DNA of 64,000 bases from Alphaproteobacteria bacterium. Lineage in GTDB: Bacteria > Pseudomonadota > Alphaproteobacteria > Puniceispirillales > UBA1172. The position numbers and the translations under genes are program-made. The stretch is taken from assembly GCA_016778985.1 (NCBI GenBank), contig JADHOM010000002.1, positions 1 to 64,000 on the forward strand, read 5' to 3'. Shown here one piece after another: positions 1 to 64,000 of the stretch; position 1 is the first letter of the stretch; each line of letters begins with the position of its first letter. A model generated the notes under the pieces. It did not search any database. It saw only the letters and a list, made by a program, of their open reading frames with translations, and was not told the DNA's origin.

Positions 1-1
1 A

Positions 2-154
2 CTGATTTTCTGTGGGCCTGTTAAGCCGCGTCATGTCATGATCAATGGCCGCTTTGTGGTTCGTGATTTTCATCTGGCGAGCATGGATATGAATAATCTG
101 CTAGCACAGCATGACAGGGCGGCGCGGCAGTTATTATCGCGCAGTGGCTATTAA
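2..154 (+). CDS. 8-oxoguanine deaminase-like amidohydrolase, C-terminal end only
   Basis: Only the last 50 codons are in the window; the 5' part lies upstream. The visible end reads VMINGRFVVRD followed by a short amphipathic tail ending LLSRSGY. This matches the way amidohydrolase-superfamily deaminases of the 8-oxoguanine deaminase / hydroxyatrazine hydrolase type close their composite beta domain. 8-oxoguanine deaminase makes urate from 8-oxoguanine, so it would feed PuuD encoded a few kb away. The gene converges on xdhC with a 6-bp gap. Guanine deaminase or another cyclic amidohydrolase cannot be excluded from this fragment. Confidence 0.6.
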   Translation: MIFCGPVKPRHVMINGRFVVRDFHLASMDMNNLLAQHDRAARQLLSRSGY

Positions 155-160
155 CCATAT

Positions 161-1132
161 CTACTCATCTGCATCAAGCCAAACCGCTAACTGAGCCGCG
201 ATAGATAGCGCCACTCGTTCAGGTGCCTTGCCCTTAATCATATCCAATCCCACCGGACAGGTTAGCCGCGCAAGCAGTGGCGGGCTAACCCCTGCTGCGA
301 CAAGAGATTTAGCAAAGCGTAGGCGTTTCGTTGCTGAGCCGATCAACCCTAATCTGGCAAATTGGTTGGCTGTCAAAATGGAATGAACAATTGCCTCATC
401 TAAGCGGTGCGAATAACTCATCACCAGATGGAAGCTATCGGCAGGCGCATGGCGCGCAACAACTGTCATATCAGTCGCTGGCACGATGGTTATATCGGGC
501 ATCGTATCTGTAATATTCGCTGGAAAGCGCGTCGCTGCATCATCAACCCAAACACGATTGAACCCTAGCTGACCAGTAATTGCCATGACCGCCCTGCCAA
601 CATGACCAGCGCCATAAAGATATAATGAGCGCGGCGGCAGCGTGACGTTTTGGCAAAATGTTTTTGCCACTGGATCATAGCCATATCGGCTATTTTCTGC
701 CCTGTCATCTGGCAGTTGGGTTAACGCTTGCGGCAAGGTTCTGTCATCCGAGCTATGATAATATAGCGCCGCCGTCGCCTCCGATAGGGCAGCAACCGCA
801 TCCGCGCTCATCGGGGCATAGGCTTCAAATAACAGCATTACCGAGCCGCCGCAACATTGCCCCAGAGATGGCCCTAAGGCAAATTTCTGCCAGTGCCGGA
901 TAAATCCATGATGTTGGCTAGTCACTTGCTCGATAAGGCTGTGGGCTATGCTAATCGCCTCAAACTCCAGCCTGCCGCCACCAATCGTGCCAATCATATG
1001 ATCAGACAGCACCAGCATATCTGCCCCCATCTCACGCGGGGTTGACCCTTTAGCGTCAGCAATAATAATCCGGCATAGCACGCGATCCGCTGCCAGATAT
1101 GAACTGACCTGTTTGAGCCAAGATATTGTCAT
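161..1132 (-). CDS. xdhC: XdhC, molybdenum-cofactor insertion factor for xanthine dehydrogenase
   Basis: XdhC binds molybdenum cofactor, supports its sulfuration and loads it into XdhB; it is not part of the mature enzyme. The N-terminal XdhC/CoxI domain shows TPREMGADMLV and IGTIGGGRLEFEA. The C-terminal Rossmann domain begins LYLYGAGHVGRA near residue 170 and ends with GKAPERVALSIAAQ, typical of the family. It is the last gene of the xdhABC set, 34 bp after xdhB. Two in-frame ATGs lie close together; AAGG sits 6 bases before the second (1132) but touches the first (1138), so 1132 is preferred. Confidence 0.93.
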   Translation of the reverse strand: MTISWLKQVSSYLAADRVLCRIIIADAKGSTPREMGADMLVLSDHMIGTIGGGRLEFEAISIAHSLIEQVTSQHHGFIRHWQKFALGPSLGQCCGGSVMLLFEAYAPMSADAVAALSEATAALYYHSSDDRTLPQALTQLPDDRAENSRYGYDPVAKTFCQNVTLPPRSLYLYGAGHVGRAVMAITGQLGFNRVWVDDAATRFPANITDTMPDITIVPATDMTVVARHAPADSFHLVMSYSHRLDEAIVHSILTANQFARLGLIGSATKRLRFAKSLVAAGVSPPLLARLTCPVGLDMIKGKAPERVALSIAAQLAVWLDADE

Positions 1133-1166
1133 CCTCATCCTTAATTGATTAGCGTTACCCCGCCAC

Positions 1167-3479
1167 TTAACCCGATGCCTTCATCTGATGCGCAGTCATT
1201 AAAATATGTTCAGCTGTCAATGGAGTGTTTAACATTGGATACGTGTCTGGATACTGGCCAAGACTTTGCAGCGCATGACTCACCGCGCCATAGACGCTCA
1301 TCGCCAGCATGAATGGCGGCTCACCCACAGCTTTTGATTTATGGATAGTGTCTGAGCGGTTGCCATCACTTTCATAAAGATCAATATACATCTCATCAGG
1401 TCTGTCCGATGTTGCCGGTATCTTATAGGTCGATGGCGCATGGGTGAGTAACCTGCCATCATCGCCATAGACCAATTCTTCCATCGTTAGCCAGCCCATC
1501 CCCTGAATAAAGCCGCCCTCAATCTGTCCCAGATCAATCGCTGGATTGATCGAATGTCCAACATCATGCAGAATGTCAACTTGATTGACGCGGCTTTCAC
1601 CGGTTAGAATATCGACCGTCACTTCAGATACAGAAGCCCCATAAGCAAAATAATAAAATGGTGAACCGCGCCCTGCGTCTCTATCCCAGTGAATATCTGG
1701 TGTCGCATAAAATCCGGTTGCAGATAGCGATATCCGCCCTTGCCAGCACTGGCTAGCGGCCTCAGCAAAGCTGATACGCTCATCCCCGATATGCACCTGA
1801 CCTTCGACAAAGCGCACCGCATCAGCGGAGGTTTGATAGAGTGTGCTTAGATATTCAGCCATCCGGCCTTTCAAAGTTTCCGCCGCATGTTGAGTTGCCA
1901 TACCATTAAGGTCTGTCCCAGATGAGGCGGCGGTTGCTGACGTGTTGGGAACCTTGCCCGTGCTGGTCGCTGTTATTTTCACCATGTCATCAGAGATACC
2001 AAAAGCATGGGCGCAAATCTGGCGGGTTTTGGTATAAAGCCCCTGCCCCATTTCCGTCCCCCCATGATTGAGATGCACCGAGCCATCGGTATAAATATGA
2101 ATAAGCGCGCCAGCCTGATTAAGAATGGTTTTGTTAAAAGATATGCCAAACATGACCGGGGCAAAGCCAATGCCTTTTTTGAAAATCGGTGACGATTGAT
2201 TGAAGCTCTCTATCGCCTGCCGCCGCCGAACATAATCTGATGACGCCAACAGCTGATCGGTTAAGGTATTGATAATGCAATCACGCACCGGCATATGATA
2301 AGCGGTAAGCTGAGCCTTTTTTGCGGTTGTCCAATCAGTAAAATAATTGCGTTGGCGCACCACGACAGGATCAAGATGTAGAGCCGCCGCCACGTCTTCG
2401 ATAATGCGTTCCATGGCCATCATTCCTTGCGGGCCGCCAAAGCCCCGAAATGCTGTATTAGATGGTGTATGCGTTTTACATAGCCGAGATGTTATCCGCA
2501 TATGATCAATGGCATAGCAATTATGGGCATGTAATACGGCACGTTCGGCAATCGCTTGTGACAGATCATACGACATCCCACACCGCAGCGCCTGATCAAC
2601 ATCTATTGCCGAAATGCGGCCGTTATCAACATAACCAACAGCATAAGAGATCAGCATATCGTGACGCTTTCCGGTGACCCGCATATCCTCATCACGATCA
2701 TAGACTAGCTTAACCGGACTACCTGTTTTTCGTGCCGCTAGAGCGGAGATAATTGATGGCAAATTGCTCTGGCTTTCTTTACCACCAAAGCCGCCACCCA
2801 TCCGCCGAACATCAACCGTTACAGCATGAAAGGGGACACCTAAAGCCTGCGCGACTTTGTGCTGAACTTCGGTCGGGTGCTGGCTCGATACGGAAATCGT
2901 CATATCGCCGGCTTCACCCGGCATGGCATAAGCCGCCTGACCCTCAAGATAGAAATGCTCTTGGCCACCAATGCGAATTGCCCCTGATAGCGTATGCTGG
3001 GCTGTGGCGAGCGCTGTTTCAACCGAGCCTGTCGTCAACACATAAGGCGTTTCAAGGTAATGGTTTTGCGCTAGCGCATCATCAATCGTCAGGATAGCTG
3101 GCAGGTCTTGATATATGATCCGGGCTTTTGCTACCGCCATGCGTGCCGCTTTGGCGCTGCGGGCAACAACCGCAAATATCGCCTGCCCATGATATTCAAC
3201 AGTATTTTCAGCAAAAATAGGATCATCGCCAAAAACCGGACTCGCGTCATTATCACCGGGAATATCGGCGGCGGTAAGCACCGTCACCACATCACGGCTG
3301 GCTAGGCAATCGGATAAATCCATTTCCATAATATGAGCATGGGCGCGTTCCGACAGACCAAGGGCAATATGAAGCCCGTCAGCAGGAAAGGCGATATCAT
3401 CAACATATCTTGCTTCACCCGTCACATAAAGCGTGGCGCTATCATGGGCAACAGGTTGGTGAAGCGATGAGCCTGGCAT
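1167..3479 (-). CDS. xdhB: Xanthine dehydrogenase, molybdopterin-binding large subunit
   Basis: This 770-residue catalytic subunit oxidises hypoxanthine and xanthine to urate at the Mo centre. Family motifs are in order: the N-terminal ALD/Xan_dh segment (GEARYVDDI), the cofactor loops GGGFGGKE (near residue 230) and AFRGFGGPQGM (near 345), and the active-site loop AVGEPPF. The Glu in that loop, residue 720, matches the catalytic base known in the family. Length is normal for the two-subunit bacterial enzyme. It starts 2 bp after xdhA with a GGGGAAT ribosome site at the end of xdhA, so translation is tightly coupled. Confidence 0.96.
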   Translation of the reverse strand: MPGSSLHQPVAHDSATLYVTGEARYVDDIAFPADGLHIALGLSERAHAHIMEMDLSDCLASRDVVTVLTAADIPGDNDASPVFGDDPIFAENTVEYHGQAIFAVVARSAKAARMAVAKARIIYQDLPAILTIDDALAQNHYLETPYVLTTGSVETALATAQHTLSGAIRIGGQEHFYLEGQAAYAMPGEAGDMTISVSSQHPTEVQHKVAQALGVPFHAVTVDVRRMGGGFGGKESQSNLPSIISALAARKTGSPVKLVYDRDEDMRVTGKRHDMLISYAVGYVDNGRISAIDVDQALRCGMSYDLSQAIAERAVLHAHNCYAIDHMRITSRLCKTHTPSNTAFRGFGGPQGMMAMERIIEDVAAALHLDPVVVRQRNYFTDWTTAKKAQLTAYHMPVRDCIINTLTDQLLASSDYVRRRQAIESFNQSSPIFKKGIGFAPVMFGISFNKTILNQAGALIHIYTDGSVHLNHGGTEMGQGLYTKTRQICAHAFGISDDMVKITATSTGKVPNTSATAASSGTDLNGMATQHAAETLKGRMAEYLSTLYQTSADAVRFVEGQVHIGDERISFAEAASQCWQGRISLSATGFYATPDIHWDRDAGRGSPFYYFAYGASVSEVTVDILTGESRVNQVDILHDVGHSINPAIDLGQIEGGFIQGMGWLTMEELVYGDDGRLLTHAPSTYKIPATSDRPDEMYIDLYESDGNRSDTIHKSKAVGEPPFMLAMSVYGAVSHALQSLGQYPDTYPMLNTPLTAEHILMTAHQMKASG

Positions 3480-3481
3480 AC

Positions 3482-5011
3482 TTATTCCCCTGCCTCAATC
3501 ATTGTCATTGTGATGGCCTTTGGCACATCAGGTGCTGGCGGCAAGGATGAAGGATAAAGCCGCTTAACGCCATTATCCTGACTGACCTCAATCAGCATTT
3601 TCCGCAACAGGTTTTCGGCAACAAGCAGACGATAGGCGCTGGATGCCCGCATATCTGAGATTGGCTGAAAATCTTCTGCTAAAGCGCTTACCGCCGCATC
3701 CGGCAAAGGCTGTTCCACATCATGCCCCTTAAGCACTTGTTCAAGCCGATAAGCGCGCGCCGGCGTTGCCGCCATGCCGCCAAATCCGATACGGATATCG
3801 CTAATTAGCTGACCATCACGACGTATCCAGACCGCCATTAAGACGGCGGAAATATCCTGATCAAATCGTTTTGAAATCTTATAGGCATGAACCGCCTCCT
3901 TACTGCCCAATCGCGGCAGCCTAATCGCTTCTATGAACTCACCTTGCTTTCTGTCTTGCTTGCCATAGCTGATAAAAAACGCATCCAAAGCAAGTTGCCG
4001 TCTCTTACCAGCATGATTAAGTGTTAATTCTGCACCTAGTGCCAAAAAGCATGGCGACATATCACCAATCGGTGAGCCATTTGCAATATTGCCAGCAACG
4101 GTACCAGAATACCGCACTTGGGCTGAACCAAAGCGTTGCCAGACCTCCGCCAAGCCCTCAAAATCTGTTGCCAGCGCTGCCATCGCCTCGGCATGCGTGA
4201 CCGCCGCGCCAACGGTAACGCGGTCATCCGTGCGGGAGATTGTCTTGAGGGCATTAACCCTGCCCAAATAAATAAAGCGGTTGATCTGGCGGTGCTGTTT
4301 GGTCACCCAAAGGCCGATATCGGTTGCCCCAGCCAAAAACGTCGCATCAGGATATTTGCGGGTTAGACTGGCTAGCTCTGATAGCTCTCTTGGGGCATAA
4401 AACGCCTGCTCAGAGGTCTCAATGCTAAGCATGGCTTTATCATCTTGCGCGCGCTGAAGATATTCATATTCAATCTTGCGACGGCTCAGATCAGCCTCAT
4501 GCTCAGATGCTGAAGGGCAATGGCGAGCTGCGCTCAACCCCGCATCTATCAAAGCGCCATAGCCAGTACAGCGGCATAAGTTTCCTGATAAAATCTGCTG
4601 AATATTGTGGCGGTTGTCAGCCATGCTATTTTCATATCCAGCATATAAAGACATCACAAATCCAGGGGTGCAAAACCCGCATTGCGCCCCATGCCCCTCG
4701 ACAATAGCCGCCTGAACAGGATGTAACGCCCCGTCAGATCGGCGCAAGGCCTCAACCGTTGTAATTGATAATCCATCGAGCATGGGAAGAAAAAGGATAC
4801 AGGCATTAACAGCCTTATAAATAAGCTGACCCGATTGATTAAGATCAGCAACAACTACCGTGCAAGCCCCGCAGTCACCTTCCCCGCAGCCTTCTTTTGT
4901 TCCGGTCAACATTTTAATAAGCCGCAACCAGTTCAGCAATGTTGTATCAGGGTTGATAGCCTTAACGGACTGCTCCTCACCATTAAGCAAAAATCGTATC
5001 TCTGACCTCAT
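3482..5011 (-). CDS. xdhA: Xanthine dehydrogenase, 2Fe-2S/FAD small subunit
   Basis: This 509-residue electron-transfer subunit passes electrons from the Mo centre through two 2Fe-2S clusters to FAD and NAD+. Cluster cysteines are visible: C42, C47, C50 and C71 (plant-ferredoxin type), and C111, C114, C146 and C148 (all-alpha domain, CGFCTPGF and LCRCTGY). The FAD domain follows from about residue 200 (FLAGATDIGLW, then GTVAGNIANGSPIGD). A GGGGGA ribosome site precedes the ATG at good spacing. A 13-bp palindrome (5047-5059) and an 11-bp-stem hairpin (5087-5117) lie between it and the upstream binding-protein gene, so it may have its own control within the longer operon. Confidence 0.96.
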   Translation of the reverse strand: MRSEIRFLLNGEEQSVKAINPDTTLLNWLRLIKMLTGTKEGCGEGDCGACTVVVADLNQSGQLIYKAVNACILFLPMLDGLSITTVEALRRSDGALHPVQAAIVEGHGAQCGFCTPGFVMSLYAGYENSMADNRHNIQQILSGNLCRCTGYGALIDAGLSAARHCPSASEHEADLSRRKIEYEYLQRAQDDKAMLSIETSEQAFYAPRELSELASLTRKYPDATFLAGATDIGLWVTKQHRQINRFIYLGRVNALKTISRTDDRVTVGAAVTHAEAMAALATDFEGLAEVWQRFGSAQVRYSGTVAGNIANGSPIGDMSPCFLALGAELTLNHAGKRRQLALDAFFISYGKQDRKQGEFIEAIRLPRLGSKEAVHAYKISKRFDQDISAVLMAVWIRRDGQLISDIRIGFGGMAATPARAYRLEQVLKGHDVEQPLPDAAVSALAEDFQPISDMRASSAYRLLVAENLLRKMLIEVSQDNGVKRLYPSSLPPAPDVPKAITMTMIEAGE

Positions 5012-5046
5012 TTGAGTATCCCCCGATTATCACCCAATGATGAAAG

Positions 5047-5059
5047 GAAAGTCACTTTC
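5047..5059. promoter_or_regulatory. Perfect 13-bp palindrome upstream of xdhA
   Basis: GAAAGT-C-ACTTTC is a perfect 6-1-6 palindrome 36-48 bp before the xdhA start. Size and position would suit an operator for a dimeric regulator, but no regulator gene is near and no second copy was found, so the role is a guess. Confidence 0.3.
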
Positions 5060-5086
5060 AATAAGCACCTATGTCATATGCAAAAT

Positions 5087-5117
5087 TGATCAGAGGCAGA
5101 AAACCCGCCTCTGATCA
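5087..5117 (-). terminator. Stem-loop after the BMP-family gene (partial terminator or mRNA 3'-end stabiliser)
   Basis: TGATCAGAGGC and GCCTCTGATCA form a perfect 11-bp stem around a 9-base loop, 11 bp past the stop of the binding-protein gene. On the minus strand it is followed only by AATTTTG, a weak U-tract. It may therefore protect the upstream mRNA end or reduce read-through into xdhA, as intercistronic hairpins do in binding-protein operons, more than terminate fully. Confidence 0.5.
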
Positions 5118-5128
5118 TATGATTACGT

Positions 5129-6250
5129 TTAGTTAGGAATGTTACCTTCAACACCCTCAACATAATAATTCATTGCCCAGAGACCGCCATCATCCAGCAC
5201 CTCACCAGCATTGAGGATAATGTTCCCCTTATTATCCATCATCGGACCTTCAAAGATGTTGAGTGAGCTTTCAGCAATACCATCACGGGCGGCAGCAGCG
5301 GCAGCAGCAACATCATCAGTCATATTCTTAAACTCTGACAGAACAAGGAAGTCATCGCCAATGCCCTTCCAGGTGTTACCAGCCCAATGATCTGGCCCGT
5401 CACCAGTTGACCATGTGCCATCAATCACTTTTTGAACCTGATCAATGTAATATGGGCCCCAGTTATTAACCGAGGCAAAAAGTTGCGCGTTTGGCGCAAA
5501 CTCATGCATATCAGATGACTGACCAAAGCCTTTTGCACCAGCTTTTTCAGCTGTCTGGAGCATGGCCGGGCTGTCTGTATGCTGGGCTAGAACATCAGCA
5601 CCTTCGGCGATCAGCACCTTGGCAGCATCTGCCTCTTTCACCGGATCATACCAGCTATTTACCCAGACGACTTTAATTGTCGCGTCTTTGTTAACCGAAC
5701 GTAACCCACGAGCAAAAGAGTTAATGCCTTGAATGACTTCGGGGATAGGGAAAGCAGCAAGATAGCCAATCTGATTAGATTTGGTTGTCATGCCAGCAAC
5801 AACACCCTGAACATAGCGACCTTCATAGAAACGGATATTGCCCGTTGCCATGTTTTCAGCCCGCTTATAGCCCGTGATATGATCAAAAATAACATCAGGA
5901 TTTTCACCCGCTACTTTCAGCGTCTGTTCCATATAGCCAAAAGATGTTGTGAAAATAATCTGATTTCCATCAGCAACCAATTCCCTAATAACGCGGGTGG
6001 CATCGGGGCCTTCTGGAACATTTTCTACATAACTGGTGACAATTTGATCACCAAAATGATCTTGCAGCTGTTGACGGCCGACTTCATGGGCATATGTCCA
6101 GCCATGATCGCCAGGATTGGTCAGATAGACAAACCCAACTTTCAGCGGTTCATCAGCACTTACTTCTTCCTTAGTGGTAGACGAGTTGTAAAAATAAATG
6201 CCACCAAGCGCAATAACAGCGATCAGTAACAATAGCATTGATCTGTTCAT
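5129..6250 (-). CDS. BMP-family (PnrA/Med-like) ABC transporter substrate-binding protein
   Basis: This is the extracytoplasmic receptor of the importer encoded just upstream (6344-10006). The BMP family binds nucleosides or purine-type ligands. Residues 37-60 (KVGFVYLTNPGDHGWTY) open the fold, and ARDGIAESSLNIFEGP lies near the C-terminus, as in family members linked to purine operons. The N-terminus is hydrophobic (LLLLIAVIALGGIYFY) with no lipobox Cys and no clear Ala-x-Ala site, so it could stay as an uncleaved anchor. A GGGAG ribosome site supports the ATG. Next to puuD and xdh the likely cargo is a purine base or oxidised purine; this is inference. Confidence 0.9.
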   Translation of the reverse strand: MNRSMLLLLIAVIALGGIYFYNSSTTKEEVSADEPLKVGFVYLTNPGDHGWTYAHEVGRQQLQDHFGDQIVTSYVENVPEGPDATRVIRELVADGNQIIFTTSFGYMEQTLKVAGENPDVIFDHITGYKRAENMATGNIRFYEGRYVQGVVAGMTTKSNQIGYLAAFPIPEVIQGINSFARGLRSVNKDATIKVVWVNSWYDPVKEADAAKVLIAEGADVLAQHTDSPAMLQTAEKAGAKGFGQSSDMHEFAPNAQLFASVNNWGPYYIDQVQKVIDGTWSTGDGPDHWAGNTWKGIGDDFLVLSEFKNMTDDVAAAAAAARDGIAESSLNIFEGPMMDNKGNIILNAGEVLDDGGLWAMNYYVEGVEGNIPN

Positions 6251-6343
6251 AATTTTATTTCTCCCTCAGTAATAAAAAACATAATTAAAAAAACACAAAT
6301 AAAAATCTCTAAAAATGGTACCCATATAAATCATCTTGCTAAA

Positions 6344-7252
6344 TTATCTTGTGATCAAGAAGTTCTTACCCAAATGCGCCGGCGCCCCAAATTGAATCCG
6401 CCCTCCTCGCGAAATCAGAACAAGCACCGTGATTGTCGCAAAGTATGGCAACATTGACAAGAACTGAGATGGAACGGCCCAGCCGCGAGCCTGACCAACC
6501 AGCTGCATAATCGTAATGCCACCAAATAAAATAGCCCCTGCCGTAACACGCCATGGTTGCCATGATGCAAACACCACCAGCGCTAAAGCAATCCATCCAC
6601 GCCCTGATGTCATGCCTTCCGCCCAGTGTGGGGTCAATACAAGCGGCAGATAACCGCCACCTAAACCCGCCATAAAGCCACCAAACAGCACCGCCATAAA
6701 ACGAACTCGCAAGACCGGATAGCCAAGCGCATGAGCGCTGTCATGATTAATGCCAACCGCCCGCAAGACCAGCCCAAATTGCGTATAATTGAGCACATAT
6801 GCCGTCAGCCCAACTAAGATCACAGAGAGATAGGCCAGAAAATCAAGTCTGAAAAATGCCCCTATCATAGGAATATCTGAAATCCATGGAATAATTAGCG
6901 ATGGTAGGCCGTCAATAGATTGTCCGACTAGCGGCGCCCCAATCAGACCAGAAAGACCGGTTCCAAAAATCGTTAAGGCCAAGCCTGTTGCGACTTGATT
7001 TGTTGCCAAGCCTAGCACAAAAACAGCAAATATGAGGGATATCAGCAGGCCAGCTAAACCGCCACCAAGAATACCCAGATAGGGGCTTCCTGTTAGGCTA
7101 GCGACACCAAATGCGGCGACCGCGCCCATCAGCATCATGCCTTCTACGCCGAGATTAAGCACACCACTTTTCTCAGCTACAAGCTCCCCTGTGGCGGCGA
7201 GGATTAGCGGCACAGAGGTCAGCAAGATTGCTAAAAGTAACTCTTCAGCCAT
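6344..7252 (-). CDS. ABC transporter permease (YufQ/NupQ-like, BPD_transp_2)
   Basis: One of two membrane subunits of the purine-type importer. It is a hydrophobic protein of about 302 residues with many predicted helices and the family motif SGVLNLGVEGMMLMGA in the first third, plus a late GRGWIALALVVFASW. The ATG at 7252 overlaps the stop of the upstream permease by 8 bp (ATGGCTGA), a usual coupling arrangement; an ATG four codons earlier (7264) is possible but overlaps more. It is followed by a 93-bp spacer before the binding-protein gene. Confidence 0.9.
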   Translation of the reverse strand: MAEELLLAILLTSVPLILAATGELVAEKSGVLNLGVEGMMLMGAVAAFGVASLTGSPYLGILGGGLAGLLISLIFAVFVLGLATNQVATGLALTIFGTGLSGLIGAPLVGQSIDGLPSLIIPWISDIPMIGAFFRLDFLAYLSVILVGLTAYVLNYTQFGLVLRAVGINHDSAHALGYPVLRVRFMAVLFGGFMAGLGGGYLPLVLTPHWAEGMTSGRGWIALALVVFASWQPWRVTAGAILFGGITIMQLVGQARGWAVPSQFLSMLPYFATITVLVLISRGGRIQFGAPAHLGKNFLITR

Positions 7253-8375
7253 GACTAGCCTCATCTTTTTTAATACTGGTTTTATTAATACTGGCTTTTT
7301 CTGTCACCCCAACCCAGACAATTCGATAATGGGTCAGCGTTTCCCCTGCCAATAACATAAATAGCAAAATACCATTAAAGATGCCTGTCACCACTTTCGG
7401 GATACGCATTGAGATTTGTGCCGTATCACCGCCAAGCTCAGCCAGCGCAACGACTAATCCAGCAGCGATAGCGGCCAGCGGATTAAGCCGTGCCAGAAAC
7501 GCCACAATAATCGCCGTGAAGCCATAGCCAAATGAGATTTGCGGCTGCAACATGCCAATATTGGCTGACACTTCAATCATGCCAGCAAGACCAGCCAATG
7601 CCCCCGATACCATCATCACAAACATCGTCACCCGACCTTGATGAAAGCCAGCAAAACGGCCGGCACGTGGGGCATCCCCCATGAGCTTAATTTGATAGCC
7701 GCCAAGACTGCGCGTCAGATAAAACCAGCCGCAAATTGCCACCAAAAACGCCACAGGCACGCCCCAATGTAACTGCCCTAATCGGCCAATTCCGGGTAAT
7801 GACATGACCGGGATTAATCCGGCATCGGGATAGGCTTTGGTTAGCGGAAAGCCAAATGCCAACGGGTCACGCCATGGGCTTCGCACCGTCCAGTCAACTA
7901 GAAAGATAGCAATATAAGTCAGCATTAATGAGACCAATATCTCATTTGTTTTGAACCGCACCTTGAGCAATCCGGGGATCGCCCCCCATAAAGCGCCTGC
8001 TAGCATGGCCATCACCGCCATGGCTATGATCATAAACCGACTTTCCGCCTCAGGAAAAGATAAGGCGACCCAGCCTGCCCCCATTGCCCCAAGGATGAGC
8101 TGGCCTTCGGCGCCAATATTCCAAACATTAGCCCGAAAACAGAAAATCAATCCGGTGCTAATAATGATCAAAGGGCAAGCTTTGACAAGCAGGTTTCCGA
8201 CTTGATCAGGGCGTGATAAAGGCGCGATAAAAAACTCATATAATGCATCTAGCGGGGGATATCCGAGCAAAGCAAAAATGATCCCGCCAGCCAGCACAGT
8301 GATCAAAATTGATATAATCGGAACAGCAATCGTCAGATAGGTAGGAATATCTTTGCGTCTCTGTAAAATAATCAT
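7245..8375 (-). CDS. ABC transporter permease (YufP/NupP-like, BPD_transp_2)
   Basis: Second membrane subunit, 376 residues, strongly hydrophobic. NVWNIGAEGQLILGAMGA near residue 85 is the hallmark loop of this permease group. It overlaps the ATPase gene by 4 bp upstream and the partner permease by 8 bp downstream. The last residues contain a small internal duplication (KASIN/KTSIK) coded by a 15-bp tandem repeat at 7271-7300, which appears to be a tail addition outside the membrane core. Confidence 0.92.
   Translation of the reverse strand: MIILQRRKDIPTYLTIAVPIISILITVLAGGIIFALLGYPPLDALYEFFIAPLSRPDQVGNLLVKACPLIIISTGLIFCFRANVWNIGAEGQLILGAMGAGWVALSFPEAESRFMIIAMAVMAMLAGALWGAIPGLLKVRFKTNEILVSLMLTYIAIFLVDWTVRSPWRDPLAFGFPLTKAYPDAGLIPVMSLPGIGRLGQLHWGVPVAFLVAICGWFYLTRSLGGYQIKLMGDAPRAGRFAGFHQGRVTMFVMMVSGALAGLAGMIEVSANIGMLQPQISFGYGFTAIIVAFLARLNPLAAIAAGLVVALAELGGDTAQISMRIPKVVTGIFNGILLFMLLAGETLTHYRIVWVGVTEKASINKTSIKKDEASHG
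7271..7300. repeat. 15-bp tandem duplication in a gene 3' end
   Basis: Two copies of TAATACTGGNTTTWT in direct tandem, in frame in the last codons of the upstream permease gene. Confidence 0.7.
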
Positions 8376-10006
8376 GACGATACCCTTGCTTTACCTGATC
8401 CCTGGCCTGATATATCGCCTGATATATTATCTGTAACTGGAGTGCTATCTCTATGGCTGCGGCTGCTTTCCCCCATCAGTAATCCAATATGTTCAGGCGT
8501 CACATCATCTGCCTTCAGGGTTTCGGATAACTGACCATTATTAAGAACCGCAATATGATGGGCGATTTGAAAAATCTCTTCCAAGTCTTGCGATATCATA
8601 ATGACCGCTGATCCTTGTTTTGCTAAATTAGCCATAGCTGTGCGGATAAATTGCGCGGCGCCGATATCAACCCCCCATGTTGGCTGTGATACAATCAAAA
8701 CTTGCGGCACTTTAATGATCTCTCTGCCAACAACAAATTTCTGTAAATTACCGCCAGATAGTGACGAAGCCAACGGATCATCAGACGGTTGCCGGACATC
8801 AAAGGTTTTTGAAATATGCCGCGCCATAGCCAAAGTCTTGTCATGATTAATGATGCCGCGGCGTATCACATCATCCTGATCATAACCAGTAAGCAAGGCA
8901 TTTTCAGACAAGGTCATTGATGGCACGGCAGCATGGCCATTGCGTTCTTCGGGGATAAAAGCAAGACCAGCACGGCGGCGCGCGGCAGGGGTCAATGCCA
9001 TCATATCAGCCGTGCCAATAGTAATCTTGTTAGCCCCTGCCGCTGATGCTGGTCGCCATTCACCCGTCAAAGCAGCCATCAATTCGCTTTGACCATTTCC
9101 GGCAATGCCGGCAATTCCCAAAATCTCACCTGCATTAACCGAAAAAGATATATCCCTGAGCGCGATATCAAATGGGCCTTCTGCTGATCGTGATAATCCG
9201 CTGACAGAAAATAATGTCTTGCTGTTTTTCGGGGTGGATAACGCGCCAATATCTTTAACCTTGGCGCCTATCATCAGCTCCGCCAACTGCCGCGTCGATT
9301 GATCTTTTGTTTTGACCTCAGCCACTTTGATGCCGCCACGCAAAATCGTGGCGCGTGTTGTTAGCTGTTTAATCTCATCCAACTTATGCGAAATAAATAA
9401 AACTGCACAACCCTGATTAGCCAGCCGCTTGAGGACTTCAAACAACTGATCTGTTTCTTGCGGCGTCAGCACAGATGTTGGCTCATCCATAATCAGCAAG
9501 GCCGGGTTTTGCAGCAAACACCGGACGATCTCAACACGTTGCTGCTGACCAACAGAAAGATCAGCAATAATACTGTCAGGATTTAGCGGGATCCCATATT
9601 CTGCTGATTTTGTTTTAATCATTTGGGATAGTTTCTGGCGCGGGAAATCAGGCGGCAATGCCAGAGCGATATTTTCTGCGACTGTCAGCGCCTCAAATAG
9701 AGAAAAATGCTGAAACACCATCCCTATTCCCATGCCACGCGCTTGTTGCGGATTGGTCACTGTTACGCGCTCACCCCGCCATTCCAGATAGCCTTGATCA
9801 GGTTGCAGTAGCCCATAGACCATTTTAATAAAAGTCGATTTGCCAGCACCATTTTCACCAAGCAAGGCATGCAACTCACCTGGATAAATAGAAAAATTGA
9901 TATCCTGATTAGCAACCAGATCGCCGAATGATTTTGTCATCCCGACACCTGCCAATAATGGCGTATCTTTTGATTTAGGGCTAGATTTTTGGTGGGTTGC
10001 GCTCAT
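8372..10006 (-). CDS. ABC transporter ATP-binding protein (duplicated ATPase, YufO/NupO-like)
   Basis: Energises the purine-type importer. Two ABC domains are fused. The first has Walker A GENGAGKST, signature LSVGQQQR and Walker B LLIMDEPTS. The second has a degenerate Walker A (GIAGNGQSE), signature SLSGGNLQKF and a divergent Walker B ending VSQPTWGVD; this asymmetry is normal for the sugar/nucleoside ATPase family. At 544 residues it is longer than usual because of a low-complexity C-terminal tail with a repeated ISGD element (8405-8428). It follows puuD by 8 bp and overlaps the next permease by 4 bp. Confidence 0.93.
   Translation of the reverse strand: MSATHQKSSPKSKDTPLLAGVGMTKSFGDLVANQDINFSIYPGELHALLGENGAGKSTFIKMVYGLLQPDQGYLEWRGERVTVTNPQQARGMGIGMVFQHFSLFEALTVAENIALALPPDFPRQKLSQMIKTKSAEYGIPLNPDSIIADLSVGQQQRVEIVRCLLQNPALLIMDEPTSVLTPQETDQLFEVLKRLANQGCAVLFISHKLDEIKQLTTRATILRGGIKVAEVKTKDQSTRQLAELMIGAKVKDIGALSTPKNSKTLFSVSGLSRSAEGPFDIALRDISFSVNAGEILGIAGIAGNGQSELMAALTGEWRPASAAGANKITIGTADMMALTPAARRRAGLAFIPEERNGHAAVPSMTLSENALLTGYDQDDVIRRGIINHDKTLAMARHISKTFDVRQPSDDPLASSLSGGNLQKFVVGREIIKVPQVLIVSQPTWGVDIGAAQFIRTAMANLAKQGSAVIMISQDLEEIFQIAHHIAVLNNGQLSETLKADDVTPEHIGLLMGESSRSHRDSTPVTDNISGDISGQGSGKARVSS
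8405..8428. repeat. 12-bp tandem duplication in a gene 3' end
   Basis: GCCTGATATAT(C/T) occurs twice in direct tandem and codes the repeated ISGD-type tail of the ATPase gene. In frame. Confidence 0.7.
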
Positions 10007-10014
10007 AACTCTAG

Positions 10015-11289
10015 TTATCTCAACTGACTAATAGACGTCTCAAACCAAGCGCGAATAATGGCGCGCTCCTCTTGTTCCATATAAGCAACATTAGCGGGCG
10101 GCATGGCGTGCGAAATGGCTGACTGCAAATAGATCGCCTTGGCTTCAGCCGCTATCTGTAAAGGCGTTTCCAATAAAACCCCTTTTGGGGCAACGGCAAT
10201 TCCGTCCCATAGTGGTTCTGCCGCATGACACATCGCACAGCGGCCGCTAATAATTTCATTAACGGCCTCAAACCGATCATTGTCATGGAAAGCGGTAAGA
10301 TGCAAGGGTACCGCCATCTCTGCTAATGGCTTGTCTTCGCTATCACTTGCAACATAATCATGATCACGCATGGCAGGCCAGATTGATAGCGCCATGATGA
10401 TGATAAAGATCACCGCGGTTACCGCCCATGTCCAGTTAGGGTTACCTGCTCGGGCATGACGCGAGTTGAAATAATGCCTGATAGTGACGCCCATCAAGAA
10501 CACCAGGCTAGCAATCAGCCAGCTATATTCAGTAGCAAAGGCCAGCGGATAATGCCCTGATAGCATCAGGAAAATTACCGGCAGTGTCAGATAATTATTA
10601 TGAGTGGAACGCAATTTTGCGATGCGGCCATATTTAGCGTCAGGCGTCCGCCCAGCCTTCAAATCAGCGACAACTATTTTCTGATTAGGGATAATCACCA
10701 TAAAGACATTTGCCGACATAATCGTTGCCGTTATCGCGCCCAGATGAATAAATGCCGCACGGCCAGTAAATATCTGATGAAACCCCCATGACAATGCCAC
10801 CAGCATGACATAAAGAATAAGCATTAGCAGGGTTGGGTTTGCCGCCAATGGTGACCGACAAAGGGCACTATATCCTATCCACACCAACGCCATAGATAGT
10901 AGCGAAATGATAACTGCTTGAGGCACAGATAGTGCCATTTTACTCTCATCAATCAGATATAATTCAGCGCCACCATAATAAACAATCGCCAATAACGCAA
11001 AGCCCGACAGCCAAGTTGCGTAAGACTCCCACTTGAACCATGTTAAATGTTCAGGCAAATTATCCGGCGCGACCAAATATTTCTGTATGTGATAGAAGCC
11101 GCCACCATGAACTTGCCATTCTTCGCCATGTGCTTTTTCTGGTAGATGTGGCGACTTCCGCAAGCCAAGATCAAGGGCGATAAAATAAAACGATGAGCCA
11201 ATCCACGCAATCGCTGTTATGACATGCAGCCAGCGCACCGCAAACTCGACCCAGTTCATGGCTAAAATGGTTAGCACATCCATAGTCAT
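10015..11289 (-). CDS. puuD: Urate hydroxylase PuuD, membrane urate oxidase with C-terminal cytochrome c
   Basis: Oxidises urate to 5-hydroxyisourate and sends electrons to the respiratory chain, unlike soluble uricase. About eight hydrophobic segments fill the first 310 residues, starting with WVEFAVRWLHVITAIAWIG. The C-terminal cytochrome c domain has the haem site CAMCH (351-355) and a likely axial Met in SHAMPP (396). Length 424 fits the family. uraH, for the next pathway step, lies 17 bp upstream, and urate-producing xdhABC is in the same operon. Confidence 0.95.
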   Translation of the reverse strand: MTMDVLTILAMNWVEFAVRWLHVITAIAWIGSSFYFIALDLGLRKSPHLPEKAHGEEWQVHGGGFYHIQKYLVAPDNLPEHLTWFKWESYATWLSGFALLAIVYYGGAELYLIDESKMALSVPQAVIISLLSMALVWIGYSALCRSPLAANPTLLMLILYVMLVALSWGFHQIFTGRAAFIHLGAITATIMSANVFMVIIPNQKIVVADLKAGRTPDAKYGRIAKLRSTHNNYLTLPVIFLMLSGHYPLAFATEYSWLIASLVFLMGVTIRHYFNSRHARAGNPNWTWAVTAVIFIIIMALSIWPAMRDHDYVASDSEDKPLAEMAVPLHLTAFHDNDRFEAVNEIISGRCAMCHAAEPLWDGIAVAPKGVLLETPLQIAAEAKAIYLQSAISHAMPPANVAYMEQEERAIIRAWFETSISQLR

Positions 11290-11306
11290 TTGACAGTCTC
11301 TATCAT

Positions 11307-11663
11307 CTAACTGCCTCGATAGGTTGAATAACCATAAGGTGATAACAGCAGCGGCACATGGTAATGCTGATCAGGATCAGTCAAGCCAAAGCGCACAGGC
11401 ACATCATCTAAAAACAGCGTATCAGCTTCATGACCGTTAGCGCGCAGATACGCACCAGCCGCAAAAATGAGTTCATATATACCAATATCACATTCGCCTT
11501 TAGGTAAGATTGGGCTATCTGTGCGGCCATCGGCGTTAGTTGTCATACAGCGGATAAAATGCCTGTCTGAGCCATCAATTTTATAAAGGCAAATATCAAG
11601 GCCTGCCGCCGGATAACCTAGCGATGTATCCAGAACATGCGTTGTCAGATAACCTCCGGCCAT
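11307..11663 (-). CDS. uraH: 5-hydroxyisourate hydrolase (transthyretin-like)
   Basis: Hydrolyses the PuuD product to OHCU. The 118-residue protein has the N-terminal LTTHVLDT with H9, the inner HYHVPLLLSPYGYSTY segment (H100, H102), and the exact C-terminal YRGS that defines HIU hydrolases against true transthyretins. No signal peptide, so cytosolic. It is the first gene of the minus-strand operon. AAAGG lies 7 bases before the ATG. The 5' leader immediately upstream is made of four 25-bp repeats, the nearest ending 11 bp from the start codon. Confidence 0.95.
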   Translation of the reverse strand: MAGGYLTTHVLDTSLGYPAAGLDICLYKIDGSDRHFIRCMTTNADGRTDSPILPKGECDIGIYELIFAAGAYLRANGHEADTLFLDDVPVRFGLTDPDQHYHVPLLLSPYGYSTYRGS

Positions 11664-11674
11664 ATTATACCTTT

Positions 11675-11774
11675 ATTGCTAGACCTTAATTTTAAGGCTA
11701 TTGCTAGACCTTAATTCTAAGGCTATTACTAGACCTTAATTCTAAGGCTATCGCTAGACCTTAATTCTAAGGCT
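11675..11774. repeat. Four 25-bp tandem repeats between divergent ureide operons
   Basis: Four contiguous units at 11675, 11700, 11725 and 11750 share CTAGACCTTAATTCTAAGGC with one or two changes each. Each unit holds an imperfect palindrome, CCTTA-ATTC-TAAGG, extended by AG/CT around a bulge. The array fills the start of the 286-bp spacer between uraH and puuE and would lie in the uraH promoter or 5' leader. It may be an iterated operator, an RNA element, or a plain minisatellite. There are no spacers between units, so it is not CRISPR. Confidence 0.9.
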
Positions 11775-11949
11775 TTTATTTAGACACATGATGTCATGAT
11801 TTCATCATAGTATCATATATATCAGTTGCTTTATCAATAGCGTAGTCTGCTCTATCAATCCAGCCTTTATCATTTTGATAACGCATTTGCCTTGTCATGG
11901 CGTATCGTGCAAAATGAACGCTAATAATAATCATTTTAAGGATATTAAA

Positions 11950-13374
11950 ATGAACAGATATGCGCGTAATCTGATTGGCTATGGAGCAACACCACCCCAT
12001 GCCAGATGGCCAGATAAGGCAAATATTGCTGTTCAGTTTGTTCTTAACTATGAAGAGGGCGGCGAAAATTGTCTGCTTCATGGGGATGCGCAATCTGAGG
12101 CGTTTTTATCAGAGATTATTGGCGCGCAGCCATGGCCAAATCAACGCCACTGGAATATGGAATCAATCTATGAATATGGCGCCAGAGCAGGGTTTTGGCG
12201 CATTCATCGGTTATTCACCCAATATGATATTCCGGTGACGATTTATGGTGTTGCCACGGCGCTAGCGCGGAATCCAGATCAAGTGCTTGCCATGCAAGAT
12301 GCTGGCTGGGAAATTGCTAGCCATGGCTATAAATGGATCGAATATAAAGATTTTAGCCGCTCCGAAGAAGCTGCGCATATCAACGCCGCCATCGCGCTCC
12401 ATAAAGACGTCACAGGGGCGCCGCCGCAAGGCTGGTACACAGGGCGATGTTCTACGCACACCGTTGATCTCATTTGTGAGACAGGCGGCTTTTCCTATAT
12501 ATCGGATAGCTATGCCGATGATCTGCCCTACTGGCATGTTCATCAGGATAAACCGCATCTGATCATTCCCTACACGCTTGATACTAATGATATGCGCTTT
12601 GCCGCCTTTCAAGGCTTTAACTCAGGTGATCAATTTTTTCATTATCTTAAAGATAGTTTTGATGCGCTTTATCGAGAAGGCGAAAACGGCCAGCCAAAAA
12701 TGCTATCCATAGGCCTGCATTGTCGGCTCATTGGGCGGCCAGGACGGATCGAATCATTGCGCCGATTTATTGAATATGTGCAATCTCATGATAAGGTCTG
12801 GTGCCCAAAGCGGATTGATATTGCAAGCCACTGGCATGAACATCATGCCTTTGATATGGAGCGCTGGCAAAACCGACCATCGGCGATGGATAAAGCGACA
12901 TTTATTACGCGCTTTGGCGGCGTTTTTGAACATTCGCCTTGGCTGGCAGAAGCCGCATTTGATCTAGAATTAGGGCCCGCACATGATACCGCGAGCGGAT
13001 TGCATCATGCGCTTTGTCGGGTTTTCAGGTCAGCCGGTCCCGATAAACAGCTCAAGGTGCTAAAGGCTCATCCTGATCTGGCAGGCAAACTGGCGATGGC
13101 AAAACAGCTCACCTCGCAGAGCGCGGATGAGCAAGCGAGCGCCGGATTAGATGCCCTGACCGATGATGAACGAAGCCAGTTCACGCAACTCAACACGCAA
13201 TATCAAGAGCGCTTTGGCTTTCCTTTTATCATTGCTGTAAAAGGTCTGAATAAAGCCGATATTCTGGCGGCATTTAAGCGCCGTATTGACTATGACCATG
13301 CAACCGAGTTCGCCGAAGCCTGTCAACAAGTCGAGCGCATTGCTTTATTTCGTGTCAAAGAATTGGTTAAATAG
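11950..13374 (+). CDS. puuE: PuuE allantoinase fused to OHCU decarboxylase
   Basis: The N-terminal domain (about 1-305) is the polysaccharide-deacetylase-like allantoinase: RNLIGYGATPPHARWP, FVLNYEEGGENCLLHGD, WEIASHGYKWIEY. The C-terminal domain (about 310-474) is OHCU decarboxylase, with AHPDLAGKLA, SAGLDAL and FGFPFIIAVKG. The fusion joins two consecutive steps: decarboxylation of OHCU to allantoin and its hydrolysis to allantoate. The chosen ATG has AAGGA 8 bases upstream and aligns with known PuuE starts; an upstream ATG (11875) would add 25 unlikely residues. First gene of the plus-strand operon. Confidence 0.93.
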   Translation: MNRYARNLIGYGATPPHARWPDKANIAVQFVLNYEEGGENCLLHGDAQSEAFLSEIIGAQPWPNQRHWNMESIYEYGARAGFWRIHRLFTQYDIPVTIYGVATALARNPDQVLAMQDAGWEIASHGYKWIEYKDFSRSEEAAHINAAIALHKDVTGAPPQGWYTGRCSTHTVDLICETGGFSYISDSYADDLPYWHVHQDKPHLIIPYTLDTNDMRFAAFQGFNSGDQFFHYLKDSFDALYREGENGQPKMLSIGLHCRLIGRPGRIESLRRFIEYVQSHDKVWCPKRIDIASHWHEHHAFDMERWQNRPSAMDKATFITRFGGVFEHSPWLAEAAFDLELGPAHDTASGLHHALCRVFRSAGPDKQLKVLKAHPDLAGKLAMAKQLTSQSADEQASAGLDALTDDERSQFTQLNTQYQERFGFPFIIAVKGLNKADILAAFKRRIDYDHATEFAEACQQVERIALFRVKELVK

Positions 13375-13418
13375 CAAAACTTGTGATAAGGTTTTCAAAC
13401 ATTTAAGGTAATAAGCTT

Positions 13419-14273
13419 TTGAAAGATTTAAAAAAAAAATGGACGTATGCTGTTGCGGAAGGTGGGCTGCCGCCACAATCTGCACGGCTTACAGACCGCG
13501 CTATTTTCACCACCGCCTATGCTTTTATCCCAAAAGGCGTGATGGCTGATATTGTCACCAGTTTTTTGCCATTTTGGCAGGAAACGCGGCTTTGGGTGCT
13601 AGCACGGCCAATGACTGGATTTTCGGAAACCTTCTCGCATTATCTAATGGATGTTAAACCGGGCGGCGGCTCTAACCGACCTGATGATGACACTACCGCT
13701 CAGCATGTGTTGTTTGTGACTGGCGGGCAAATCACTCTAGCCTATCATGGGGTTGACCATATCTTAACCGCCGGCGGCTATGCCTATCTGCCGCCGGCAA
13801 CCGACTGGACATGTCACAACACGAGCGATGGCAATGCCTGTTTTCATTGGATCAGAAAACGCTACCAAGCCGTCGAAGGGATAGACTGGCCTGAGGCATT
13901 TGTGACGTCAGACCAAGCCACCGCCCCTATTGCCATGCCCGATACAGGTGGGCTCTGGGCAACTAGCCGGTTTGTTGAACCTGATGATTTGCGCCATGAT
14001 ATGCATGTTAATATTGTCACATTTCAGCCTGGTGGCGTTATTCCATTTTCGGAAACTCATGTGATGGAACACGGGCTTTATGTGCTGCAAGGGAGCGCTA
14101 AATATTTGCTCAATCAAGACTGGGTCGATGTTGAGGCAGGCGACTATATGTGGCTGCGGGCATTTTGTCCGCAAGCCTGTGAAGCCACAGGCAATGAGCC
14201 ATTTCGCTATCTGCTCTATAAAGATGTTAATCGGCATATGCCGCTATTAAATATCACTGGGATCAGCCCTTAA
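13419..14273 (+). CDS. allE: (S)-ureidoglycine aminohydrolase (bicupin)
   Basis: Converts ureidoglycine to (S)-ureidoglycolate and ammonia. It is a bicupin of 284 residues; the second cupin holds the Mn2+ ligand set expected for the family: E212, H214 and H218 in SETHVMEH, and Q252 in CPQA. The N-terminus GGLPPQSARLTDRA is also typical. Translation must begin at a TTG (AAGG 10 bases upstream), since no in-frame ATG precedes the conserved N-terminus. A run of ten A (13430-13439) covers codons 4-7, a potential slippage site. It joins allA by a 1-base TAATG overlap. Confidence 0.9.
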   Translation: MKDLKKKWTYAVAEGGLPPQSARLTDRAIFTTAYAFIPKGVMADIVTSFLPFWQETRLWVLARPMTGFSETFSHYLMDVKPGGGSNRPDDDTTAQHVLFVTGGQITLAYHGVDHILTAGGYAYLPPATDWTCHNTSDGNACFHWIRKRYQAVEGIDWPEAFVTSDQATAPIAMPDTGGLWATSRFVEPDDLRHDMHVNIVTFQPGGVIPFSETHVMEHGLYVLQGSAKYLLNQDWVDVEAGDYMWLRAFCPQACEATGNEPFRYLLYKDVNRHMPLLNITGISP

Positions 14274-14767
14274 TGGCGGCGCGCGAGATATCTATTCAGC
14301 CAATGGAGGCCACCGCCTTTGCGCCATTTGGTGATGTTATCGCGCTAAAGCCTGATGCTGACAAAATGATCAATCAAAATATGTGTGGGCGTCACCATGA
14401 TCTAGCAAAGCTGGCTTTTGATGATGGGCAAGCCGGAATTAGCCTTTTTGATGCGGTGCCGCGGCAATTGCCTTATGCTCTGGACATGATGGAACGTCAC
14501 CCGATTGGCAGTCAGGCTTTTATCCCATTACACGAACATAGCTTTCTGGTGATTGTTGCTACCGATATTGACGGCAGACCAGGGCATCCCTTGGCCTTTA
14601 TGACGGCTCCACGAACAGGCATTAATATTTATAAAAATACATGGCATGGAGTACTAACACCATTAAAATCTCCGGGGATATTTGCTGTTGTCGATAGAAT
14701 TGGCAAAGGTAGCAACCTTGAAGAATACTGGTTTGATGAGGAGTATATTATTAGCGTGTGTGAATAG
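14273..14767 (+). CDS. allA: Ureidoglycolate lyase
   Basis: Splits ureidoglycolate into glyoxylate and urea, the last ureide step. The 164-residue protein shows the AllA features FAPFGDVI near the start, FIPLHEHSFLVIVA in the middle and NTWHGVLTPL near the C-terminus (cupin-like fold). Its start codon shares one base with the stop of the ureidoglycine aminohydrolase gene, so the two are translationally coupled. No urease genes are present in the window for the urea released. Confidence 0.94.
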   Translation: MAAREISIQPMEATAFAPFGDVIALKPDADKMINQNMCGRHHDLAKLAFDDGQAGISLFDAVPRQLPYALDMMERHPIGSQAFIPLHEHSFLVIVATDIDGRPGHPLAFMTAPRTGINIYKNTWHGVLTPLKSPGIFAVVDRIGKGSNLEEYWFDEEYIISVCE

Positions 14768-14830
14768 ATTTAAGATATTTAGGTTAAGTTAAGTTTGCCC
14801 TCACCTCATATTACAGTAAGTAAAATTGAC

Positions 14831-14859
14831 ATGAATTAGGGAGGTAAATTATGTGACAA
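14831..14859 (+). promoter_or_regulatory. Leader with start-stop codons before the permease gene
   Basis: ATG AAT TAG (14831) is followed by GGGAGG and then ATG TGA (14851). The second ATG is ideally spaced from the ribosome site and in frame with the permease, but its second codon is a stop. Either a nonsense change (TCA to TGA would restore a plausible Met-Ser-Gln start), a sequencing error, or a minimal start-stop regulatory ORF explains this. Confidence 0.5.
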
Positions 14860-14955
14860 TTTTCATCTATTGGGTCTGCCGAAGACCTTAAAAATCCGGA
14901 TTATCTACCACCATTAGCACAGGCAATTCCCTTAGGCATACAGCATATTCTGGCT

Positions 14956-16221
14956 ATGTTTATTTCGAACGTAACCCCAGCGATTATTGTTTGTGGGGCG
15001 GCTGGGTTTGGCTTTGGCTCAAGCTCTCCTGATTTTCCAAATATGATCTATATGATCCAGATGAGTATGTTTTTTGCTGGCATTGCGACATTGATCCAAA
15101 CTATTGGTATTGGGCCGATTGGGGCAAAACTGCCCATCGTTCAGGGCACGAGCTTTGCTTTTGTTCCCATTATGGTTCCACTTGTTGCTGGTAAAGGCGT
15201 TGATGCTATCGCTATATTGATGGGCGGGGTTATTATTGGCGGTCTCTTTCATACCATATTAGGGTTCTTTATAGGCCGCATCCGCTTTGCCTTACCGCCC
15301 TTAGTGACTGGCCTGATTATTCTGATGATTGGTCTTGCATTGATCAGGGTTGGCATACAATACGCGGCTGGCGGCGTGCCTGCCAAGATGCAAGGATTAG
15401 CTGAATATGGCAGTTTACAGAACTGGTCTATTGCTGGTGTTGTCATTGTCGTGACGCTTTTGCTGAAGTTTTTCACGCGTGGCATGTTATCAGTAGCGGC
15501 TGTATTAATCGGCATTATCGCAGGTTATATTGTCGCTTATTTCAACGGTATGGTCAATTTTGGCAATGTCGGGAATGCAGCCGCCATAGCCCTGCCCAAT
15601 CCGTTTCATTTTGGCGTTGAGTTTACGGCTGCCGCCATTATTGGTTTCTGCGCCATGTCATTCGTCTCAGCCGTGGAAACGGTTGGTGATGTGTCAGGCA
15701 TAACCAAAGGTGGTGCTAATCGAGAGGCTACTGATAAAGAGATTGAAGGCGCCACCTATGCCGATGGTCTAGGATCAGCCGTAGCCGGGGTCTTTGGCGG
15801 ATTACCGAATACATCATTTAGCCAGAATGTTGGGCTAATCGCCATGACTGGCGTGATGAGCCGTCATGTGGTTACCATTGGCGCTATATTGCTTGTCATT
15901 GCTGGGTTAATCCCAAAAGTCGGCGCCATTATAGCAACTATCCCTATTGAGGTGCTTGGCGGCGGCGTCATTGTCATGTTCGGTATGGTTAGCGCGGCAG
16001 GAGTGTCCATGCTTTCGACAGTCACTTGGAATAAACGCAATCTAATTATCTTTGCCATTGCCTTATCGGTTGGACTTGGCCTGCAGCTTGAGCCGGATGC
16101 GCTTCAGCATATGTCAGGAACAGCTCAGGTTCTTATGGTATCAGGGCTTCTGCCAGCGGCAGTTATTGCCATTGTGCTTAATCTGATATTGCCAGAAACA
16201 ATTGCTGAGGCGGCAGAATAA
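14956..16221 (+). CDS. NCS2 uracil-xanthine permease, 5' end interrupted by TGA
   Basis: Nucleobase:cation symporter-2 protein, probably importing urate, xanthine or uracil. It has many membrane helices and the signature region AVETVGDVSGITKGG, then GGLPNTSFSQNVGLI. The first in-frame ATG after the stop is 14956, but conserved sequence starts earlier: PPLAQAIPLGIQHILAMF is coded from about 14911, including the TM1 Gln-His motif known to matter in xanthine permeases. A protein starting at 14956 would lack that half helix. The true product is probably read from 14851 if the TGA is not real; otherwise this may be a recent pseudogene. Confidence 0.85.
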   Translation: MFISNVTPAIIVCGAAGFGFGSSSPDFPNMIYMIQMSMFFAGIATLIQTIGIGPIGAKLPIVQGTSFAFVPIMVPLVAGKGVDAIAILMGGVIIGGLFHTILGFFIGRIRFALPPLVTGLIILMIGLALIRVGIQYAAGGVPAKMQGLAEYGSLQNWSIAGVVIVVTLLLKFFTRGMLSVAAVLIGIIAGYIVAYFNGMVNFGNVGNAAAIALPNPFHFGVEFTAAAIIGFCAMSFVSAVETVGDVSGITKGGANREATDKEIEGATYADGLGSAVAGVFGGLPNTSFSQNVGLIAMTGVMSRHVVTIGAILLVIAGLIPKVGAIIATIPIEVLGGGVIVMFGMVSAAGVSMLSTVTWNKRNLIIFAIALSVGLGLQLEPDALQHMSGTAQVLMVSGLLPAAVIAIVLNLILPETIAEAAE

Positions 16222-16239
16222 GCCTTAACATCTCAACAC

Positions 16240-16274
16240 GTGACAGGCGGTATATTGCGCCTGTCACTTTTATT
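16240..16274 (+). terminator. Rho-independent terminator of the puuE-allE-allA-permease operon
   Basis: GTGACAGGCG and CGCCTGTCAC form a perfect 10-bp stem with an 8-base loop, followed by TTTTATTT, 18 bp after the permease stop. Confidence 0.88.
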
Positions 16275-16287
16275 TGATTTGGTTATC

Positions 16288-16980
16288 CTATTTGGCTAAT
16301 TTATCGGCGGCAATGATCATTTCCGCCAAAGTCACCAGATCATGCGCCATGCAATCTGGGGCTTTATAGAGAGGGTGATAATGTATCGCCGTCTGGTCAC
16401 TCATACGGTCAACATATCCTGCCAGCATACCAGCATGGAGCGCGCCATGCGTATCCCAATCATGGGTTGCGATGAGCCGAAGCGATGCTAATGGCCGTGC
16501 TAGCTGTTTCGCCGCAAAGGCATATACCTGCGGGTCAGGCTTAAAGCTGCCTGTTGCTTCAACGGAAATAATCTCATCAAAAGATGCGATCAAATTGGCA
16601 TGGCTGAGCTGTTTATTCACCAGATCAAATGACGAGTTAGTAAAGGCAACGGTGCGATAGCCATGTTGCCGAAAGTGATTGAGCGCCGCCATCACATCAG
16701 CATGTGGAGGCAGGCTGGAAAACCCTGTCAATATAGCCTCACGTTGATCATCAGTAAGCGTCATGCCATGCCGCGCCGCCATATCATCAAGCATCACCCG
16801 AGCCAGATCAGCGAAACGGGTTTCGACACCTGTTATGGACGCCACAACAGACGAATGTAGCAAAGATGAAAACCATGTTCCAGCAACCTGATCAGTGGGG
16901 AATATAGCGGCAAATCGCGCCTTCATTGGCGCAAGGTCAAGGACAGTTTCGTTAATATCAAAAAGAATGGTATCGCGCAT
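16288..16980 (-). CDS. Haloacid dehalogenase type II-like hydrolase
   Basis: HAD-superfamily hydrolase of 230 residues. The nucleophile D8 is in LFDINETVLD, motif II is FTNSSFDLV and motif III is GSFKPDPQVY, with ATHDWDTHGALHAGM closing the site; this order matches L-2-haloacid dehalogenases (HAD type II). The substrate may be a 2-haloacid or another small acid; the motifs alone do not settle it. Monocistronic and convergent with the permease operon. Confidence 0.85.
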   Translation of the reverse strand: MRDTILFDINETVLDLAPMKARFAAIFPTDQVAGTWFSSLLHSSVVASITGVETRFADLARVMLDDMAARHGMTLTDDQREAILTGFSSLPPHADVMAALNHFRQHGYRTVAFTNSSFDLVNKQLSHANLIASFDEIISVEATGSFKPDPQVYAFAAKQLARPLASLRLIATHDWDTHGALHAGMLAGYVDRMSDQTAIHYHPLYKAPDCMAHDLVTLAEMIIAADKLAK

Positions 16981-17035
16981 CTTGCCCCCCTCTTTATTAA
17001 TATGGCTTGATTTGGATTTATCTGAAGTGGTCTAG

Positions 17036-18217
17036 CTAGCCAATCACTGGCAAATCGCGAGATACCCGTGTTGTCAGCAACTCGGCACCTTGATCTGTGA
17101 TGAGAATATTTTCCTCAGCCACCATTAAAAATCCATCACCATAAAGCACCGAAGGCTCTAATGTCAGCACCATATTAGCGCCAAGTTCAGTATTATCCCA
17201 CGCCGTATGTGAAGGCGGTTCAGTCAACTGAATCCCCAGGCCATGGCCATATCGGCCGACATCATCACCGCCTCCTGCTGAGGCATCCGGGCGCAGCACT
17301 TGATCCATTGCCGCATAGAGATCAGCAGGCGTATTCCCAGGCTTTGCCACAGCCAGCGCCGCTTCGGTCGCATCATAAAGCTGATGATGTGCCTTGAAAG
17401 CCGCATCACTAGCCTCGCCTATGGCAAAATTACGATCAAAATCAGAAAAATAACCATCCCAGACTGATCCTGTATCTAGCATCAGAATATCCCCTTGCTG
17501 GAGAGGCCGATCATCTGGTGGGGCAATAATATCCCGATATCCGCCAGCGCCTGCTGATCCGACCAGATAACTGACATCATCCGCGCCTGCGGCTAAAACT
17601 CGCCTCTTAAATCCACGAAACACATCGGCGAGCGGAATGCCGGCCGTGATCCAGTTAGGGATATCGGCAAACACTTGAGACACAATCGCGCAAATATGGC
17701 TAAGCTTAGCAATCTCAGCTGGTGATTTTATCATCCTAATGCGCTGAACAGCTGGCGTCACATCAACCCATTGCCGGGGCGCCACCATATCTTTGAGATG
17801 CCAGATATCGGCAAGCGGCGCTCTGAACACCGTCTCACGCCCCATCAGCGCACCCATGCGGCCAGCCGCAGGGATATGCGATGATATCACATCGGCAAGC
17901 AGGCTGATGCCATCATCGCTAGCCGCTGGCGATGCCCAGCTCTTGATATCACCAACATAACAGCTTTCCATCAACGGCACGCCAATCGTTGGAATAACCG
18001 CAATAGGCTTACCCGTCTTTGGCAAGACCAGAAACCATGGCCGCGTTGGGCTTTGCCAGAACGGTGTCATAAAACCCGTAAAATATCGTATTTCTGGCTC
18101 AGATGCGAATAGCATGGCATCAAGATTCTGATCTGCCATGATCTGTTGGGCGGCGCTGCAGCGGAGCTTGAACTCAGCGTCTGAAAAGCCGCGTGGTGGA
18201 GCTGTTAATGTCATCAT
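17036..18217 (-). CDS. M24-family metallopeptidase (Xaa-Pro aminopeptidase/creatinase fold)
   Basis: The 393-residue protein has a creatinase N-terminal domain and a pita-bread C-terminal domain. The dinuclear metal ligands are present: D248 (MLDTGS), D259 (SDFDR), H325 (GHGLG), E354 (TLEPS) and E368 (AEEN). This supports a real hydrolase, probably Xaa-Pro dipeptidase or aminopeptidase, or a creatinase-like amidinohydrolase. Two adjacent ATGs (18217, 18214) overlap the stop of the preceding small membrane protein gene. Cytosolic, no signal peptide. Confidence 0.88.
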   Translation of the reverse strand: MMTLTAPPRGFSDAEFKLRCSAAQQIMADQNLDAMLFASEPEIRYFTGFMTPFWQSPTRPWFLVLPKTGKPIAVIPTIGVPLMESCYVGDIKSWASPAASDDGISLLADVISSHIPAAGRMGALMGRETVFRAPLADIWHLKDMVAPRQWVDVTPAVQRIRMIKSPAEIAKLSHICAIVSQVFADIPNWITAGIPLADVFRGFKRRVLAAGADDVSYLVGSAGAGGYRDIIAPPDDRPLQQGDILMLDTGSVWDGYFSDFDRNFAIGEASDAAFKAHHQLYDATEAALAVAKPGNTPADLYAAMDQVLRPDASAGGGDDVGRYGHGLGIQLTEPPSHTAWDNTELGANMVLTLEPSVLYGDGFLMVAEENILITDQGAELLTTRVSRDLPVIG

Positions 18218-18585
18218 TGTTTCGTTGTTAGTAAATTGCCAATATCATAAATAAACTGAGCAATCTCACTTTCCAATGGGAAAGATAAGACGCCCATAAC
18301 GCTATATCCGAACAATAATGGAACGACATAGAAGCGCACCATATAGATAAACCACGCGACATATAGCGGCCGCATTTGTTCAACCAGAAAACCAGGAGTA
18401 ATTGGTGCCCATAATCTTACGAGAGGGTTGGTTAAACGCTGAAAGGCTTTGTTGAAAAAGAAATTAGAGTCAGGCCTTAAAAAAATGCCCATGCCAAAGC
18501 GCCCGATAAGCGTCCACATAGCCGCCCCTAAAATGTAATCCAGGATGATGATCCAGATCGGAAAGGCTGCTGCTACCTGATCCAT
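18214..18585 (-). CDS. Small YggT-like membrane protein
   Basis: The 123-residue protein has a hydrophobic helix at 8-30, an amphipathic middle NPLVRLWAPITPGF, and further hydrophobic stretches at 72-100. The NPLVR...PITPGF segment resembles the loop of YggT-family proteins, whose role is poorly known. It overlaps the M24 peptidase gene by 4 bp, so the two are co-translated. Assignment to YggT rests on this short motif and overall shape. Confidence 0.6.
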   Translation of the reverse strand: MDQVAAAFPIWIIILDYILGAAMWTLIGRFGMGIFLRPDSNFFFNKAFQRLTNPLVRLWAPITPGFLVEQMRPLYVAWFIYMVRFYVVPLLFGYSVMGVLSFPLESEIAQFIYDIGNLLTTKQ

Positions 18586-18638
18586 ATTTTACCCCTAAAA
18601 ATAGGTTATTACATAATGTCTTGATCTCAATCCTGCCA

Positions 18639-18671
18639 TAAAAAATGGGGCAGGAAAAGCACCTGCCCCAT
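18639..18671 (-). terminator. Rho-independent terminator of the symporter operon
   Basis: On the minus strand ATGGGGCAGG and CCTGCCCCAT form a perfect 10-bp stem with a 7-base loop, followed by a run of T (plus-strand A at 18640-18645). It lies 29 bp past the symporter stop. Confidence 0.9.
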
Positions 18672-18700
18672 CATATCTTAATTTAGTTAGGCTGATGTTA

Positions 18701-20521
18701 TCAGCTTACATATGTTTTACCCTTAGGTATGCGGATACTTTCCACCATTTTCTGGGTTTCTTCATCCGGCTCTTCGGTCATCAGACTGACAACAACCATG
18801 AGGATCAAGCTCACTGGCATACCAATCATACCAAAGCGCAGACCATCAATGCCAAGCCATGGGGTCATGCCTGTCTGTACCATATAGAGATACCAGGCAC
18901 CGACACCAAAGCCGCCAATCATACCGGCAATAGCACCAGCACGGTTAGCCCGTTTCCACCAGACACCAAGGACAAGTGGGAAGAACAGACCTGAATTGGC
19001 AAAACAGAACGCCCAAGCCACAGCACCGAGAATACCGGTTAACTGCATTGACGCCACCAAAGCACCAAGAGCACCAATAACCAAAAGCATAATACGAGCA
19101 ACTAAAAGCCGTTTTGCTGTATCGACTTTTGGATCAATGATCTTGTAGTAAAGGTCATGTGAAAGTGCGTTAGCAATCGCCAGCAGAAGTCCGTCAGCAG
19201 TTGACATGGCAGCAGCAAGGCCACCAGCGGCAACAAGACCGGAAATCACATATGGCAGACCAGCCATTTCAGGAGTAGCCAAGACCACAATATCTGCACG
19301 CATGAAGAAGTCATTGATCTGAACTATTCCGTCACCATTGCTATCAACAATTTTCAGGAAGCCAACATTGCTCCACTGTTGTATCCACTCAAGGCTTGTG
19401 ACATCAGCAACGCTTTTACCAATGATGCTTGTCGCAACATTTGGATCAAGAAGCGACAATTTAGTAAAGGTCGCCAATGCTGGTGCTGATAGATAAAGCA
19501 GTGAGATGAAGAACAGTGACCAACCCACAGACTGACGAGCAGCCTTAACTGATGACGTTGTAAAGTAACGCATCAGAACGTGAGGCAGAGACGCTGTACC
19601 AGCCATCATACATAAAACAAGCGTAAAGAACTTCCAGCGCGCCATCCACTCACCACTAGCATCGTTAATGCCAACTTTAAGAGCGGCAAGCTTGCCAGCT
19701 TCGGCTTGTGCTTCTGCTGTTGGTAGTAGTGTTCCAACACCAAGCGTTGATTCAAGTTCCTGCACCCGCAAGACCGCATCAAACTGTGCCAAATGTGGGA
19801 TCAAACCATAACCAAGCTTATTTGACATCCAGAAGACAGGGATCAGATAGGCAACGATCAGAACGATATACTGCGCCACTTGTGTCCAAGTCACGGCTCG
19901 CATGCCGCCAAGCATGGAACAGAATAGAATACCGGCCAAACCGACCCATACCCCAACCTCAAAATCAATCTGAAGCGCACGTGCCGCCACTGTACCTGTG
20001 CCGTTAATCTGTGCCGTCACATAGGTAAATGAAGCCACAACAAGAACAACAACAGCACAGAACCGCGCGAGGTTGCCGCCATAACGTGTTCCGATAAAAT
20101 CAGGAACTGTATAACATCCAAACTTGCGGAGATACGGTGCGATCAATGATGCAACAAGCACATAACCACCTGTCCAGCCGACAAGGAACGCCATATAGGG
20201 GTAACCTTTAAGGTAAATACCACCTGCCAAGGCAATAAATGATGCACCTGACATCCAGTCCGCGGCAGTTGCCATACCATTATAAACAGCAGGAACCTCT
20301 CGGCCAGCAACATAGTACTGACTTGAATCCATCGTCCGTGATAAGATGCCGATAAGCGCATAAATCAGAACGGTAAAGGCCACGAACATCCAGCCGATAT
20401 AGGTGTTTTCAACACCTGCTATCTCAAGGATACCCATTAAAATGACAAAGCCTAGAAAACCTAACGTGTAAATTGCATAGACACGACCAAGGTTATTAAT
20501 AAATCCACCTTCGAGTTTCAT
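18701..20521 (-). CDS. Sodium:solute symporter, large subunit (ActP-like, DUF4212-partnered)
   Basis: SSS-family transporter of 606 residues with about 13 predicted helices; YNGMATAADWMSGASFIALAGG near residue 80 and SLPHVLMRYFT in the middle are typical of the acetate/pyruvate-type branch. A long extramembrane insertion lies around residues 235-290. It starts 2 bp after the DUF4212 small-subunit gene, the diagnostic arrangement of the two-component subfamily, which is thought to take up short-chain carboxylates. The cargo is not shown by sequence. Confidence 0.93.
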   Translation of the reverse strand: MKLEGGFINNLGRVYAIYTLGFLGFVILMGILEIAGVENTYIGWMFVAFTVLIYALIGILSRTMDSSQYYVAGREVPAVYNGMATAADWMSGASFIALAGGIYLKGYPYMAFLVGWTGGYVLVASLIAPYLRKFGCYTVPDFIGTRYGGNLARFCAVVVLVVASFTYVTAQINGTGTVAARALQIDFEVGVWVGLAGILFCSMLGGMRAVTWTQVAQYIVLIVAYLIPVFWMSNKLGYGLIPHLAQFDAVLRVQELESTLGVGTLLPTAEAQAEAGKLAALKVGINDASGEWMARWKFFTLVLCMMAGTASLPHVLMRYFTTSSVKAARQSVGWSLFFISLLYLSAPALATFTKLSLLDPNVATSIIGKSVADVTSLEWIQQWSNVGFLKIVDSNGDGIVQINDFFMRADIVVLATPEMAGLPYVISGLVAAGGLAAAMSTADGLLLAIANALSHDLYYKIIDPKVDTAKRLLVARIMLLVIGALGALVASMQLTGILGAVAWAFCFANSGLFFPLVLGVWWKRANRAGAIAGMIGGFGVGAWYLYMVQTGMTPWLGIDGLRFGMIGMPVSLILMVVVSLMTEEPDEETQKMVESIRIPKGKTYVS

Positions 20522-20523
20522 GA

Positions 20524-20775
20524 TTAATCTCCTTCGCTCATGCCATATTCCTCGTCAATAGAACTTTGACGAGAAGAAAACCAGAATATGAGTATCACAA
20601 ATATAACCTGTGACCCCATTCCAGCCATGAAATAGGCGCCGGGAAATGACTCCGAATTAAGAGAACTCCCAAACCAATGAATTACAAATGAGACAACAGC
20701 CCATATGATCAGCGTCAAAAACGTTAGCCGTTTTGTCGCTGCCCAATGCTGTTGTTGATCTGATTGTGCTGACAT
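20524..20775 (-). CDS. DUF4212 symporter small subunit
   Basis: The 83-residue protein has two membrane helices (about 17-36 and 49-66). It starts HWAATKRLTFLTLIIWAVVS and has the central WFGSSLNS and FPGAYFMAGMGSQ typical of DUF4212. It pairs with the sodium:solute symporter whose gene follows after 2 bp. A very G-rich ribosome site (AAGGGGGGG) precedes the ATG, which suggests high expression. Confidence 0.93.
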   Translation of the reverse strand: MSAQSDQQQHWAATKRLTFLTLIIWAVVSFVIHWFGSSLNSESFPGAYFMAGMGSQVIFVILIFWFSSRQSSIDEEYGMSEGD

Positions 20776-20888
20776 ATGAAATGCCCCCCCTTATTTTGAT
20801 CAACATAGAAGTGATAGGGTTTCACCCCCACACACGTTTTTCGGCATAAGCCGCAATAAGATTGTAACATTTCAAACAAAGTTTTGTT

Positions 20889-21584
20889 ATGATAAATTAC
20901 TATTTTGCCATAATTTCTTTCGAAAAAGAGAAAATCTTGTTTAATTTCAGTAATATTCTTTCCACCCTTGGATTAAAAAAAATGCCTGAAATTGGCACAA
21001 TTTCTGAATTAAGCGACTTCATTAATCAAAATTCCGCCTTTGTCAGCCAAGTCACATTATATACCTATGTTAAAGCGCGTGCCGGCACATCTTTCCCAAA
21101 ACTCTTTGAAAATGCTGACTTTTTGACCTCACTGACTATTTCACGCTGGCATATCTTTTCCGCATCAGTATGTGATCTATCGCTTTTTGCGGCCGCCCAG
21201 TTTCGTCTTTCTGATCATGCTGATAAGACCAGCTGTACCGCTATGGCCGCTGAGCTGGGCAGTCATATCCTCACTAAAGTTGAGCAAGATGATGTTGACC
21301 CAAAGATTTTCACGGCCATGATTAAAGACCTCAAGGCGAGAGCAAAAAAGGCAGATTACGACAGCCATGCCAAAGGTGACGGATTTTTCTCGGTCAGCTC
21401 AGATGCTTTCATGAAATGGGCACCTATGGTTGATGAGTTTAAAGAACTTGACGAAGAAATTATGCGCAACTCCATGCATTTGCGGTGGATAGGCATCAGA
21501 CGTGAACTGGCCTCACGGCTCAATAGTGACAAAGCTTACAGCAACTGGATTGAATATAAAAATCAAGCTCGTTTTGCCGTCTAG
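20889..21584 (+). CDS. Conserved alphaproteobacterial protein of unknown function
   Basis: Up to 231 residues, no signal peptide, no membrane helix in the core, mostly alpha-helical. It carries VTLYTYVKARAGTSFPKLF and SRWHIFSASVCDLSLFAA, which I recall from uncharacterised alphaproteobacterial proteins sometimes labelled esterase without visible catalytic motif. The start is uncertain: ATG 20889, TTG 20937 (with AAAGAG upstream) and ATG 20982 are all possible, and conserved sequence starts after 20982. Divergent from the symporter genes, which may hint at shared control. Confidence 0.75.
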   Translation: MINYYFAIISFEKEKILFNFSNILSTLGLKKMPEIGTISELSDFINQNSAFVSQVTLYTYVKARAGTSFPKLFENADFLTSLTISRWHIFSASVCDLSLFAAAQFRLSDHADKTSCTAMAAELGSHILTKVEQDDVDPKIFTAMIKDLKARAKKADYDSHAKGDGFFSVSSDAFMKWAPMVDEFKELDEEIMRNSMHLRWIGIRRELASRLNSDKAYSNWIEYKNQARFAV

Positions 21585-21595
21585 CCGCATATCAC

Positions 21596-22402
21596 TTATG
21601 CTTGTGGGAATCTTGACCGCAATCTCTTGTGCAACCGTGAAAACTGCGTCCGTTTTATAAAAGATATCGCGACACGATGCCATTTCCGCTTGAGTTTATG
21701 GCTAAACCCATCCTTCGGCCACGGCTTTATATCATGATATCCAATCGTCGAAGGACGGCCTTCTTCGGCAAAAAGCGGCGGATGCAGATGCAAAACATCA
21801 CAGTCATGAAGCCACCAGTGATGCAACATGCAATCAACCTCAAAAATATGCCTATTTGGATTTTCCAATAGCATGATTGCCGCTTGCTTTGACAGCATGT
21901 AACTTTCTGCTCCAATACTGTTAAATCTGACAGATGCGAGGTGAAAATCTTGATCAACTGGCAGAATTGGTAATTTATAAAGAGGCCGATAACTTGACGC
22001 CGGTCGCCGATTAGATAAAAAAACAATATCAATATGGCGATGAAGCTGGCTGAGCTGATCACATATGGCTGGAATATAAGGCTTTGCTGTATCGAAAGGC
22101 ATAGCATCATCTTCAAAAATAAAGCCATAATCATCATCACCCTCGGCAATCATTTTCCATATATTGTGATGGCTTAGTGCACAGCCGAGAGCATTATCCT
22201 GCATCGTGGTCGGTAACCAGTTCTGCCGTTCAAGATTATTAAATTGGTGTTTTTGCGAAGCCGATAAATCCTTACCCATGACGGCATCAACAAAACGTGG
22301 CGCAAGCCCAATACTGCGAAATCGTTCTGTTAATTGAGGCCGTCTATGCTGATCAGACTCCGCCAAAATGATAAACGCCTGATGCTTTTTTTGTTTTTTC
22401 AT
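21596..22402 (-). CDS. Glycosyltransferase family 25 protein
   Basis: The 268-residue protein has the GT25 hallmarks: ALGCALSHHNIWKMI, then FIFEDDA with the EDD metal-binding acid cluster, and a later GAESYMLSKQAA. GT25 enzymes add galactose or glucose to lipopolysaccharide or other surface glycans. The ATG at 22402 is preferred because AAGG lies 5 bases upstream; an ATG six codons earlier lacks a ribosome site. The next gene upstream is a methyltransferase, possibly acting on the same glycan. Confidence 0.87.
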   Translation of the reverse strand: MKKQKKHQAFIILAESDQHRRPQLTERFRSIGLAPRFVDAVMGKDLSASQKHQFNNLERQNWLPTTMQDNALGCALSHHNIWKMIAEGDDDYGFIFEDDAMPFDTAKPYIPAICDQLSQLHRHIDIVFLSNRRPASSYRPLYKLPILPVDQDFHLASVRFNSIGAESYMLSKQAAIMLLENPNRHIFEVDCMLHHWWLHDCDVLHLHPPLFAEEGRPSTIGYHDIKPWPKDGFSHKLKRKWHRVAISFIKRTQFSRLHKRLRSRFPQA

Positions 22403-22480
22403 ATGCCTTACCAAAACCAATCTTGGATAGCTAATCTATCATGTATTTTGACGGATAAATAGATATTCAGATCAGGCCTA

Positions 22481-23164
22481 TTACTTGCGTTTTTGGGCAA
22501 CAATTTCTATTTGCGCCAAGGCGTCGCTTTTGGCGGTTTGATCAATGGGATATCCGCGCGCTAACTGAAATTTCAAAATCTTAGTTCGGTAAGTGCGGTT
22601 TTTAAGCCGCCGGGCAATACTGGATATCTGCCGATTAAGGAATGTCCGATGATTTTTAGGGGTCTGACCACGCGGAAACAAAAGATCATAATCATAATTT
22701 TCATCATAAAGCCGCTGGGCAATAATCTTTGACTTAGGTAAGGCTTGCGTCGCCGCCACAATGTCAATGGATACAGGCGACCAACTATCATCTGTCCCCA
22801 TCCGGAATGTCGCCTTATGATCGCCATTAAAAATCGACGGCCAGTTGAATTGCTCATAAAGGTCTTCATGAGGAACAACCGTAATCATATAGCCACCAGG
22901 TTTCACCAACTGCCACCAATCCTTTAGCGCCTGGTGAGGATTGTGCATATGCTCTAAACAATGGCTAGAATGAACAGCGTCATATTGCATTGGCTCACGA
23001 TAATCTAAAATATGGTTAGCATCGCCTTGATGCTGATCAAAGATTTCAGCATGTGGCACAACAAGATCATCACCGGCACCAATATCAATGACGCGCCCTG
23101 ATAAATAGGTTTCAAAAAACTCTGGTGATCGCAGCGCATTTGTTTTGCTTGCTTCGGTAGCCAT
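22481..23164 (-). CDS. SAM-dependent class I methyltransferase
   Basis: The 227-residue protein has the SAM-binding motif GRVIDIGAGDDLV, the post-II region AVHSSHCLEHMHNP and motif III VKPGGYMITVVPHEDLYE, of the Methyltransf_11 type. The C-terminal half contains a basic stretch (RRLKNRTYR). Substrate unknown; neighbourhood with GT25 suggests a surface glycan. An upstream start at 23266 would add residues coded by a 15-bp AT-rich tandem repeat (NIYKSNIYKSN), so the ATG at 23164, with AGGA upstream, is chosen. Confidence 0.82.
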   Translation of the reverse strand: MATEASKTNALRSPEFFETYLSGRVIDIGAGDDLVVPHAEIFDQHQGDANHILDYREPMQYDAVHSSHCLEHMHNPHQALKDWWQLVKPGGYMITVVPHEDLYEQFNWPSIFNGDHKATFRMGTDDSWSPVSIDIVAATQALPKSKIIAQRLYDENYDYDLLFPRGQTPKNHRTFLNRQISSIARRLKNRTYRTKILKFQLARGYPIDQTAKSDALAQIEIVAQKRK

Positions 23165-23192
23165 ATGAAAAATTCCTAACCTAAAACCGAAC

Positions 23193-23206
23193 AGGTGCTG
23201 GCACCT
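23193..23206. promoter_or_regulatory. Inverted repeat upstream of the methyltransferase
   Basis: AGGTGC-TG-GCACCT is a perfect 6-2-6 palindrome 29-42 bp before the methyltransferase ATG at 23164. It could be an operator. Single occurrence noticed, role unknown. Confidence 0.25.
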
Positions 23207-23218
23207 AGCATGATTGAA

Positions 23219-23255
23219 TATATTAGATTTATATATATTAGATTTATATATATTA
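23219..23255. repeat. 15-bp AT-rich tandem repeat
   Basis: TATATTAGATTTATA occurs twice exactly and a third time partly, in the spacer upstream of the methyltransferase. May include promoter-like AT-rich DNA. Confidence 0.8.
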
Positions 23256-23386
23256 TTATTAATCAATATATCACCTTTTTGTCATCAGCGTAATGGCCTA
23301 GCGCGAATGTTTATTGTTGATCTAAAGGCGCATCCATCAGTAATCTAAACAGATGAACATATATTGTAATTATCTGGCGCATCGGC

Positions 23387-24286
23387 ATGACGATTTTTAA
23401 TTTAGGCTCTATTAATATTGATCACATCTATGGATTGCCGCATCTCGTTGTCGCTGGTGAGACGCTGGCGGCGAGCAGATACGAGTCCGCGCTAGGCGGC
23501 AAAGGCGCCAATCAATCCATCGCCATTGCACGTGCTGGAGGGGATGTTTTTCATGCTGGCATGATCCATCATGGCGATGATCATTGGCTCACCCCCATGG
23601 TCAAAGCAGGGGTTAATATAAATGCAGTTCTAAAGAGTGATATCGCAACCGGACACGCCATTGTTGCGGTTGATGATGACAGCCCAAATAAAGGTGAGAA
23701 TCAGATTATTCTTGCCCCATTATGCAATCAGTCCCTGCCCGCGACATTAACTGATGATTTCCTTAAACATGCCACATCTAGTGATTGGGCATTGGCACAA
23801 AATGAAACTAATCTGACTGCTGATTTCTTAACCGCGGCAAAGGCAAAGGGGCTTCATATCTGTTATAGTGCTGCCCCTTTTGTCGTAGATATCACCCTAT
23901 CTTTACTGCCAGAGGTTGATCTGCTTATCGTTAATGATATTGAGGCAGATGCCCTATGCCAAGCCACTGGCAAAACCAAGTCGGCGCTCAATATTCCGCA
24001 TTTAATTGTGACACAAGGCGCCAATGGCGCCGAATATTATGGTCAGGATGGCAGCTTCCACATCCCTGCCCCTGTTGTTAAAGCGGTTGATACAACTGGT
24101 GCCGGCGATACCTATCTTGGCTATGTTCTGGCGCAACTAGATAAAGGCAAGCCGATGCGCGAGGCGATGCATGTTGCCGCTGCTGCCGCCGCTATTCAGG
24201 TGACACGACATGGCGCTAGCAGCGCTATTCCAGATATGGCCGAAACCCGCGAAAGTATGAATACAGATCATGTGATGGGACGCTAA
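23387..24286 (+). CDS. PfkB-family sugar kinase (ribokinase-like)
   Basis: The 299-residue ribokinase-fold kinase has NLGSINIDHIY at the N-terminus, substrate loop ALGGKGANQSIAIARAGG near residue 37, and the catalytic anion-hole motif DTTGAGDTYLGY near 245. It likely phosphorylates ribose set free by the nucleoside hydrolase coded 4 bp downstream; other PfkB substrates (nucleosides, ketosugars) are possible. First gene of an operon that runs to about 31470. Confidence 0.88.
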   Translation: MTIFNLGSINIDHIYGLPHLVVAGETLAASRYESALGGKGANQSIAIARAGGDVFHAGMIHHGDDHWLTPMVKAGVNINAVLKSDIATGHAIVAVDDDSPNKGENQIILAPLCNQSLPATLTDDFLKHATSSDWALAQNETNLTADFLTAAKAKGLHICYSAAPFVVDITLSLLPEVDLLIVNDIEADALCQATGKTKSALNIPHLIVTQGANGAEYYGQDGSFHIPAPVVKAVDTTGAGDTYLGYVLAQLDKGKPMREAMHVAAAAAAIQVTRHGASSAIPDMAETRESMNTDHVMGR

Positions 24287-24290
24287 AATA

Positions 24291-25256
24291 ATGTCAAAGC
24301 AGAAACTGATTATAGACACCGATCCTGGCATTGATGATGCTATGGCTATCCATTATGCTTTTGCTCATGAGGCGCTTGATCTGATCGGGTTGACAACCAT
24401 TTTCGGGAATGTCTTTGTCGAACAGGCGACGCGAAACGCATTATGGCTGACCGATCAAGCCAGCCGCCCTATCCCTGTCAGCCAAGGTGCTGCCACACCT
24501 CTTGCCATCACCCCAAATGCGCCATCGCATTATGTTCATGGCGATGAAGGATTTGGCGATCTGCCCGCGATGATAACAACGCGACTTGCTGATCCCAGAC
24601 CTGCGCATATCTTTCTCGCCGATACCATTAGGGCATATCCGGGTGAAGTGATTCTCTGTCCGATTGGCCCACTCACCAATATCGCGCGGCTATTGGATCA
24701 TGATCCAGCCATTGCCACGCTTGTCAAAAAACTTGTCATCATGGGAGGCGCGGTTGATTGCGCCGGTAATGTGTCCGCATTTGCTGAGGCTAATATATGG
24801 AATGATCCGCATGCCGCGGAAAGGGTATTTGCGGCAGATTGGGATATGGAATTAATCGGGCTAGATGTGACAAGCCATATATCTTGTGACGCTGATGATT
24901 TTTTGTCCATTGCCAAAGAATCGCCAGATATTGGCGGTTTTCTTGAACGGATTTCCCAGTTTTACATCAATTTTTATCACAGCATTATCGGCCGCCATGT
25001 CTGCTTGATGCATGACCCATCCGCCGTTATCAGCATCACTGATGAGACAGCGTTTGAATATGAAAATATTCCTTTAGAGGTTGTATGTTCGGGTGAACGC
25101 ATTGGCGCGACAATCCGCTCACAACAAAAAAGACGTCCGGTTAGAGTGGCAAAAGCCGTTAACGCTAAGCAGGTGCAGGAAATTTTTCTGGACATATGTA
25201 AGCAATCCGACAAAATAAAAAAACAATCAGATAAAATACAAGCAAGTAATGCATAA
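24291..25256 (+). CDS. Inosine/uridine-preferring nucleoside hydrolase
   Basis: Hydrolyses ribonucleosides to base and ribose. The Ca2+-binding Asp cluster DTDPGIDDAMAI lies at residues 8-19, and the family motifs GPLTNIARLL, MGGAVDCAGN and MHDPSAV are all present. No signal peptide, so it acts after import. The last 20 codons contain a duplicated KQSDKI element (21-bp repeat at 25200-25241), a charged tail beyond the conserved fold. 4 bp after the sugar kinase gene. Confidence 0.94.
   Translation: MSKQKLIIDTDPGIDDAMAIHYAFAHEALDLIGLTTIFGNVFVEQATRNALWLTDQASRPIPVSQGAATPLAITPNAPSHYVHGDEGFGDLPAMITTRLADPRPAHIFLADTIRAYPGEVILCPIGPLTNIARLLDHDPAIATLVKKLVIMGGAVDCAGNVSAFAEANIWNDPHAAERVFAADWDMELIGLDVTSHISCDADDFLSIAKESPDIGGFLERISQFYINFYHSIIGRHVCLMHDPSAVISITDETAFEYENIPLEVVCSGERIGATIRSQQKRRPVRVAKAVNAKQVQEIFLDICKQSDKIKKQSDKIQASNA
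25200..25241. repeat. 21-bp tandem duplication in a gene 3' end
   Basis: Two diverged 21-bp copies, coding KQSDKIK and KQSDKIQ at the end of the nucleoside hydrolase. In frame. Confidence 0.7.
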
Positions 25257-25306
25257 AGACATATTAGTAGTAGTCCCTATTTGCACCACAGGCTGGAACC
25301 CTATTC

Positions 25307-26140
25307 ATGGAAGTTAAAACCGTTGATTATCAGTCACCACAAGCGCCAAGCGATTTAGCCTTATCGCTCAAGAACACAGGCTTTGCTGTATTGGTTAATC
25401 ACCCGATTACCCCCGACCGTATTGAGACGATTTATGCGGCATGGGGCGCGTTTTTTGCTGATGAGGCAAAGCATGACTGGTTGCGTGACCCCAACACCCA
25501 AGATGGGTTTTTCCCATTCCAGTCTGAAAATGCGAAAGGCGCTATGGCGAAAGACCTGAAAGAGTTTTTTCATGTCTACCCATGGGGTCGGGTGCCGCCA
25601 CAATTGGAGGCGATTACTCGCCAATTATATAAAGATTTATCGACATTAGGGATTGAGCTTTTGGGCTGGCTAGATCAAGCCATGCCTGATCATTTGCGTG
25701 AAGCGCTAAGCCAACCATTAGCCGAAATGATGCGCGACAGCCAACAAAGCCTGTTGCGTATCTTACATTATCCGGCGCTTACCGAAGCCCCTGAACCTAA
25801 TGCTATTCGGGCGGCGGCGCATGAAGATATCAATCTGATCACATTGCTATTAGCCGGATCAAAGCCGGGGCTAGAGGCCATGGATACCGACGGCAACTGG
25901 CATAAAGTGCCATGTGATCCGGGAATGATCACGATTAATAATGGCGATATGCTAACCCTAGCGACTGATGGATATTATCCGTCTACAACCCATCGGGTGA
26001 TTAATCCAGATGCAGAAACTAATGCGCCGCGTTTCTCTATGCCGATGTTTTTGCATCCACGCCCAGAAGTCGATTTGAAGCCGCAATTTACAGCTGATAT
26101 GTTCCTGCAACAACGTCTTAAAGAAATCGGACTAAAGTAA
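25307..26140 (+). CDS. 2OG-Fe(II) oxygenase, isopenicillin-N-synthase-like family
   Basis: The 277-residue cytosolic protein has a full jelly-roll active site: iron ligands H172 and D174 (AHEDINLITLLL) and H229 (STTHRVINP), with the 2OG-binding R242 and S244 (PRFSMP). The N-terminal DIOX_N-like part is present. It should hydroxylate or demethylate a small molecule. It sits between a nucleoside hydrolase and a nucleoside-type ABC importer. Fungal relatives of this fold act on thymine and pyrimidine deoxynucleosides, so a modified base or nucleoside substrate is a reasonable inference, not shown by sequence. Confidence 0.88.
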   Translation: MEVKTVDYQSPQAPSDLALSLKNTGFAVLVNHPITPDRIETIYAAWGAFFADEAKHDWLRDPNTQDGFFPFQSENAKGAMAKDLKEFFHVYPWGRVPPQLEAITRQLYKDLSTLGIELLGWLDQAMPDHLREALSQPLAEMMRDSQQSLLRILHYPALTEAPEPNAIRAAAHEDINLITLLLAGSKPGLEAMDTDGNWHKVPCDPGMITINNGDMLTLATDGYYPSTTHRVINPDAETNAPRFSMPMFLHPRPEVDLKPQFTADMFLQQRLKEIGLK

Positions 26141-26168
26141 AAAATCACTAATTAACTCGGAGGAAATA

Positions 26169-27182
26169 ATGAAAACATCACTATTAAAAATTATTGTATC
26201 GGCAATAAGCGTCTTATTTGTCTGGAGCAGCATGAGCGTGCAAGCCGCAGACATTAAGCCTGCTGTGATTTATGATATGGGCGGCAAGTTTGACAAATCC
26301 TTCAATGAAGGCGTTTGGAATGGTGTCAAAAAATTCACCGAAGAAACTGGCATTGAAGTGATGGAGTTTGAAGTTACCAACGAAACCCAGAGAGAACAAG
26401 CGATGCGCCGGATGGTTGACCGAGGCGCCACGGTTGTTCTCGGCGTTGGCTTTGCACAAGCTGATGCGATTGCGGCGGTATCAGCAGAAAATCCAGATGT
26501 GCAGTTCTCCATCATTGATGTGTTTTGGCTAGATCAGCCGAACCTACGCCAATATGCGTTTAAGGAACATGAGGGAAGCTATCTCGTTGGTGTTGCCGCC
26601 GCCCATGCTAGCCAGACAGGTAAGGTCGGCTTTGTTGGCGGAATGGATATTTCACTTATTCGGAAGTTTGCATGTGGTTATGTTGGCGGCGTCAAGTCGG
26701 TTAATCCTAATGCTGAAGTCTATCAAAATATGACCGGCACAACGCCAGCCGCTTGGAATGATCCAGCCAAAGGGGCTGAGCTGACGATGAGCCAGATTGA
26801 TCGTGGCGCCGATGTCATTTATCAGGCCGCTGGCGGCACCGGTATTGGCGTTATTCAAGCTGCATCAGATGCTGGTAAGCTAGCCATTGGCGTTGATTCA
26901 AATCAGAACGGCCTTGCCCCAGGATCAGTATTGACATCAATGCTCAAGCGCGTTGATGTTGCCGCTTATGAGACGTTTATGGATGCAAAGAACGGCAGCT
27001 TCTCAGCTGGCGTTAAAGTCCTTGGCGTGGCAGAAGGCGGTGTTGACTGGGCATTAGATAATAATAATGCGAGCTTAGTTAATGCTGATATGAAGGCGGC
27101 GGTCGAACAAGCTCGTCAGGATATCGTATCAGGCAAGATTTCTGTTCATAACTATGAGAGCGATTCTGCCTGCCCTTACTAA
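26169..27182 (+). CDS. BMP-family ABC transporter substrate-binding protein (nucleoside type)
   Basis: Periplasmic receptor, 337 residues, with a cleavable signal peptide (hydrophobic 6-21, likely cut after SVQA near 26). The family core starts AVIYDMGGKFDKSFNEGVWNG and continues with GFVGGMDI and IYQAAGGTGIGVIQAA, as in PnrA-like nucleoside receptors. A GGAGGAAATA ribosome site fits the ATG. Its ATPase and permeases follow directly. Compared with the first BMP protein (5129-6250) it is clearly a different branch with a normal signal peptide. Confidence 0.93.
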   Translation: MKTSLLKIIVSAISVLFVWSSMSVQAADIKPAVIYDMGGKFDKSFNEGVWNGVKKFTEETGIEVMEFEVTNETQREQAMRRMVDRGATVVLGVGFAQADAIAAVSAENPDVQFSIIDVFWLDQPNLRQYAFKEHEGSYLVGVAAAHASQTGKVGFVGGMDISLIRKFACGYVGGVKSVNPNAEVYQNMTGTTPAAWNDPAKGAELTMSQIDRGADVIYQAAGGTGIGVIQAASDAGKLAIGVDSNQNGLAPGSVLTSMLKRVDVAAYETFMDAKNGSFSAGVKVLGVAEGGVDWALDNNNASLVNADMKAAVEQARQDIVSGKISVHNYESDSACPY

Positions 27183-27201
27183 GCGCAGTTAGATTTCTGT
27201 T

Positions 27202-28758
27202 ATGACAGGAACACCATCATTGGCGAAAAGCAGGCCTGACTTGCCTTTCGCCATTACCATGTCTGGCATTTGTAAACGCTTTGGATCAGTGCAAGCGAAT
27301 GATGCCATTGATCTCAATATCGCATCAGGTGATATCCACGGCATTGTTGGTGAAAATGGCGCTGGCAAATCGACGCTAGTCTCTATCCTATATGGCTTTT
27401 ATACAGCGGATAGTGGCCAGATCAAAATCTCAGGCACACCATATACCAATAATAGCCCCGCCGATTCTATTGCTGCCGGCATTGGCATGGTGCATCAGCA
27501 TTTTATGCTAGTACCAAACTTCACGGTTCTCGAAAATATTATTCTGGGGCATGAAAATGATCGAAACTTGACGCGAAGCATGGAGCAAGCGCGTCATATG
27601 CTCATGAACTTGGCTAATCAATATGGCCTAGATGTTAATCTTGATGCAGAGGTTGGTGACTTGCCAGTCAGCCTGCAGCAAAGAGTTGAGATACTGAAAG
27701 CCTTATATCGAAATGCGAAAATCCTTATACTGGATGAGCCTACGGGCGTCTTAACGCCGCAAGAAACGGAGCAATTATTTGATATTCTTCGCTCGCTCAA
27801 ACAGCAAGGAGTAACGATTTTACTCATCACCCATAAATTGCGTGAGATTATGGCGGTAACCGATTGTGTATCTGTTATGCGTGGTGGCCGCATGATCGCG
27901 CATCTGGACACCGCTAAAACAACACCTGAAGAATTGGCAGAATTAATGGTTGGACGTCCGGTGCAGGTGCAAAAGCAATGGCATCAGACGCAAACAGGTG
28001 CGGTTGTTGTTAAGGTTGAAAATATTCATTTATCCAATGCCGATAACCAAAACCTGTTATCAGACATCAGCTTTACCGTGCATGCAGGAGAAATAGTCGG
28101 GGTCGCTGGAGTGGCTGGAAATGGCCAATCTGAATTGCTCAATATACTGGCCGGGATAACCGCGCCAAGCGCTGGAGCTATAACCTATCATGGCCACTGC
28201 ATTACCGCCGAAGCCCCCGCTAATGCCCAAACTATCAAAGCGCTAGGCGTGGCGCATGTGCCAGAGGATCGCCATGCGTCTGGTATTGTTTTGCCATTTA
28301 CCGCCGCCGAAAATGCTGCTCTTGGCTATGAAGATAATGTGTCGCATGGCTATAAAAATATGTTCATATCGCCCCAACAGCTGAATGCAAGATGCGCTAA
28401 TCTGATGCAAGAGTTTGATGTCAGACCGCCTCACCCTGACTTAAAATCCAGCCTCTTTTCAGGTGGCAATCAGCAAAAGCTAGTATTGGCGAGAGAAATG
28501 TCAGCTTCGCCATCTGTGCTGCTGGTCGGCCAGCCGACACGCGGCGTTGATATTGGCGCGATTGAGTTTATTCATCAGCAGCTGATCAATATGCGTGATA
28601 GTGGCTGTGCTATTATCCTTGTCTCGGTTGAGCTGGATGAAATTATGAGCCTGTCTGACCGTATCATGGTCATGAATAATGGTCAGATCATGGGCATGGT
28701 GAATAGATCAGACGCCAATGTCAAAGATATCGGTTTGCTTATGGCAGGGGTGCAATAA
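27202..28758 (+). CDS. ABC transporter ATP-binding protein (duplicated ATPase, nucleoside type)
   Basis: The 518-residue fused ATPase has Walker A GENGAGKST, a Q-loop region MVHQHFMLVPNFTV, signature LPVSLQQR and Walker B ILILDEPT in the first half. The second half has GVAGNGQSE, signature LFSGGNQQKLV and a divergent Walker B VLLVGQPTRGVD. It drives nucleoside uptake with the two permeases downstream; the stop shares a base with the next start (TAATG). Confidence 0.94.
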   Translation: MTGTPSLAKSRPDLPFAITMSGICKRFGSVQANDAIDLNIASGDIHGIVGENGAGKSTLVSILYGFYTADSGQIKISGTPYTNNSPADSIAAGIGMVHQHFMLVPNFTVLENIILGHENDRNLTRSMEQARHMLMNLANQYGLDVNLDAEVGDLPVSLQQRVEILKALYRNAKILILDEPTGVLTPQETEQLFDILRSLKQQGVTILLITHKLREIMAVTDCVSVMRGGRMIAHLDTAKTTPEELAELMVGRPVQVQKQWHQTQTGAVVVKVENIHLSNADNQNLLSDISFTVHAGEIVGVAGVAGNGQSELLNILAGITAPSAGAITYHGHCITAEAPANAQTIKALGVAHVPEDRHASGIVLPFTAAENAALGYEDNVSHGYKNMFISPQQLNARCANLMQEFDVRPPHPDLKSSLFSGGNQQKLVLAREMSASPSVLLVGQPTRGVDIGAIEFIHQQLINMRDSGCAIILVSVELDEIMSLSDRIMVMNNGQIMGMVNRSDANVKDIGLLMAGVQ

Positions 28759-29903
28759 TGCGCAGGCCTTTACCAGCATGGGTCGATATCAGCATCATGC
28801 CGCTGATTAATATTGCCGCCGCATTTGTGGTTGCTGGCATTATTATAGCCTTGATTGGTGAGAACCCTTTGACTGCCCTCAGCATCATGGTCAAAGGCGC
28901 GTTTGTCTATAAAGGCGCGCTGGGATATACGCTCTATTACACCACCAATTTTATTTTTACCGGCCTTGCCGTCGCCGTCGCCTTTCATGCCATGCTGTTT
29001 AATATTGGCGGCGAAGGGCAAGCCATGATCGGCGGCTTAGGCATTGGCTTTGTAGTGCTTAGTCTTGATCCAATATTGCCGCCATTGCTGGTCGTCTTAC
29101 TGGCTATTCCTGTTGCTGCCATATTTGGTGCGTTATGGGGCATCATTCCTGGCTGGCTGCAGGCTAGACGCGGCAGTCATATTGTCATCACGACGATCAT
29201 GTTCAACTTTATTGCCTCATCTATCATGGTCTGGCTATTAGCCGGAATGTTAATGGCGCCCGGGCAAATGTCGCCTGAAACACGGCATTTTGCCGAGGGC
29301 GTGAACTTGGCGCAGATACATCACATTGCTAATGCCCTGGGTTGGCCGATGGCGCGATCACCTCTCAACCTGTCCTTTGGCATTGCTATCATTGCATTAG
29401 TCGCGGTATGGGTGCTGATCTGGCGGACGCGGCTTGGTTATATTATCCGCGCTACTGGCCATAGCGAAAAAGCGGTGATTTACGCTGGCCATGATCCAGC
29501 GCGTATTATCATAATCACGATGGCTATTTCTGGCGGGTTGGCTGGATTGATGGCCTTGAATGAGATTTTGGGCGTACAAGAACGGGTTATCCTTAACTTC
29601 ACCTCAGGCTATGGCTTTACAGGTATTGCGGTCGCCTTGATGGGGCGAAATCATCCTTTTGGTATTCTCCTTGCCAGTCTTTTATTCGGCGCGCTTTATC
29701 AAGGTGGTGCCGAGCTAGATTTTGAGTTTCAGACCATTACCAGAGAAATGGTATTGATGATACAAGGCCTGATTATTCTGTTTTCAGGAGCTCTGGCATT
29801 AATGTTTGTACCAACAGCCGAACGTATTTACGGGCTATTTTCAGCTCATGAAACGTCAGCATCTGATCCATCCAAGTTAGGGAAGGATCGCCAAGATGGC
29901 TGA
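28758..29903 (+). CDS. ABC transporter permease (nucleoside type, BPD_transp_2)
   Basis: The 381-residue membrane subunit has about nine helices. MLFNIGGEGQAMIGGLG is the family loop, and RRGSHIVITTIMFNFIAS lies further on. It overlaps the second permease by 8 bp. A polar C-terminal tail (residues 350-381) projects beyond the last helix. Confidence 0.93.
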   Translation: MRRPLPAWVDISIMPLINIAAAFVVAGIIIALIGENPLTALSIMVKGAFVYKGALGYTLYYTTNFIFTGLAVAVAFHAMLFNIGGEGQAMIGGLGIGFVVLSLDPILPPLLVVLLAIPVAAIFGALWGIIPGWLQARRGSHIVITTIMFNFIASSIMVWLLAGMLMAPGQMSPETRHFAEGVNLAQIHHIANALGWPMARSPLNLSFGIAIIALVAVWVLIWRTRLGYIIRATGHSEKAVIYAGHDPARIIIITMAISGGLAGLMALNEILGVQERVILNFTSGYGFTGIAVALMGRNHPFGILLASLLFGALYQGGAELDFEFQTITREMVLMIQGLIILFSGALALMFVPTAERIYGLFSAHETSASDPSKLGKDRQDG

Positions 29904-30870
29904 GCTGTGGTTGCAATTTGTTCTGACCATTGATGCAACTTTGCGGGTTGCGACGCCGCTTATTCTCTGTGCCATGGCTGGCATTTTTTCAGAACGCTCA
30001 GGCATTATTGATATCTCGCTCGAAGGCAAGATGCTGTTAAGCGCATTTACCGCCGCCACAGTCGCCGCATTATATGGCTCACCTTGGCTAGGCTTATTCT
30101 GTGCGGTGATTGTCTCTATGGTGTTCAGCCTCATTCACGGCTTTGCCTGTATTACCCATCGCGGTAATCAGGTGATCTCTGGCCTCGCCATAAATATCCT
30201 AGCGTCAGGTTTGACAGTGACCATCGGTATCGCCATTTTCGCGCAAGGTGGGCAGACGCCTTTCCTGATGTCAGGGCAACGATTTAGCGCTATCAGCTTA
30301 CCGTTTGCTGAGGCTGCCAAAAATATTCCGATCATCGGAACAATTTATGCTGAGGTGATATCAGGCCATAACCTGCTTGTTTGGGTGGCATTATTATCGG
30401 TCATACTGACAGCACATGTCTTGTTCCACACATCCTTTGGGCTTCGCCTGCGGGCGGTTGGGGAAAAACCCGAAGCTGTAGATACGGCTGGCATCAGTGT
30501 GACGCTAATGCGCTATCAAGCGGTGCTAATCGCCGGATTATTATGTGGCATTGCAGGCGCTTATCTGTCGATTGCGCATGGTGCTGGCTTTGGTCGTGAA
30601 ATGACGGCAGGAAAGGGTTATATTGCGCTTGCCGCCATGATTTTTGGGCATTGGCGCCCGATACCAGCCTTGATGGCGTGTTTGATGTTTGGCTTTCTTG
30701 ATGCGATTGCGGCACGCCTGCAAGGCGTTGAACTTCCATTTTTTGGCCCCATGCCTACCGATTTGATTTTGGTCTTACCCTATGTATTGACGGTTATCTT
30801 ACTTGCTGGTTTTATTGGCAGAGCTGTGCCGCCCAAAGCGATTGGCCAGCCTTATATTAAGGAAAGATAG
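29896..30870 (+). CDS. ABC transporter permease (nucleoside type, BPD_transp_2)
   Basis: Second permease, 324 residues. ERSGIIDISLEGKMLLSAF is the characteristic loop after the first helix, and GMTAGKGYI-type sequence (here EMTAGKGYIALAAMIFG) lies near the C-terminus. It starts inside the end of the upstream permease gene and is followed after 2 bp by cytidine deaminase, which links uptake directly to nucleoside conversion. Confidence 0.93.
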   Translation: MAELWLQFVLTIDATLRVATPLILCAMAGIFSERSGIIDISLEGKMLLSAFTAATVAALYGSPWLGLFCAVIVSMVFSLIHGFACITHRGNQVISGLAINILASGLTVTIGIAIFAQGGQTPFLMSGQRFSAISLPFAEAAKNIPIIGTIYAEVISGHNLLVWVALLSVILTAHVLFHTSFGLRLRAVGEKPEAVDTAGISVTLMRYQAVLIAGLLCGIAGAYLSIAHGAGFGREMTAGKGYIALAAMIFGHWRPIPALMACLMFGFLDAIAARLQGVELPFFGPMPTDLILVLPYVLTVILLAGFIGRAVPPKAIGQPYIKER

Positions 30871-30872
30871 CC

Positions 30873-31271
30873 ATGACCGAAGATACGCTGATCAAGGCCG
30901 CGATTGCAGCCATGCCAAAGGCTTATGCCCCCTATAGTCATTTTTTGGTGGGCGCGGCGATTTGTGATGAGAATGGCAACATCCATACAGGGGTTAATGT
31001 TGAAAACGCTGCCTATCCGCAAGGCTCATGCGCCGAAGCGGGTGCTATTGCGGCCATGATTATGGCTGGCGGCAGGCGCATATATCAAATTGCCATAGCC
31101 GGCCGTGGGGTGAACCTTTGCACGCCTTGTGGGGGGTGCCGTCAGCGCATCAGAGAGTTTGCTAATCCGGATACCCCGATTATTATCGCTGATGACAGCG
31201 GATTGCGGCAACGCTTCACATTAGATGAATTGCTGCCGCATAGCTTTGGCCCCGATCATTTGGATAAATAG
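30873..31271 (+). CDS. cdd: Cytidine deaminase
   Basis: Deaminates cytidine and deoxycytidine. The 132-residue protein is the short homotetrameric type. Zinc ligands C53, C86 and C89 and catalytic E55 fall at the same numbers as in the Bacillus enzyme (SCAEAG and TPCGGCRQ), and NVENAAYP gives the ribose-binding Asn and Glu. Residue 56 is Ala where the classic tetrameric enzymes have Arg, so charge balance around the zinc thiolates may differ. Last main gene of the nucleoside operon, 2 bp after the permease. Confidence 0.94.
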   Translation: MTEDTLIKAAIAAMPKAYAPYSHFLVGAAICDENGNIHTGVNVENAAYPQGSCAEAGAIAAMIMAGGRRIYQIAIAGRGVNLCTPCGGCRQRIREFANPDTPIIIADDSGLRQRFTLDELLPHSFGPDHLDK

Positions 31272-31289
31272 ATCACTTGGATAAATAGA
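31260..31289. repeat. 17-bp tandem duplication over a stop codon
   Basis: TTGGATAAATAGA occurs twice with 17-bp period; the first copy ends cytidine deaminase (TAG stop) and the second lies just after it, before the DUF2256 gene. Confidence 0.7.
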
Positions 31290-31295
31290 GATTTA

Positions 31296-31472
31296 ATGCC
31301 GCGTATGCGAAAAAAATCAGAGCTTCCGTCAAAGACTTGTCCGGTATGCGGTTTGGATTTTGTCTGGCGCAAGAAATGGCAAAAGGTTTGGGATGACGTG
31401 ATCTATTGCTCAGAGAAATGCCGCCGTAACAGCCGCGCCCAACTTAAAGCAGATAACAGGCAATCAGATTAA
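31296..31472 (+). CDS. DUF2256 zinc-ribbon-like small protein
   Basis: The 58-codon gene codes a basic protein with two Cys pairs, C15/C18 (KTCPVCG) and C38/C42 (YCSEKC), separated by [12 protein letters not shown]. This is the DUF2256 pattern, probably a small zinc-binding protein of unknown role. It lies 24 bp after cytidine deaminase and its last 9 bases overlap the 3' end of the opposite-strand FAD oxidoreductase. DUF2256 genes are often seen beside photolyase/cryptochrome or FAD-dependent amine-oxidase-like genes, which fits. Confidence 0.85.
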
Positions 31473-32507
31473 CGGCAATAGCGCCCGCGCCAATGCGAAG
31501 CCACTCAAATAGGCGTTTTCAATTCTACCGCCTAAACACCAATCGCCAGCCGCCCCCAGCCGCATCGATCTATCCATCACAAAAGGCGTTTTCTCTGACC
31601 CCTGAAGCGGCCGCGACGGATTAGCATAAAGCCAGCGGTGAAACCCAATATGGCTAGCGCTAGCGGCATTGATCCCTGTTAGCGCATGAAGCGCGGCAAT
31701 CATCTGGGCTTTAACGTCATCGTAATCGCTGGCCAAATGGCGGCTTGACCATGAATTGCCAGCATGAACGGTGAGCGCGGTGCGGGCCTGATCACGCCCA
31801 GGTTTAGTGCGGTTATCCGAAATAAAGCCGATCGGCTGATCATCTGCGCCCCATGCCGCATCCCAGCCTGTATTAAGGACTGTATCAAAGCCCAGCATAA
31901 GCGTGAAACAGCCATCTGTCCCGACATTGGAAAGCTGATGATGAAATGATGCTGATAGTGGCAGTAACGCTGCTGTTTGCGGAGCAGGCGCGGTGCTAAT
32001 CACCCAATCCGCAATTATTTCCTGCTGATCTTCAGTGGCGGTGCTGTCTTCGATAACAATTCGCCAAGCTGCTTTAGCCGCTTTAGCCGCCTCACCATCA
32101 TGGGTAATTTGTACGGCTTTAGTGGCAAGACGCATATCGATATCAGACAGATGATCATTTAGCATCGCTTTGATGAGCGATGATGCCGTGCCGCTAACCG
32201 CGTAGCTATCGGATTTATGCGGTAATGGCTCTGGCCTCTCCCCTGATCTGAGTTTAACCGGATGCTGTGGCCAGTGCTGCAATAACCCTGATAATAAATA
32301 AGGGGCTAGCATATCAGCAAAGCCACGATCACGAATGGTCATATAGGCGGCGCCATGATCAAAGCCAAACGGGGCAGCGCGCCGATGCGCTAAGCGTCCT
32401 GATACGCCACGTGATTTTTCAACAATAATGATATCAGCCTTAGCTTTGAGGAGTGTAGCAACAGTAACCCCTGCCATGCCAGCACCAATGATTGCAATTC
32501 TGGTCAT
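31464..32507 (-). CDS. FAD-dependent amine-oxidase/renalase-like oxidoreductase
   Basis: The 347-residue protein has an N-terminal dinucleotide fold ([18 protein letters not shown]), then [16 protein letters not shown] and [12 protein letters not shown], the signature order of renalase-like NAD(P)-binding amine oxidases. The C-terminal FAD loop is [19 protein letters not shown]. The substrate is not known. The ATG at 32507 with GGGA upstream is preferred over a GTG at 32522. An internal AKAAKAA stretch comes from a 9-bp repeat. No signal peptide. Confidence 0.85.
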
Positions 32508-32691
32508 AATATCTGATCCCACTAAATTCGGATTATGCTCTTGTTCAGCTCATCTCTGACTAATCTGATGCGATTAGTCACATTATCAAATTAGGACAAA
32601 TAGCAATGGGATAAAGGCATTATGTGGCAGAGTGACGCGCTAAAAACTCAGCAAAGTAATTAATGCGATTGCGCCGATCATTGCAGAGAAA

Positions 32692-32786
32692 TTTTATTAT
32701 CATTTTGAGCACTTAAAGATAATGAGATTGCTAGACCATATGACAAGCGACATATCCTGATTTTTTATTAATTTTCGGGCACTTAA
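32692..32786. repeat. Pair of about 25-bp direct repeats in a 351-bp spacer
   Basis: Copies at 32692-32716 and 32763-32786 share TTTTATTA, ATTTT and GCACTTAA with a one-base indel, 71 bp apart. The spacer 32508-32858 has no gene; beside these repeats it holds only AT-rich DNA and the stem described at 32798-32831. The copies may be paired protein sites upstream of the DUF1127 gene. Confidence 0.55.
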
Positions 32787-32797
32787 CAAACCATATC

Positions 32798-32831
32798 AGG
32801 AGGTATATATAAGCTTTGAGATTCTCCTCCT
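32798..32831 (+). promoter_or_regulatory. AGGAGG/CCTCCT hairpin in the DUF1127 leader
   Basis: AGGAGG (32798-32803) and CCTCCT (32826-32831), flanked by TAT/ATA, can pair around a 22-base loop, 28 bp before the DUF1127 ATG. If transcribed, this could hide or expose purine-rich sequence in the leader, but it may also be chance. Confidence 0.3.
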
Positions 32832-32858
32832 ATAACCTTTTTTTCTTGGATACACGCT

Positions 32859-33074
32859 ATGAGCATTCACTCTATTATTAAAACAGCCAATGATGAGTTC
32901 TGCCGGTTTTCTGGCATTACAGCCCTAAATCGCAAGATGCGGATCAATCGGATTATGTCCTCTCTGGAACAGCTAGATAACCGGACACTTGATGACATCG
33001 GGATCAGCCGTTGGCAGATTAAAGACCGGGCTCGTCAGATTGTCGATAACGATAATTCACGATCAGCGGCTTAA
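32859..33074 (+). CDS. DUF1127 small protein
   Basis: The 71-residue protein has the DUF1127 core LEQLDNRTLDDIGISRWQI at its C-terminal half. DUF1127 proteins in alphaproteobacteria are short, basic, often stress- or phosphate-regulated and have been tied to RNA binding and carbon or phosphate control. It stands alone, preceded by a long spacer with direct repeats and followed by a 71-nt hairpin, which suggests tight control. Confidence 0.9.
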   Translation: MSIHSIIKTANDEFCRFSGITALNRKMRINRIMSSLEQLDNRTLDDIGISRWQIKDRARQIVDNDNSRSAA

Positions 33075-33092
33075 TCTTAGACACCTAATCAG

Positions 33093-33163
33093 ACAGAACC
33101 TGACACCCTATATATGCTTTAAATATGTTTTTGGGCATATGATTAAATAGGCTCAGGTTCTGT
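33093..33163. other. Long three-tier hairpin between convergent genes
   Basis: Outer arms ACAGAACCTGA and TCAGGTTCTGT pair perfectly (11 bp), then CCTAT/ATAGG, then ATATGC/GCATAT, all properly nested within 71 nt. It lies between the ends of DUF1127 and the DUF4864-like gene. It lacks a good T-tract, so it may be a bidirectional 3'-end structure, a small RNA or a remnant palindromic element. Confidence 0.6.
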
Positions 33164-33175
33164 TAATATGGCGGC

Positions 33176-33688
33176 TTAACTTCCCTCACCTGCCGGCATT
33201 GGTGCTGATACAGCAGACGTCATCCAATTGCCTATGTCATCACCATCTTCGACTTTCTTAACCACCCAGACAAAGCGATATAGCAGATTATCAGGGGTTT
33301 CCATCTCAATCAGAAACTTTACCTGACCCGGCTCTTGGCGTTGGTCAATGATTTCAAAATTGCGGTGATTAAGCATTGGTAGATAAGTTGGATTCCGCAA
33401 CATCTTAGCAAACCGGTCATAGGGCCCTGTCATGGCTTTATTATCAGGATGGGCAAACACCCATGTCTGACGCAGCCCTAAATCATCACTAATATTATCA
33501 TTATTTTGTAATGCCATCATTTGAATGGTCACAACATCTGCGGGTTGTAGAGATGGATCAGGCATAATGAGATTGTCATGTTGATCAGCTGATACCGATA
33601 TAGGCATCAGCAACAGCATACTCGTCATGATCCATGCTAATATATGCCTACCTGCTGTATCAAAGCGCATGACCGTATTAAAACGCAT
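33176..33688 (-). CDS. Exported DUF4864-like protein
   Basis: The 170-residue protein has an N-terminal signal peptide (ILAWIMTSMLLLMPISVSA, cut near residue 35). The mature part has PYDRFAKMLRNPTYLPML and a C-terminal RFVWVVKK-type strand, resembling DUF4864 (an NTF2-like fold of unknown function). The ATG at 33688 has AGGAGG well placed; an upstream ATG (33727) adds 13 unlikely residues. Periplasmic, role unknown. Confidence 0.75.
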   Translation of the reverse strand: MRFNTVMRFDTAGRHILAWIMTSMLLLMPISVSADQHDNLIMPDPSLQPADVVTIQMMALQNNDNISDDLGLRQTWVFAHPDNKAMTGPYDRFAKMLRNPTYLPMLNHRNFEIIDQRQEPGQVKFLIEMETPDNLLYRFVWVVKKVEDGDDIGNWMTSAVSAPMPAGEGS

Positions 33689-33815
33689 GAAATAACCCTC
33701 CTCAGATGATAAATAATGCAAAAGCAATATGTTCTAAGGGTGGAGTTTAGATCGGAAAAATCAAGTGTGATAAAATCAGGTAAAGTGCGGGGCAGCGCGG
33801 TGCTATCAGATGTGC

Positions 33816-34298
33816 TTACCCACCAAATCCACGACATAGGAAATAGGCTTTAATTCCATCATTTTTAAACTCAATGGTATTAATGTAAGGTGTGATATAA
33901 CCTGTATCTTGACAGGTTTTAAGCATCAATTTCCGCAAGTTTTCAGGTGGTGAGATAATAAATCTTTCTTCGAGCGGCCATGATATTTGATAGCCCAAGC
34001 CCTCCGTAAATATTAAATCAACATCATCCATATCTGATGACATGTAAACGCTATCACTAGCCTCTAGAGTAGAGTTTTCGGTGTTATCTGAGGTTGTATC
34101 AGCATCAGAGACCCCAGCAGTTGTTTCATTTGGCATCGTGGTTGAAGTAGTTTGGGACGAACTGGTTTGGGCCAAAGTAGTTTGGCACCCTGTCAGGCCA
34201 ATAATCATGATAAGAAGAACAATCGACAAAACCATACCTTGAGCAAATCCATAATTTAGGATAGCTTTTTCTCTATAGGCTTTTGTTGTAGTGTTCAT
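33816..34298 (-). CDS. Putative lipoprotein, unrecognised
   Basis: The 160-residue protein has a hydrophobic segment (22-35) ending in a lipobox LTGC with Cys38. A Ser/Thr-rich low-complexity linker follows (about 40-85), then a compact C-terminal domain with two Cys (LKTCQDTGY and YFLCRGFGG) that may form a disulfide. Likely an outer- or inner-membrane lipoprotein with a flexible stalk. No family recognised. Confidence 0.7.
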   Translation of the reverse strand: MNTTTKAYREKAILNYGFAQGMVLSIVLLIMIIGLTGCQTTLAQTSSSQTTSTTMPNETTAGVSDADTTSDNTENSTLEASDSVYMSSDMDDVDLIFTEGLGYQISWPLEERFIISPPENLRKLMLKTCQDTGYITPYINTIEFKNDGIKAYFLCRGFGG

Positions 34299-34383
34299 AA
34301 ATAAGAACTTTATCCCATTAATTTAGTCAATATCTTAATCATAATTATACTCTATTTGTCAAGAGGACATGCTTTAGAATCAA

Positions 34384-34716
34384 ATGGATACATATTTCTT
34401 CATCGCCTTACTGAGACTTGTAGATGTTCTCGTTGCGCTTTATATTTGGACGTTACTTGCCTATATCATTTCTACTTGGCTGATCATATTCCGCATTATC
34501 AATCCCTATCAGCCAGTTGTTCGCGCCATTCTAGGCAGCTTATCAGCGGTTCATGATCCTATCTTACAGCCATTTCGGCGGCTACAATATCGGCTCATCC
34601 CGAATATGGGAGGGCTTGATTTATCGCCAATTGTCACCTTGCTCTTAGCGCAGTATTTTATCGGCCCTCTGCTTAAGGATATTATCATTTTAATTGCCCG
34701 AGCCTTATCCGGCTAA
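34384..34716 (+). CDS. YggT family membrane protein
   Basis: The 110-residue protein has two hydrophobic segments flanking the YggT loop: IINPYQPVVRAILG and DPILQPFRRLQYRLIPNMGGLDLSPIV (split here by an LSAVH stretch). YggT proteins are inner-membrane proteins linked to division, osmotic or turgor functions. It is followed after about 110 bp by folD. Confidence 0.92.
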   Translation: MDTYFFIALLRLVDVLVALYIWTLLAYIISTWLIIFRIINPYQPVVRAILGSLSAVHDPILQPFRRLQYRLIPNMGGLDLSPIVTLLLAQYFIGPLLKDIIILIARALSG

Positions 34717-34825
34717 TGCATTTTATGATGTCGGCAAATGGGCATAATCTGGCGGTATAATCATATTAATCAATCATCGAGTAAGGCAGTTTACAATATT
34801 GTCATTTTGAAAATCAAACGAGGTC

Positions 34826-35728
34826 ATGATGAGTGCAGCTATTATTGATGGGAAAGCTTTTGCAGCTAAGTTAGCCCAATCTATCGGCACGGCTGTTGCT
34901 AGCGTCATGGCATCAGGCGCCGCCCAACCTGCTTTGGCGGTGGTGTTGGTCGGCCATGACCCGGCAAGTGAGGTATATGTTCGCAACAAGATTAAAACAA
35001 CCGAAGCCAGCGGCATGCGTTCGATTGAACACCGCCTGCCGGATACTACTAGCCAAGCTGAATTGCTGAGTCTGATTGATCAGCTTAATACTGATAACGC
35101 GGTTGATGGGATACTTGTGCAATTGCCGCTGCCTGATCAGATTGATGCTGATGCTGTTATTAATGCGATATCAGCCGATAAGGATGTTGATGGCTTCCAT
35201 GTGGTTAATGTTGGTCGGCTCTGGGCTGGCTTGCCTGCGCTTGTCCCATGTACACCATTTGGCAGCCTGCTTCTGCTCAAAGATACACTTGGCGATCTTA
35301 GCGGTAAACATGCGGTGATTGTTGGTCGCTCAAACATTGTGGGTAAGCCGATGGCGCAGCTGTTACTTGCAGAAAATTGCACGATTACGGTGGCCCATTC
35401 ACGGAGTAAGGATTTACCTGCCATTTGCCGTGAGGCAGATATTTTGGTGGCGGCTGTCGGCAGACCAGAAATGATCCGCGGCGATTGGATAAAACCCGGT
35501 GCGGTCGTCATTGATGTTGGTATCAATCGCGTCCCTGCACCTGAACGTGGTGAGGGCAAGTCACGGATCACAGGTGATGTTAATTTTGCAGAAGCCAGCC
35601 AAGTCGCTAGTGCCATTACCCCTGTCCCTGGCGGCGTTGGGCCAATGACAATTGCTTGCTTGTTACGAAATACACTGGTTGCGGCATCGCGGCGACATGG
35701 ATATGATTTGCCAGCAGATTTTACATAA
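34826..35728 (+). CDS. folD: Methylenetetrahydrofolate dehydrogenase/cyclohydrolase
   Basis: Interconverts methylene-, methenyl- and formyl-tetrahydrofolate. The 300-residue protein has [14 protein letters not shown] (with the catalytic Lys), [11 protein letters not shown], dinucleotide loop [15 protein letters not shown] and the FolD signature [10 protein letters not shown]. Two adjacent ATGs are present; GAGG is 3 bases before the first and 6 before the second (34829), so the second may be used. The end is followed by a 13-bp tandem duplication (35745-35770). Confidence 0.95.
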
Positions 35729-35744
35729 TGCGTTACCATGATAA

Positions 35745-35770
35745 ATGCCTGCGACAGATGCCTGCGACAA
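35745..35770. repeat. 13-bp tandem duplication after folD
   Basis: ATGCCTGCGACAG occurs twice in direct tandem in the spacer, second copy with one change. Confidence 0.75.
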
Positions 35771-35856
35771 GATTGATATTTACGCTTCATCTATTATCTG
35801 TTCAAAATAGAAAACTGTTTCCTATAAGTCAGACAATTAAAGGATAATTTCATTAC

Positions 35857-36051
35857 ATGGTTAGTTTTTCATATATTGTTCTGTTTATTACCATGGGTGC
35901 AGTCGCCGGCGTTCTGTTCTGGGGTGTTTTAACTATGGCCAGAGGCGGTGAATACAATTTCAACTGGTCAAACACAATTATGCGCTGGCGTATTATTTTA
36001 CAGGCACTGGCAATTCTAATCTTTGTGCTGATTTTATTGTTTAGTCGATAA
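35857..36051 (+). CDS. Twin transmembrane protein (HIG1-like)
   Basis: The 64-residue protein has two helices (8-28 and 44-62) joined by ARGGEYNFNWSNTIMRWR. This is the alphaproteobacterial twin-TM/HIG1-like family, related by pattern to respiratory-complex assembly factors. It is followed after 37 bp by the cobalamin adenosyltransferase gene. Confidence 0.88.
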   Translation: MVSFSYIVLFITMGAVAGVLFWGVLTMARGGEYNFNWSNTIMRWRIILQALAILIFVLILLFSR

Positions 36052-36088
36052 CATAACAGAATATAATTTAGGAAGTGATGGAACGAAT

Positions 36089-36664
36089 ATGGTCAAGCTG
36101 AATAAAATATATACTCGAACAGGCGATAAGGGTGAAACTAGCCTTGTCAATGGTCACCGCGTATCTAAACACTCTATTCGGCCGACCGCTTTCGGCACGG
36201 TGGATGAGGTTAATTCCATTATTGGTATCTGCCGCCTGCATACAACAACACTTGCTGACAACACATTTGATATGATGCTCGCACGCATACAAAATGATCT
36301 ATTTGATCTAGGCGCTGATCTGGCAACACCTTTTGGTGAGGAAAGACCAAATGAGGTGCTGCGGGTGACGGATAACCAAGTCGCTCGACTAGAGGCAGAA
36401 ATTGATGCCATGAATGCCTCATTGCAGCCATTGAATTCATTTGTTCTGCCCGGCGGTCAAGATGCTGCTGCCTACATTCATCTGGCTAGGGCGATGACAA
36501 GACGGGCCGAACGTGATATGACGCGTTTATCAACCGAAGAACCGGTGGGAGAGTCGGCAATGCAGTATATTAACCGCCTATCAGATCACCTGTTTGTTAT
36601 GGCGCGTTCCATCAACCAGCAACATGATGGTGATGTATTGTGGAAGCCTGCGGCTAACGCTTAA
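36089..36664 (+). CDS. Cob(I)alamin adenosyltransferase, PduO type
   Basis: Makes adenosylcobalamin from cob(I)alamin and ATP. The 191-residue protein has the PduO-type start YTRTGDKGETSLVNG, then FGTVDEVNSIIG and RAMTRRAERDM, forming the ATP- and cobalamin-binding helical bundle. The window has no AdoCbl-dependent enzyme; users must be elsewhere. The order HIG1-like, adenosyltransferase, etfBA is common in Alphaproteobacteria. Confidence 0.94.
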   Translation: MVKLNKIYTRTGDKGETSLVNGHRVSKHSIRPTAFGTVDEVNSIIGICRLHTTTLADNTFDMMLARIQNDLFDLGADLATPFGEERPNEVLRVTDNQVARLEAEIDAMNASLQPLNSFVLPGGQDAAAYIHLARAMTRRAERDMTRLSTEEPVGESAMQYINRLSDHLFVMARSINQQHDGDVLWKPAANA

Positions 36665-36691
36665 CGGCTATAGAGAAAAAATATAAGTCGT

Positions 36692-36697
36692 TATAAT
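36692..36697 (+). promoter_or_regulatory. Possible -10 box for etfBA
   Basis: TATAAT lies 35 bp before the etfB start codon; no clear -35 hexamer at the right spacing. Confidence 0.25.
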
Positions 36698-36732
36698 TCT
36701 GTTTTGATGAATACTTATGGAGAACCAACAAA

Positions 36733-37482
36733 ATGAAGATACTCGTACCAGTAAAGAGAGTTATTGATTACAACGTCAAGGTGCGCGTCAAGGCTGACCA
36801 GTCAGGCGTCGAATTAGCCAATGTAAAAATGGCTATGAACCCCTTTGATGAGATTGCTGTTGAGCAAGCCATTCGGTTTAAAGAAGCTGGTGCCGCAGAC
36901 GAAGTTATCGCCGTTTCTATCGGTCCTGATCAATCACAGGAAACAATCAGAACAGCCCTGGCGATGGGTGCTGATCGCGGCATTCATGTGCAAGCATCAC
37001 ATGACACAGAACCCCTTGCTATCGCCAAAATCCTGAAAGCCATTATCGCCAAAGAGGAGCCAGGCTTGGTCATTATGGGTAAGCAGTCTATTGATGATGA
37101 TAGCAACCAAACAGGGCAAATGCTGGCAACATTAACAGGTTGGCCACAGGCAACATTTGCATCAAATGTAGAAATTAAAGATAATGTGCTTAACATCATT
37201 CGCGAAGTTGATAGCGGACTTGAACATATCACATGCCCTATGCCTGCTGTTATCACCGTTGATCTGCGTCTTAATGAGCCGCGTTACGCGTCATTGCCAA
37301 ATATCATGAAAGCCAAGAAAAAGCCGATTGATCAGATTAGCCTAGATGATCTTGGTGTTGACGCCAGCCAGCGTCTGAAAACGCTTAAAGTCGAAGAACC
37401 GCCAGCACGCGAAGCTGGTATCATGGTTGATTCGGTACCTTTATTGGTCGAAAAACTTAAAAACGAAGCCAAAGTTATCTGA
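36733..37482 (+). CDS. etfB: Electron transfer flavoprotein beta subunit
   Basis: The 249-residue EtfB starts [20 protein letters not shown], has the [11 protein letters not shown] and [11 protein letters not shown] loops and the ETF-beta signature around [20 protein letters not shown]. With EtfA it collects electrons from flavin dehydrogenases (acyl-CoA, sarcosine/dimethylglycine types) and passes them to ETF-QO. GGAG ribosome site. etfA follows after 12 bp. Confidence 0.96.
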
Positions 37483-37494
37483 TTGGAGAGTGAA

Positions 37495-38427
37495 ATGTCT
37501 ATTTTAGTTATTGCTGAACATAATAATTCCGAATTAAACCCATCGACGCTTCACACGATTACCGCTGCAGGTCAGGTTGGCGGAGATATCACAGTGCTTG
37601 TCGCTGGTCATAATGCTGGTGCTGTTGCCACAGAGGCGGCAAATGTCGCTGGTGTTAGCGGTGTTGTCCATGCTGATGGCGCCGAATATGAAAATGGCAT
37701 TGCCGAAAATATGGTGCCATTGATTGCGGGCCTTGCGGATCAGTATAGCCATGTCTTTGCGCCTGCGACGACCTATGGCAAGAATATTATGCCCGGTGTT
37801 GCGGCACTCAAAGATGTTGCGCAAATCTCTGATATCATTCGGGTTGATAGTGCTGATACTTTTCAGCGTCCGATTTATGCTGGCAATGCCTTAGCTACGG
37901 TTCAGTCTGATGAAGCCTTGAAAGTCATCACGGTTCGTTCAACTGCATTTGAGCCCGCCGCCACATCAGGCGGTAGCGGTTCAGTCAGCGTCATTGATGC
38001 GACTGGTGATGCGGGCAAATCAAGCTTCGTCAAATCAGAACTGTCATCATCAGATCGTCCTGAACTAACCTCTGCCAAGATTGTTGTGTCTGGCGGTCGC
38101 GGCATGCAGGATGGCTCTAATTTTGCCATGCTGGAAAGTGTTGCGGATAAGCTAAATGCAGCGGTTGGTGCCTCACGGGCGGCGGTTGACGCTGGCTTTG
38201 TTCCCAATGATTATCAGGTCGGCCAGACCGGAAAAGTCGTTGCTCCTGATTTGTATATCGCTGTTGGTATCTCAGGCGCTATTCAGCATCTGGCAGGGAT
38301 GAAAGACAGTAAAGTCATAGTTGCTATCAATAAAGATGAAGAAGCACCCATTTTCCAAGTTGCCGATTATGGGCTTGTTTCTGATCTCTTTAACGCCGTG
38401 CCTGAATTGGATAGCCAACTCGGCTAA
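37495..38427 (+). CDS. etfA: Electron transfer flavoprotein alpha subunit
   Basis: The 310-residue EtfA starts [11 protein letters not shown]; the FAD-binding C-terminal domain has [23 protein letters not shown] and [18 protein letters not shown], the family hallmark. A GGAGAG site precedes the ATG at 37495; a TTG four codons earlier overlaps that site and is less likely. A strong terminator follows. Confidence 0.96.
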
Positions 38428-38451
38428 AGCCAAGCCTATCATACCAATATC

Positions 38452-38481
38452 AAAACGCCCTCACCAATGAGGGCGTTTTTT
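38452..38481 (+). terminator. Rho-independent terminator after etfA
   Basis: A perfect 12-bp stem (AAAACGCCCTCA / TGAGGGCGTTTT) with a 4-base loop CCAA and a T-run, 25 bp past etfA. It touches the 3' end of the opposite-strand thioredoxin-like gene and may serve both directions. Confidence 0.93.
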
Positions 38482-39097
38482 ATGCGCTTAAATATGGCAT
38501 GATTGTTTCAATCACCGGCGCGTCATCCCATGCCATATCGCCAATAATTTGCGCGGCTATGACGCCATCTGCCCGGATACAATAGCTCGTCGGCAAGGCT
38601 TTAATGTCAACTGATTTAGCTAGATCACCGTTTGGATCAAAGCCTAATTCTGGGCCAGTAATGCCTAGGTTTTCAAGAAACGGTATGGCTTTATCCCTGC
38701 CCGCCCTATCAACACTGATTAAGAGGACAGCCATATCATGTTGCCGGAGATGCTGGTCAAGCCGCATCAATGATGGCAATTCATGAATACAAGGCGGGCA
38801 CCATGTTGCCCAAAAATTCACCAATAAAGGGGTGCCGAGCCAATCCGCTAGCCGTGCTGGATTGCCATTTGCATCAAGAAACGTAGTTTTCGGGCTTGGC
38901 ATAGCAATGGGTTTCAGTGTATCCAGAACGGCATGAGCGGATGGCAACATCACGGAAGATGCAACAATACCGCCAAAACCTGACGCCAGATGCATCGTAA
39001 AGCGGCGTCTCGACCAATTGAGGGATGACGGCTTGTGGGATGATAGCTTGTGGGATGACAGCAGGGTCTTACTTTTGGTTTTATCAAAATGGTGCAT
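38480..39097 (-). CDS. TlpA-like thiol-disulfide thioredoxin with Tat-type signal
   Basis: The 205-residue protein has a redox CPPC site (C100, C103; NFWATWCPPCIHEL), typical of periplasmic TlpA/ResA reductases that serve cytochrome c maturation or oxidative folding. The N-terminus is odd: residues 10-27 repeat LSSHK/SSL, coded by a 15-bp triplicate (39022-39066), then a twin-arginine motif SRRRFTMHL, a hydrophobic run and an AHA site near 56. Tat export is inferred. argH starts divergently 14 bp away. Confidence 0.88.
   Translation of the reverse strand: MHHFDKTKSKTLLSSHKLSSHKPSSLNWSRRRFTMHLASGFGGIVASSVMLPSAHAVLDTLKPIAMPSPKTTFLDANGNPARLADWLGTPLLVNFWATWCPPCIHELPSLMRLDQHLRQHDMAVLLISVDRAGRDKAIPFLENLGITGPELGFDPNGDLAKSVDIKALPTSYCIRADGVIAAQIIGDMAWDDAPVIETIMPYLSA
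39022..39066. repeat. 15-bp triplicate in a gene 5' end
   Basis: Three tandem copies of GGGATGANRGCTTGT (third diverged at the end) in frame in the leader of the TlpA-like gene. Confidence 0.8.
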
Positions 39098-39111
39098 GAA
39101 GGATTAATAGC

Positions 39112-40518
39112 ATGACAAAACAGGGAAACAAGTCAAATTCCACCAGCTCTATATGGGGCGGCCGGTTTTCAGGCAGACAAGATGATCTGATGGTTGCGGT
39201 TAATGCTTCTATTGATTTTGACCAGCGGCTTTATGATCAGGATATAGCCGGATCAGAGGCGCATGCGCGCATGCTTGCCGCTAAAGGGATTATCAGCACA
39301 GCCGATGCTGATGCGATTTTGTCAGGGCTTAATACTATTCGTGATGAGATTAGAACCGGGGTATTTGACTTCTCACATGCGCTTGAGGATATTCACATGA
39401 ATATAGAAGCGCGGCTGAAAACACTAATTGGGGAGCCAGCAGGACGGCTTCACACTGCCCGCTCACGCAATGATCAGGTCGCCACCGATTTAAGGCTATG
39501 GGTGCGCCAGCAATGTGATGATATTGATCGCGCCTGTAAGGCATTGCAACATGCCCTGATGGATCAGGCTGAACACCATGCCGATACATTAATGCCCGGA
39601 TATACGCATCTTCAAACTGCTCAACCGGTGACCTTTGGGCATCATTTAATGGCTTATGTAGAAATGCTTGGCCGTGATCGGGGGCGCTTTCGTGATGCGC
39701 GGCAACGGCTAAACATGTCGCCCTTGGGGGCGGCAGCATTGGCAGGAACATCTTTTCCTATTGATCGTCATATGACCGCCTCAGAATTAGGCTTTGATGC
39801 ACCTATGGCGAATTCTATGGATGCGGTTTCAGCACGTGATTTTGCAATGGAATATTTAGCGGCAGCGGCAATCACTGCCACCCATTTGTCAAGGCTGGCC
39901 GAGGAAATTATCATCTGGTCATCCGACAGGTTTGCCTTCATTCAGCTATCTGATGCGTTTTCAACAGGCTCATCCATTATGCCGCAAAAACGCAATCCTG
40001 ATGCGGCTGAACTTGTGCGTGCTAAACCAGGGCGTATCACCGGCGCATTCATCACCTTGCTAACGGTGATCAAAGGCTTGCCGATGACCTATGGCAAAGA
40101 CATGCAAGAGGATAAGGAGCCGCTCTTTGATGCGAGTGATCATCTGGGTTTGGCGATTGCTGTAATGGAAGGCATGATCCGCGATATGACGGTTAATAAA
40201 GCCGCCATGCGATCCGCGCTTGATGCTGGCTTTGCGACCGCCACAGACTTGGCAGATTGGCTGGTGTCTGCGCTTGGGCTGCCGTTTCGTGATGCCCACC
40301 ACATTACCGGGCAAGTCGTGGCTTTGGCTGAGAAAAAGCAACTGCGGCTTGATCAATTAACCTTGGCTGATCTGCAATCTGTTCATGCCGGATGTGATGC
40401 CAATTGCCTAGCTGTTCTTGACCCGGTTGCTTCGGTTACATCAAGAAACAGTTTTGGCGGTACTGCCCCCAAACAGGTTCGCGCCGCTATTGCGGAGGCC
40501 AGAAAACGGTTTTCTTGA
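39112..40518 (+). CDS. argH: Argininosuccinate lyase
   Basis: Last step of arginine synthesis. The 468-residue enzyme has SIWGGRFSG at the start, [19 protein letters not shown], and the fumarase/aspartase signature [12 protein letters not shown] with the catalytic Ser loop. The order argH-lptM-lysA is typical of Alphaproteobacteria. Confidence 0.97.
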
Positions 40519-40594
40519 TCACTGACATGCGTTATGTCTGAGCATAACAATGACAAAAAGACTAAAAATAACCCTATACAGGAAAAAGGTAACT

Positions 40595-40738
40595 ATGATG
40601 ACAGACCAAATATCCTTGATGCGAGTGCTTGGGTTTAGCATGTTATTGATCTGTATTTTGCTGACCGCTTCCGCTTGTGGTAAGCGCGGTGATCCATACC
40701 GCCCGTCAGAAGTTCCCGTCGATACATCGTCCTCTTGA
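40595..40738 (+). CDS. lptM: LptM-like small lipoprotein
   Basis: The 47-residue protein has a hydrophobic segment (10-25), a lipobox ending in C28 (TASACG) and the short mature tail CGKRGDPYRP. LptM (YifL) helps LptD assembly for lipopolysaccharide export in enterobacteria. The place between argH and lysA is conserved in Alphaproteobacteria. AAAGG lies 5 bases before the ATG at 40595; an upstream ATG (40550) would add a basic extension. Confidence 0.88.
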   Translation: MMTDQISLMRVLGFSMLLICILLTASACGKRGDPYRPSEVPVDTSSS

Positions 40739-40745
40739 TAGCGTT

Positions 40746-42026
40746 ATGACGATGACAGGGTTTCACCGCATTAATGATCATTTATGTGTTGATGGGATAC
40801 GCCTAGATGCTATCGCCGCTGAGTTCGGTACGCCTCTCTATGTCTATTCTGCGGCTGCCATTACTGCCAATTATCAAGCTATGAAAGCGGTTTTTGCTGG
40901 CCCCAACAAACAAATCCATTATGCGATGAAGGCTAACTCTAATCTGGCTATTCTTAAATTAATGCAAACCCTTAGGGCGGCGGTTGATATTGTCTCAATT
41001 GGTGAGTTTGAACGTGCCCTTGCCGCCGGTTTCACCCCGCAACAGATGGTATTTTCTGGTGTTGGCAAGACCCGTGATGAATTGCAGCAAGCGATGGCGG
41101 CAGATATTGGTCAGATCAATGCAGAATCGCAGGCTGAGGTGGAAACGATTATTGCCCTTGCTAAGCAAAACGGCCAAAAGCCTGCGGTTGCTTTACGCAT
41201 CAACCCTGATATCAAGGCCGGTGGTCATGCTAAAATATCAACCGGCAGCAGCGACACGAAGTTTGGCATTGCTGGTCATCTGGCAAGCGATATCTATATC
41301 CAAATGGCAGAAAGTGGCGTTATCCGTCCAGCTGGCCTTGCTGTCCATATTGGATCACAAATTATGGATTGTTCTGGCTTTATCGCGGCATGGAAATATA
41401 TGCTTCAGCTGGCTGATCGCTTGGTCGCTGATGGCTATGCTGTGCCTGGCCTTGATCTAGGTGGCGGTATTGGCATAGATTACGCGACGGGTGAGACAGC
41501 TGACCTTAACGCCTTTGGTGAGGCCATTACCAGCGTTTTTGAGAATAGGGGCTATCATCTGGCGATTGAACCTGGCCGCTCTATGGTGGCTGAGGCAGGA
41601 TGCCTGATCAGCCAAGTCATTAATGTTAAAACCACAGAAGATAAGCGGTTTGTTATTGTCGATGGCGCCATGAATGATCTGATCCGCCCTACTCTATATG
41701 AAGCCTTTCACCGGATTACACCGCTTACTAGCCCACCATCAACCACGCTATCAAACGTGCTACCGGCTGATATTGTTGGCCCTGTCTGTGAAACCGGCGA
41801 TTATCTGGGGTTAAAGCGCGATTTGCCCAAGGTTGCGGCCAATGATCTGATTGCGGTCATGTCGGCAGGGGCATATGGCGCGGCGATGCGGTCAAATTAT
41901 AATACACGACCAATGGCGGCAGAGGTCATGGTCATTAATGGCACGCCGCATCGCATATCAAAGCCACAGCAAATTTCTGATCTGCTAGCTATGGATATCA
42001 TCCCTACTGCGCTTGATGTGGTTTAG
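40746..42026 (+). CDS. lysA: Diaminopimelate decarboxylase
   Basis: PLP enzyme making lysine from meso-DAP. From this start K62 is the PLP lysine (HYAMKANSN); KFGI (specificity), LDLGGGIGI, AIEPGRSMV and GPVCETGDYL follow in the usual order. 426 residues, normal length. Two ATGs are six bases apart (40746 and 40752). The 3' end overlaps the convergent zinc-ribbon gene by 23 bp. Confidence 0.96.
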   Translation: MTMTGFHRINDHLCVDGIRLDAIAAEFGTPLYVYSAAAITANYQAMKAVFAGPNKQIHYAMKANSNLAILKLMQTLRAAVDIVSIGEFERALAAGFTPQQMVFSGVGKTRDELQQAMAADIGQINAESQAEVETIIALAKQNGQKPAVALRINPDIKAGGHAKISTGSSDTKFGIAGHLASDIYIQMAESGVIRPAGLAVHIGSQIMDCSGFIAAWKYMLQLADRLVADGYAVPGLDLGGGIGIDYATGETADLNAFGEAITSVFENRGYHLAIEPGRSMVAEAGCLISQVINVKTTEDKRFVIVDGAMNDLIRPTLYEAFHRITPLTSPPSTTLSNVLPADIVGPVCETGDYLGLKRDLPKVAANDLIAVMSAGAYGAAMRSNYNTRPMAAEVMVINGTPHRISKPQQISDLLAMDIIPTALDVV

Positions 42027-42651
42027 GCATTCGCGCAACTGCAATGGCGACAATTTCTGTTTCAACATCTGATCGTAATTCTTCGTCCAAGGTTAGCTGA
42101 ACATTTAGAGGCAGTCTTTTTCCAGCCGCGATAATCAGCTCATCTGGCTCAACCTCTTTGACTGCCAGAATTGCCCCTGCCATATTCTGAACCGATATAA
42201 ATACAGGCGGTGCATGCGTTGGCCACATGCTGATATTAACAATCTCACCGCGAATCCGAACGGTATCACCCTGTCTTTCGCCGCGAATATTGGCAATCTC
42301 TATCATTGAGATATCGGGTAATATATCCAGATCAAGGGCGGTGTAAATGCCAATTGTCGATGGCAACATGGCAGAAATAATGTTGCGCCATATGACAGCA
42401 CCGCCAAGCATTAGCCCTAGCACAAGTACGGAGACCAGTATCCATTTTAGTTTCCGCTTTTTTTTGCCAGATGCTGATGCCCCCGATGATGATGCAAAAG
42501 GAGGAGAAGTCCTGTCATTAAGCGCATCATCACGCGTCACTGTCCAGATATGATTACAGACCGAGCATCTGACCTTTCTGCCCTTATCGACAGAAATCTC
42601 CTTATCCTCTACTGCAAAAACTGTCTGGCAAGATGAACATTGAATATGCAT
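42004..42651 (-). CDS. MJ0042-type zinc-ribbon membrane protein with DUF3426-like domain
   Basis: The 215-residue protein has an N-terminal zinc ribbon (C5, C8, C29, C32), a Ser/Lys-rich linker, one membrane helix (about 69-88) and a C-terminal DUF3426-like beta domain (RIRGEIVNIS, then LIIAAGKRLPLNVQL). A cytosolic zinc head with periplasmic domain is the expected topology. Function unknown. It lies opposite lysA, as in many alphaproteobacterial genomes. Confidence 0.88.
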   Translation of the reverse strand: MHIQCSSCQTVFAVEDKEISVDKGRKVRCSVCNHIWTVTRDDALNDRTSPPFASSSGASASGKKKRKLKWILVSVLVLGLMLGGAVIWRNIISAMLPSTIGIYTALDLDILPDISMIEIANIRGERQGDTVRIRGEIVNISMWPTHAPPVFISVQNMAGAILAVKEVEPDELIIAAGKRLPLNVQLTLDEELRSDVETEIVAIAVARMPKPHQAQ

Positions 42652-42733
42652 CTTGAAAATACCTCAATATAGCCGCCAATATACTTGATCCTTTTATCAT
42701 AGCCCGATAATTTAATCATAGGAAGGGACTGTT

Positions 42734-43381
42734 ATGATAGTTTTTCAAAGAAGTGTTATCATGGCAATATGCGGCGTTGGTTTTGGCGTTAGTCTTTTTC
42801 TGACTGGCTTACAGCATTTTGTCCATGATGTTCGCACATCCTATCACACAGCAACCTATCAAACCGTGCCTGCAACTGCTGAGATTAACCAAGCACTCAC
42901 CGGGATTGTTGTTGCCACTGGCAGTAGTCGCCGCGTCTCGACAGGCATAACCTTGCTGAGTAATGGAGAAGGTGGGCGGCTGTTGATCTCTGGCACCGGG
43001 TTAGGGGTATCAAAAGATGACCTTATTGCGCTCTTGCGGGATGGCCCTATCAATGGAGCTAAACTTCAGTCGATCATGACTTGCTGTGTTGATTTAGGGA
43101 GCGCTGCCATGAACACGAAAGGCAACGCTGAGGAAGCTGCAACATGGTTTCAGGCAAATAACTTCAATCGAATTATCCTCGTCACTGCCGATTATCATAT
43201 GCCAAGAAGCCTTATTCATTTTAGCCAAGCTTTGCCAGAGGCAGAGATCATTCCTTATGCTGTGCCCAGCTTTGCGCTGACGAAGACACCTTCTGGATTT
43301 TCCCAGTGGTGGGCAAAACCGTCAATCGTCATCATGCTATCAAGAGAATATGGGAAATACCTTATAAGCTCGCTGGTTTAA
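42734..43381 (+). CDS. YdcF/ElyC-like DUF218 membrane protein
   Basis: The 215-residue protein has an N-terminal helix (about 9-25) and a DUF218 domain: IVVATGSSRRVSTGI, RLLISGTGLG, TKGNAEEAATWFQAN and ILVTADYHMPRSLIHF. Members such as ElyC and SanA act in envelope integrity or lipid-carrier metabolism. GGAAGGGA ribosome site. Confidence 0.9.
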   Translation: MIVFQRSVIMAICGVGFGVSLFLTGLQHFVHDVRTSYHTATYQTVPATAEINQALTGIVVATGSSRRVSTGITLLSNGEGGRLLISGTGLGVSKDDLIALLRDGPINGAKLQSIMTCCVDLGSAAMNTKGNAEEAATWFQANNFNRIILVTADYHMPRSLIHFSQALPEAEIIPYAVPSFALTKTPSGFSQWWAKPSIVIMLSREYGKYLISSLV

Positions 43382-43407
43382 TCCCTGTTCGGGCAGAATA
43401 TTAAAGC

Positions 43408-44289
43408 TCACAGATCAAGTTGACCGGCGTCTTTAATGCGCTTGCGGATATCGCGTGTTCGGGTAAATAGCTCCTCAAGCTTATCGGCTTCTTGCCACCT
43501 GATCGCGCGTTGAAGATATGATAAATCTTCGTTAAATCGCTGTAACATTTCTAACACAGCATCAGCATTATTAATAAAGACATCGCGCCACATAATCGGA
43601 TCAGACGAGGCTATACGTGTAAAATCACGAAAGCCTGATGCCGAAAACCGGATGACATCATTTTGTAAATCCTTTTCAAGATCAAATGCCGTTCCAACAA
43701 TGGTATAGGCGATCAGATGCGGCAGATGCGAGGTGATGGCAAGCACCTTATCATGATAGCCGCTATCCATCGTCTCAACAATCGCACCTGTTGCCCTGAG
43801 AAAGTCAATAAACTGCTCTAAATCAGGGGCATTAGCGTTGTTTGGAATGACAATCCAATAGCGATCTCTAAATAAACTCTCAAAACCTGCTTCGGGGCCT
43901 GAATATTCGGTTCCTGCAATCGGATGCGATGGAATAAAAATAGCATCAGGCGGCAAATGCGGGGCGATATCATTAATTACCGAATCTTTGGTTGAGCCAG
44001 TATCCGTGATCACCACCCCCGGCTTCAGCGATGCCGCTATTTGGGCTGTCGCCGTGGCCATAGCCCCAACGGGTATCGCCATGACAACCAGATCAGCATC
44101 ACTGACAGCGCGCTTGACATTGCTTTCCACCTGATCACCTAGACCAAGTGCAGTGGCTTTTGCCAGCACCTTAGGGTCATTATCGGTCAATACCAGATGA
44201 TCAGCTAGTTTTGCGCTTTTGATAATGCGTGCCAATGATGAGCCAATAAGCCCTAATCCAATAATGGTAATAGTCGAATAATGGCTCAC
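43408..44289 (-). CDS. tyrA: Prephenate/arogenate dehydrogenase family protein
   Basis: Tyrosine branch of aromatic synthesis. The 293-residue protein has dinucleotide loop IIGLGLIGSSLARIIK, then MAIPVGAM, DTGSTKDSV and HPIAGTEYSGP (with the catalytic His). It overlaps hisC by 4 bp; the cluster chorismate mutase, hisC, tyrA is a compact aromatic module in which HisC-like aminotransferase may also transaminate prephenate. Confidence 0.94.
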   Translation of the reverse strand: MSHYSTITIIGLGLIGSSLARIIKSAKLADHLVLTDNDPKVLAKATALGLGDQVESNVKRAVSDADLVVMAIPVGAMATATAQIAASLKPGVVITDTGSTKDSVINDIAPHLPPDAIFIPSHPIAGTEYSGPEAGFESLFRDRYWIVIPNNANAPDLEQFIDFLRATGAIVETMDSGYHDKVLAITSHLPHLIAYTIVGTAFDLEKDLQNDVIRFSASGFRDFTRIASSDPIMWRDVFINNADAVLEMLQRFNEDLSYLQRAIRWQEADKLEELFTRTRDIRKRIKDAGQLDL

Positions 44290-45389
44290 GGATTGATATC
44301 CTTTATGCCTGCCATATCCTTGAATGCCGCCGCCACCAATTCCATCTCAGCATCGGTGCCAATGGACATGCGTAAACAATCGGGAAGCCCATAGGGCGTC
44401 ATTTTACGGAGCAAAATATTGTGTCTAGCCAAATATTCATGCGCCTGACTAGCGGCATTGGCATGGGCAAAGCGTATCAGAAAGAAATTAGCCTGACTTG
44501 GCAGGGGATCAAAGCCTGCTTGGCGAAGCGAGTCTTGTATTAGCGGCATCCATTTATTGTTATGAGCGATAGATTTTTCATAAAACTCTTTATCCAAAAT
44601 CGCCGCCGCCCCTGCTGTTGCTGCCGCCGCATTGACGCTAAACGCGCCTCGAATTGTGGCTAGCGTTGCGTATATGTCTGAGGGAAAATACCCCCACCCT
44701 AAGCGCAGAGAACCAAGCCCAAAGATTTTGGAAAACGTCCGCAACATGACAACATTATCGTACTGATCAACATATTCAGCACCATCTGTGAAATCGACAT
44801 CTGCGCCATCAAGATATTCGGCATAAGCACTATCCAGCACAATCACAACATGATCAGGGACATGTGCAATGAGCCTTTCGATATCAGAACGTGGGATCAT
44901 TGTTCCCGTAGGATTATTCGGATTAGCCAGAAAGATCAGCTTTGTTCGCGGCGATAAACAATCAATAATAGCATCAACAGACACCGTTAAATCAGTATCA
45001 GGGGCAGTGACAGGAACACCACCAGCAACAGTTACAGATTGCCGAAATACAAGAAAGCCATATTGCGTGATAATCGCCTCATCGCCATCATTACAATAGG
45101 CGGTAGCCAAAAGGCCAATAAGCTCATCTGAACCGTTAGAAGGCAAAATACGTGCCGCATCAAGCCCTGAATAAGTAGCAATCGCCTCAACTAGTTTTCT
45201 GTCAATCTGTTCAGGATAGCGGTGTAATCGGTCACCTAGCTGGCGCAATGCCGCCACTGCCTTTGGCGACGGCCCTAAGGCGCCTTCGTTAACCGATAGC
45301 CGAATTGGGTCAGCCGATATCGCACCCGACGTATCCGGGCGATAAATATCCATCTTGGTGAGGGCTGTTTTAGGTTTGACGTTACTCAT
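44286..45389 (-). CDS. hisC: Histidinol-phosphate/aromatic aminotransferase
   Basis: Class I/II PLP aminotransferase, 367 residues. PLP-Lys is K221 in FSKIFGLGSLRLGW; NGSDELI, ANPNNPTGTMIP and LDSAYAEY are the family elements. HisC acts in histidine synthesis; in this aromatic neighbourhood a second role on prephenate or phenylpyruvate is likely. 4-bp overlap with tyrA. Confidence 0.93.
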   Translation of the reverse strand: MSNVKPKTALTKMDIYRPDTSGAISADPIRLSVNEGALGPSPKAVAALRQLGDRLHRYPEQIDRKLVEAIATYSGLDAARILPSNGSDELIGLLATAYCNDGDEAIITQYGFLVFRQSVTVAGGVPVTAPDTDLTVSVDAIIDCLSPRTKLIFLANPNNPTGTMIPRSDIERLIAHVPDHVVIVLDSAYAEYLDGADVDFTDGAEYVDQYDNVVMLRTFSKIFGLGSLRLGWGYFPSDIYATLATIRGAFSVNAAAATAGAAAILDKEFYEKSIAHNNKWMPLIQDSLRQAGFDPLPSQANFFLIRFAHANAASQAHEYLARHNILLRKMTPYGLPDCLRMSIGTDAEMELVAAAFKDMAGIKDINP

Positions 45390-45409
45390 AAGCGACTTAT
45401 GACAGAAAA

Positions 45410-46063
45410 TTATGGGATTTGAAAGACCCCGACCGTATGTGATGCAGTTTCAACATAGCCGGGGGTTTCGGTAAATGCCCCATCTTGCCAGATGAGGGTC
45501 ACATCTTTAGCTGAGGGATCAGCAGGATGACGCGCAAAAAGCGCAACAGGCGCAAAGCCTGTATCAATAAAAAAGGGCGCAACCGCAACCAGCCACGCCC
45601 TATTCGCGCCTTTAAACACATCGGACCATCCCCAGCTATTGTCTTGCCAATGCGGGAGCAACGCAATATCAGCATCATCCGATTTAACCGCTTGCAGAGC
45701 AGCTTCGGCGGAACCCGCCACCATGGGCGATACCCCAGCACCAAATCGCCATGCTAAGATCGGGTGATTAGCTATCTCAGCATCAGCCAAGATCAGCCGC
45801 AATGATTTTTGTCGAGCCAAATTAGCAGCCATAATTTGTCGCCACATCGCCTCAACAAATGCAGGCGTTAAACTGGTATCTAAAGCCAATTGGCGCAAGA
45901 TATCTGCTTCGCGCCCAGGACGAAATAACGGGGCATCACCTTTGGTACTGGCTACTCGGTCAGCGATTGCTAGCCGAGCTTCTATCATCCGCAATAAATC
46001 CTGATCCAGCTGATCAATTTCTTGCCGAATTTGGTTCAGATTATCGGTGTTGCTTTTATCCAT
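45410..46063 (-). CDS. Chorismate mutase with C-terminal prephenate-dehydratase-like tail
   Basis: The first ~88 residues form an AroQ helical chorismate mutase (IRQEIDQLDQDLLRMIEARL, then RPGREADILRQL). The remaining ~125 residues (ILADAEIANHPILAWRFG, AALQAVKSDDADIALLP) resemble a decayed periplasmic-binding-fold domain such as that of prephenate dehydratase, without the TRF catalytic motif. It may be a regulatory or structural leftover. It starts the hisC-tyrA cluster. Confidence 0.85.
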   Translation of the reverse strand: MDKSNTDNLNQIRQEIDQLDQDLLRMIEARLAIADRVASTKGDAPLFRPGREADILRQLALDTSLTPAFVEAMWRQIMAANLARQKSLRLILADAEIANHPILAWRFGAGVSPMVAGSAEAALQAVKSDDADIALLPHWQDNSWGWSDVFKGANRAWLVAVAPFFIDTGFAPVALFARHPADPSAKDVTLIWQDGAFTETPGYVETASHTVGVFQIP

Positions 46064-46190
46064 TATTATTTACCAGTGTTATTCTGCCCAGTTATCCTAA
46101 ATTATTGCATCACATCAGACTTAGCATATTAGATTTCTGTTATCCGAATAGAGTATTTTTATCATTTCGACAACTAGAACAAATATGCCA

Positions 46191-47018
46191 TTATATTTTT
46201 CCCTCTATATCTCTGGCTATATCTCTGGCTATATCTCTAGTGAGGTCTCTGGTGGTTGGGTTCGCCATATCTGGCACGGCGCGCGGTTTTAGCCGCCAAG
46301 ATTTATGGGCAACTGGCCGTGCTGAATAGACTTGTTTTTCTGCCGCCACCACCAAAACACCGCCAAAGGCATGGGGCAGCCGTTCAACAATTGGTGCTAG
46401 CCGTGTATAGATTGCGCTCGTCACCGGCGGCAAAATAAGCGCTGACGAAATCCGATGCACTGAAAACCCATGAAGTGCCAAAATATCACGGAGCTGACGC
46501 TGGCTAAACGGCTGGCCATGACCAAATGGCGTATGCTCTTGACTTGCCCAAATCCCGCGCCGATATGGCACCACAAGCGTAAACTTGCCGCCACCCTTGA
46601 GCAATCGCCACGTCTCATCAAGCAAATCATCTGGCCGATTAGTGGCCTCAAGCCCATGAACCATCAACACATGATCAAGCATTGACGGCAAAAGCGGCAG
46701 ATGTGTTTCATCGACTTCTGCTAGTTTTGAGGCTTTGCCTTTCGGCCATGAACGCATGGTATAGCCGCTTAGCTGAAGCATGATCTGATGACCAGATGAT
46801 CGCGAAAGCAAGTTCATATATGGCCTTGCATAGCCGATCCCTGCGGTCAGCCAGCTATCATGACTTGACGTTGGTTGCACCGGTAAAACAGATTGCAATC
46901 GCCGCGACAATAACTGCCGCACGACTTTCCCCATAGGCGTTCGATAAAAATCAAACAATGTGTCTGGTTTATTATCCAGTTTCATTTTTGGTGTTATATC
47001 TAGCTTGGCTTTATCCAT
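46191..47018 (-). CDS. SAM-dependent methyltransferase domain protein near gloB
   Basis: The 275-residue protein has FYRTPMGKVVRQLLSRRL at the N-terminus (typical of the alphaproteobacterial family beside gloB), a degenerate SAM site TAGIGYARPYM, and VHGLEATNRPDDLLDE followed by LLKGGGKFTLVVPYRRG. The C-terminus is a repeated RDIA string coded by a 12-bp tandem repeat (46205-46252). Substrate unknown; divergent from gloB. Confidence 0.82.
   Translation of the reverse strand: MDKAKLDITPKMKLDNKPDTLFDFYRTPMGKVVRQLLSRRLQSVLPVQPTSSHDSWLTAGIGYARPYMNLLSRSSGHQIMLQLSGYTMRSWPKGKASKLAEVDETHLPLLPSMLDHVLMVHGLEATNRPDDLLDETWRLLKGGGKFTLVVPYRRGIWASQEHTPFGHGQPFSQRQLRDILALHGFSVHRISSALILPPVTSAIYTRLAPIVERLPHAFGGVLVVAAEKQVYSARPVAHKSWRLKPRAVPDMANPTTRDLTRDIARDIARDIEGKI
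46205..46252. repeat. 12-bp tandem repeat in a gene 3' end
   Basis: Three near-identical copies of CTATATCTCTGG plus a diverged fourth, in frame, coding the repeated RDIA tail of the methyltransferase. Confidence 0.85.
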
Positions 47019-47084
47019 TTTCTTTTCCGCCGCATTCGGCTAAGATCAATTTACTGAATATATCAGATATAACAGGATTTACCC

Positions 47085-47936
47085 ATGATTGATGCCCATT
47101 CGGATACCAATTCTAACCCTGATGCCCTTCATGCTGAGTTAATCCGCATTCCTGCCCTTGACGATAATTATATCTGGCTGTTGCGCAATCCGTCTAGCCA
47201 AGCCATCGCCGTTATTGATCCTGGTGAGGCAGAACCCGTGATGCGCTGGTGTGATGATCATAATGCTCGTTTGACCGAAGTCATCAACACGCATCATCAC
47301 GGCGATCATATCGCTGGCAATGCCGCCATCATCGAACGCTTTGGCATCACCCTGACGGCGCCAGCAACTGAGACCGCGCGAATAGATAACATATCACATA
47401 TGGTCAAAGAGGGTGATCATATCACCATCGCCGGCTATTCAGCAAAGGTGATCGAAACGCCCGGTCATACAACAGGGCATGTTGCCTTTTATCTGCCAGA
47501 TTGTTTTGGTGATCATGGGCTACTGATCGCTGGCGATACCCTATTTTCCATGGGATGTGGGCGCGTCTTTGAGGGAAGCATGCAAGACATGTGGTCATCG
47601 CTTGCTAAGCTTCGTGATCTGCCTGATAACACGTTAGTCTGTTGCGGGCATGAATACACCGCCAGTAGTGCACGTTACGTGGCACAGCTGGGCTGGAATC
47701 CTCCAGAATTGACAAAACAACTGGCCGCTATCGCTAAGGCTACGGCAAGCCAGACACCAACCGTGCCGTTTCCACTAGCACTCGAAAAAGCCACTAATCC
47801 CTTTCTTAATGCTGATAATGCGGAATTAGCCGAAGCCCTTGCCAGCCATATAGATGGCGATGCCCCTTATACATCTCATGATCCTGTTGCTGTCTTTACC
47901 GCACTGCGTCAAGGCAAGGATAATTTTAGAGGCTAA
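47085..47936 (+). CDS. gloB: Hydroxyacylglutathione hydrolase (glyoxalase II)
   Basis: Releases glutathione and D-lactate from S-lactoylglutathione. The 283-residue metallo-beta-lactamase-fold enzyme has THHHGDHIAGN with H70, H72, D74 and H75, later TPGHTTGHVAFYLP, GDTLFSMGCGR and CGHEYTASSARY. Slightly longer than usual due to a polar N-terminal extension of about 15 residues. Confidence 0.95.
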   Translation: MIDAHSDTNSNPDALHAELIRIPALDDNYIWLLRNPSSQAIAVIDPGEAEPVMRWCDDHNARLTEVINTHHHGDHIAGNAAIIERFGITLTAPATETARIDNISHMVKEGDHITIAGYSAKVIETPGHTTGHVAFYLPDCFGDHGLLIAGDTLFSMGCGRVFEGSMQDMWSSLAKLRDLPDNTLVCCGHEYTASSARYVAQLGWNPPELTKQLAAIAKATASQTPTVPFPLALEKATNPFLNADNAELAEALASHIDGDAPYTSHDPVAVFTALRQGKDNFRG

Positions 47937-47952
47937 TCACACTATTAGTGGC

Positions 47953-48360
47953 CTATATATCGCCAGCAGCAATCCGATAGGAAACAGAACGGCAATCCGG
48001 ATACACATCTGGCTTTGAGGTCATGACAATGACCCCAACAACATCTTTCATGGCAAGGATACAATCAAGGATGCGCCGCGCCAGTGTTTCCTGCAAATCA
48101 TGGTGGCGGTCGCTGGCGATGGCAATCACGCCTTCTCTGATCATGTCATAATCCAGGGTATCATCAACATTATCTGAGCTTGGTTCTTTTGCCGGATCAA
48201 GCGCTACCTCAAGGTCAATCAAGACGCGTTGCTTGGCTTGCTTTTCAAAATCATGCAAGCCGATTGAACACATCACCTCAATCTCTGTCATAATGACAGA
48301 CCTTTTGCCAATGTTAGGGTTATTTTGGGAAGCGATACTTGAGGTATTTTTAGCTATCAT
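47953..48360 (-). CDS. folB: Dihydroneopterin aldolase
   Basis: Folate synthesis. The 135-residue protein has the family start ... EVMCSIGLHDFEKQAKQRV, LDYDMIREGV (with the catalytic-site region) and ETLARRILDCIL. An N-terminal extension of about 23 residues precedes the usual MTEIEV start at 48291 (internal ATG), so the real start may be that one. It lies 8 bp after the FolM-like SDR gene. Confidence 0.93.
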   Translation of the reverse strand: MIAKNTSSIASQNNPNIGKRSVIMTEIEVMCSIGLHDFEKQAKQRVLIDLEVALDPAKEPSSDNVDDTLDYDMIREGVIAIASDRHHDLQETLARRILDCILAMKDVVGVIVMTSKPDVYPDCRSVSYRIAAGDI

Positions 48361-48368
48361 TTTCTGGC

Positions 48369-49154
48369 CTATTGATCAAGGAATGCTACGTCACGATTAG
48401 GTGGCCGTAAATGAAGCCCCCCATCAATCACTATGGTATGGCCTGTCATGGAAGGCGTGTCCAGTATCATTTTTGCTAGCCGAATAATATCATCACATTC
48501 GGCGCCTTGGCGTAATGGATTAAATTGATGGGCTATGCGATATTCTTCTTCTGTTTGATCACCTGAACGAAGCGTTATCCCCGGCGCAATCGCATTAACC
48601 CGAAGCCATGGGGCATAGGCTTGTGCCGCCATTTTGGTCAGCCCATCTAACGCCATTTTGGACACGGTATAGGTATAATAATCTGGATTAAGCCCAACCA
48701 GTTTGGCATCTGTAATATTGATCACCGCGGCTTTTTGTCGGCGTGATTGCATAGATGCCGCCAGATCGCGCATCAAAATAGCAGGCGCAATCGCATTAAC
48801 CGCCATATGTCTGTTGAACCCAGCGGCATTAAAATCATCATTCTTATCATAGGTGAATAGCGACGCATTATTAATGATCCCAACCAGTGCCTCATCATTT
48901 AGGCAATTGGCAATGAGCCTCTCACAATCCTGCTCATCGGCTAGATCAGCTTGGTGCAAAACCACCTGACGCTTATGCTCAGTAATCGCTTGTGCGGTGT
49001 CTTCGGCAGCGTCTTTCGATCCGCGATAATGTAAATGGATATCATAGCCATCAGCCGCCAAAGCAATGGCTAATGCCCTGCCAACACGTTTTGCGGCGCC
49101 GGTAATGAGCAAAGCGCCTTTCGATTGTGATGTGGTATTTGCATTACTGCCCAT
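48369..49154 (-). CDS. SDR oxidoreductase, FolM/pteridine reductase-like
   Basis: The 261-residue SDR has the pteridine-reductase variant of the cofactor loop, TGAAKRVGRALA, the NNAS segment, YTVSKMALDG (catalytic Tyr-Lys) and VNAIAPG. This variant with neighbouring folB points to dihydromonapterin or dihydrofolate reductase activity (FolM), which replaces or assists FolA in organisms without it. 8 bp from folB. Confidence 0.88.
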   Translation of the reverse strand: MGSNANTTSQSKGALLITGAAKRVGRALAIALAADGYDIHLHYRGSKDAAEDTAQAITEHKRQVVLHQADLADEQDCERLIANCLNDEALVGIINNASLFTYDKNDDFNAAGFNRHMAVNAIAPAILMRDLAASMQSRRQKAAVINITDAKLVGLNPDYYTYTVSKMALDGLTKMAAQAYAPWLRVNAIAPGITLRSGDQTEEEYRIAHQFNPLRQGAECDDIIRLAKMILDTPSMTGHTIVIDGGLHLRPPNRDVAFLDQ

Positions 49155-49172
49155 ATCTATGCTGGCTTTCTT

Positions 49173-50138
49173 TCAAACGGTATCAATGATGAAATCTGGT
49201 CTTATTCCGGTTTTTGCCATTGCTGTTTCTGCCCCACCATCACGAAACATTCCATGACCAGTGACAAGAACCGTCGTCAGCCCTGCCGCCGCCCCACCCA
49301 AAATATCTGTGTGCAGAGTATCACCAACCATGGCAATCCGCTTTCTATCCAAATTATTATGCCCGGTAATGGTTTCAAGCCTCTTCATCGCCATCTCAAA
49401 ATGCGTTTGATGCGGCTTACCAAACCAGCGAATATCAGACACCCCAGCCTGTATTAATTGCCATGCAAAATATCCCGGCTCATAACTGAATCTGTCAGGA
49501 TGCGGAGCCGCAACATCAGGATTGGCAATCAGAATAGGACAGCCCGCTAATGCGGCTTCGGTCAGGCGCGCTTGCCAAGCCATATTCCATGCCGTCACCC
49601 CCATGACCGCAATAGCATCACAATCTGCCCAGCCATTGGCCTTATCAGAGCTAAGACGGATTAAGGTTATATCATCCACCGTTAGATCTGCCGCCACGTC
49701 ATCAGCAATACCAATATATTGCCATTGCGGCGGCCGGTCATGCATTAGCCAATGGTTGATGGCGGCACGGCTGGATACCACTTGCGGTGGCGACACAGGC
49801 AACCCCATTTCAGCATATTTATGGCCGATTACCTGCTCATTTTGGGTGGCGCCGTTTGTGACAACTAAAACCGGGATAGAATGTTCTGCCGCCATGGTCA
49901 GCAGCTCAACCGCCCCCGGAATAATATCTCTGCCAACATTCAGCACCCCAAAGCCGTCAAGCATTAGGGCATCAAAATGGTCAAGCAGATCACGCATCCG
50001 CGCCACCTTCTCAACTTGCCCAGATGAATAGGCCTGAGAATAGGCCTGAGAATAGGTTGGCATAATCGGCCGTAAATCTTCATAAACATGAAGAATATCG
50101 TCAATTTTAAGACAATTCTGGGCAGAAGCGTTATTCAT
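49173..50138 (-). CDS. HAD-superfamily hydrolase, TIGR01459/NagD-like
   Basis: The 321-residue protein has the class IIA HAD layout: nucleophile loop ALMLDGFGVLNVG, then LVVTNGATQNEQV, a cap with FGKPHQTHFEMAM, and IAMVGDTLHTDILGGAAAGL. Likely a sugar- or nucleotide-phosphate phosphatase. Its N-terminus holds a repeated SQAY element from a 12-bp tandem repeat (50026-50061). Confidence 0.9.
   Translation of the reverse strand: MNNASAQNCLKIDDILHVYEDLRPIMPTYSQAYSQAYSSGQVEKVARMRDLLDHFDALMLDGFGVLNVGRDIIPGAVELLTMAAEHSIPVLVVTNGATQNEQVIGHKYAEMGLPVSPPQVVSSRAAINHWLMHDRPPQWQYIGIADDVAADLTVDDITLIRLSSDKANGWADCDAIAVMGVTAWNMAWQARLTEAALAGCPILIANPDVAAPHPDRFSYEPGYFAWQLIQAGVSDIRWFGKPHQTHFEMAMKRLETITGHNNLDRKRIAMVGDTLHTDILGGAAAGLTTVLVTGHGMFRDGGAETAMAKTGIRPDFIIDTV
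50026..50061. repeat. 12-bp tandem repeat in a gene 5' end
   Basis: GAATAGGCCTGA twice exactly and once diverged, in frame, coding SQAY copies in the NagD-like protein. Confidence 0.8.
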
Positions 50139-50256
50139 TTTCAGGCTTTCCTGATATATACATGCGTGATGTGTAATAAATATAACAGATTATGTGTAAA
50201 AAATATAAACTGTACGCTATTAACTAGTACTCAATAATAGAGTTTCCATAAGGGCA

Positions 50257-51123
50257 ATGAAAATGAACGTATCTGATCATCCGCAACCTGACAAACGGCC
50301 TGTCATTTTAATCACAGGATGTTCATCAGGAATAGGACTTGATACAGCTGAATTTTTTGCCAGAAAAGACTGGCATGTTCTGGCGACCTGCCGCAAAGAC
50401 GCTGATGTCAAGCGCATGCAAAAAGCTGGCTTTACGAGTTTCCGTCTGGATTATGAAGATCAAGACAGTCTTGATGCGGTTGTCCCGAGATTGCAGCAAC
50501 TGACGGGCGGCCGAATTGATGTTCTCTTTAATAATGGGGCTTATGCCATTCCTTGCCTGAGCGAAGATTTGCCAACCCCTGCCCTAAGACAGATTTTTGA
50601 AGCAAATTTTTTTGGCTGGCATGAATTAACACGTCAAATCCTGCCATTGATGTTTGCCGCCGGTGGTGGCCGCATCATTCATAACTCATCCGTCTTAGGC
50701 TTTGCCGCTATGCGAGCAAGAGGCGCCTACAATTCTACCAAGTTTGCGCTGGAAGGGCTGACCGATACGATGCGGCAAGAAATTACTGGCACAAATGTTA
50801 AGCTGATCCTTGTTCAGCCTGGCCCCATTCGGACACGCATCCGACAAAATGCGTATATTCAATTTAAGCGCTGGATTTCATGGCAAGACTCACGTCAGCC
50901 TAATTTTTACACCAATGGCCTGATCCCGCGCCTTAGCGCCAAAGAGCCGACAAAAGATTTATTTGAGTTGATGCCAGATGCGGTGACACGCGCCGTCTGG
51001 CATGCGGCGACCGCACGTCGGCCTAAATTACGTTATCGGATCACTTGGTCAACTAAAATTATGGCCTTTGCTAAACGCATTCTAAGCACGCGTATGATGG
51101 ATAAGCTCGCCAGCAAGTTCTAA
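50257..51123 (+). CDS. SDR-family oxidoreductase
   Basis: The 288-residue classical SDR has ILITGCSSGIGLDTAEFF, VLFNNGAYAIP, the serine IHNSSVLG, and YNSTKFALEGLTDTMRQE (catalytic Tyr-Lys). The C-terminal part is basic and may bind membrane or a lipid-like substrate (resembling retinol/ketosphinganine-type short-chain dehydrogenases). Substrate unknown. Followed by a 15-bp duplication spanning its stop. Confidence 0.9.
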   Translation: MKMNVSDHPQPDKRPVILITGCSSGIGLDTAEFFARKDWHVLATCRKDADVKRMQKAGFTSFRLDYEDQDSLDAVVPRLQQLTGGRIDVLFNNGAYAIPCLSEDLPTPALRQIFEANFFGWHELTRQILPLMFAAGGGRIIHNSSVLGFAAMRARGAYNSTKFALEGLTDTMRQEITGTNVKLILVQPGPIRTRIRQNAYIQFKRWISWQDSRQPNFYTNGLIPRLSAKEPTKDLFELMPDAVTRAVWHAATARRPKLRYRITWSTKIMAFAKRILSTRMMDKLASKF

Positions 51124-51143
51124 TCATCCAAGTTCTGATCTGG
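51114..51143. repeat. 15-bp tandem duplication over a stop codon
   Basis: CAAGTTCTRATC occurs twice with 15-bp period across the SDR stop. Confidence 0.65.
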
Positions 51144-51173
51144 GATTAGGGTTCAGGTACTGGCCATCACGGT

Positions 51174-51941
51174 CTAATGTGTATAATTTGATTTCTCATC
51201 ATCGAGAATGGCTTTCAGCTCATTAAAATGGCTATCTTCCTGTCCAGGATAAGCTTCTAGCTCATCAGCAGTTTTGCTCGCAATCTCATCCGATAGCACG
51301 CGCAATGGCCGCCCTGTCTGCAAAGCCTTAATATAAGTTTCTGCCGATTTTTCAAAATAATACAGGCGGTTAAAGGCATCGGCGACGCTAGCACCCATTA
51401 CCAAAACCCCATGATTCCCCATAATCAGCACTTTCTTTTTGGGGTCTGATAGCATCGCAGCACAGCGTTCGCCTTCTTCTTCAAAGGCTAGGCCGCCATA
51501 ATTTTCATCAATGATATAGCGATTATAAAATGTCGCCGTGTTTTGATCAATTGGCGGTAGGGTGCTGTCCGCAAGCGAGGCTAAAACCGTTGCATAAATA
51601 GAATGAACATGCAAAACACATCTGGCATGCTGACAATGCCGATGGATTGAGCCATGCAATCCCCATGCGGTTGGATCAGGGGCATCAGGATGATCAGCGG
51701 CAGGCGGATTGTTGCTATCTAGCAACAGCATATCGCTAGCCTTAATCCGGGAGAAATGGCGATTTTTGGGATTCATCAAAAACTGTGTTCCATCGTCATT
51801 GACCGCTAATGAGAAATGATTAGCCACCCCCTCATGCCAGTTCAGCTTTTCTGTCCAACGGAAGGCAGCGGCCAGATCTACACGCTCCTCATAAAACTCA
51901 ATATTCGGGCGAATTGATTTAAGTTCAGAGATTGCCATCAT
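51174..51941 (-). CDS. Class II aldolase/adducin-family protein
   Basis: The 255-residue protein has metal ligands in CVLHVHSIYATVLAS, GSIHRHCQ and the end motif IMGNHGVLVMG. Class II aldolases of this type act on sugar phosphates or as decarboxylases/lyases. The ATG may be 51941 or 51938; GGAG lies 4 or 7 bases upstream. It is divergent from soxB (204-bp spacer), which suggests shared regulation with methylated-amine breakdown, though its substrate is unknown. Confidence 0.9.
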   Translation of the reverse strand: MMAISELKSIRPNIEFYEERVDLAAAFRWTEKLNWHEGVANHFSLAVNDDGTQFLMNPKNRHFSRIKASDMLLLDSNNPPAADHPDAPDPTAWGLHGSIHRHCQHARCVLHVHSIYATVLASLADSTLPPIDQNTATFYNRYIIDENYGGLAFEEEGERCAAMLSDPKKKVLIMGNHGVLVMGASVADAFNRLYYFEKSAETYIKALQTGRPLRVLSDEIASKTADELEAYPGQEDSHFNELKAILDDEKSNYTH

Positions 51942-52145
51942 TATTCTCCTTCATCTTGTCGATCCTATTACATCAGGTCTTTTAGCATGTGTCATTTGTT
52001 TCACATTGATGTTTCCCTATTATTTGATAAATGACAATAGATATCATTTGACTGTAACTGAAATTTTTATGTCGCATGAGAATAAATCACTTGGAAATTA
52101 GCGTCTTTTTATTAATATAGGATAATATTTTCTTGAGTTCTCATC

Positions 52146-53396
52146 ATGCGATATTCCATATGGTCTATAATCAAACAAGGGTTGCGGTCTAACCGCGACT
52201 GGAAAACGGCTTGGCGCGACCCGGAGCCGAAAGCATCTTATGATGCGGTTATCATTGGTGGGGGGGGGCATGGCCTTGCAACAGCATATTATTTAGCATC
52301 CGAACATGGCATGACAAATATTGCTGTGATTGAAAAAGGCTGGATTGGCGGCGGTAATGTTGGCCGTAATACTACCATTATCCGGTCAAATTATCTGTTG
52401 CCAGGCAATGAAGCCTTCTATGAATTATCGCTCAAATTATGGGAAGGGCTTGAACAAAGCATCAATTATAATGCCATGGTATCACAGCGCGGCATTATCA
52501 ATCTGTTTCATTCTGATGCGCAACGTGATGCCGCCGTCCGCCGCGGTAATAGCATGATCTTACATGGGGCAGATGCGACATTGTTGAACCAAGATGATTT
52601 GCGCCGTATGTGTCCATATCTGGATTTTGAAAATGCCCGCTTCCCGATTATGGGCGGCTTAATGCAGAAACGTGGTGGCAGTGTCCGCCATGATGCTGTG
52701 GCATGGGGATATGCGCGGGCAGCAGACCTGCTTGGGGTTGATATCATCCAAAATTGTGAAGTCACCGGTTTCATAATGGAGGCTGGCAAATGTGTTGGCG
52801 TTGATACCACTCGTGGCAAGATCAGAGCCAAAAAGACAGGTGTTGCTGTTGCTGGCTCAACTAGCCGCGTCATGGGTAAAGCAGGGATGCGGTTGCCGAT
52901 TGAAAGCCATGTCTTACAAGCCTTTGTCTCTGAGGGCTTGAAGCCGATTATCCCTGGCGTCATCACTTATGGGGCTGGCCATTTTTATATCAGCCAGTCT
53001 GACAAAGGCGGCTTGGTCTTTGGCGGTGATATTGATGGCTATAACAGCTATGCCCAGCGCGGCAATCTGCCTGTTGTCGAAGATGTTTGTGAGGGTGGCA
53101 TGGCATTAGTGCCTATGATTGGCAAGGCTAAGCTATTGCGGATGTGGGGCGGCATTATGGATATGTCTATGGATGGCTCGCCCTTTATTGATAAGACTGA
53201 TATTCCTGGGCTCTATCTCAATGCTGGCTGGTGTTATGGTGGCTTTAAGGCAACCCCGGGATCAGGCTGGTGTTTTGCCCATTTGCTGGCAACTGATACA
53301 TCACATGATGTGGCAACAGCATATCGGATTAACCGTTTCCAAAGTGGTGCCGCTTTGGATGAAAAAGGGTCTGGCGCACAGCCAAACCTGCACTAG
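52146..53396 (+). CDS. soxB: Sarcosine oxidase beta subunit
   Basis: Heterotetrameric sarcosine oxidase (N-demethylates sarcosine to glycine with folate). The 416-residue FAD subunit has DAVIIGGGGHGLATAYYLA near 33 and the RHDAVAWGY segment with H182, equivalent to the covalent FMN site in the family, and NAGWCYGGFKATPGSG near the end. First gene of soxBDAG. The upstream 204 bp hold AT-rich DNA but no clear promoter seen. Confidence 0.94.
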   Translation: MRYSIWSIIKQGLRSNRDWKTAWRDPEPKASYDAVIIGGGGHGLATAYYLASEHGMTNIAVIEKGWIGGGNVGRNTTIIRSNYLLPGNEAFYELSLKLWEGLEQSINYNAMVSQRGIINLFHSDAQRDAAVRRGNSMILHGADATLLNQDDLRRMCPYLDFENARFPIMGGLMQKRGGSVRHDAVAWGYARAADLLGVDIIQNCEVTGFIMEAGKCVGVDTTRGKIRAKKTGVAVAGSTSRVMGKAGMRLPIESHVLQAFVSEGLKPIIPGVITYGAGHFYISQSDKGGLVFGGDIDGYNSYAQRGNLPVVEDVCEGGMALVPMIGKAKLLRMWGGIMDMSMDGSPFIDKTDIPGLYLNAGWCYGGFKATPGSGWCFAHLLATDTSHDVATAYRINRFQSGAALDEKGSGAQPNLH

Positions 53397-53407
53397 AGAG
53401 GACTAGC

Positions 53408-53710
53408 ATGATTATTCCACATCCATTGCTTGGCCCTCGTGATGCAGCAGAGTTTACCTATTTAGGTGACACCTCGCTATTGATGCGCCCTGATCCAAGC
53501 GCCGAAGCAAAGCCAGAAAAGCTAATGCAGGCATTTCATGATTATGTGCATTTGCGTGATAACCCCACAGGTGTGCATAAGGAGCTATGGTTTCATGAAC
53601 AAGGCGACCGATCATGGCTGGTTGTCACCCGCAACATCTCAACCCATGAAATCATTGCAGTTGAGCTAGCCAGTGACGTCAAAAAAGCATCGAAAGGAAA
53701 ATCCAAATGA
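53408..53710 (+). CDS. soxD: Sarcosine oxidase delta subunit, zinc site missing
   Basis: The 100-residue subunit aligns with SoxD by GPRDAAEF near the start, YVHLRDNPTG and the SW...NISTHEI end. The usual zinc ligands CPxCG and HxxxC are changed: HPLLG at residues 5-9 and H63-EQG-D67, so three of four ligands are lost, H63 alone kept. It may still fold without zinc or the complex may be altered. Located 11 bp after soxB, it overlaps soxA by 4 bp (ATGA). Confidence 0.85.
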   Translation: MIIPHPLLGPRDAAEFTYLGDTSLLMRPDPSAEAKPEKLMQAFHDYVHLRDNPTGVHKELWFHEQGDRSWLVVTRNISTHEIIAVELASDVKKASKGKSK

Positions 53711-56667
53711 GCCGTTCGATGCGTATAAAAGGCGGCGTGATTGATCGATCAGCACCGCTAACCTTCCAATTTAATAAGCATGAATATCATGGTTTTGCTG
53801 GTGATACGGTTGCCTCAGCCTTATTGGCTAATGATGTGCATCTAGTAGGTCGTTCCTTCAAATATCACCGGCCGCGAGGTATCTTTACGTCTGGGCCGGA
53901 AGAGCCAAACGCCTTGATGACCATTGGCCAGGGTGATGACGCTGATCCCAATACCCGCGCCACAGTAGCGGAGCTATATGACGATATGATTGTCAAAAGC
54001 CAGAACCATCTTGGCTCACTTAACTTTGACATTTTGGCCATCAATGACTGGCTATCGCCATTTTTAACTGCCGGGTTTTATTATAAAACATTCATGTGGC
54101 CTGCCGCATTTTGGGAAAAAGTCTATGAGCCTGTGATACGCAGAGCCGCTGGGCTAGGAGCTTTATCTGGTGCTGAGGACCCTAGCCAATATGATAAAGG
54201 CTATCGCCACGCCGATTTGTTGGTTATTGGCGCTGGTGTATCTGGTCTTCTATCAGCCGTGCTGGCAGGACGTGCTGGCTTGCGGGTTATCCTAGCTGAT
54301 GAAGATTTCCGTTTTGGCGGCAATGCCCTCGCCATGCAGGGTGAGATTGATGGTAAGCCATATCAGGTTTGGATTGACGATACGCTGGCCGAATTGGCGA
54401 GTATGCCGAATGTCACCTTAATGCCGCGAAGCACGGTATTTGGCGTTTATGATCACGGTATCTATGGCGTTTTAGAACGTCTGGGTGATCATCTGCCGCA
54501 AGCGGATAAGCCACCATATCGGCAAGTCATGTGGAAAGTCATGGCAAAACGCGCCATTCTAGCGTCAGGGGCGCTGGAACGGCCATTGGCTTTTGCTGAT
54601 AATGATCGCCCTGGTATTATGCTAGCCGGGGCAGTGCGCGAATATGCACATCGTTATGCCGTAGCTACAGGAAACCGTGTTGCTATCATGACAAATAATG
54701 ATAGCGGCATTGATACGGCGATTGATCTGACGGCAGCAGGCGTTAATGTTGCCGCTGTTATTGATAGTCGCCAATCCGCCGCCAGCCATCAGAACTTGCC
54801 TAAAGGGGTTCGTCTATTTGCGGGTGATGCTATTGCCAAAACCTCTGGCCGCAAGCGCATCTCATCTTTGCAACTAGAAAGCGGCGCAAAATTAGCTGTT
54901 GATTGTTTAGCAGTCTCAGGCGGCTGGTCACCGACGCTACATCTAACCTGTCATCATCGCGGCCGTCCCGTTTGGGATGATCAGATTTTCGGCTTTGTCC
55001 CCGGACACGACCTACCGCCCGGAATGATACTTGCGGGATCGGTCACCGGGGCTATGTCAACCAAAGCCTGCCTTGAGCAGGCCGTGACGGCAGTTAATTC
55101 CGCGCTCACAGATTTAGGCAAAAAAACCATATCGACCCCACCACTCAAAGCTGATGACAGCGCCTATGCGATATCACCGCTCTGGCAGATGGGCGATAAT
55201 CCTAAAGCGAGGAAGTTTATTGATTTGCAAAATGACGTTACCAGCAAGGATATTAAACTCGCGCATCAAGAAGGATATCGGTCGGTTGAACACCTTAAAC
55301 GCTATACCACAATGGGCATGGCAACTGATCAGGGCAAGACATCTAATGTGCTGGGGTTGGGGATTATGGCTGAACTCTCTGGCCAGACGATTGCCGAAAC
55401 GGGGACGACTATTTTTCGCCCACCATATACCCCTGTTCCTATTGGTGCTTTTGCTGGACGAAGCCGCGGCAAGCATTTTCGGCCAATACGGCTAACCCCA
55501 TCGCATCACTGGGCAGAACAGAATAATGCGACTTTTGTTGAGGCTGGCGCATGGCTCAGAGCGCAGTGGTTCACCCGTGAAGGAGAAAGCACTTGGCGGC
55601 AGTCTGTTGACCGTGAGGTCATGGCGACGCGGTCTTCGGTTGGCATATGTGATGTCTCAACGCTTGGCAAAATAGATATTCAGGGGCGTTATGCGACGGC
55701 ATTTGTAAATCTGGTCTATGCGAACGGGTTTGCCAAATTGCCTGTCGGCAAAACCCGATACGGGCTCATGCTGCGTGAAGATGGCTTTGTCATGGATGAT
55801 GGCACCACCGCCCGCTTGGCTGAAAATCATTATGTCATGACCACGACGACAGCTAATGCGGTGCTGGTTTACCGGCATTTGGAGTTTTGTCGGCAAGGGC
55901 TTTGGCCTGATCTGGATGTTCAGCTTATCTCAACGACCGAACAATATGCCCAATACGCCATTGCCGGCCCTAATGCGCGGCAATTATTGAGTATGATTAT
56001 TGATAATGGTGTTGATATTAGCGATGCCAGTTTCCCATTCATGGCGTGTGGAGAGATATCAATTTGTAATGGTATTTCAGCACGGTTATTCCGCATTTCA
56101 TTTTCAGGGGAGCTCGCCTATGAATTAGCTGTTCCTGCGCGTTATGGTGATGCGCTTATCCGTTTGCTGATGGATATTGGTCAGCCACTGGGCATCACCC
56201 CTTATGGCACTGAAGCGCTTGGCGTCATGCGAATTGAAAAAGGTCATCCGGCAGGTAATGAGCTTAATGGCCAGACCTCAGCGCATCATTTAGGGCTAGG
56301 TAAAATGCTTAACCCAAACAAGGACTTTATTGGCAAGATGATGGCGATGCGCCCTGAACTTTGTCGCGATGATGGCATACGCCTGGTTGGTTTAAAGCCG
56401 GTTGATTCAAGCCACACCATTAATGCTGGCTCTCATATTCTGCCGCTTGGCACGGCTAATGTTATTGCCCATGATCAAGGCTGGGTAAGCTCGGTGGCAT
56501 GGTCACCTATGCTTCAAACATCAATCGCTCTGGCCTTTGTTGAGTCTGGCAGTAGCCGCTATGGTGAGATTGTCCGCGCCGCTGATCCATTACGCGACAA
56601 AGATGTTGAGGTTGAGATTGTTAGTCCACATTTCTTTGATCCAGAAGGGAGACGGCTACATGCTTAA
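53707..56667 (+). CDS. soxA: Sarcosine oxidase alpha subunit
   Basis: The 986-residue subunit has a 2Fe-2S-like N-domain relative (FAGDTVASALLANDVHLVG, RSFKYHRPRGIFTSGPEE), an NAD-binding domain (VIGAGVSGLLSAVLAGRAG) and a C-terminal GCV_T folate-binding half (AIAGPNARQLL, ELAYELAVPARYGDALI, MRIEKGHPAGNELNGQ). It transfers the methyl carbon to tetrahydrofolate. Length is normal. Confidence 0.95.
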   Translation: MSRSMRIKGGVIDRSAPLTFQFNKHEYHGFAGDTVASALLANDVHLVGRSFKYHRPRGIFTSGPEEPNALMTIGQGDDADPNTRATVAELYDDMIVKSQNHLGSLNFDILAINDWLSPFLTAGFYYKTFMWPAAFWEKVYEPVIRRAAGLGALSGAEDPSQYDKGYRHADLLVIGAGVSGLLSAVLAGRAGLRVILADEDFRFGGNALAMQGEIDGKPYQVWIDDTLAELASMPNVTLMPRSTVFGVYDHGIYGVLERLGDHLPQADKPPYRQVMWKVMAKRAILASGALERPLAFADNDRPGIMLAGAVREYAHRYAVATGNRVAIMTNNDSGIDTAIDLTAAGVNVAAVIDSRQSAASHQNLPKGVRLFAGDAIAKTSGRKRISSLQLESGAKLAVDCLAVSGGWSPTLHLTCHHRGRPVWDDQIFGFVPGHDLPPGMILAGSVTGAMSTKACLEQAVTAVNSALTDLGKKTISTPPLKADDSAYAISPLWQMGDNPKARKFIDLQNDVTSKDIKLAHQEGYRSVEHLKRYTTMGMATDQGKTSNVLGLGIMAELSGQTIAETGTTIFRPPYTPVPIGAFAGRSRGKHFRPIRLTPSHHWAEQNNATFVEAGAWLRAQWFTREGESTWRQSVDREVMATRSSVGICDVSTLGKIDIQGRYATAFVNLVYANGFAKLPVGKTRYGLMLREDGFVMDDGTTARLAENHYVMTTTTANAVLVYRHLEFCRQGLWPDLDVQLISTTEQYAQYAIAGPNARQLLSMIIDNGVDISDASFPFMACGEISICNGISARLFRISFSGELAYELAVPARYGDALIRLLMDIGQPLGITPYGTEALGVMRIEKGHPAGNELNGQTSAHHLGLGKMLNPNKDFIGKMMAMRPELCRDDGIRLVGLKPVDSSHTINAGSHILPLGTANVIAHDQGWVSSVAWSPMLQTSIALAFVESGSSRYGEIVRAADPLRDKDVEVEIVSPHFFDPEGRRLHA

Positions 56668-57247
56668 TCCATTAACAGCGTCCTCGCCGCTTGCCGGATT
56701 CGCGCTTAAAGCAACAGCCAATGGCATGGATGCGGAATGCAGTGAGATAACCGATATGGCTATTATCTCCGTCAGCATGGCTGTCGGCGGCACGAAAAAA
56801 TTGGCACAAGCCATTAAAAGCCAATTTGGCATAGCCCTGCCAAAACCTGGCCAGCATGTTGCTATTAAGGATGGTATGATCCTCGCATCAGCCCGTGATC
56901 AGTTTTTTGTCTGTCAGAAAACAGCACCTGAAACTTTACTAAAGCAACTCAGCAAAGCCTGTTCGGGTGCCGCAACATTGACCGATCAAAGCGATGCTTG
57001 GGCTCAAATTGAGCTTTCTGGCACAGCCTGTTCGGCGATCATGGAACGGCTATGTCAGGTTGACACCAGCCTTAATACCTTTCCGGTCGGGTCAGTTGCC
57101 CGAACACCGATCGAGCATATGGGGGCGATTGTGGCTAGAATAAAACCTGCCGCTAAATCCGCTGATGCCTTTTTGATTATGACGCCCCGATCATCGGCGC
57201 ATGATATGGCGCATGCGCTAGCAAATACACCACCCTTTATTGGCTAA
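56660..57247 (+). CDS. soxG: Sarcosine oxidase gamma subunit
   Basis: The 195-residue SoxG lies over the last 8 bp of soxA (ATGCTTAA overlap) with GGGAG nine bases upstream. Family features are weak but the position, length and ends (MLNPLTASSPLAGF; PVGSVARTPIEHMG) fit SoxG, which helps fold or anchor the complex. It ends the soxBDAG operon. Confidence 0.9.
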   Translation: MLNPLTASSPLAGFALKATANGMDAECSEITDMAIISVSMAVGGTKKLAQAIKSQFGIALPKPGQHVAIKDGMILASARDQFFVCQKTAPETLLKQLSKACSGAATLTDQSDAWAQIELSGTACSAIMERLCQVDTSLNTFPVGSVARTPIEHMGAIVARIKPAAKSADAFLIMTPRSSAHDMAHALANTPPFIG

Positions 57248-57271
57248 ATATTTTGCCTATTGCGCTTAACT

Positions 57272-57850
57272 TTATTTAGCAAGCAGGCTTTCAATAGCTT
57301 TCCGTATTTTTGCCGATTCTGGCGCTGCTGTTGACGCAAACCAATTATCTAGCTCACCATCAGGATTAATCAGGAACTTATGAAAATTCCAGCGCGGCTG
57401 TCCGATAATACCGACCTTGCTTGATACCCATTTATAAAATGGATGGGCATCTTGGCCTTTCACCTGCTGCTTGCTTGTCATAGGGAAACTAATGTCAAAA
57501 TTGACCTCACAGAATGACTTAATCTCATCTTCTGCCGCCGGTTCTTGACTACCAAAATTATTACTCGGAACACCAAGCACAATCAGCCCGTCATCCTGAT
57601 ATTCACGCCAGATCGCCTCCAGCCCCTTATATTGACGCGTAAATCCACATCGTGAGGCAGTATTTACAACCAGAATAGCCTTGCCTTTAAAGTCCGATAA
57701 ATGGATTATGCCGCCATCAATAGCATCAAAGCTAAAACTATGAGCATTAACATGGGTCTGATTGGTATTATCATACATAGCAGCATGGCCAGAGCCACTA
57801 GCACCAGCCATAATCATTGCCGTCGATATTACCTGAACTAATCGCCGCAT
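57272..57850 (-). CDS. Glutathione peroxidase (Cys type), exported
   Basis: Reduces hydroperoxides. The 192-residue protein has a signal peptide-like start (LVQVISTAMIMAGASGSGHA) and a Cys active site C68 in NTASRCGFT with the Gln (NNFGSQEP) and Trp (PRWNFHKFL) partners of the family; cysteine, not selenocysteine. Likely periplasmic. Convergent with soxG. Confidence 0.92.
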   Translation of the reverse strand: MRRLVQVISTAMIMAGASGSGHAAMYDNTNQTHVNAHSFSFDAIDGGIIHLSDFKGKAILVVNTASRCGFTRQYKGLEAIWREYQDDGLIVLGVPSNNFGSQEPAAEDEIKSFCEVNFDISFPMTSKQQVKGQDAHPFYKWVSSKVGIIGQPRWNFHKFLINPDGELDNWFASTAAPESAKIRKAIESLLAK

Positions 57851-57879
57851 CAGCTTCTCTCAATAAATGACTATGGTAT

Positions 57880-58557
57880 TTATTTAGCTTTGGCGTCCAT
57901 GTTTTCAAGCGGCCAGCCTAATTGCTTTGCTGCCATAGATAGATTATCAGCGATGAGGACAGCATGTTGCCGCGTGAAGTCATTTGCTGGCATGAGATCA
58001 GGAATGTGAACAACTGCTATGCCTGCGGTATGCGCGGCTTCTATTCCTTGATACGAATCTTCAAAGGCTAGGGCGTGGCGCGGCGGACAAGCAATTGCAT
58101 CAGCCGCCTTAATATATAAATCAGGGGCAGGCTTACCATAATGCACTTGGTCACCGCCAATGACCGCATCCATAAACCCATAAAGACCGGCGCGTTCAAG
58201 CAACTCCTCGGCTTTTGCAGTTTGCGTTGACGTTGCCACCGCCATCGGCAGGCTGACTGATTTTAGCCATTGGCAAAGCATTCGCGCATGCGGTTTTAAC
58301 GGAACATGATAACGAAGTTGATCAAGAAACAGATCACGCCAGTCTTTTTCAAATCGCTGAATGTCAATGTGGGTGGGCAGTAAATCGGCAAAAATAGCCC
58401 GCTGTTCGGTCTGATTTCGGCCAATAAGCTGATGATATTGCCCTGCTAAATGATCCGCCTGATAACTAAAACAGGTATCCTGAAACGTCGCCATTGATAC
58501 CTTTTCCGTATCAATTAACAAACCATCCATATCAAAAATGACTGCTTGTGGAAGCAT
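57880..58557 (-). CDS. HAD-superfamily phosphatase (beta-phosphoglucomutase/GPH-like)
   Basis: The 225-residue HAD protein has AVIFDMDGLLIDTE (D9, D11), LPMAVATSTQT, GGDQVHYGKPAPDLYI and FEDSYQGIEAAHTAG. The cap is of the C1 type, so a phosphosugar or similar is likely. The ATG at 58557 starts at the conserved HAD strand; an upstream ATG (58638) would add 27 non-conserved residues. Divergent from the amidase gene. Confidence 0.9.
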   Translation of the reverse strand: MLPQAVIFDMDGLLIDTEKVSMATFQDTCFSYQADHLAGQYHQLIGRNQTEQRAIFADLLPTHIDIQRFEKDWRDLFLDQLRYHVPLKPHARMLCQWLKSVSLPMAVATSTQTAKAEELLERAGLYGFMDAVIGGDQVHYGKPAPDLYIKAADAIACPPRHALAFEDSYQGIEAAHTAGIAVVHIPDLMPANDFTRQHAVLIADNLSMAAKQLGWPLENMDAKAK

Positions 58558-58643
58558 GATTGCCAATACCTTTAAGGGATAGGATTGCGAAAGACCCTGA
58601 TCATAGGATATGATTTCCTCAGTTGCAATAAAGGGCAATCATT

Positions 58644-59048
58644 ATGCTTAATGCTGACGATATTCGTTATCTTGTTGTCCATTGTTCAGATACTGAAGAT
58701 GATCTGACAGCGGCCAATATTCATGCCATGCATTTGGGCTTTGGCTGGCATGGTATTGGCTATCATGCGGTGATTATTAAGGATGGCACTATTGAGCAAG
58801 GCCGCCCACCATATTGGGCAGGCGCGCATGTCTATGGTCATAACACCGAAAGCTTAGGTGTATGCCTGATCGGGCGACATGACTTTACGAGCGAACAGAT
58901 GGATGCTCTCGACACTCTGCTTCGTGAATGGAAGGCGCGTTATCCAAACGCGCAAATCTGCGGCCATTGCGATTTTCCTGAAACAGAGAAAACCTGCCCT
59001 AATTTTGATGTTGCGACATGGTGCAAAAGTAGGGGCATTAAAGCATGA
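58644..59048 (+). CDS. T7-lysozyme-like N-acetylmuramoyl-L-alanine amidase, cytosolic
   Basis: The 134-residue Amidase_2 protein matches phage T7 lysozyme layout: zinc ligands H13 (VVHCSD), H108 (GHCDFP) and C118 (EKTCPNFD), with Y40 and K116 in catalytic places. No signal peptide, so it should cut imported muropeptides, as AmpD does. It overlaps the NlpC/P60 gene by 4 bp and lies next to AmpG-, MurQ- and AnmK-like genes, which supports muropeptide recycling. Confidence 0.9.
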   Translation: MLNADDIRYLVVHCSDTEDDLTAANIHAMHLGFGWHGIGYHAVIIKDGTIEQGRPPYWAGAHVYGHNTESLGVCLIGRHDFTSEQMDALDTLLREWKARYPNAQICGHCDFPETEKTCPNFDVATWCKSRGIKA

Positions 59049-59824
59049 GAGCTGTTAGCACAATTAAGCAAATCATCTCAGCGTCAGCGCCTATGCGCAG
59101 CAAAGCTGATCCTTTAAGCGGCTGTGAGACCGATGCCTTATTTGGCGAAGATGTGATGATTTGTGATGATAGCCAACCTGATTGGGTGCTTATCCGGCTA
59201 GAAACGGATCAATATCTGGCATGGGTTGAACGCCAGCATTTGGGCGACCTGCCCGAACCAACACACCATATTTGCACGATGCGCGCCCTGATCACTCGTG
59301 GTCAGGATATCAAGACACCAACGCTAGGATATTTGCCGCTTGCCGCCCGTGTTCATGTCATTGAACAAAACCACCGAGTTGCTCAGATTTCGCTTGGCCA
59401 AGGCGCGACCGGCTATGTCCCTTCCGACCATATTCGGCCATGTGATGAATATTGTGATGATTGGGTAGCGACAGCAGAACAGCTGATCGGCGTACCTTAT
59501 CAGTGGGGCGGGCGCGATAGCATCGGGCTAGATTGTTCTGCCCTAGTTCAACTTGCCATGGCCAGTGGCGGCATGCCAAGCCCGCGCAATAGTGGTGATC
59601 AGGAAAAAACCCTTGGTAGTAGTTTATCATCACTGACTGAGCTTAGCCGCGGTGATCTGGTATTTTGGCGTGGGCATGTTGGCATCATGCAGGATAATAG
59701 CCAATTGCTGCATGCTAATGCTTGGCACAATATGGTTAAAAGTGAGCCACTGGCAGAAGCCATCAGCCGCATTAATGCCAATAATGGCGGTGACGTGACA
59801 CGATTAGCCAGGCTACGCCAATAA
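59045..59824 (+). CDS. NlpC/P60 cysteine peptidase with SH3-like domains, cytosolic
   Basis: The 259-residue protein has SH3b-like parts (about 15-130), then an NlpC/P60 domain with catalytic C164 (GLDCSALVQ), H211 (WRGHVGIM) and H223 (LLHANAWH). No signal peptide is seen. In Bacillus the related YkfC cleaves L-Ala-gamma-D-Glu-mDAP stem peptides; a similar role on imported peptides is likely here. 4-bp overlap with the amidase gene. Confidence 0.92.
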   Translation: MRAVSTIKQIISASAPMRSKADPLSGCETDALFGEDVMICDDSQPDWVLIRLETDQYLAWVERQHLGDLPEPTHHICTMRALITRGQDIKTPTLGYLPLAARVHVIEQNHRVAQISLGQGATGYVPSDHIRPCDEYCDDWVATAEQLIGVPYQWGGRDSIGLDCSALVQLAMASGGMPSPRNSGDQEKTLGSSLSSLTELSRGDLVFWRGHVGIMQDNSQLLHANAWHNMVKSEPLAEAISRINANNGGDVTRLARLRQ

Positions 59825-59877
59825 AAAGATGCTTTAATAACAAGAGTGCGCCAATAAGAGGGTTCACCCATGAATTA

Positions 59878-61227
59878 TTAGGCTTGGGTTTGGGTTTGGG
59901 ATTCGGTTTTTGTCCTTGCACCAACCTCACGCCTTAATAAAATCAACAATAATAATGACGGGATTACCATTAACGCTGTGATGATAAAAAATATTCCCCA
60001 ATCACCGTTAAGGCTGTCCACCATCCATCCTGATGATGCGGATAATAGGGTTTTGCCGCCTGTACCGATTGAGGCAAGCAAGGCATATTGCGTGGCGGTA
60101 TAGCGGCGATCCACCAGCAGCGAGATAAAGGTTACAAAGGCAACCGTCGCAAATGCCGCCGCCAGATCGTCCAGTATAACGGCCAGCGCAAACAGCCAAT
60201 CAACTTTGCCAACCCAGTAGAGCAGGCTGAACATGATATTGGTGCTAGCCATAGCTATGCCGGCGATAAACAAGGCCTTTACGGTGCCTAAGCGCATGGC
60301 AAACCAGCCGCCGATTAAGGTAAACACAATGGTCACAACCCATCCAAGACCTTTGGAATAGATGCCAATTTCAGACTTGCTAAAGCCAATCTCTCGATAG
60401 AAAACAATAGACATTTTGCCCATAAACGCCTCACCAATCTTAAACAGAAAGACAAAGCCAAGAATGGCAAGACCAATACGAACACCATTATTACGGAAAA
60501 ATGATACCAGTGGGTCAATCACGGTTTCCATTAGCCAAGATATCAGCATGGCCAGCGAAAAGTGCTGTTTACTGGCATTAGCTGAAATCAGGCGTTGTTG
60601 CTCAGGTATCAGCAATAGACATAAGTTCATCGCCCCAATCATCACCAGAACAGAAATAAATGTGTATTGCCAATAATTCTGAACGCCCATCGCCTGAATG
60701 TAATCAGCGATAAAAAATGTCACCATGCCGCCGAGCTTAAATCCGCTCCACCAGCCAATGACAGACATCGCTGCCCCGGCTGCCATCACCTGACGTTCAT
60801 CTTGCCCCGCTTGTTCTATACGCAGCGCATCAATCACAATATCCTGTGAGGCGGATGCAATAGCAATGATCAGCCCAAAGCCAACCACCCAGATCAAATG
60901 TTCAGTAGCATCTAGCTGTATCCAGACAAGCAATGAAGCAAAAATACATATCTGGAATAAAATAATCCATGCTTTGCGGTGGCCAATCTTGCGGCTTAGC
61001 CACGGCAAAGACAGGCGGTCAATTAATGGCGCCCAGAGAAAATTAAACGCATAGACACCAAAAATAAGGCCCGCAAAGCCGACTGTTGTGCGGCTCAATC
61101 CGTCCTCCTTTAACCACAAGGTCAAGGCGCTGCCAATCAGCACCCAAGGAAAGCCGCTCATCATACCAAGCAGAAAAATGCGTATCATCCGCCGATCAAG
61201 ATAGCCATTAAAATAAGATGCCAGCAT
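59878..61227 (-). CDS. AmpG-like muropeptide permease (MFS)
   Basis: The 449-residue MFS protein has about 12-14 helices and starts with RIFLLGMMSGFPWVLIGSALTLWLK, the AmpG pattern, then FLWAPLIDRL and SASQDIVIDALRIEQ. It should import anhydro-muropeptides from the periplasm. The C-terminal tail is Thr/Gln-rich from a hexamer repeat. It is 16 bp downstream of murQ, in the same direction. Confidence 0.9.
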   Translation of the reverse strand: MLASYFNGYLDRRMIRIFLLGMMSGFPWVLIGSALTLWLKEDGLSRTTVGFAGLIFGVYAFNFLWAPLIDRLSLPWLSRKIGHRKAWIILFQICIFASLLVWIQLDATEHLIWVVGFGLIIAIASASQDIVIDALRIEQAGQDERQVMAAGAAMSVIGWWSGFKLGGMVTFFIADYIQAMGVQNYWQYTFISVLVMIGAMNLCLLLIPEQQRLISANASKQHFSLAMLISWLMETVIDPLVSFFRNNGVRIGLAILGFVFLFKIGEAFMGKMSIVFYREIGFSKSEIGIYSKGLGWVVTIVFTLIGGWFAMRLGTVKALFIAGIAMASTNIMFSLLYWVGKVDWLFALAVILDDLAAAFATVAFVTFISLLVDRRYTATQYALLASIGTGGKTLLSASSGWMVDSLNGDWGIFFIITALMVIPSLLLLILLRREVGARTKTESQTQTQA

Positions 61228-61243
61228 GGGGTTACCCTATCCT

Positions 61244-62020
61244 CTAACTGTTTTTATCAGAATGATGATTAGCCATGCTAGACAGATAGCTATCCATCTG
61301 CGCTTTACGGCGAACCAGTTTTGCATTTGTCGGCTGCATTGCCACCATCAGCCCATGTTTAATCCGCCCAAGACGCGCCATCACCAATGTTGACATGGTA
61401 TTCAAACAGATTTTCTGTGCCGTCCCTGCCTTCAATCGGGTTGAGCCAGCCAGTGCCTCACCACCCGTGTCAAGCAAGATTGAATATTCCGCCACCGAGA
61501 GCAGTGGCATTGCCCGATTATTGGCGATACCTATGGTCAAGGCACCCATTTGCCTGGCGGCAGCAAGCACAGCAATTGTAAAATCTGTGGTACCGCTGGC
61601 GGCTAGACCAATGACGACATCTTGCTCATTAATTGCTGCCAATGCCACCGCCTTTTGTCCAGCCTCCGCCTCATCCTCAGCACCTTCAACAGATTGCATC
61701 AGCGCCTCCATACCGCCAGCAATAATATAATCCAGACGGTCTTGCGGCCAGTTAAATGTTGGCGTCAATTCGACACCATCTTGGACGCCGATACGCGCTG
61801 ATGTTCCTGCCCCTGTATAGATAATGCGCCCTGTTGATGATAATTTTAGCCGTTCTGCCATCGCCGCAATGGCATCATCTAAGGATGAGCTAGCGGCTTT
61901 TAAGGCGCTAATCGCACCAGCTTGATTATCGAGCATGACGGCAATAGCATCAGCGTTATTAAGCTGGTCTAGCCATTGTGTGGCATCAGGATAATCCTCT
62001 GTAGAAACGGGTGATGTCAT
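61244..62020 (-). CDS. murQ: N-acetylmuramic acid 6-phosphate etherase, short form
   Basis: Cleaves the lactyl ether of MurNAc-6-P to GlcNAc-6-P. The 258-residue protein has the SIS fold with GAGTSARIGVQDGVE (catalytic Glu) and SVEGAEDEAEAGQ (second Glu), and STRLKAGTAQKICLNTMST near the end. It is about 40 residues shorter than the E. coli enzyme at the C-terminus, lacking the small helical tail domain. Divergent from anmK by 62 bp. Confidence 0.92.
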   Translation of the reverse strand: MTSPVSTEDYPDATQWLDQLNNADAIAVMLDNQAGAISALKAASSSLDDAIAAMAERLKLSSTGRIIYTGAGTSARIGVQDGVELTPTFNWPQDRLDYIIAGGMEALMQSVEGAEDEAEAGQKAVALAAINEQDVVIGLAASGTTDFTIAVLAAARQMGALTIGIANNRAMPLLSVAEYSILLDTGGEALAGSTRLKAGTAQKICLNTMSTLVMARLGRIKHGLMVAMQPTNAKLVRRKAQMDSYLSSMANHHSDKNS

Positions 62021-62082
62021 TATGATATTCTGACAGAATTATGATATTGCAACAAGTCAAATAACAGAGGACAGAGCCAATC

Positions 62083-63210
62083 ATGAAGCCATTATTGCCT
62101 GTCATTGGACTAATGTCCGGGACTAGTATCGATGCAGTTGATGCTGCCCTGATTATGACAAATGGTGAGACGTTTACGCGCACAGGAATAACCGCTAGCC
62201 TGCCTTGGCCAGATGATTTGCGGGCGCGGATTTTTGATATTGTTGATCACCCTTCCCGCCTTGATGACAGCGATCTTATTAAGGCGATTGACATTGATAT
62301 CGCTGATCACCACGGGCTTGCGGTTGCCGCTATTTATGATCAAATGAACATCTCCGCCGCCTTAATCGGGTTTCATGGCCAGACAGTTTACCATAAGCCT
62401 GAACATGGATATTCCGTGCAGTTAGGGTCAGGTGCACGGTTAGCTCAGCATGCAGGCTGTCCTGTGATTTATCAATTTCGGCAAAATGATTTGCACTATG
62501 GAGGTCAAGGCGCCCCGATAGCACCTGTTTTTCATGCCGCTATTTTGCAAGAGGCGCAGATAAAACCGCCAGCCGCGATCATTAATATTGGCGGCATTGC
62601 CAATATCACCGCTACTGCCAATAACCGGCTGATCAGCATGGATACAGGCCCCGGCAATGCGATGATGGATCGGATGATGCAAAAGCGCCAAAATCAGCCT
62701 TTTGATACGAATGGCCAGCTAGCGGCATCTGGTGTGAGTGATAATGCCTATATTGAGGCTGTATTATCTCATGACTGGTTTAATCAGCCACCACCCAAAT
62801 CACTTGATCGGCTGACCACTGAACAAATGCTAATCTCTGGCAGGCTTGGAACATGGCTTAATGCCATGCCGCTTGCACATGCTATGGCGAGTTTGGCAGA
62901 GATTACGGCGCGGTCTATTCAACTGGCCTGCCAGCATCTGCCAGAAATGCCTGAAACCGTAATCCTTGCCGGTGGCGGTGCCCGTAATAGCCATCTGGTC
63001 AGCCGCATCAGGCATCATATGAATAGCACAACCGATCATGCTATTGCTGTTAATATAATGGATGATCATCATATGGATGGTGATTTTATTGAGGCTGAGT
63101 TAATGGCCTACCTTGCCGCCCGTCACCACAATAAACTACCGATCACCTTTCCTGATACAACTGGCATAGATCAGCCGCGTGGCGGCGGTATCCGATGTGA
63201 CCCTATGTGA
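62083..63210 (+). CDS. anmK: Anhydro-N-acetylmuramic acid kinase
   Basis: Opens and phosphorylates 1,6-anhydroMurNAc to MurNAc-6-P, the substrate of MurQ. The 375-residue protein has GLMSGTSIDAVDAAL, GFHGQTVYHKPE, NIGGIANIT, MDTGPGNAMMD and LAGGGARN, all family motifs in order. Confidence 0.96.
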   Translation: MKPLLPVIGLMSGTSIDAVDAALIMTNGETFTRTGITASLPWPDDLRARIFDIVDHPSRLDDSDLIKAIDIDIADHHGLAVAAIYDQMNISAALIGFHGQTVYHKPEHGYSVQLGSGARLAQHAGCPVIYQFRQNDLHYGGQGAPIAPVFHAAILQEAQIKPPAAIINIGGIANITATANNRLISMDTGPGNAMMDRMMQKRQNQPFDTNGQLAASGVSDNAYIEAVLSHDWFNQPPPKSLDRLTTEQMLISGRLGTWLNAMPLAHAMASLAEITARSIQLACQHLPEMPETVILAGGGARNSHLVSRIRHHMNSTTDHAIAVNIMDDHHMDGDFIEAELMAYLAARHHNKLPITFPDTTGIDQPRGGGIRCDPM

Positions 63211-63232
63211 AATTTATCTTCAGGCAAATAGG

Positions 63233-63925
63233 TTAAATTAACGCATCCGAACCGCGAACATAAAATGGCCGTATCGGTGGTGGGGGCGGCAAAATAGCTC
63301 TGATATCAGCAAACGGAAAACGCTTATCATGACGATAGGCTTCCATATAGTGACCATCTGGGGCATTCATTTGTGCCGCACGGAAACGGTTATGAACGCG
63401 CATCGCTTCAACAAATCGCTGCGGCTCTTGGCTTTCATGGGCCATAATTGCTGCTTCCTTGGCGCCCATATGAGATGTGATATCAACATAATATTCTGGC
63501 TCAAATCCTATTCCCATTAAAATATCGGCGAAAAGCAATGGACAGCGAAAGCCGGCCGCATCAGCAACAAAGCGCGATAGCGCCCGATGATCTGGATGAT
63601 AATCTTCGGGAGCATGGGTGATCACCAGATCAGGTTGATGGTCTAGAACAGCCTCACGAATAGATGCCCCAGCGCCTTGATGTGATGCTAATTGACCATC
63701 AGGCAATGCCAGCATAACAGGGGTACCTAACGCGACCAAACCTGACTTGGCTTCTGCTGCGCGTCTAGCGGCAAGCTCCGCCCCCGGTTGATCACCGCCT
63801 GCCGCCCCATCAGTTGCAACAATCAGCGTTAAGGTATCGCCGCGCGCATGACAGACCGACAGCATACCATACATAAAAATTTCCAAGTCATCAGGATGCG
63901 CCCCGATAGCAGTAATATGTGGCAT
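63233..63925 (-). CDS. PIG-L family deacetylase
   Basis: The 230-residue zinc deacetylase has AIGAHPDDLEIFMYG (HPDD zinc motif), VATDGAAGGDQPG and VITHAPEDYHPDHRALS. The family deacetylates N-acetylglucosamine-containing small molecules or glycolipids. Next to anmK and murQ a GlcNAc-derived recycling substrate is possible, but no link other than position is seen. Confidence 0.9.
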   Translation of the reverse strand: MPHITAIGAHPDDLEIFMYGMLSVCHARGDTLTLIVATDGAAGGDQPGAELAARRAAEAKSGLVALGTPVMLALPDGQLASHQGAGASIREAVLDHQPDLVITHAPEDYHPDHRALSRFVADAAGFRCPLLFADILMGIGFEPEYYVDITSHMGAKEAAIMAHESQEPQRFVEAMRVHNRFRAAQMNAPDGHYMEAYRHDKRFPFADIRAILPPPPPIRPFYVRGSDALI

Positions 63926-63979
63926 CTTTCCAATCCTCCAGGATCAGTTTAAGATATAATCATAACGAAAGGGGTCACA

Positions 63980-64000
63980 ATGACCAAGACTATTCCGATC
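63980..64000 (+). CDS. Start of an unidentified gene, cut by window end
   Basis: AAAGGGG lies 5 bases before an ATG followed by seven open codons (MTKTIPI) at the very end. Too short to name; it is divergent from the PIG-L gene. Confidence 0.4.

Follow-up and report, generated by a model that had tools for sequence, protein, structure and literature searches.

A 3ON7-family Fe(II)/2-oxoglutarate oxygenase recurrently linked to nucleoside uptake and salvage genes in Alphaproteobacteria and Gammaproteobacteria

Introduction

The fungal thymidine 2'-hydroxylase is the pyrimidine-deoxynucleoside 2'-dioxygenase (EC 1.14.11.3). In the pathway of thymine-7-hydroxylase (T7H), thymidine is converted to the thymine ribonucleoside, which is then hydrolysed (PMC4787775). 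T7H itself acts on the free base, and its substrate residues are Asn87, Glu122, Arg190, Tyr217, Phe292 and Asn294 (PMC4787775). Other 2-oxoglutarate (2OG) oxygenases act at the 2' position of free nucleosides: FJS, a metagenome-derived bacterial enzyme, demethylates free 2'-O-methyl nucleosides, as does PHYHD1, and a nucleoside hydrolase that accepts 2'-modified nucleosides, RK9NH, has also been described (PMC12709175). FJS and PHYHD1 belong to the PhyH family (PF05721) and were discovered through their activity and not through an operon. The nucleotide halogenases AdaV and CtNTH, of the IPNS-like fold group, act on C2' of deoxynucleotides; in CtNTH, Phe272 and His274, two residues apart, lie by the C2' of dGMP that is set at the iron, and trace GMP is formed from dGMP (PMC11186838).

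A pyrimidine-use cluster of the SAR116 group was described in a 2025 study, in which a transporter, a uridine ribohydrolase, cytidine deaminase (CDA), uracil phosphoribosyltransferase (Upp) and thymidine kinase (TK) are collocated; Prochlorococcus exudes thymidine, and SAR116 was inferred to use pyrimidines via this cluster (PMC11698098). The paper mentions no oxygenase, the word itself being absent from its text.

Here we describe an Fe(II)/2OG oxygenase, OXY, encoded in a SAR116 genome within a window of 64,000 nucleotides, by which we mean the whole stretch of DNA analysed. OXY belongs to the family of 3ON7 (Shewanella oneidensis SO_2589), a structural-genomics entry with a crystal structure since 2010, whose function was listed as undefined in a 2023 review (PMC10467617); the literature on SO_2589/3ON7 that we found consists of mentions in structure lists, and no published role for OXY was found. 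The other parts of the operon, the action of 2OG oxygenases on free nucleosides and the SAR116 pyrimidine cluster (PMC11698098) are already known. What is new is the repeated, family-wide tie of the 3ON7 family to nucleoside uptake and salvage, from which a testable prediction follows.

Results

An oxygenase within a predicted nucleoside uptake and cleavage operon

By its domains (PF14226 and PF03171) and its metal and 2OG motifs, OXY is an IPNS-type Fe(II)/2OG oxygenase of predicted activity. The Pfam search of the protein matched PF03171 (2OG-FeII_Oxy) with E 1.3e-17 and PF14226 (DIOX_N) with E 5e-9, the domain scores of 64.4 bits (cut-off 23) and 37.3 bits (cut-off 27.3) both passing. The preliminary description of the locus had read a full active site from H172, D174, H229, R242 and S244, which is borne out by the core relatives, the first four residues being invariant (95 of 95) and S244 kept in 92 of the 95. 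An NCBIfam search gave no family name for OXY. The closest named record is a 97% identical protein in a SAR116 cluster MAG, and the genome bearing the window OXY belongs to the SAR116 group; a scan of genome contigs returned only four close OXY loci.

The gene lies in one co-directional run that comprises a PfkB kinase, a nucleoside hydrolase, OXY, a BMP protein, an ABC ATPase, two permeases and CDA (Table 1). Domain matches confirm the earlier placement of OXY between the nucleoside hydrolase and a BMP-type importer, with CDA ending the run; the genes then named were correct, but the ribokinase-like gene that opens the run had been omitted. The intergenic gaps are at most 50 bp, the last junctions abut or overlap, and the co-directional BMP protein, ABC ATPase, two permeases and hydrolase make up a predicted nucleoside uptake and cleavage operon. 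The best NCBIfam matches of the kinase (RK) and the hydrolase (NH), ribokinase TIGR02152 and RihC respectively, fall under their cut-offs; the nearest solved structures to NH are the ribonucleoside hydrolases 6ZK1 and 4KPO, and the BMP protein matches Treponema TmpC (2FQW, E 9e-39). RK adjoins NH in linked loci. A promoter and terminator scan of the run gave a promoter signal not above that of shuffled sequence.

Table 1. Positions of the oxygenase gene, its active-site codons and the other genes of the run in the window.
Feature	Position	Strand	Basis
PfkB-family ribokinase-like sugar kinase (RK), first gene of run	23387..24286	+	PF00294 E 3e-38
Nucleoside hydrolase (NH; IU_nuc_hydro)	24291..25256	+	PF01156 E 3.7e-79
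Fe(II)/2OG oxygenase of 3ON7 family (OXY)	25307..26140	+	277 aa ORF
Metal-binding H-x-D codons, H172-E-D174	25820..25828	+	sequence
Second metal-binding His codon, H229	25991..25993	+	sequence
2OG-binding R-x-S codons, R242-F-S244	26030..26038	+	sequence
BMP/PnrA-type nucleoside-binding protein	26169..27182	+	PF02608 E 3e-62
ABC transporter ATP-binding protein, two ABC domains	27202..28758	+	PF00005, two stretches
ABC permease 1	28758..29903	+	PF02653 (BPD_transp_2)
ABC permease 2	29896..30870	+	PF02653 (BPD_transp_2)
Cytidine deaminase (CDA), last gene of run	30873..31271	+	TIGR01354 149 bits, cut-off 113.65

Relationship to known oxygenases

An AlphaFold2 model of OXY, built with 75 aligned homologues, has a mean pLDDT of 89.1. 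Its best structural match is 3ON7 (Z 35.5), followed by T7H entries (Z 31.0–31.6) and 3OOX (Z 30.4), with other superfamily members close behind (Z ≤29.5). SO_2589 resembles OXY over its full length (∼48–50% identity, phmmer E 1e-87), and by this similarity and the predicted fold the window OXY belongs to the 3ON7 family. The next relative is the family of Caulobacter CC_0200 (3OOX; profile E 1e-72, 37% identical in the structure alignment), whose function is likewise undefined and which shares with OXY the N-terminal segments E-x-A-K-G and D-x-K-E. More distant relatives (L079–L082, L105 and L106) form a separate clade.

T7H of Neurospora crassa (5C3P–5C3S) is the first characterised enzyme in the OXY profile search (E 1.5e-34), is also the nearest characterised enzyme in fold and has its metal and 2OG sites in common with OXY. 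Its substrate residues were placed on OXY by means of the profile alignment, allowing for a chain numbering shifted by two. Arg190 (R151) and Phe292 (F248) are kept, but Asn87, Glu122, Tyr217 and Asn294 are changed to Q65, H89, I175 and H250. The structure prediction and pocket comparison that had been suggested earlier yield a shared fold and catalytic sites together with four differing substrate residues out of six; with only the arginine and the phenylalanine kept, OXY is related to T7H, but membership is not supported.

Two further groups were considered and rejected. OXY gave no match to PF05721 at E 0.001 in the Pfam search, which places it in a different family from the PhyH enzymes FJS and PHYHD1; the genome of the window does encode three PhyH proteins, whose best solved matches are PhyH enzymes other than PHYHD1. 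The earlier remark that no described bacterial equivalent linked to such an operon was known is no longer fully accurate as regards bacterial equivalents, FJS being a bacterial oxygenase that acts on free 2'-O-methyl nucleosides (PMC12709175), although not one of the family to which OXY belongs. Membership among the nucleotide halogenases is contradicted by the metal motif, H172-E-D174 in OXY and H-x-G/A in AdaV and CtNTH, and these enzymes take nucleotide substrates. The spacing of Phe272 and His274 in CtNTH equals that of F248-x-H250 in OXY, a likeness that we treat as a lead only.

Conserved neighbourhood in Alphaproteobacteria

The neighbouring genes of OXY loci from more than 100 genomes were read. 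The window gene order was found, as far as the contigs reach, in 24 of the 27 loci of the SAR116 order, the exceptions (L084, L107 and L108) all coming from one family. The order kinase-NH-OXY-BMP-ATPase-permease-permease recurs in L070, L073, L074 and L089, four loci that come from three further families of Alphaproteobacteria; their OXY is 50–55% identical to that of the window and forms a clade apart from SAR116 in the OXY tree, with unlinked alphaproteobacterial copies nearer to that clade. The neighbourhood search that had been advised across marine Alphaproteobacteria thus finds the linkage, and its recurrence across the SAR116 order and in three other families argues that the arrangement in the window is not due to chance.

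Variants of the locus also occur. In L051, L052 and L055 the BMP importer is divergent (∼30% identity to that of the window), yet NH-OXY is kept, as is the kinase wherever the contig extends to it; the importer having been exchanged, the tie is to the enzymes and not merely to one transporter. Another alphaproteobacterium (L071) has nupC-OXY, and in L105, whose OXY relative is of the more distant clade (∼38% identical), homologues of the kinase (33%) and of NH (34%) lie a few genes off on the other strand.

Other nucleoside genes in Gammaproteobacteria, and orphan copies

The family is common: OXY occurs in 87 of the 109 sampled genomes of one gammaproteobacterial family (f193), in 37 of 369 sampled Gammaproteobacteria and in many SAR116 genomes. 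In 40 f193 genomes it follows nupC (PF07662, TIGR00804), nearly always preceded by a uridine kinase gene (udk, TIGR00235), which gives udk-nupC-OXY. Elsewhere udk is followed by a BMP importer and then OXY (L117), or the order is kinase-NH-OXY (L128). In all, no fewer than four distinct arrangements place OXY with nucleoside transporters or enzymes that are unrelated to one another.

Many copies are orphans, including those of Vibrio and other Gammaproteobacteria, and most of these (for example L092–L104 except L094) have varied neighbours among which no nucleoside genes were recognised. Relatives lacking the linkage had been named as a finding that would count against a nucleoside role; they are indeed numerous, yet the linkage recurs. 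E74, A76, K77, R151, R168, I175, F248 and H250 do not differ between linked and orphan copies, apart from at most one exception each, and this identity of the predicted active-site residues suggests a single substrate across the family.

A tRNA-dihydrouridine synthase gene (DusA) lies directly upstream of OXY in five gammaproteobacterial loci (L111, L120, L129, L131 and, partial, L122), named in L111 and assigned by sequence cluster in the others, and QueF is downstream of OXY in L120. DusA is also found near OXY in L124, L130 and L133.

Pyrimidine partners and the deo route

In other genera the SAR116 operon is followed, in the same direction, by TK (eight loci), Upp lies near it on the opposite strand and orotate phosphoribosyltransferase (PyrE) upstream of it; in L070 PreT-PreA (dihydropyrimidine dehydrogenase) is upstream. 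CDA, Udk, TK, Upp, PyrE and PreTA near OXY point to pyrimidines.

Among the 30 genomes in which a linked OXY locus was read, neither deoC (TIGR00126) nor a PYNP_C match over the cut-off was found (0 of 30 for each; G690 has a sub-threshold fragment), and it is on this PYNP_C search that the predicted absence of a full thymidine phosphorylase rests. In f193, deoC was found in none of the 40 nupC-OXY genomes versus 41 of 47 genomes with orphan OXY, in five of which (G446, G727, G729, G649 and G745) it adjoins nupC. This looks as if f193 nupC were paired with the deo route in some genomes and with udk and OXY in others. However, linkage changes only about two times on the tree, so that the exclusion represents about one event and not 40 independent ones, and in the gammaproteobacterial sample the two genes co-occur (deoC in 22 of 37 OXY genomes versus 47 of 369 overall). 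A simple replacement of deoC by OXY was rejected on these grounds; OXY does not just stand in for the deo route, and the f193 exclusion is kept as weak support. Beyond the linked set, the SAR116 genomes tested also gave no deoC over the cut-off, even where OXY is absent. One SAR116-order genome (G022, genus g9) lacks OXY, unlike its congener G019; of the SAR116 genomes tested, it alone gave a PYNP_C match over the cut-off.

Discussion

Substrate and proposed reaction

Our results provide insight into the probable substrate of the 3ON7 family. BMP importers, CNT transporters, nucleoside hydrolases and uridine kinase belong to families with no relationship to one another and have only their nucleoside substrates in common, and the mixed linkage of OXY with all of them, the strongest evidence in this analysis, makes a nucleoside the likely substrate. 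With considerable confidence we take this to be a free nucleoside, and it is probably, though less securely, a pyrimidine nucleoside. The preliminary description had proposed a link to nucleoside uptake and cleavage and, as substrate, modified nucleosides such as methylated ones; the link is conserved and extends to other nucleoside genes in Gammaproteobacteria, but a modified substrate is a hypothesis, and the gene content agrees no less well with a 2'-deoxynucleoside that carries no modification.

In udk-nupC-OXY there is no base-releasing neighbour, and in SAR116 both NH and a ribokinase-like kinase are present, which favours a reaction on the sugar of the free nucleoside. From the gene context and the relatives we tentatively propose that OXY may 2'-hydroxylate pyrimidine 2'-deoxynucleosides (deoxyuridine, thymidine and deoxycytidine) to ribonucleosides. 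In SAR116, the BMP importer would take up nucleosides, CDA would convert (deoxy)cytidine to (deoxy)uridine, and OXY, acting on the sugar before the sugar-specific enzymes, would give uridine or 5-methyluridine; NH, expected to need the ribose 2'-OH, would then release base and ribose, and RK would convert ribose to ribose 5-phosphate. In the gammaproteobacterial arrangement, import would fall to NupC, and uridine kinase would take the OXY product. It is conceivable, if a little more speculative still, that bacteria possess in this way an oxygen-dependent route from imported 2'-deoxynucleosides to ribonucleosides by 3ON7-family 2'-hydroxylation, which would bypass the deo route of thymidine phosphorylase and deoxyribose-phosphate aldolase.

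The proposed reaction is that of the fungal hydroxylase converting thymidine to thymine ribonucleoside, which also precedes a ribonucleoside hydrolase (PMC4787775); the likeness of the two enzymes would lie in reaction and pathway place. Searches of open-access papers for a bacterial enzyme that 2'-hydroxylates deoxynucleosides retrieved none. Oxidation at C2' of deoxynucleotides has a precedent in the fold group of OXY in CtNTH (PMC11186838). 2'-Hydroxylation would explain the presence of TK, why linked genomes have neither deoC nor deoA, and the resemblance to the order of steps in fungi. It does not account for DusA beside OXY in several Gammaproteobacteria, and the many orphan-OXY genomes that do have deoC count against it as a deo substitute. 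Most SAR116-linked genomes also encode TK, able to use thymidine directly, and the need for a step before NH is assumed, since some nucleoside hydrolases accept 2'-modified nucleosides.

Alternative reactions

Removal of the methyl group, as formaldehyde, from free 2'-O-methyl nucleosides of RNA turnover would likewise supply ribonucleosides to NH or udk, and it fits the operon order equally. Such a reaction has precedent in the 2OG oxygenases FJS and PHYHD1 (PMC12709175), O-demethylation exists in the fold group of OXY (thebaine 6-O-demethylase), and the reaction suits orphan OXY in deoC-bearing genomes better than 2'-hydroxylation does, as well as the RNA-modification neighbours DusA and QueF. 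However, the known 2'-O-demethylases belong to PF05721, which OXY does not carry, none of the neighbours examined was recognised as handling formaldehyde, and the reaction would predict neither the nearby TK nor genomes devoid of deoC and deoA. We therefore rank 2'-O-demethylation, which fits nearly as well, below 2'-hydroxylation and consider it rather unlikely.

Oxidation of the base in the manner of T7H, with hydrolysis freeing thymine and OXY oxidizing its methyl group towards 5-carboxyuracil, would accord with T7H being the nearest characterised relative (Z up to 31.6) and with the correspondence of F248 to the thymine-stacking Phe292 and of R151 to Arg190. It is nevertheless improbable: the two kept residues are both generic, the neighbours examined included no recognised isoorotate decarboxylase, and udk-nupC-OXY has no enzyme that would free the base. 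Little probability is also given to the oxidation of another RNA-derived nucleoside (e.g. dihydrouridine) or to action on RNA itself, which the DusA and QueF neighbours would suit; the DusA loci all fall within a single part of the tree, and local synteny may be their cause, the importers and hydrolases elsewhere favour free nucleosides, and nothing found is specific for dihydrouridine. An incidental neighbourhood, with a substrate unrelated to nucleosides, agrees with the orphan copies but is similarly improbable given the separate nucleoside-gene arrangements and the eight residues common to linked and orphan proteins.

Implications

The gene contexts leave a small set of obtainable nucleosides as candidate substrates, which makes the 3ON7 family directly testable. 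If OXY does convert deoxynucleosides to ribonucleosides, marine bacteria without the deo route would gain an unrecognised use of DNA-derived pyrimidines, an example being the thymidine exuded by Prochlorococcus (PMC11698098).

Further observations on OXY loci

OXY follows purM-purN in two gammaproteobacterial loci (L121, where the genes are named, and L150, assigned by cluster) and adjoins purL in L091. A small 2Fe-2S ferredoxin gene lies 3' of OXY in three related alphaproteobacteria (L072, L075 and L077; PF00111 was tested in L072). Two OXY copies per genome are found in L124, in tandem, and in G825 (L111 and L112); the tandem copies of L124 (7540–8370 and the preceding ORF) are ∼42% and ∼49% identical to the OXY of the window.
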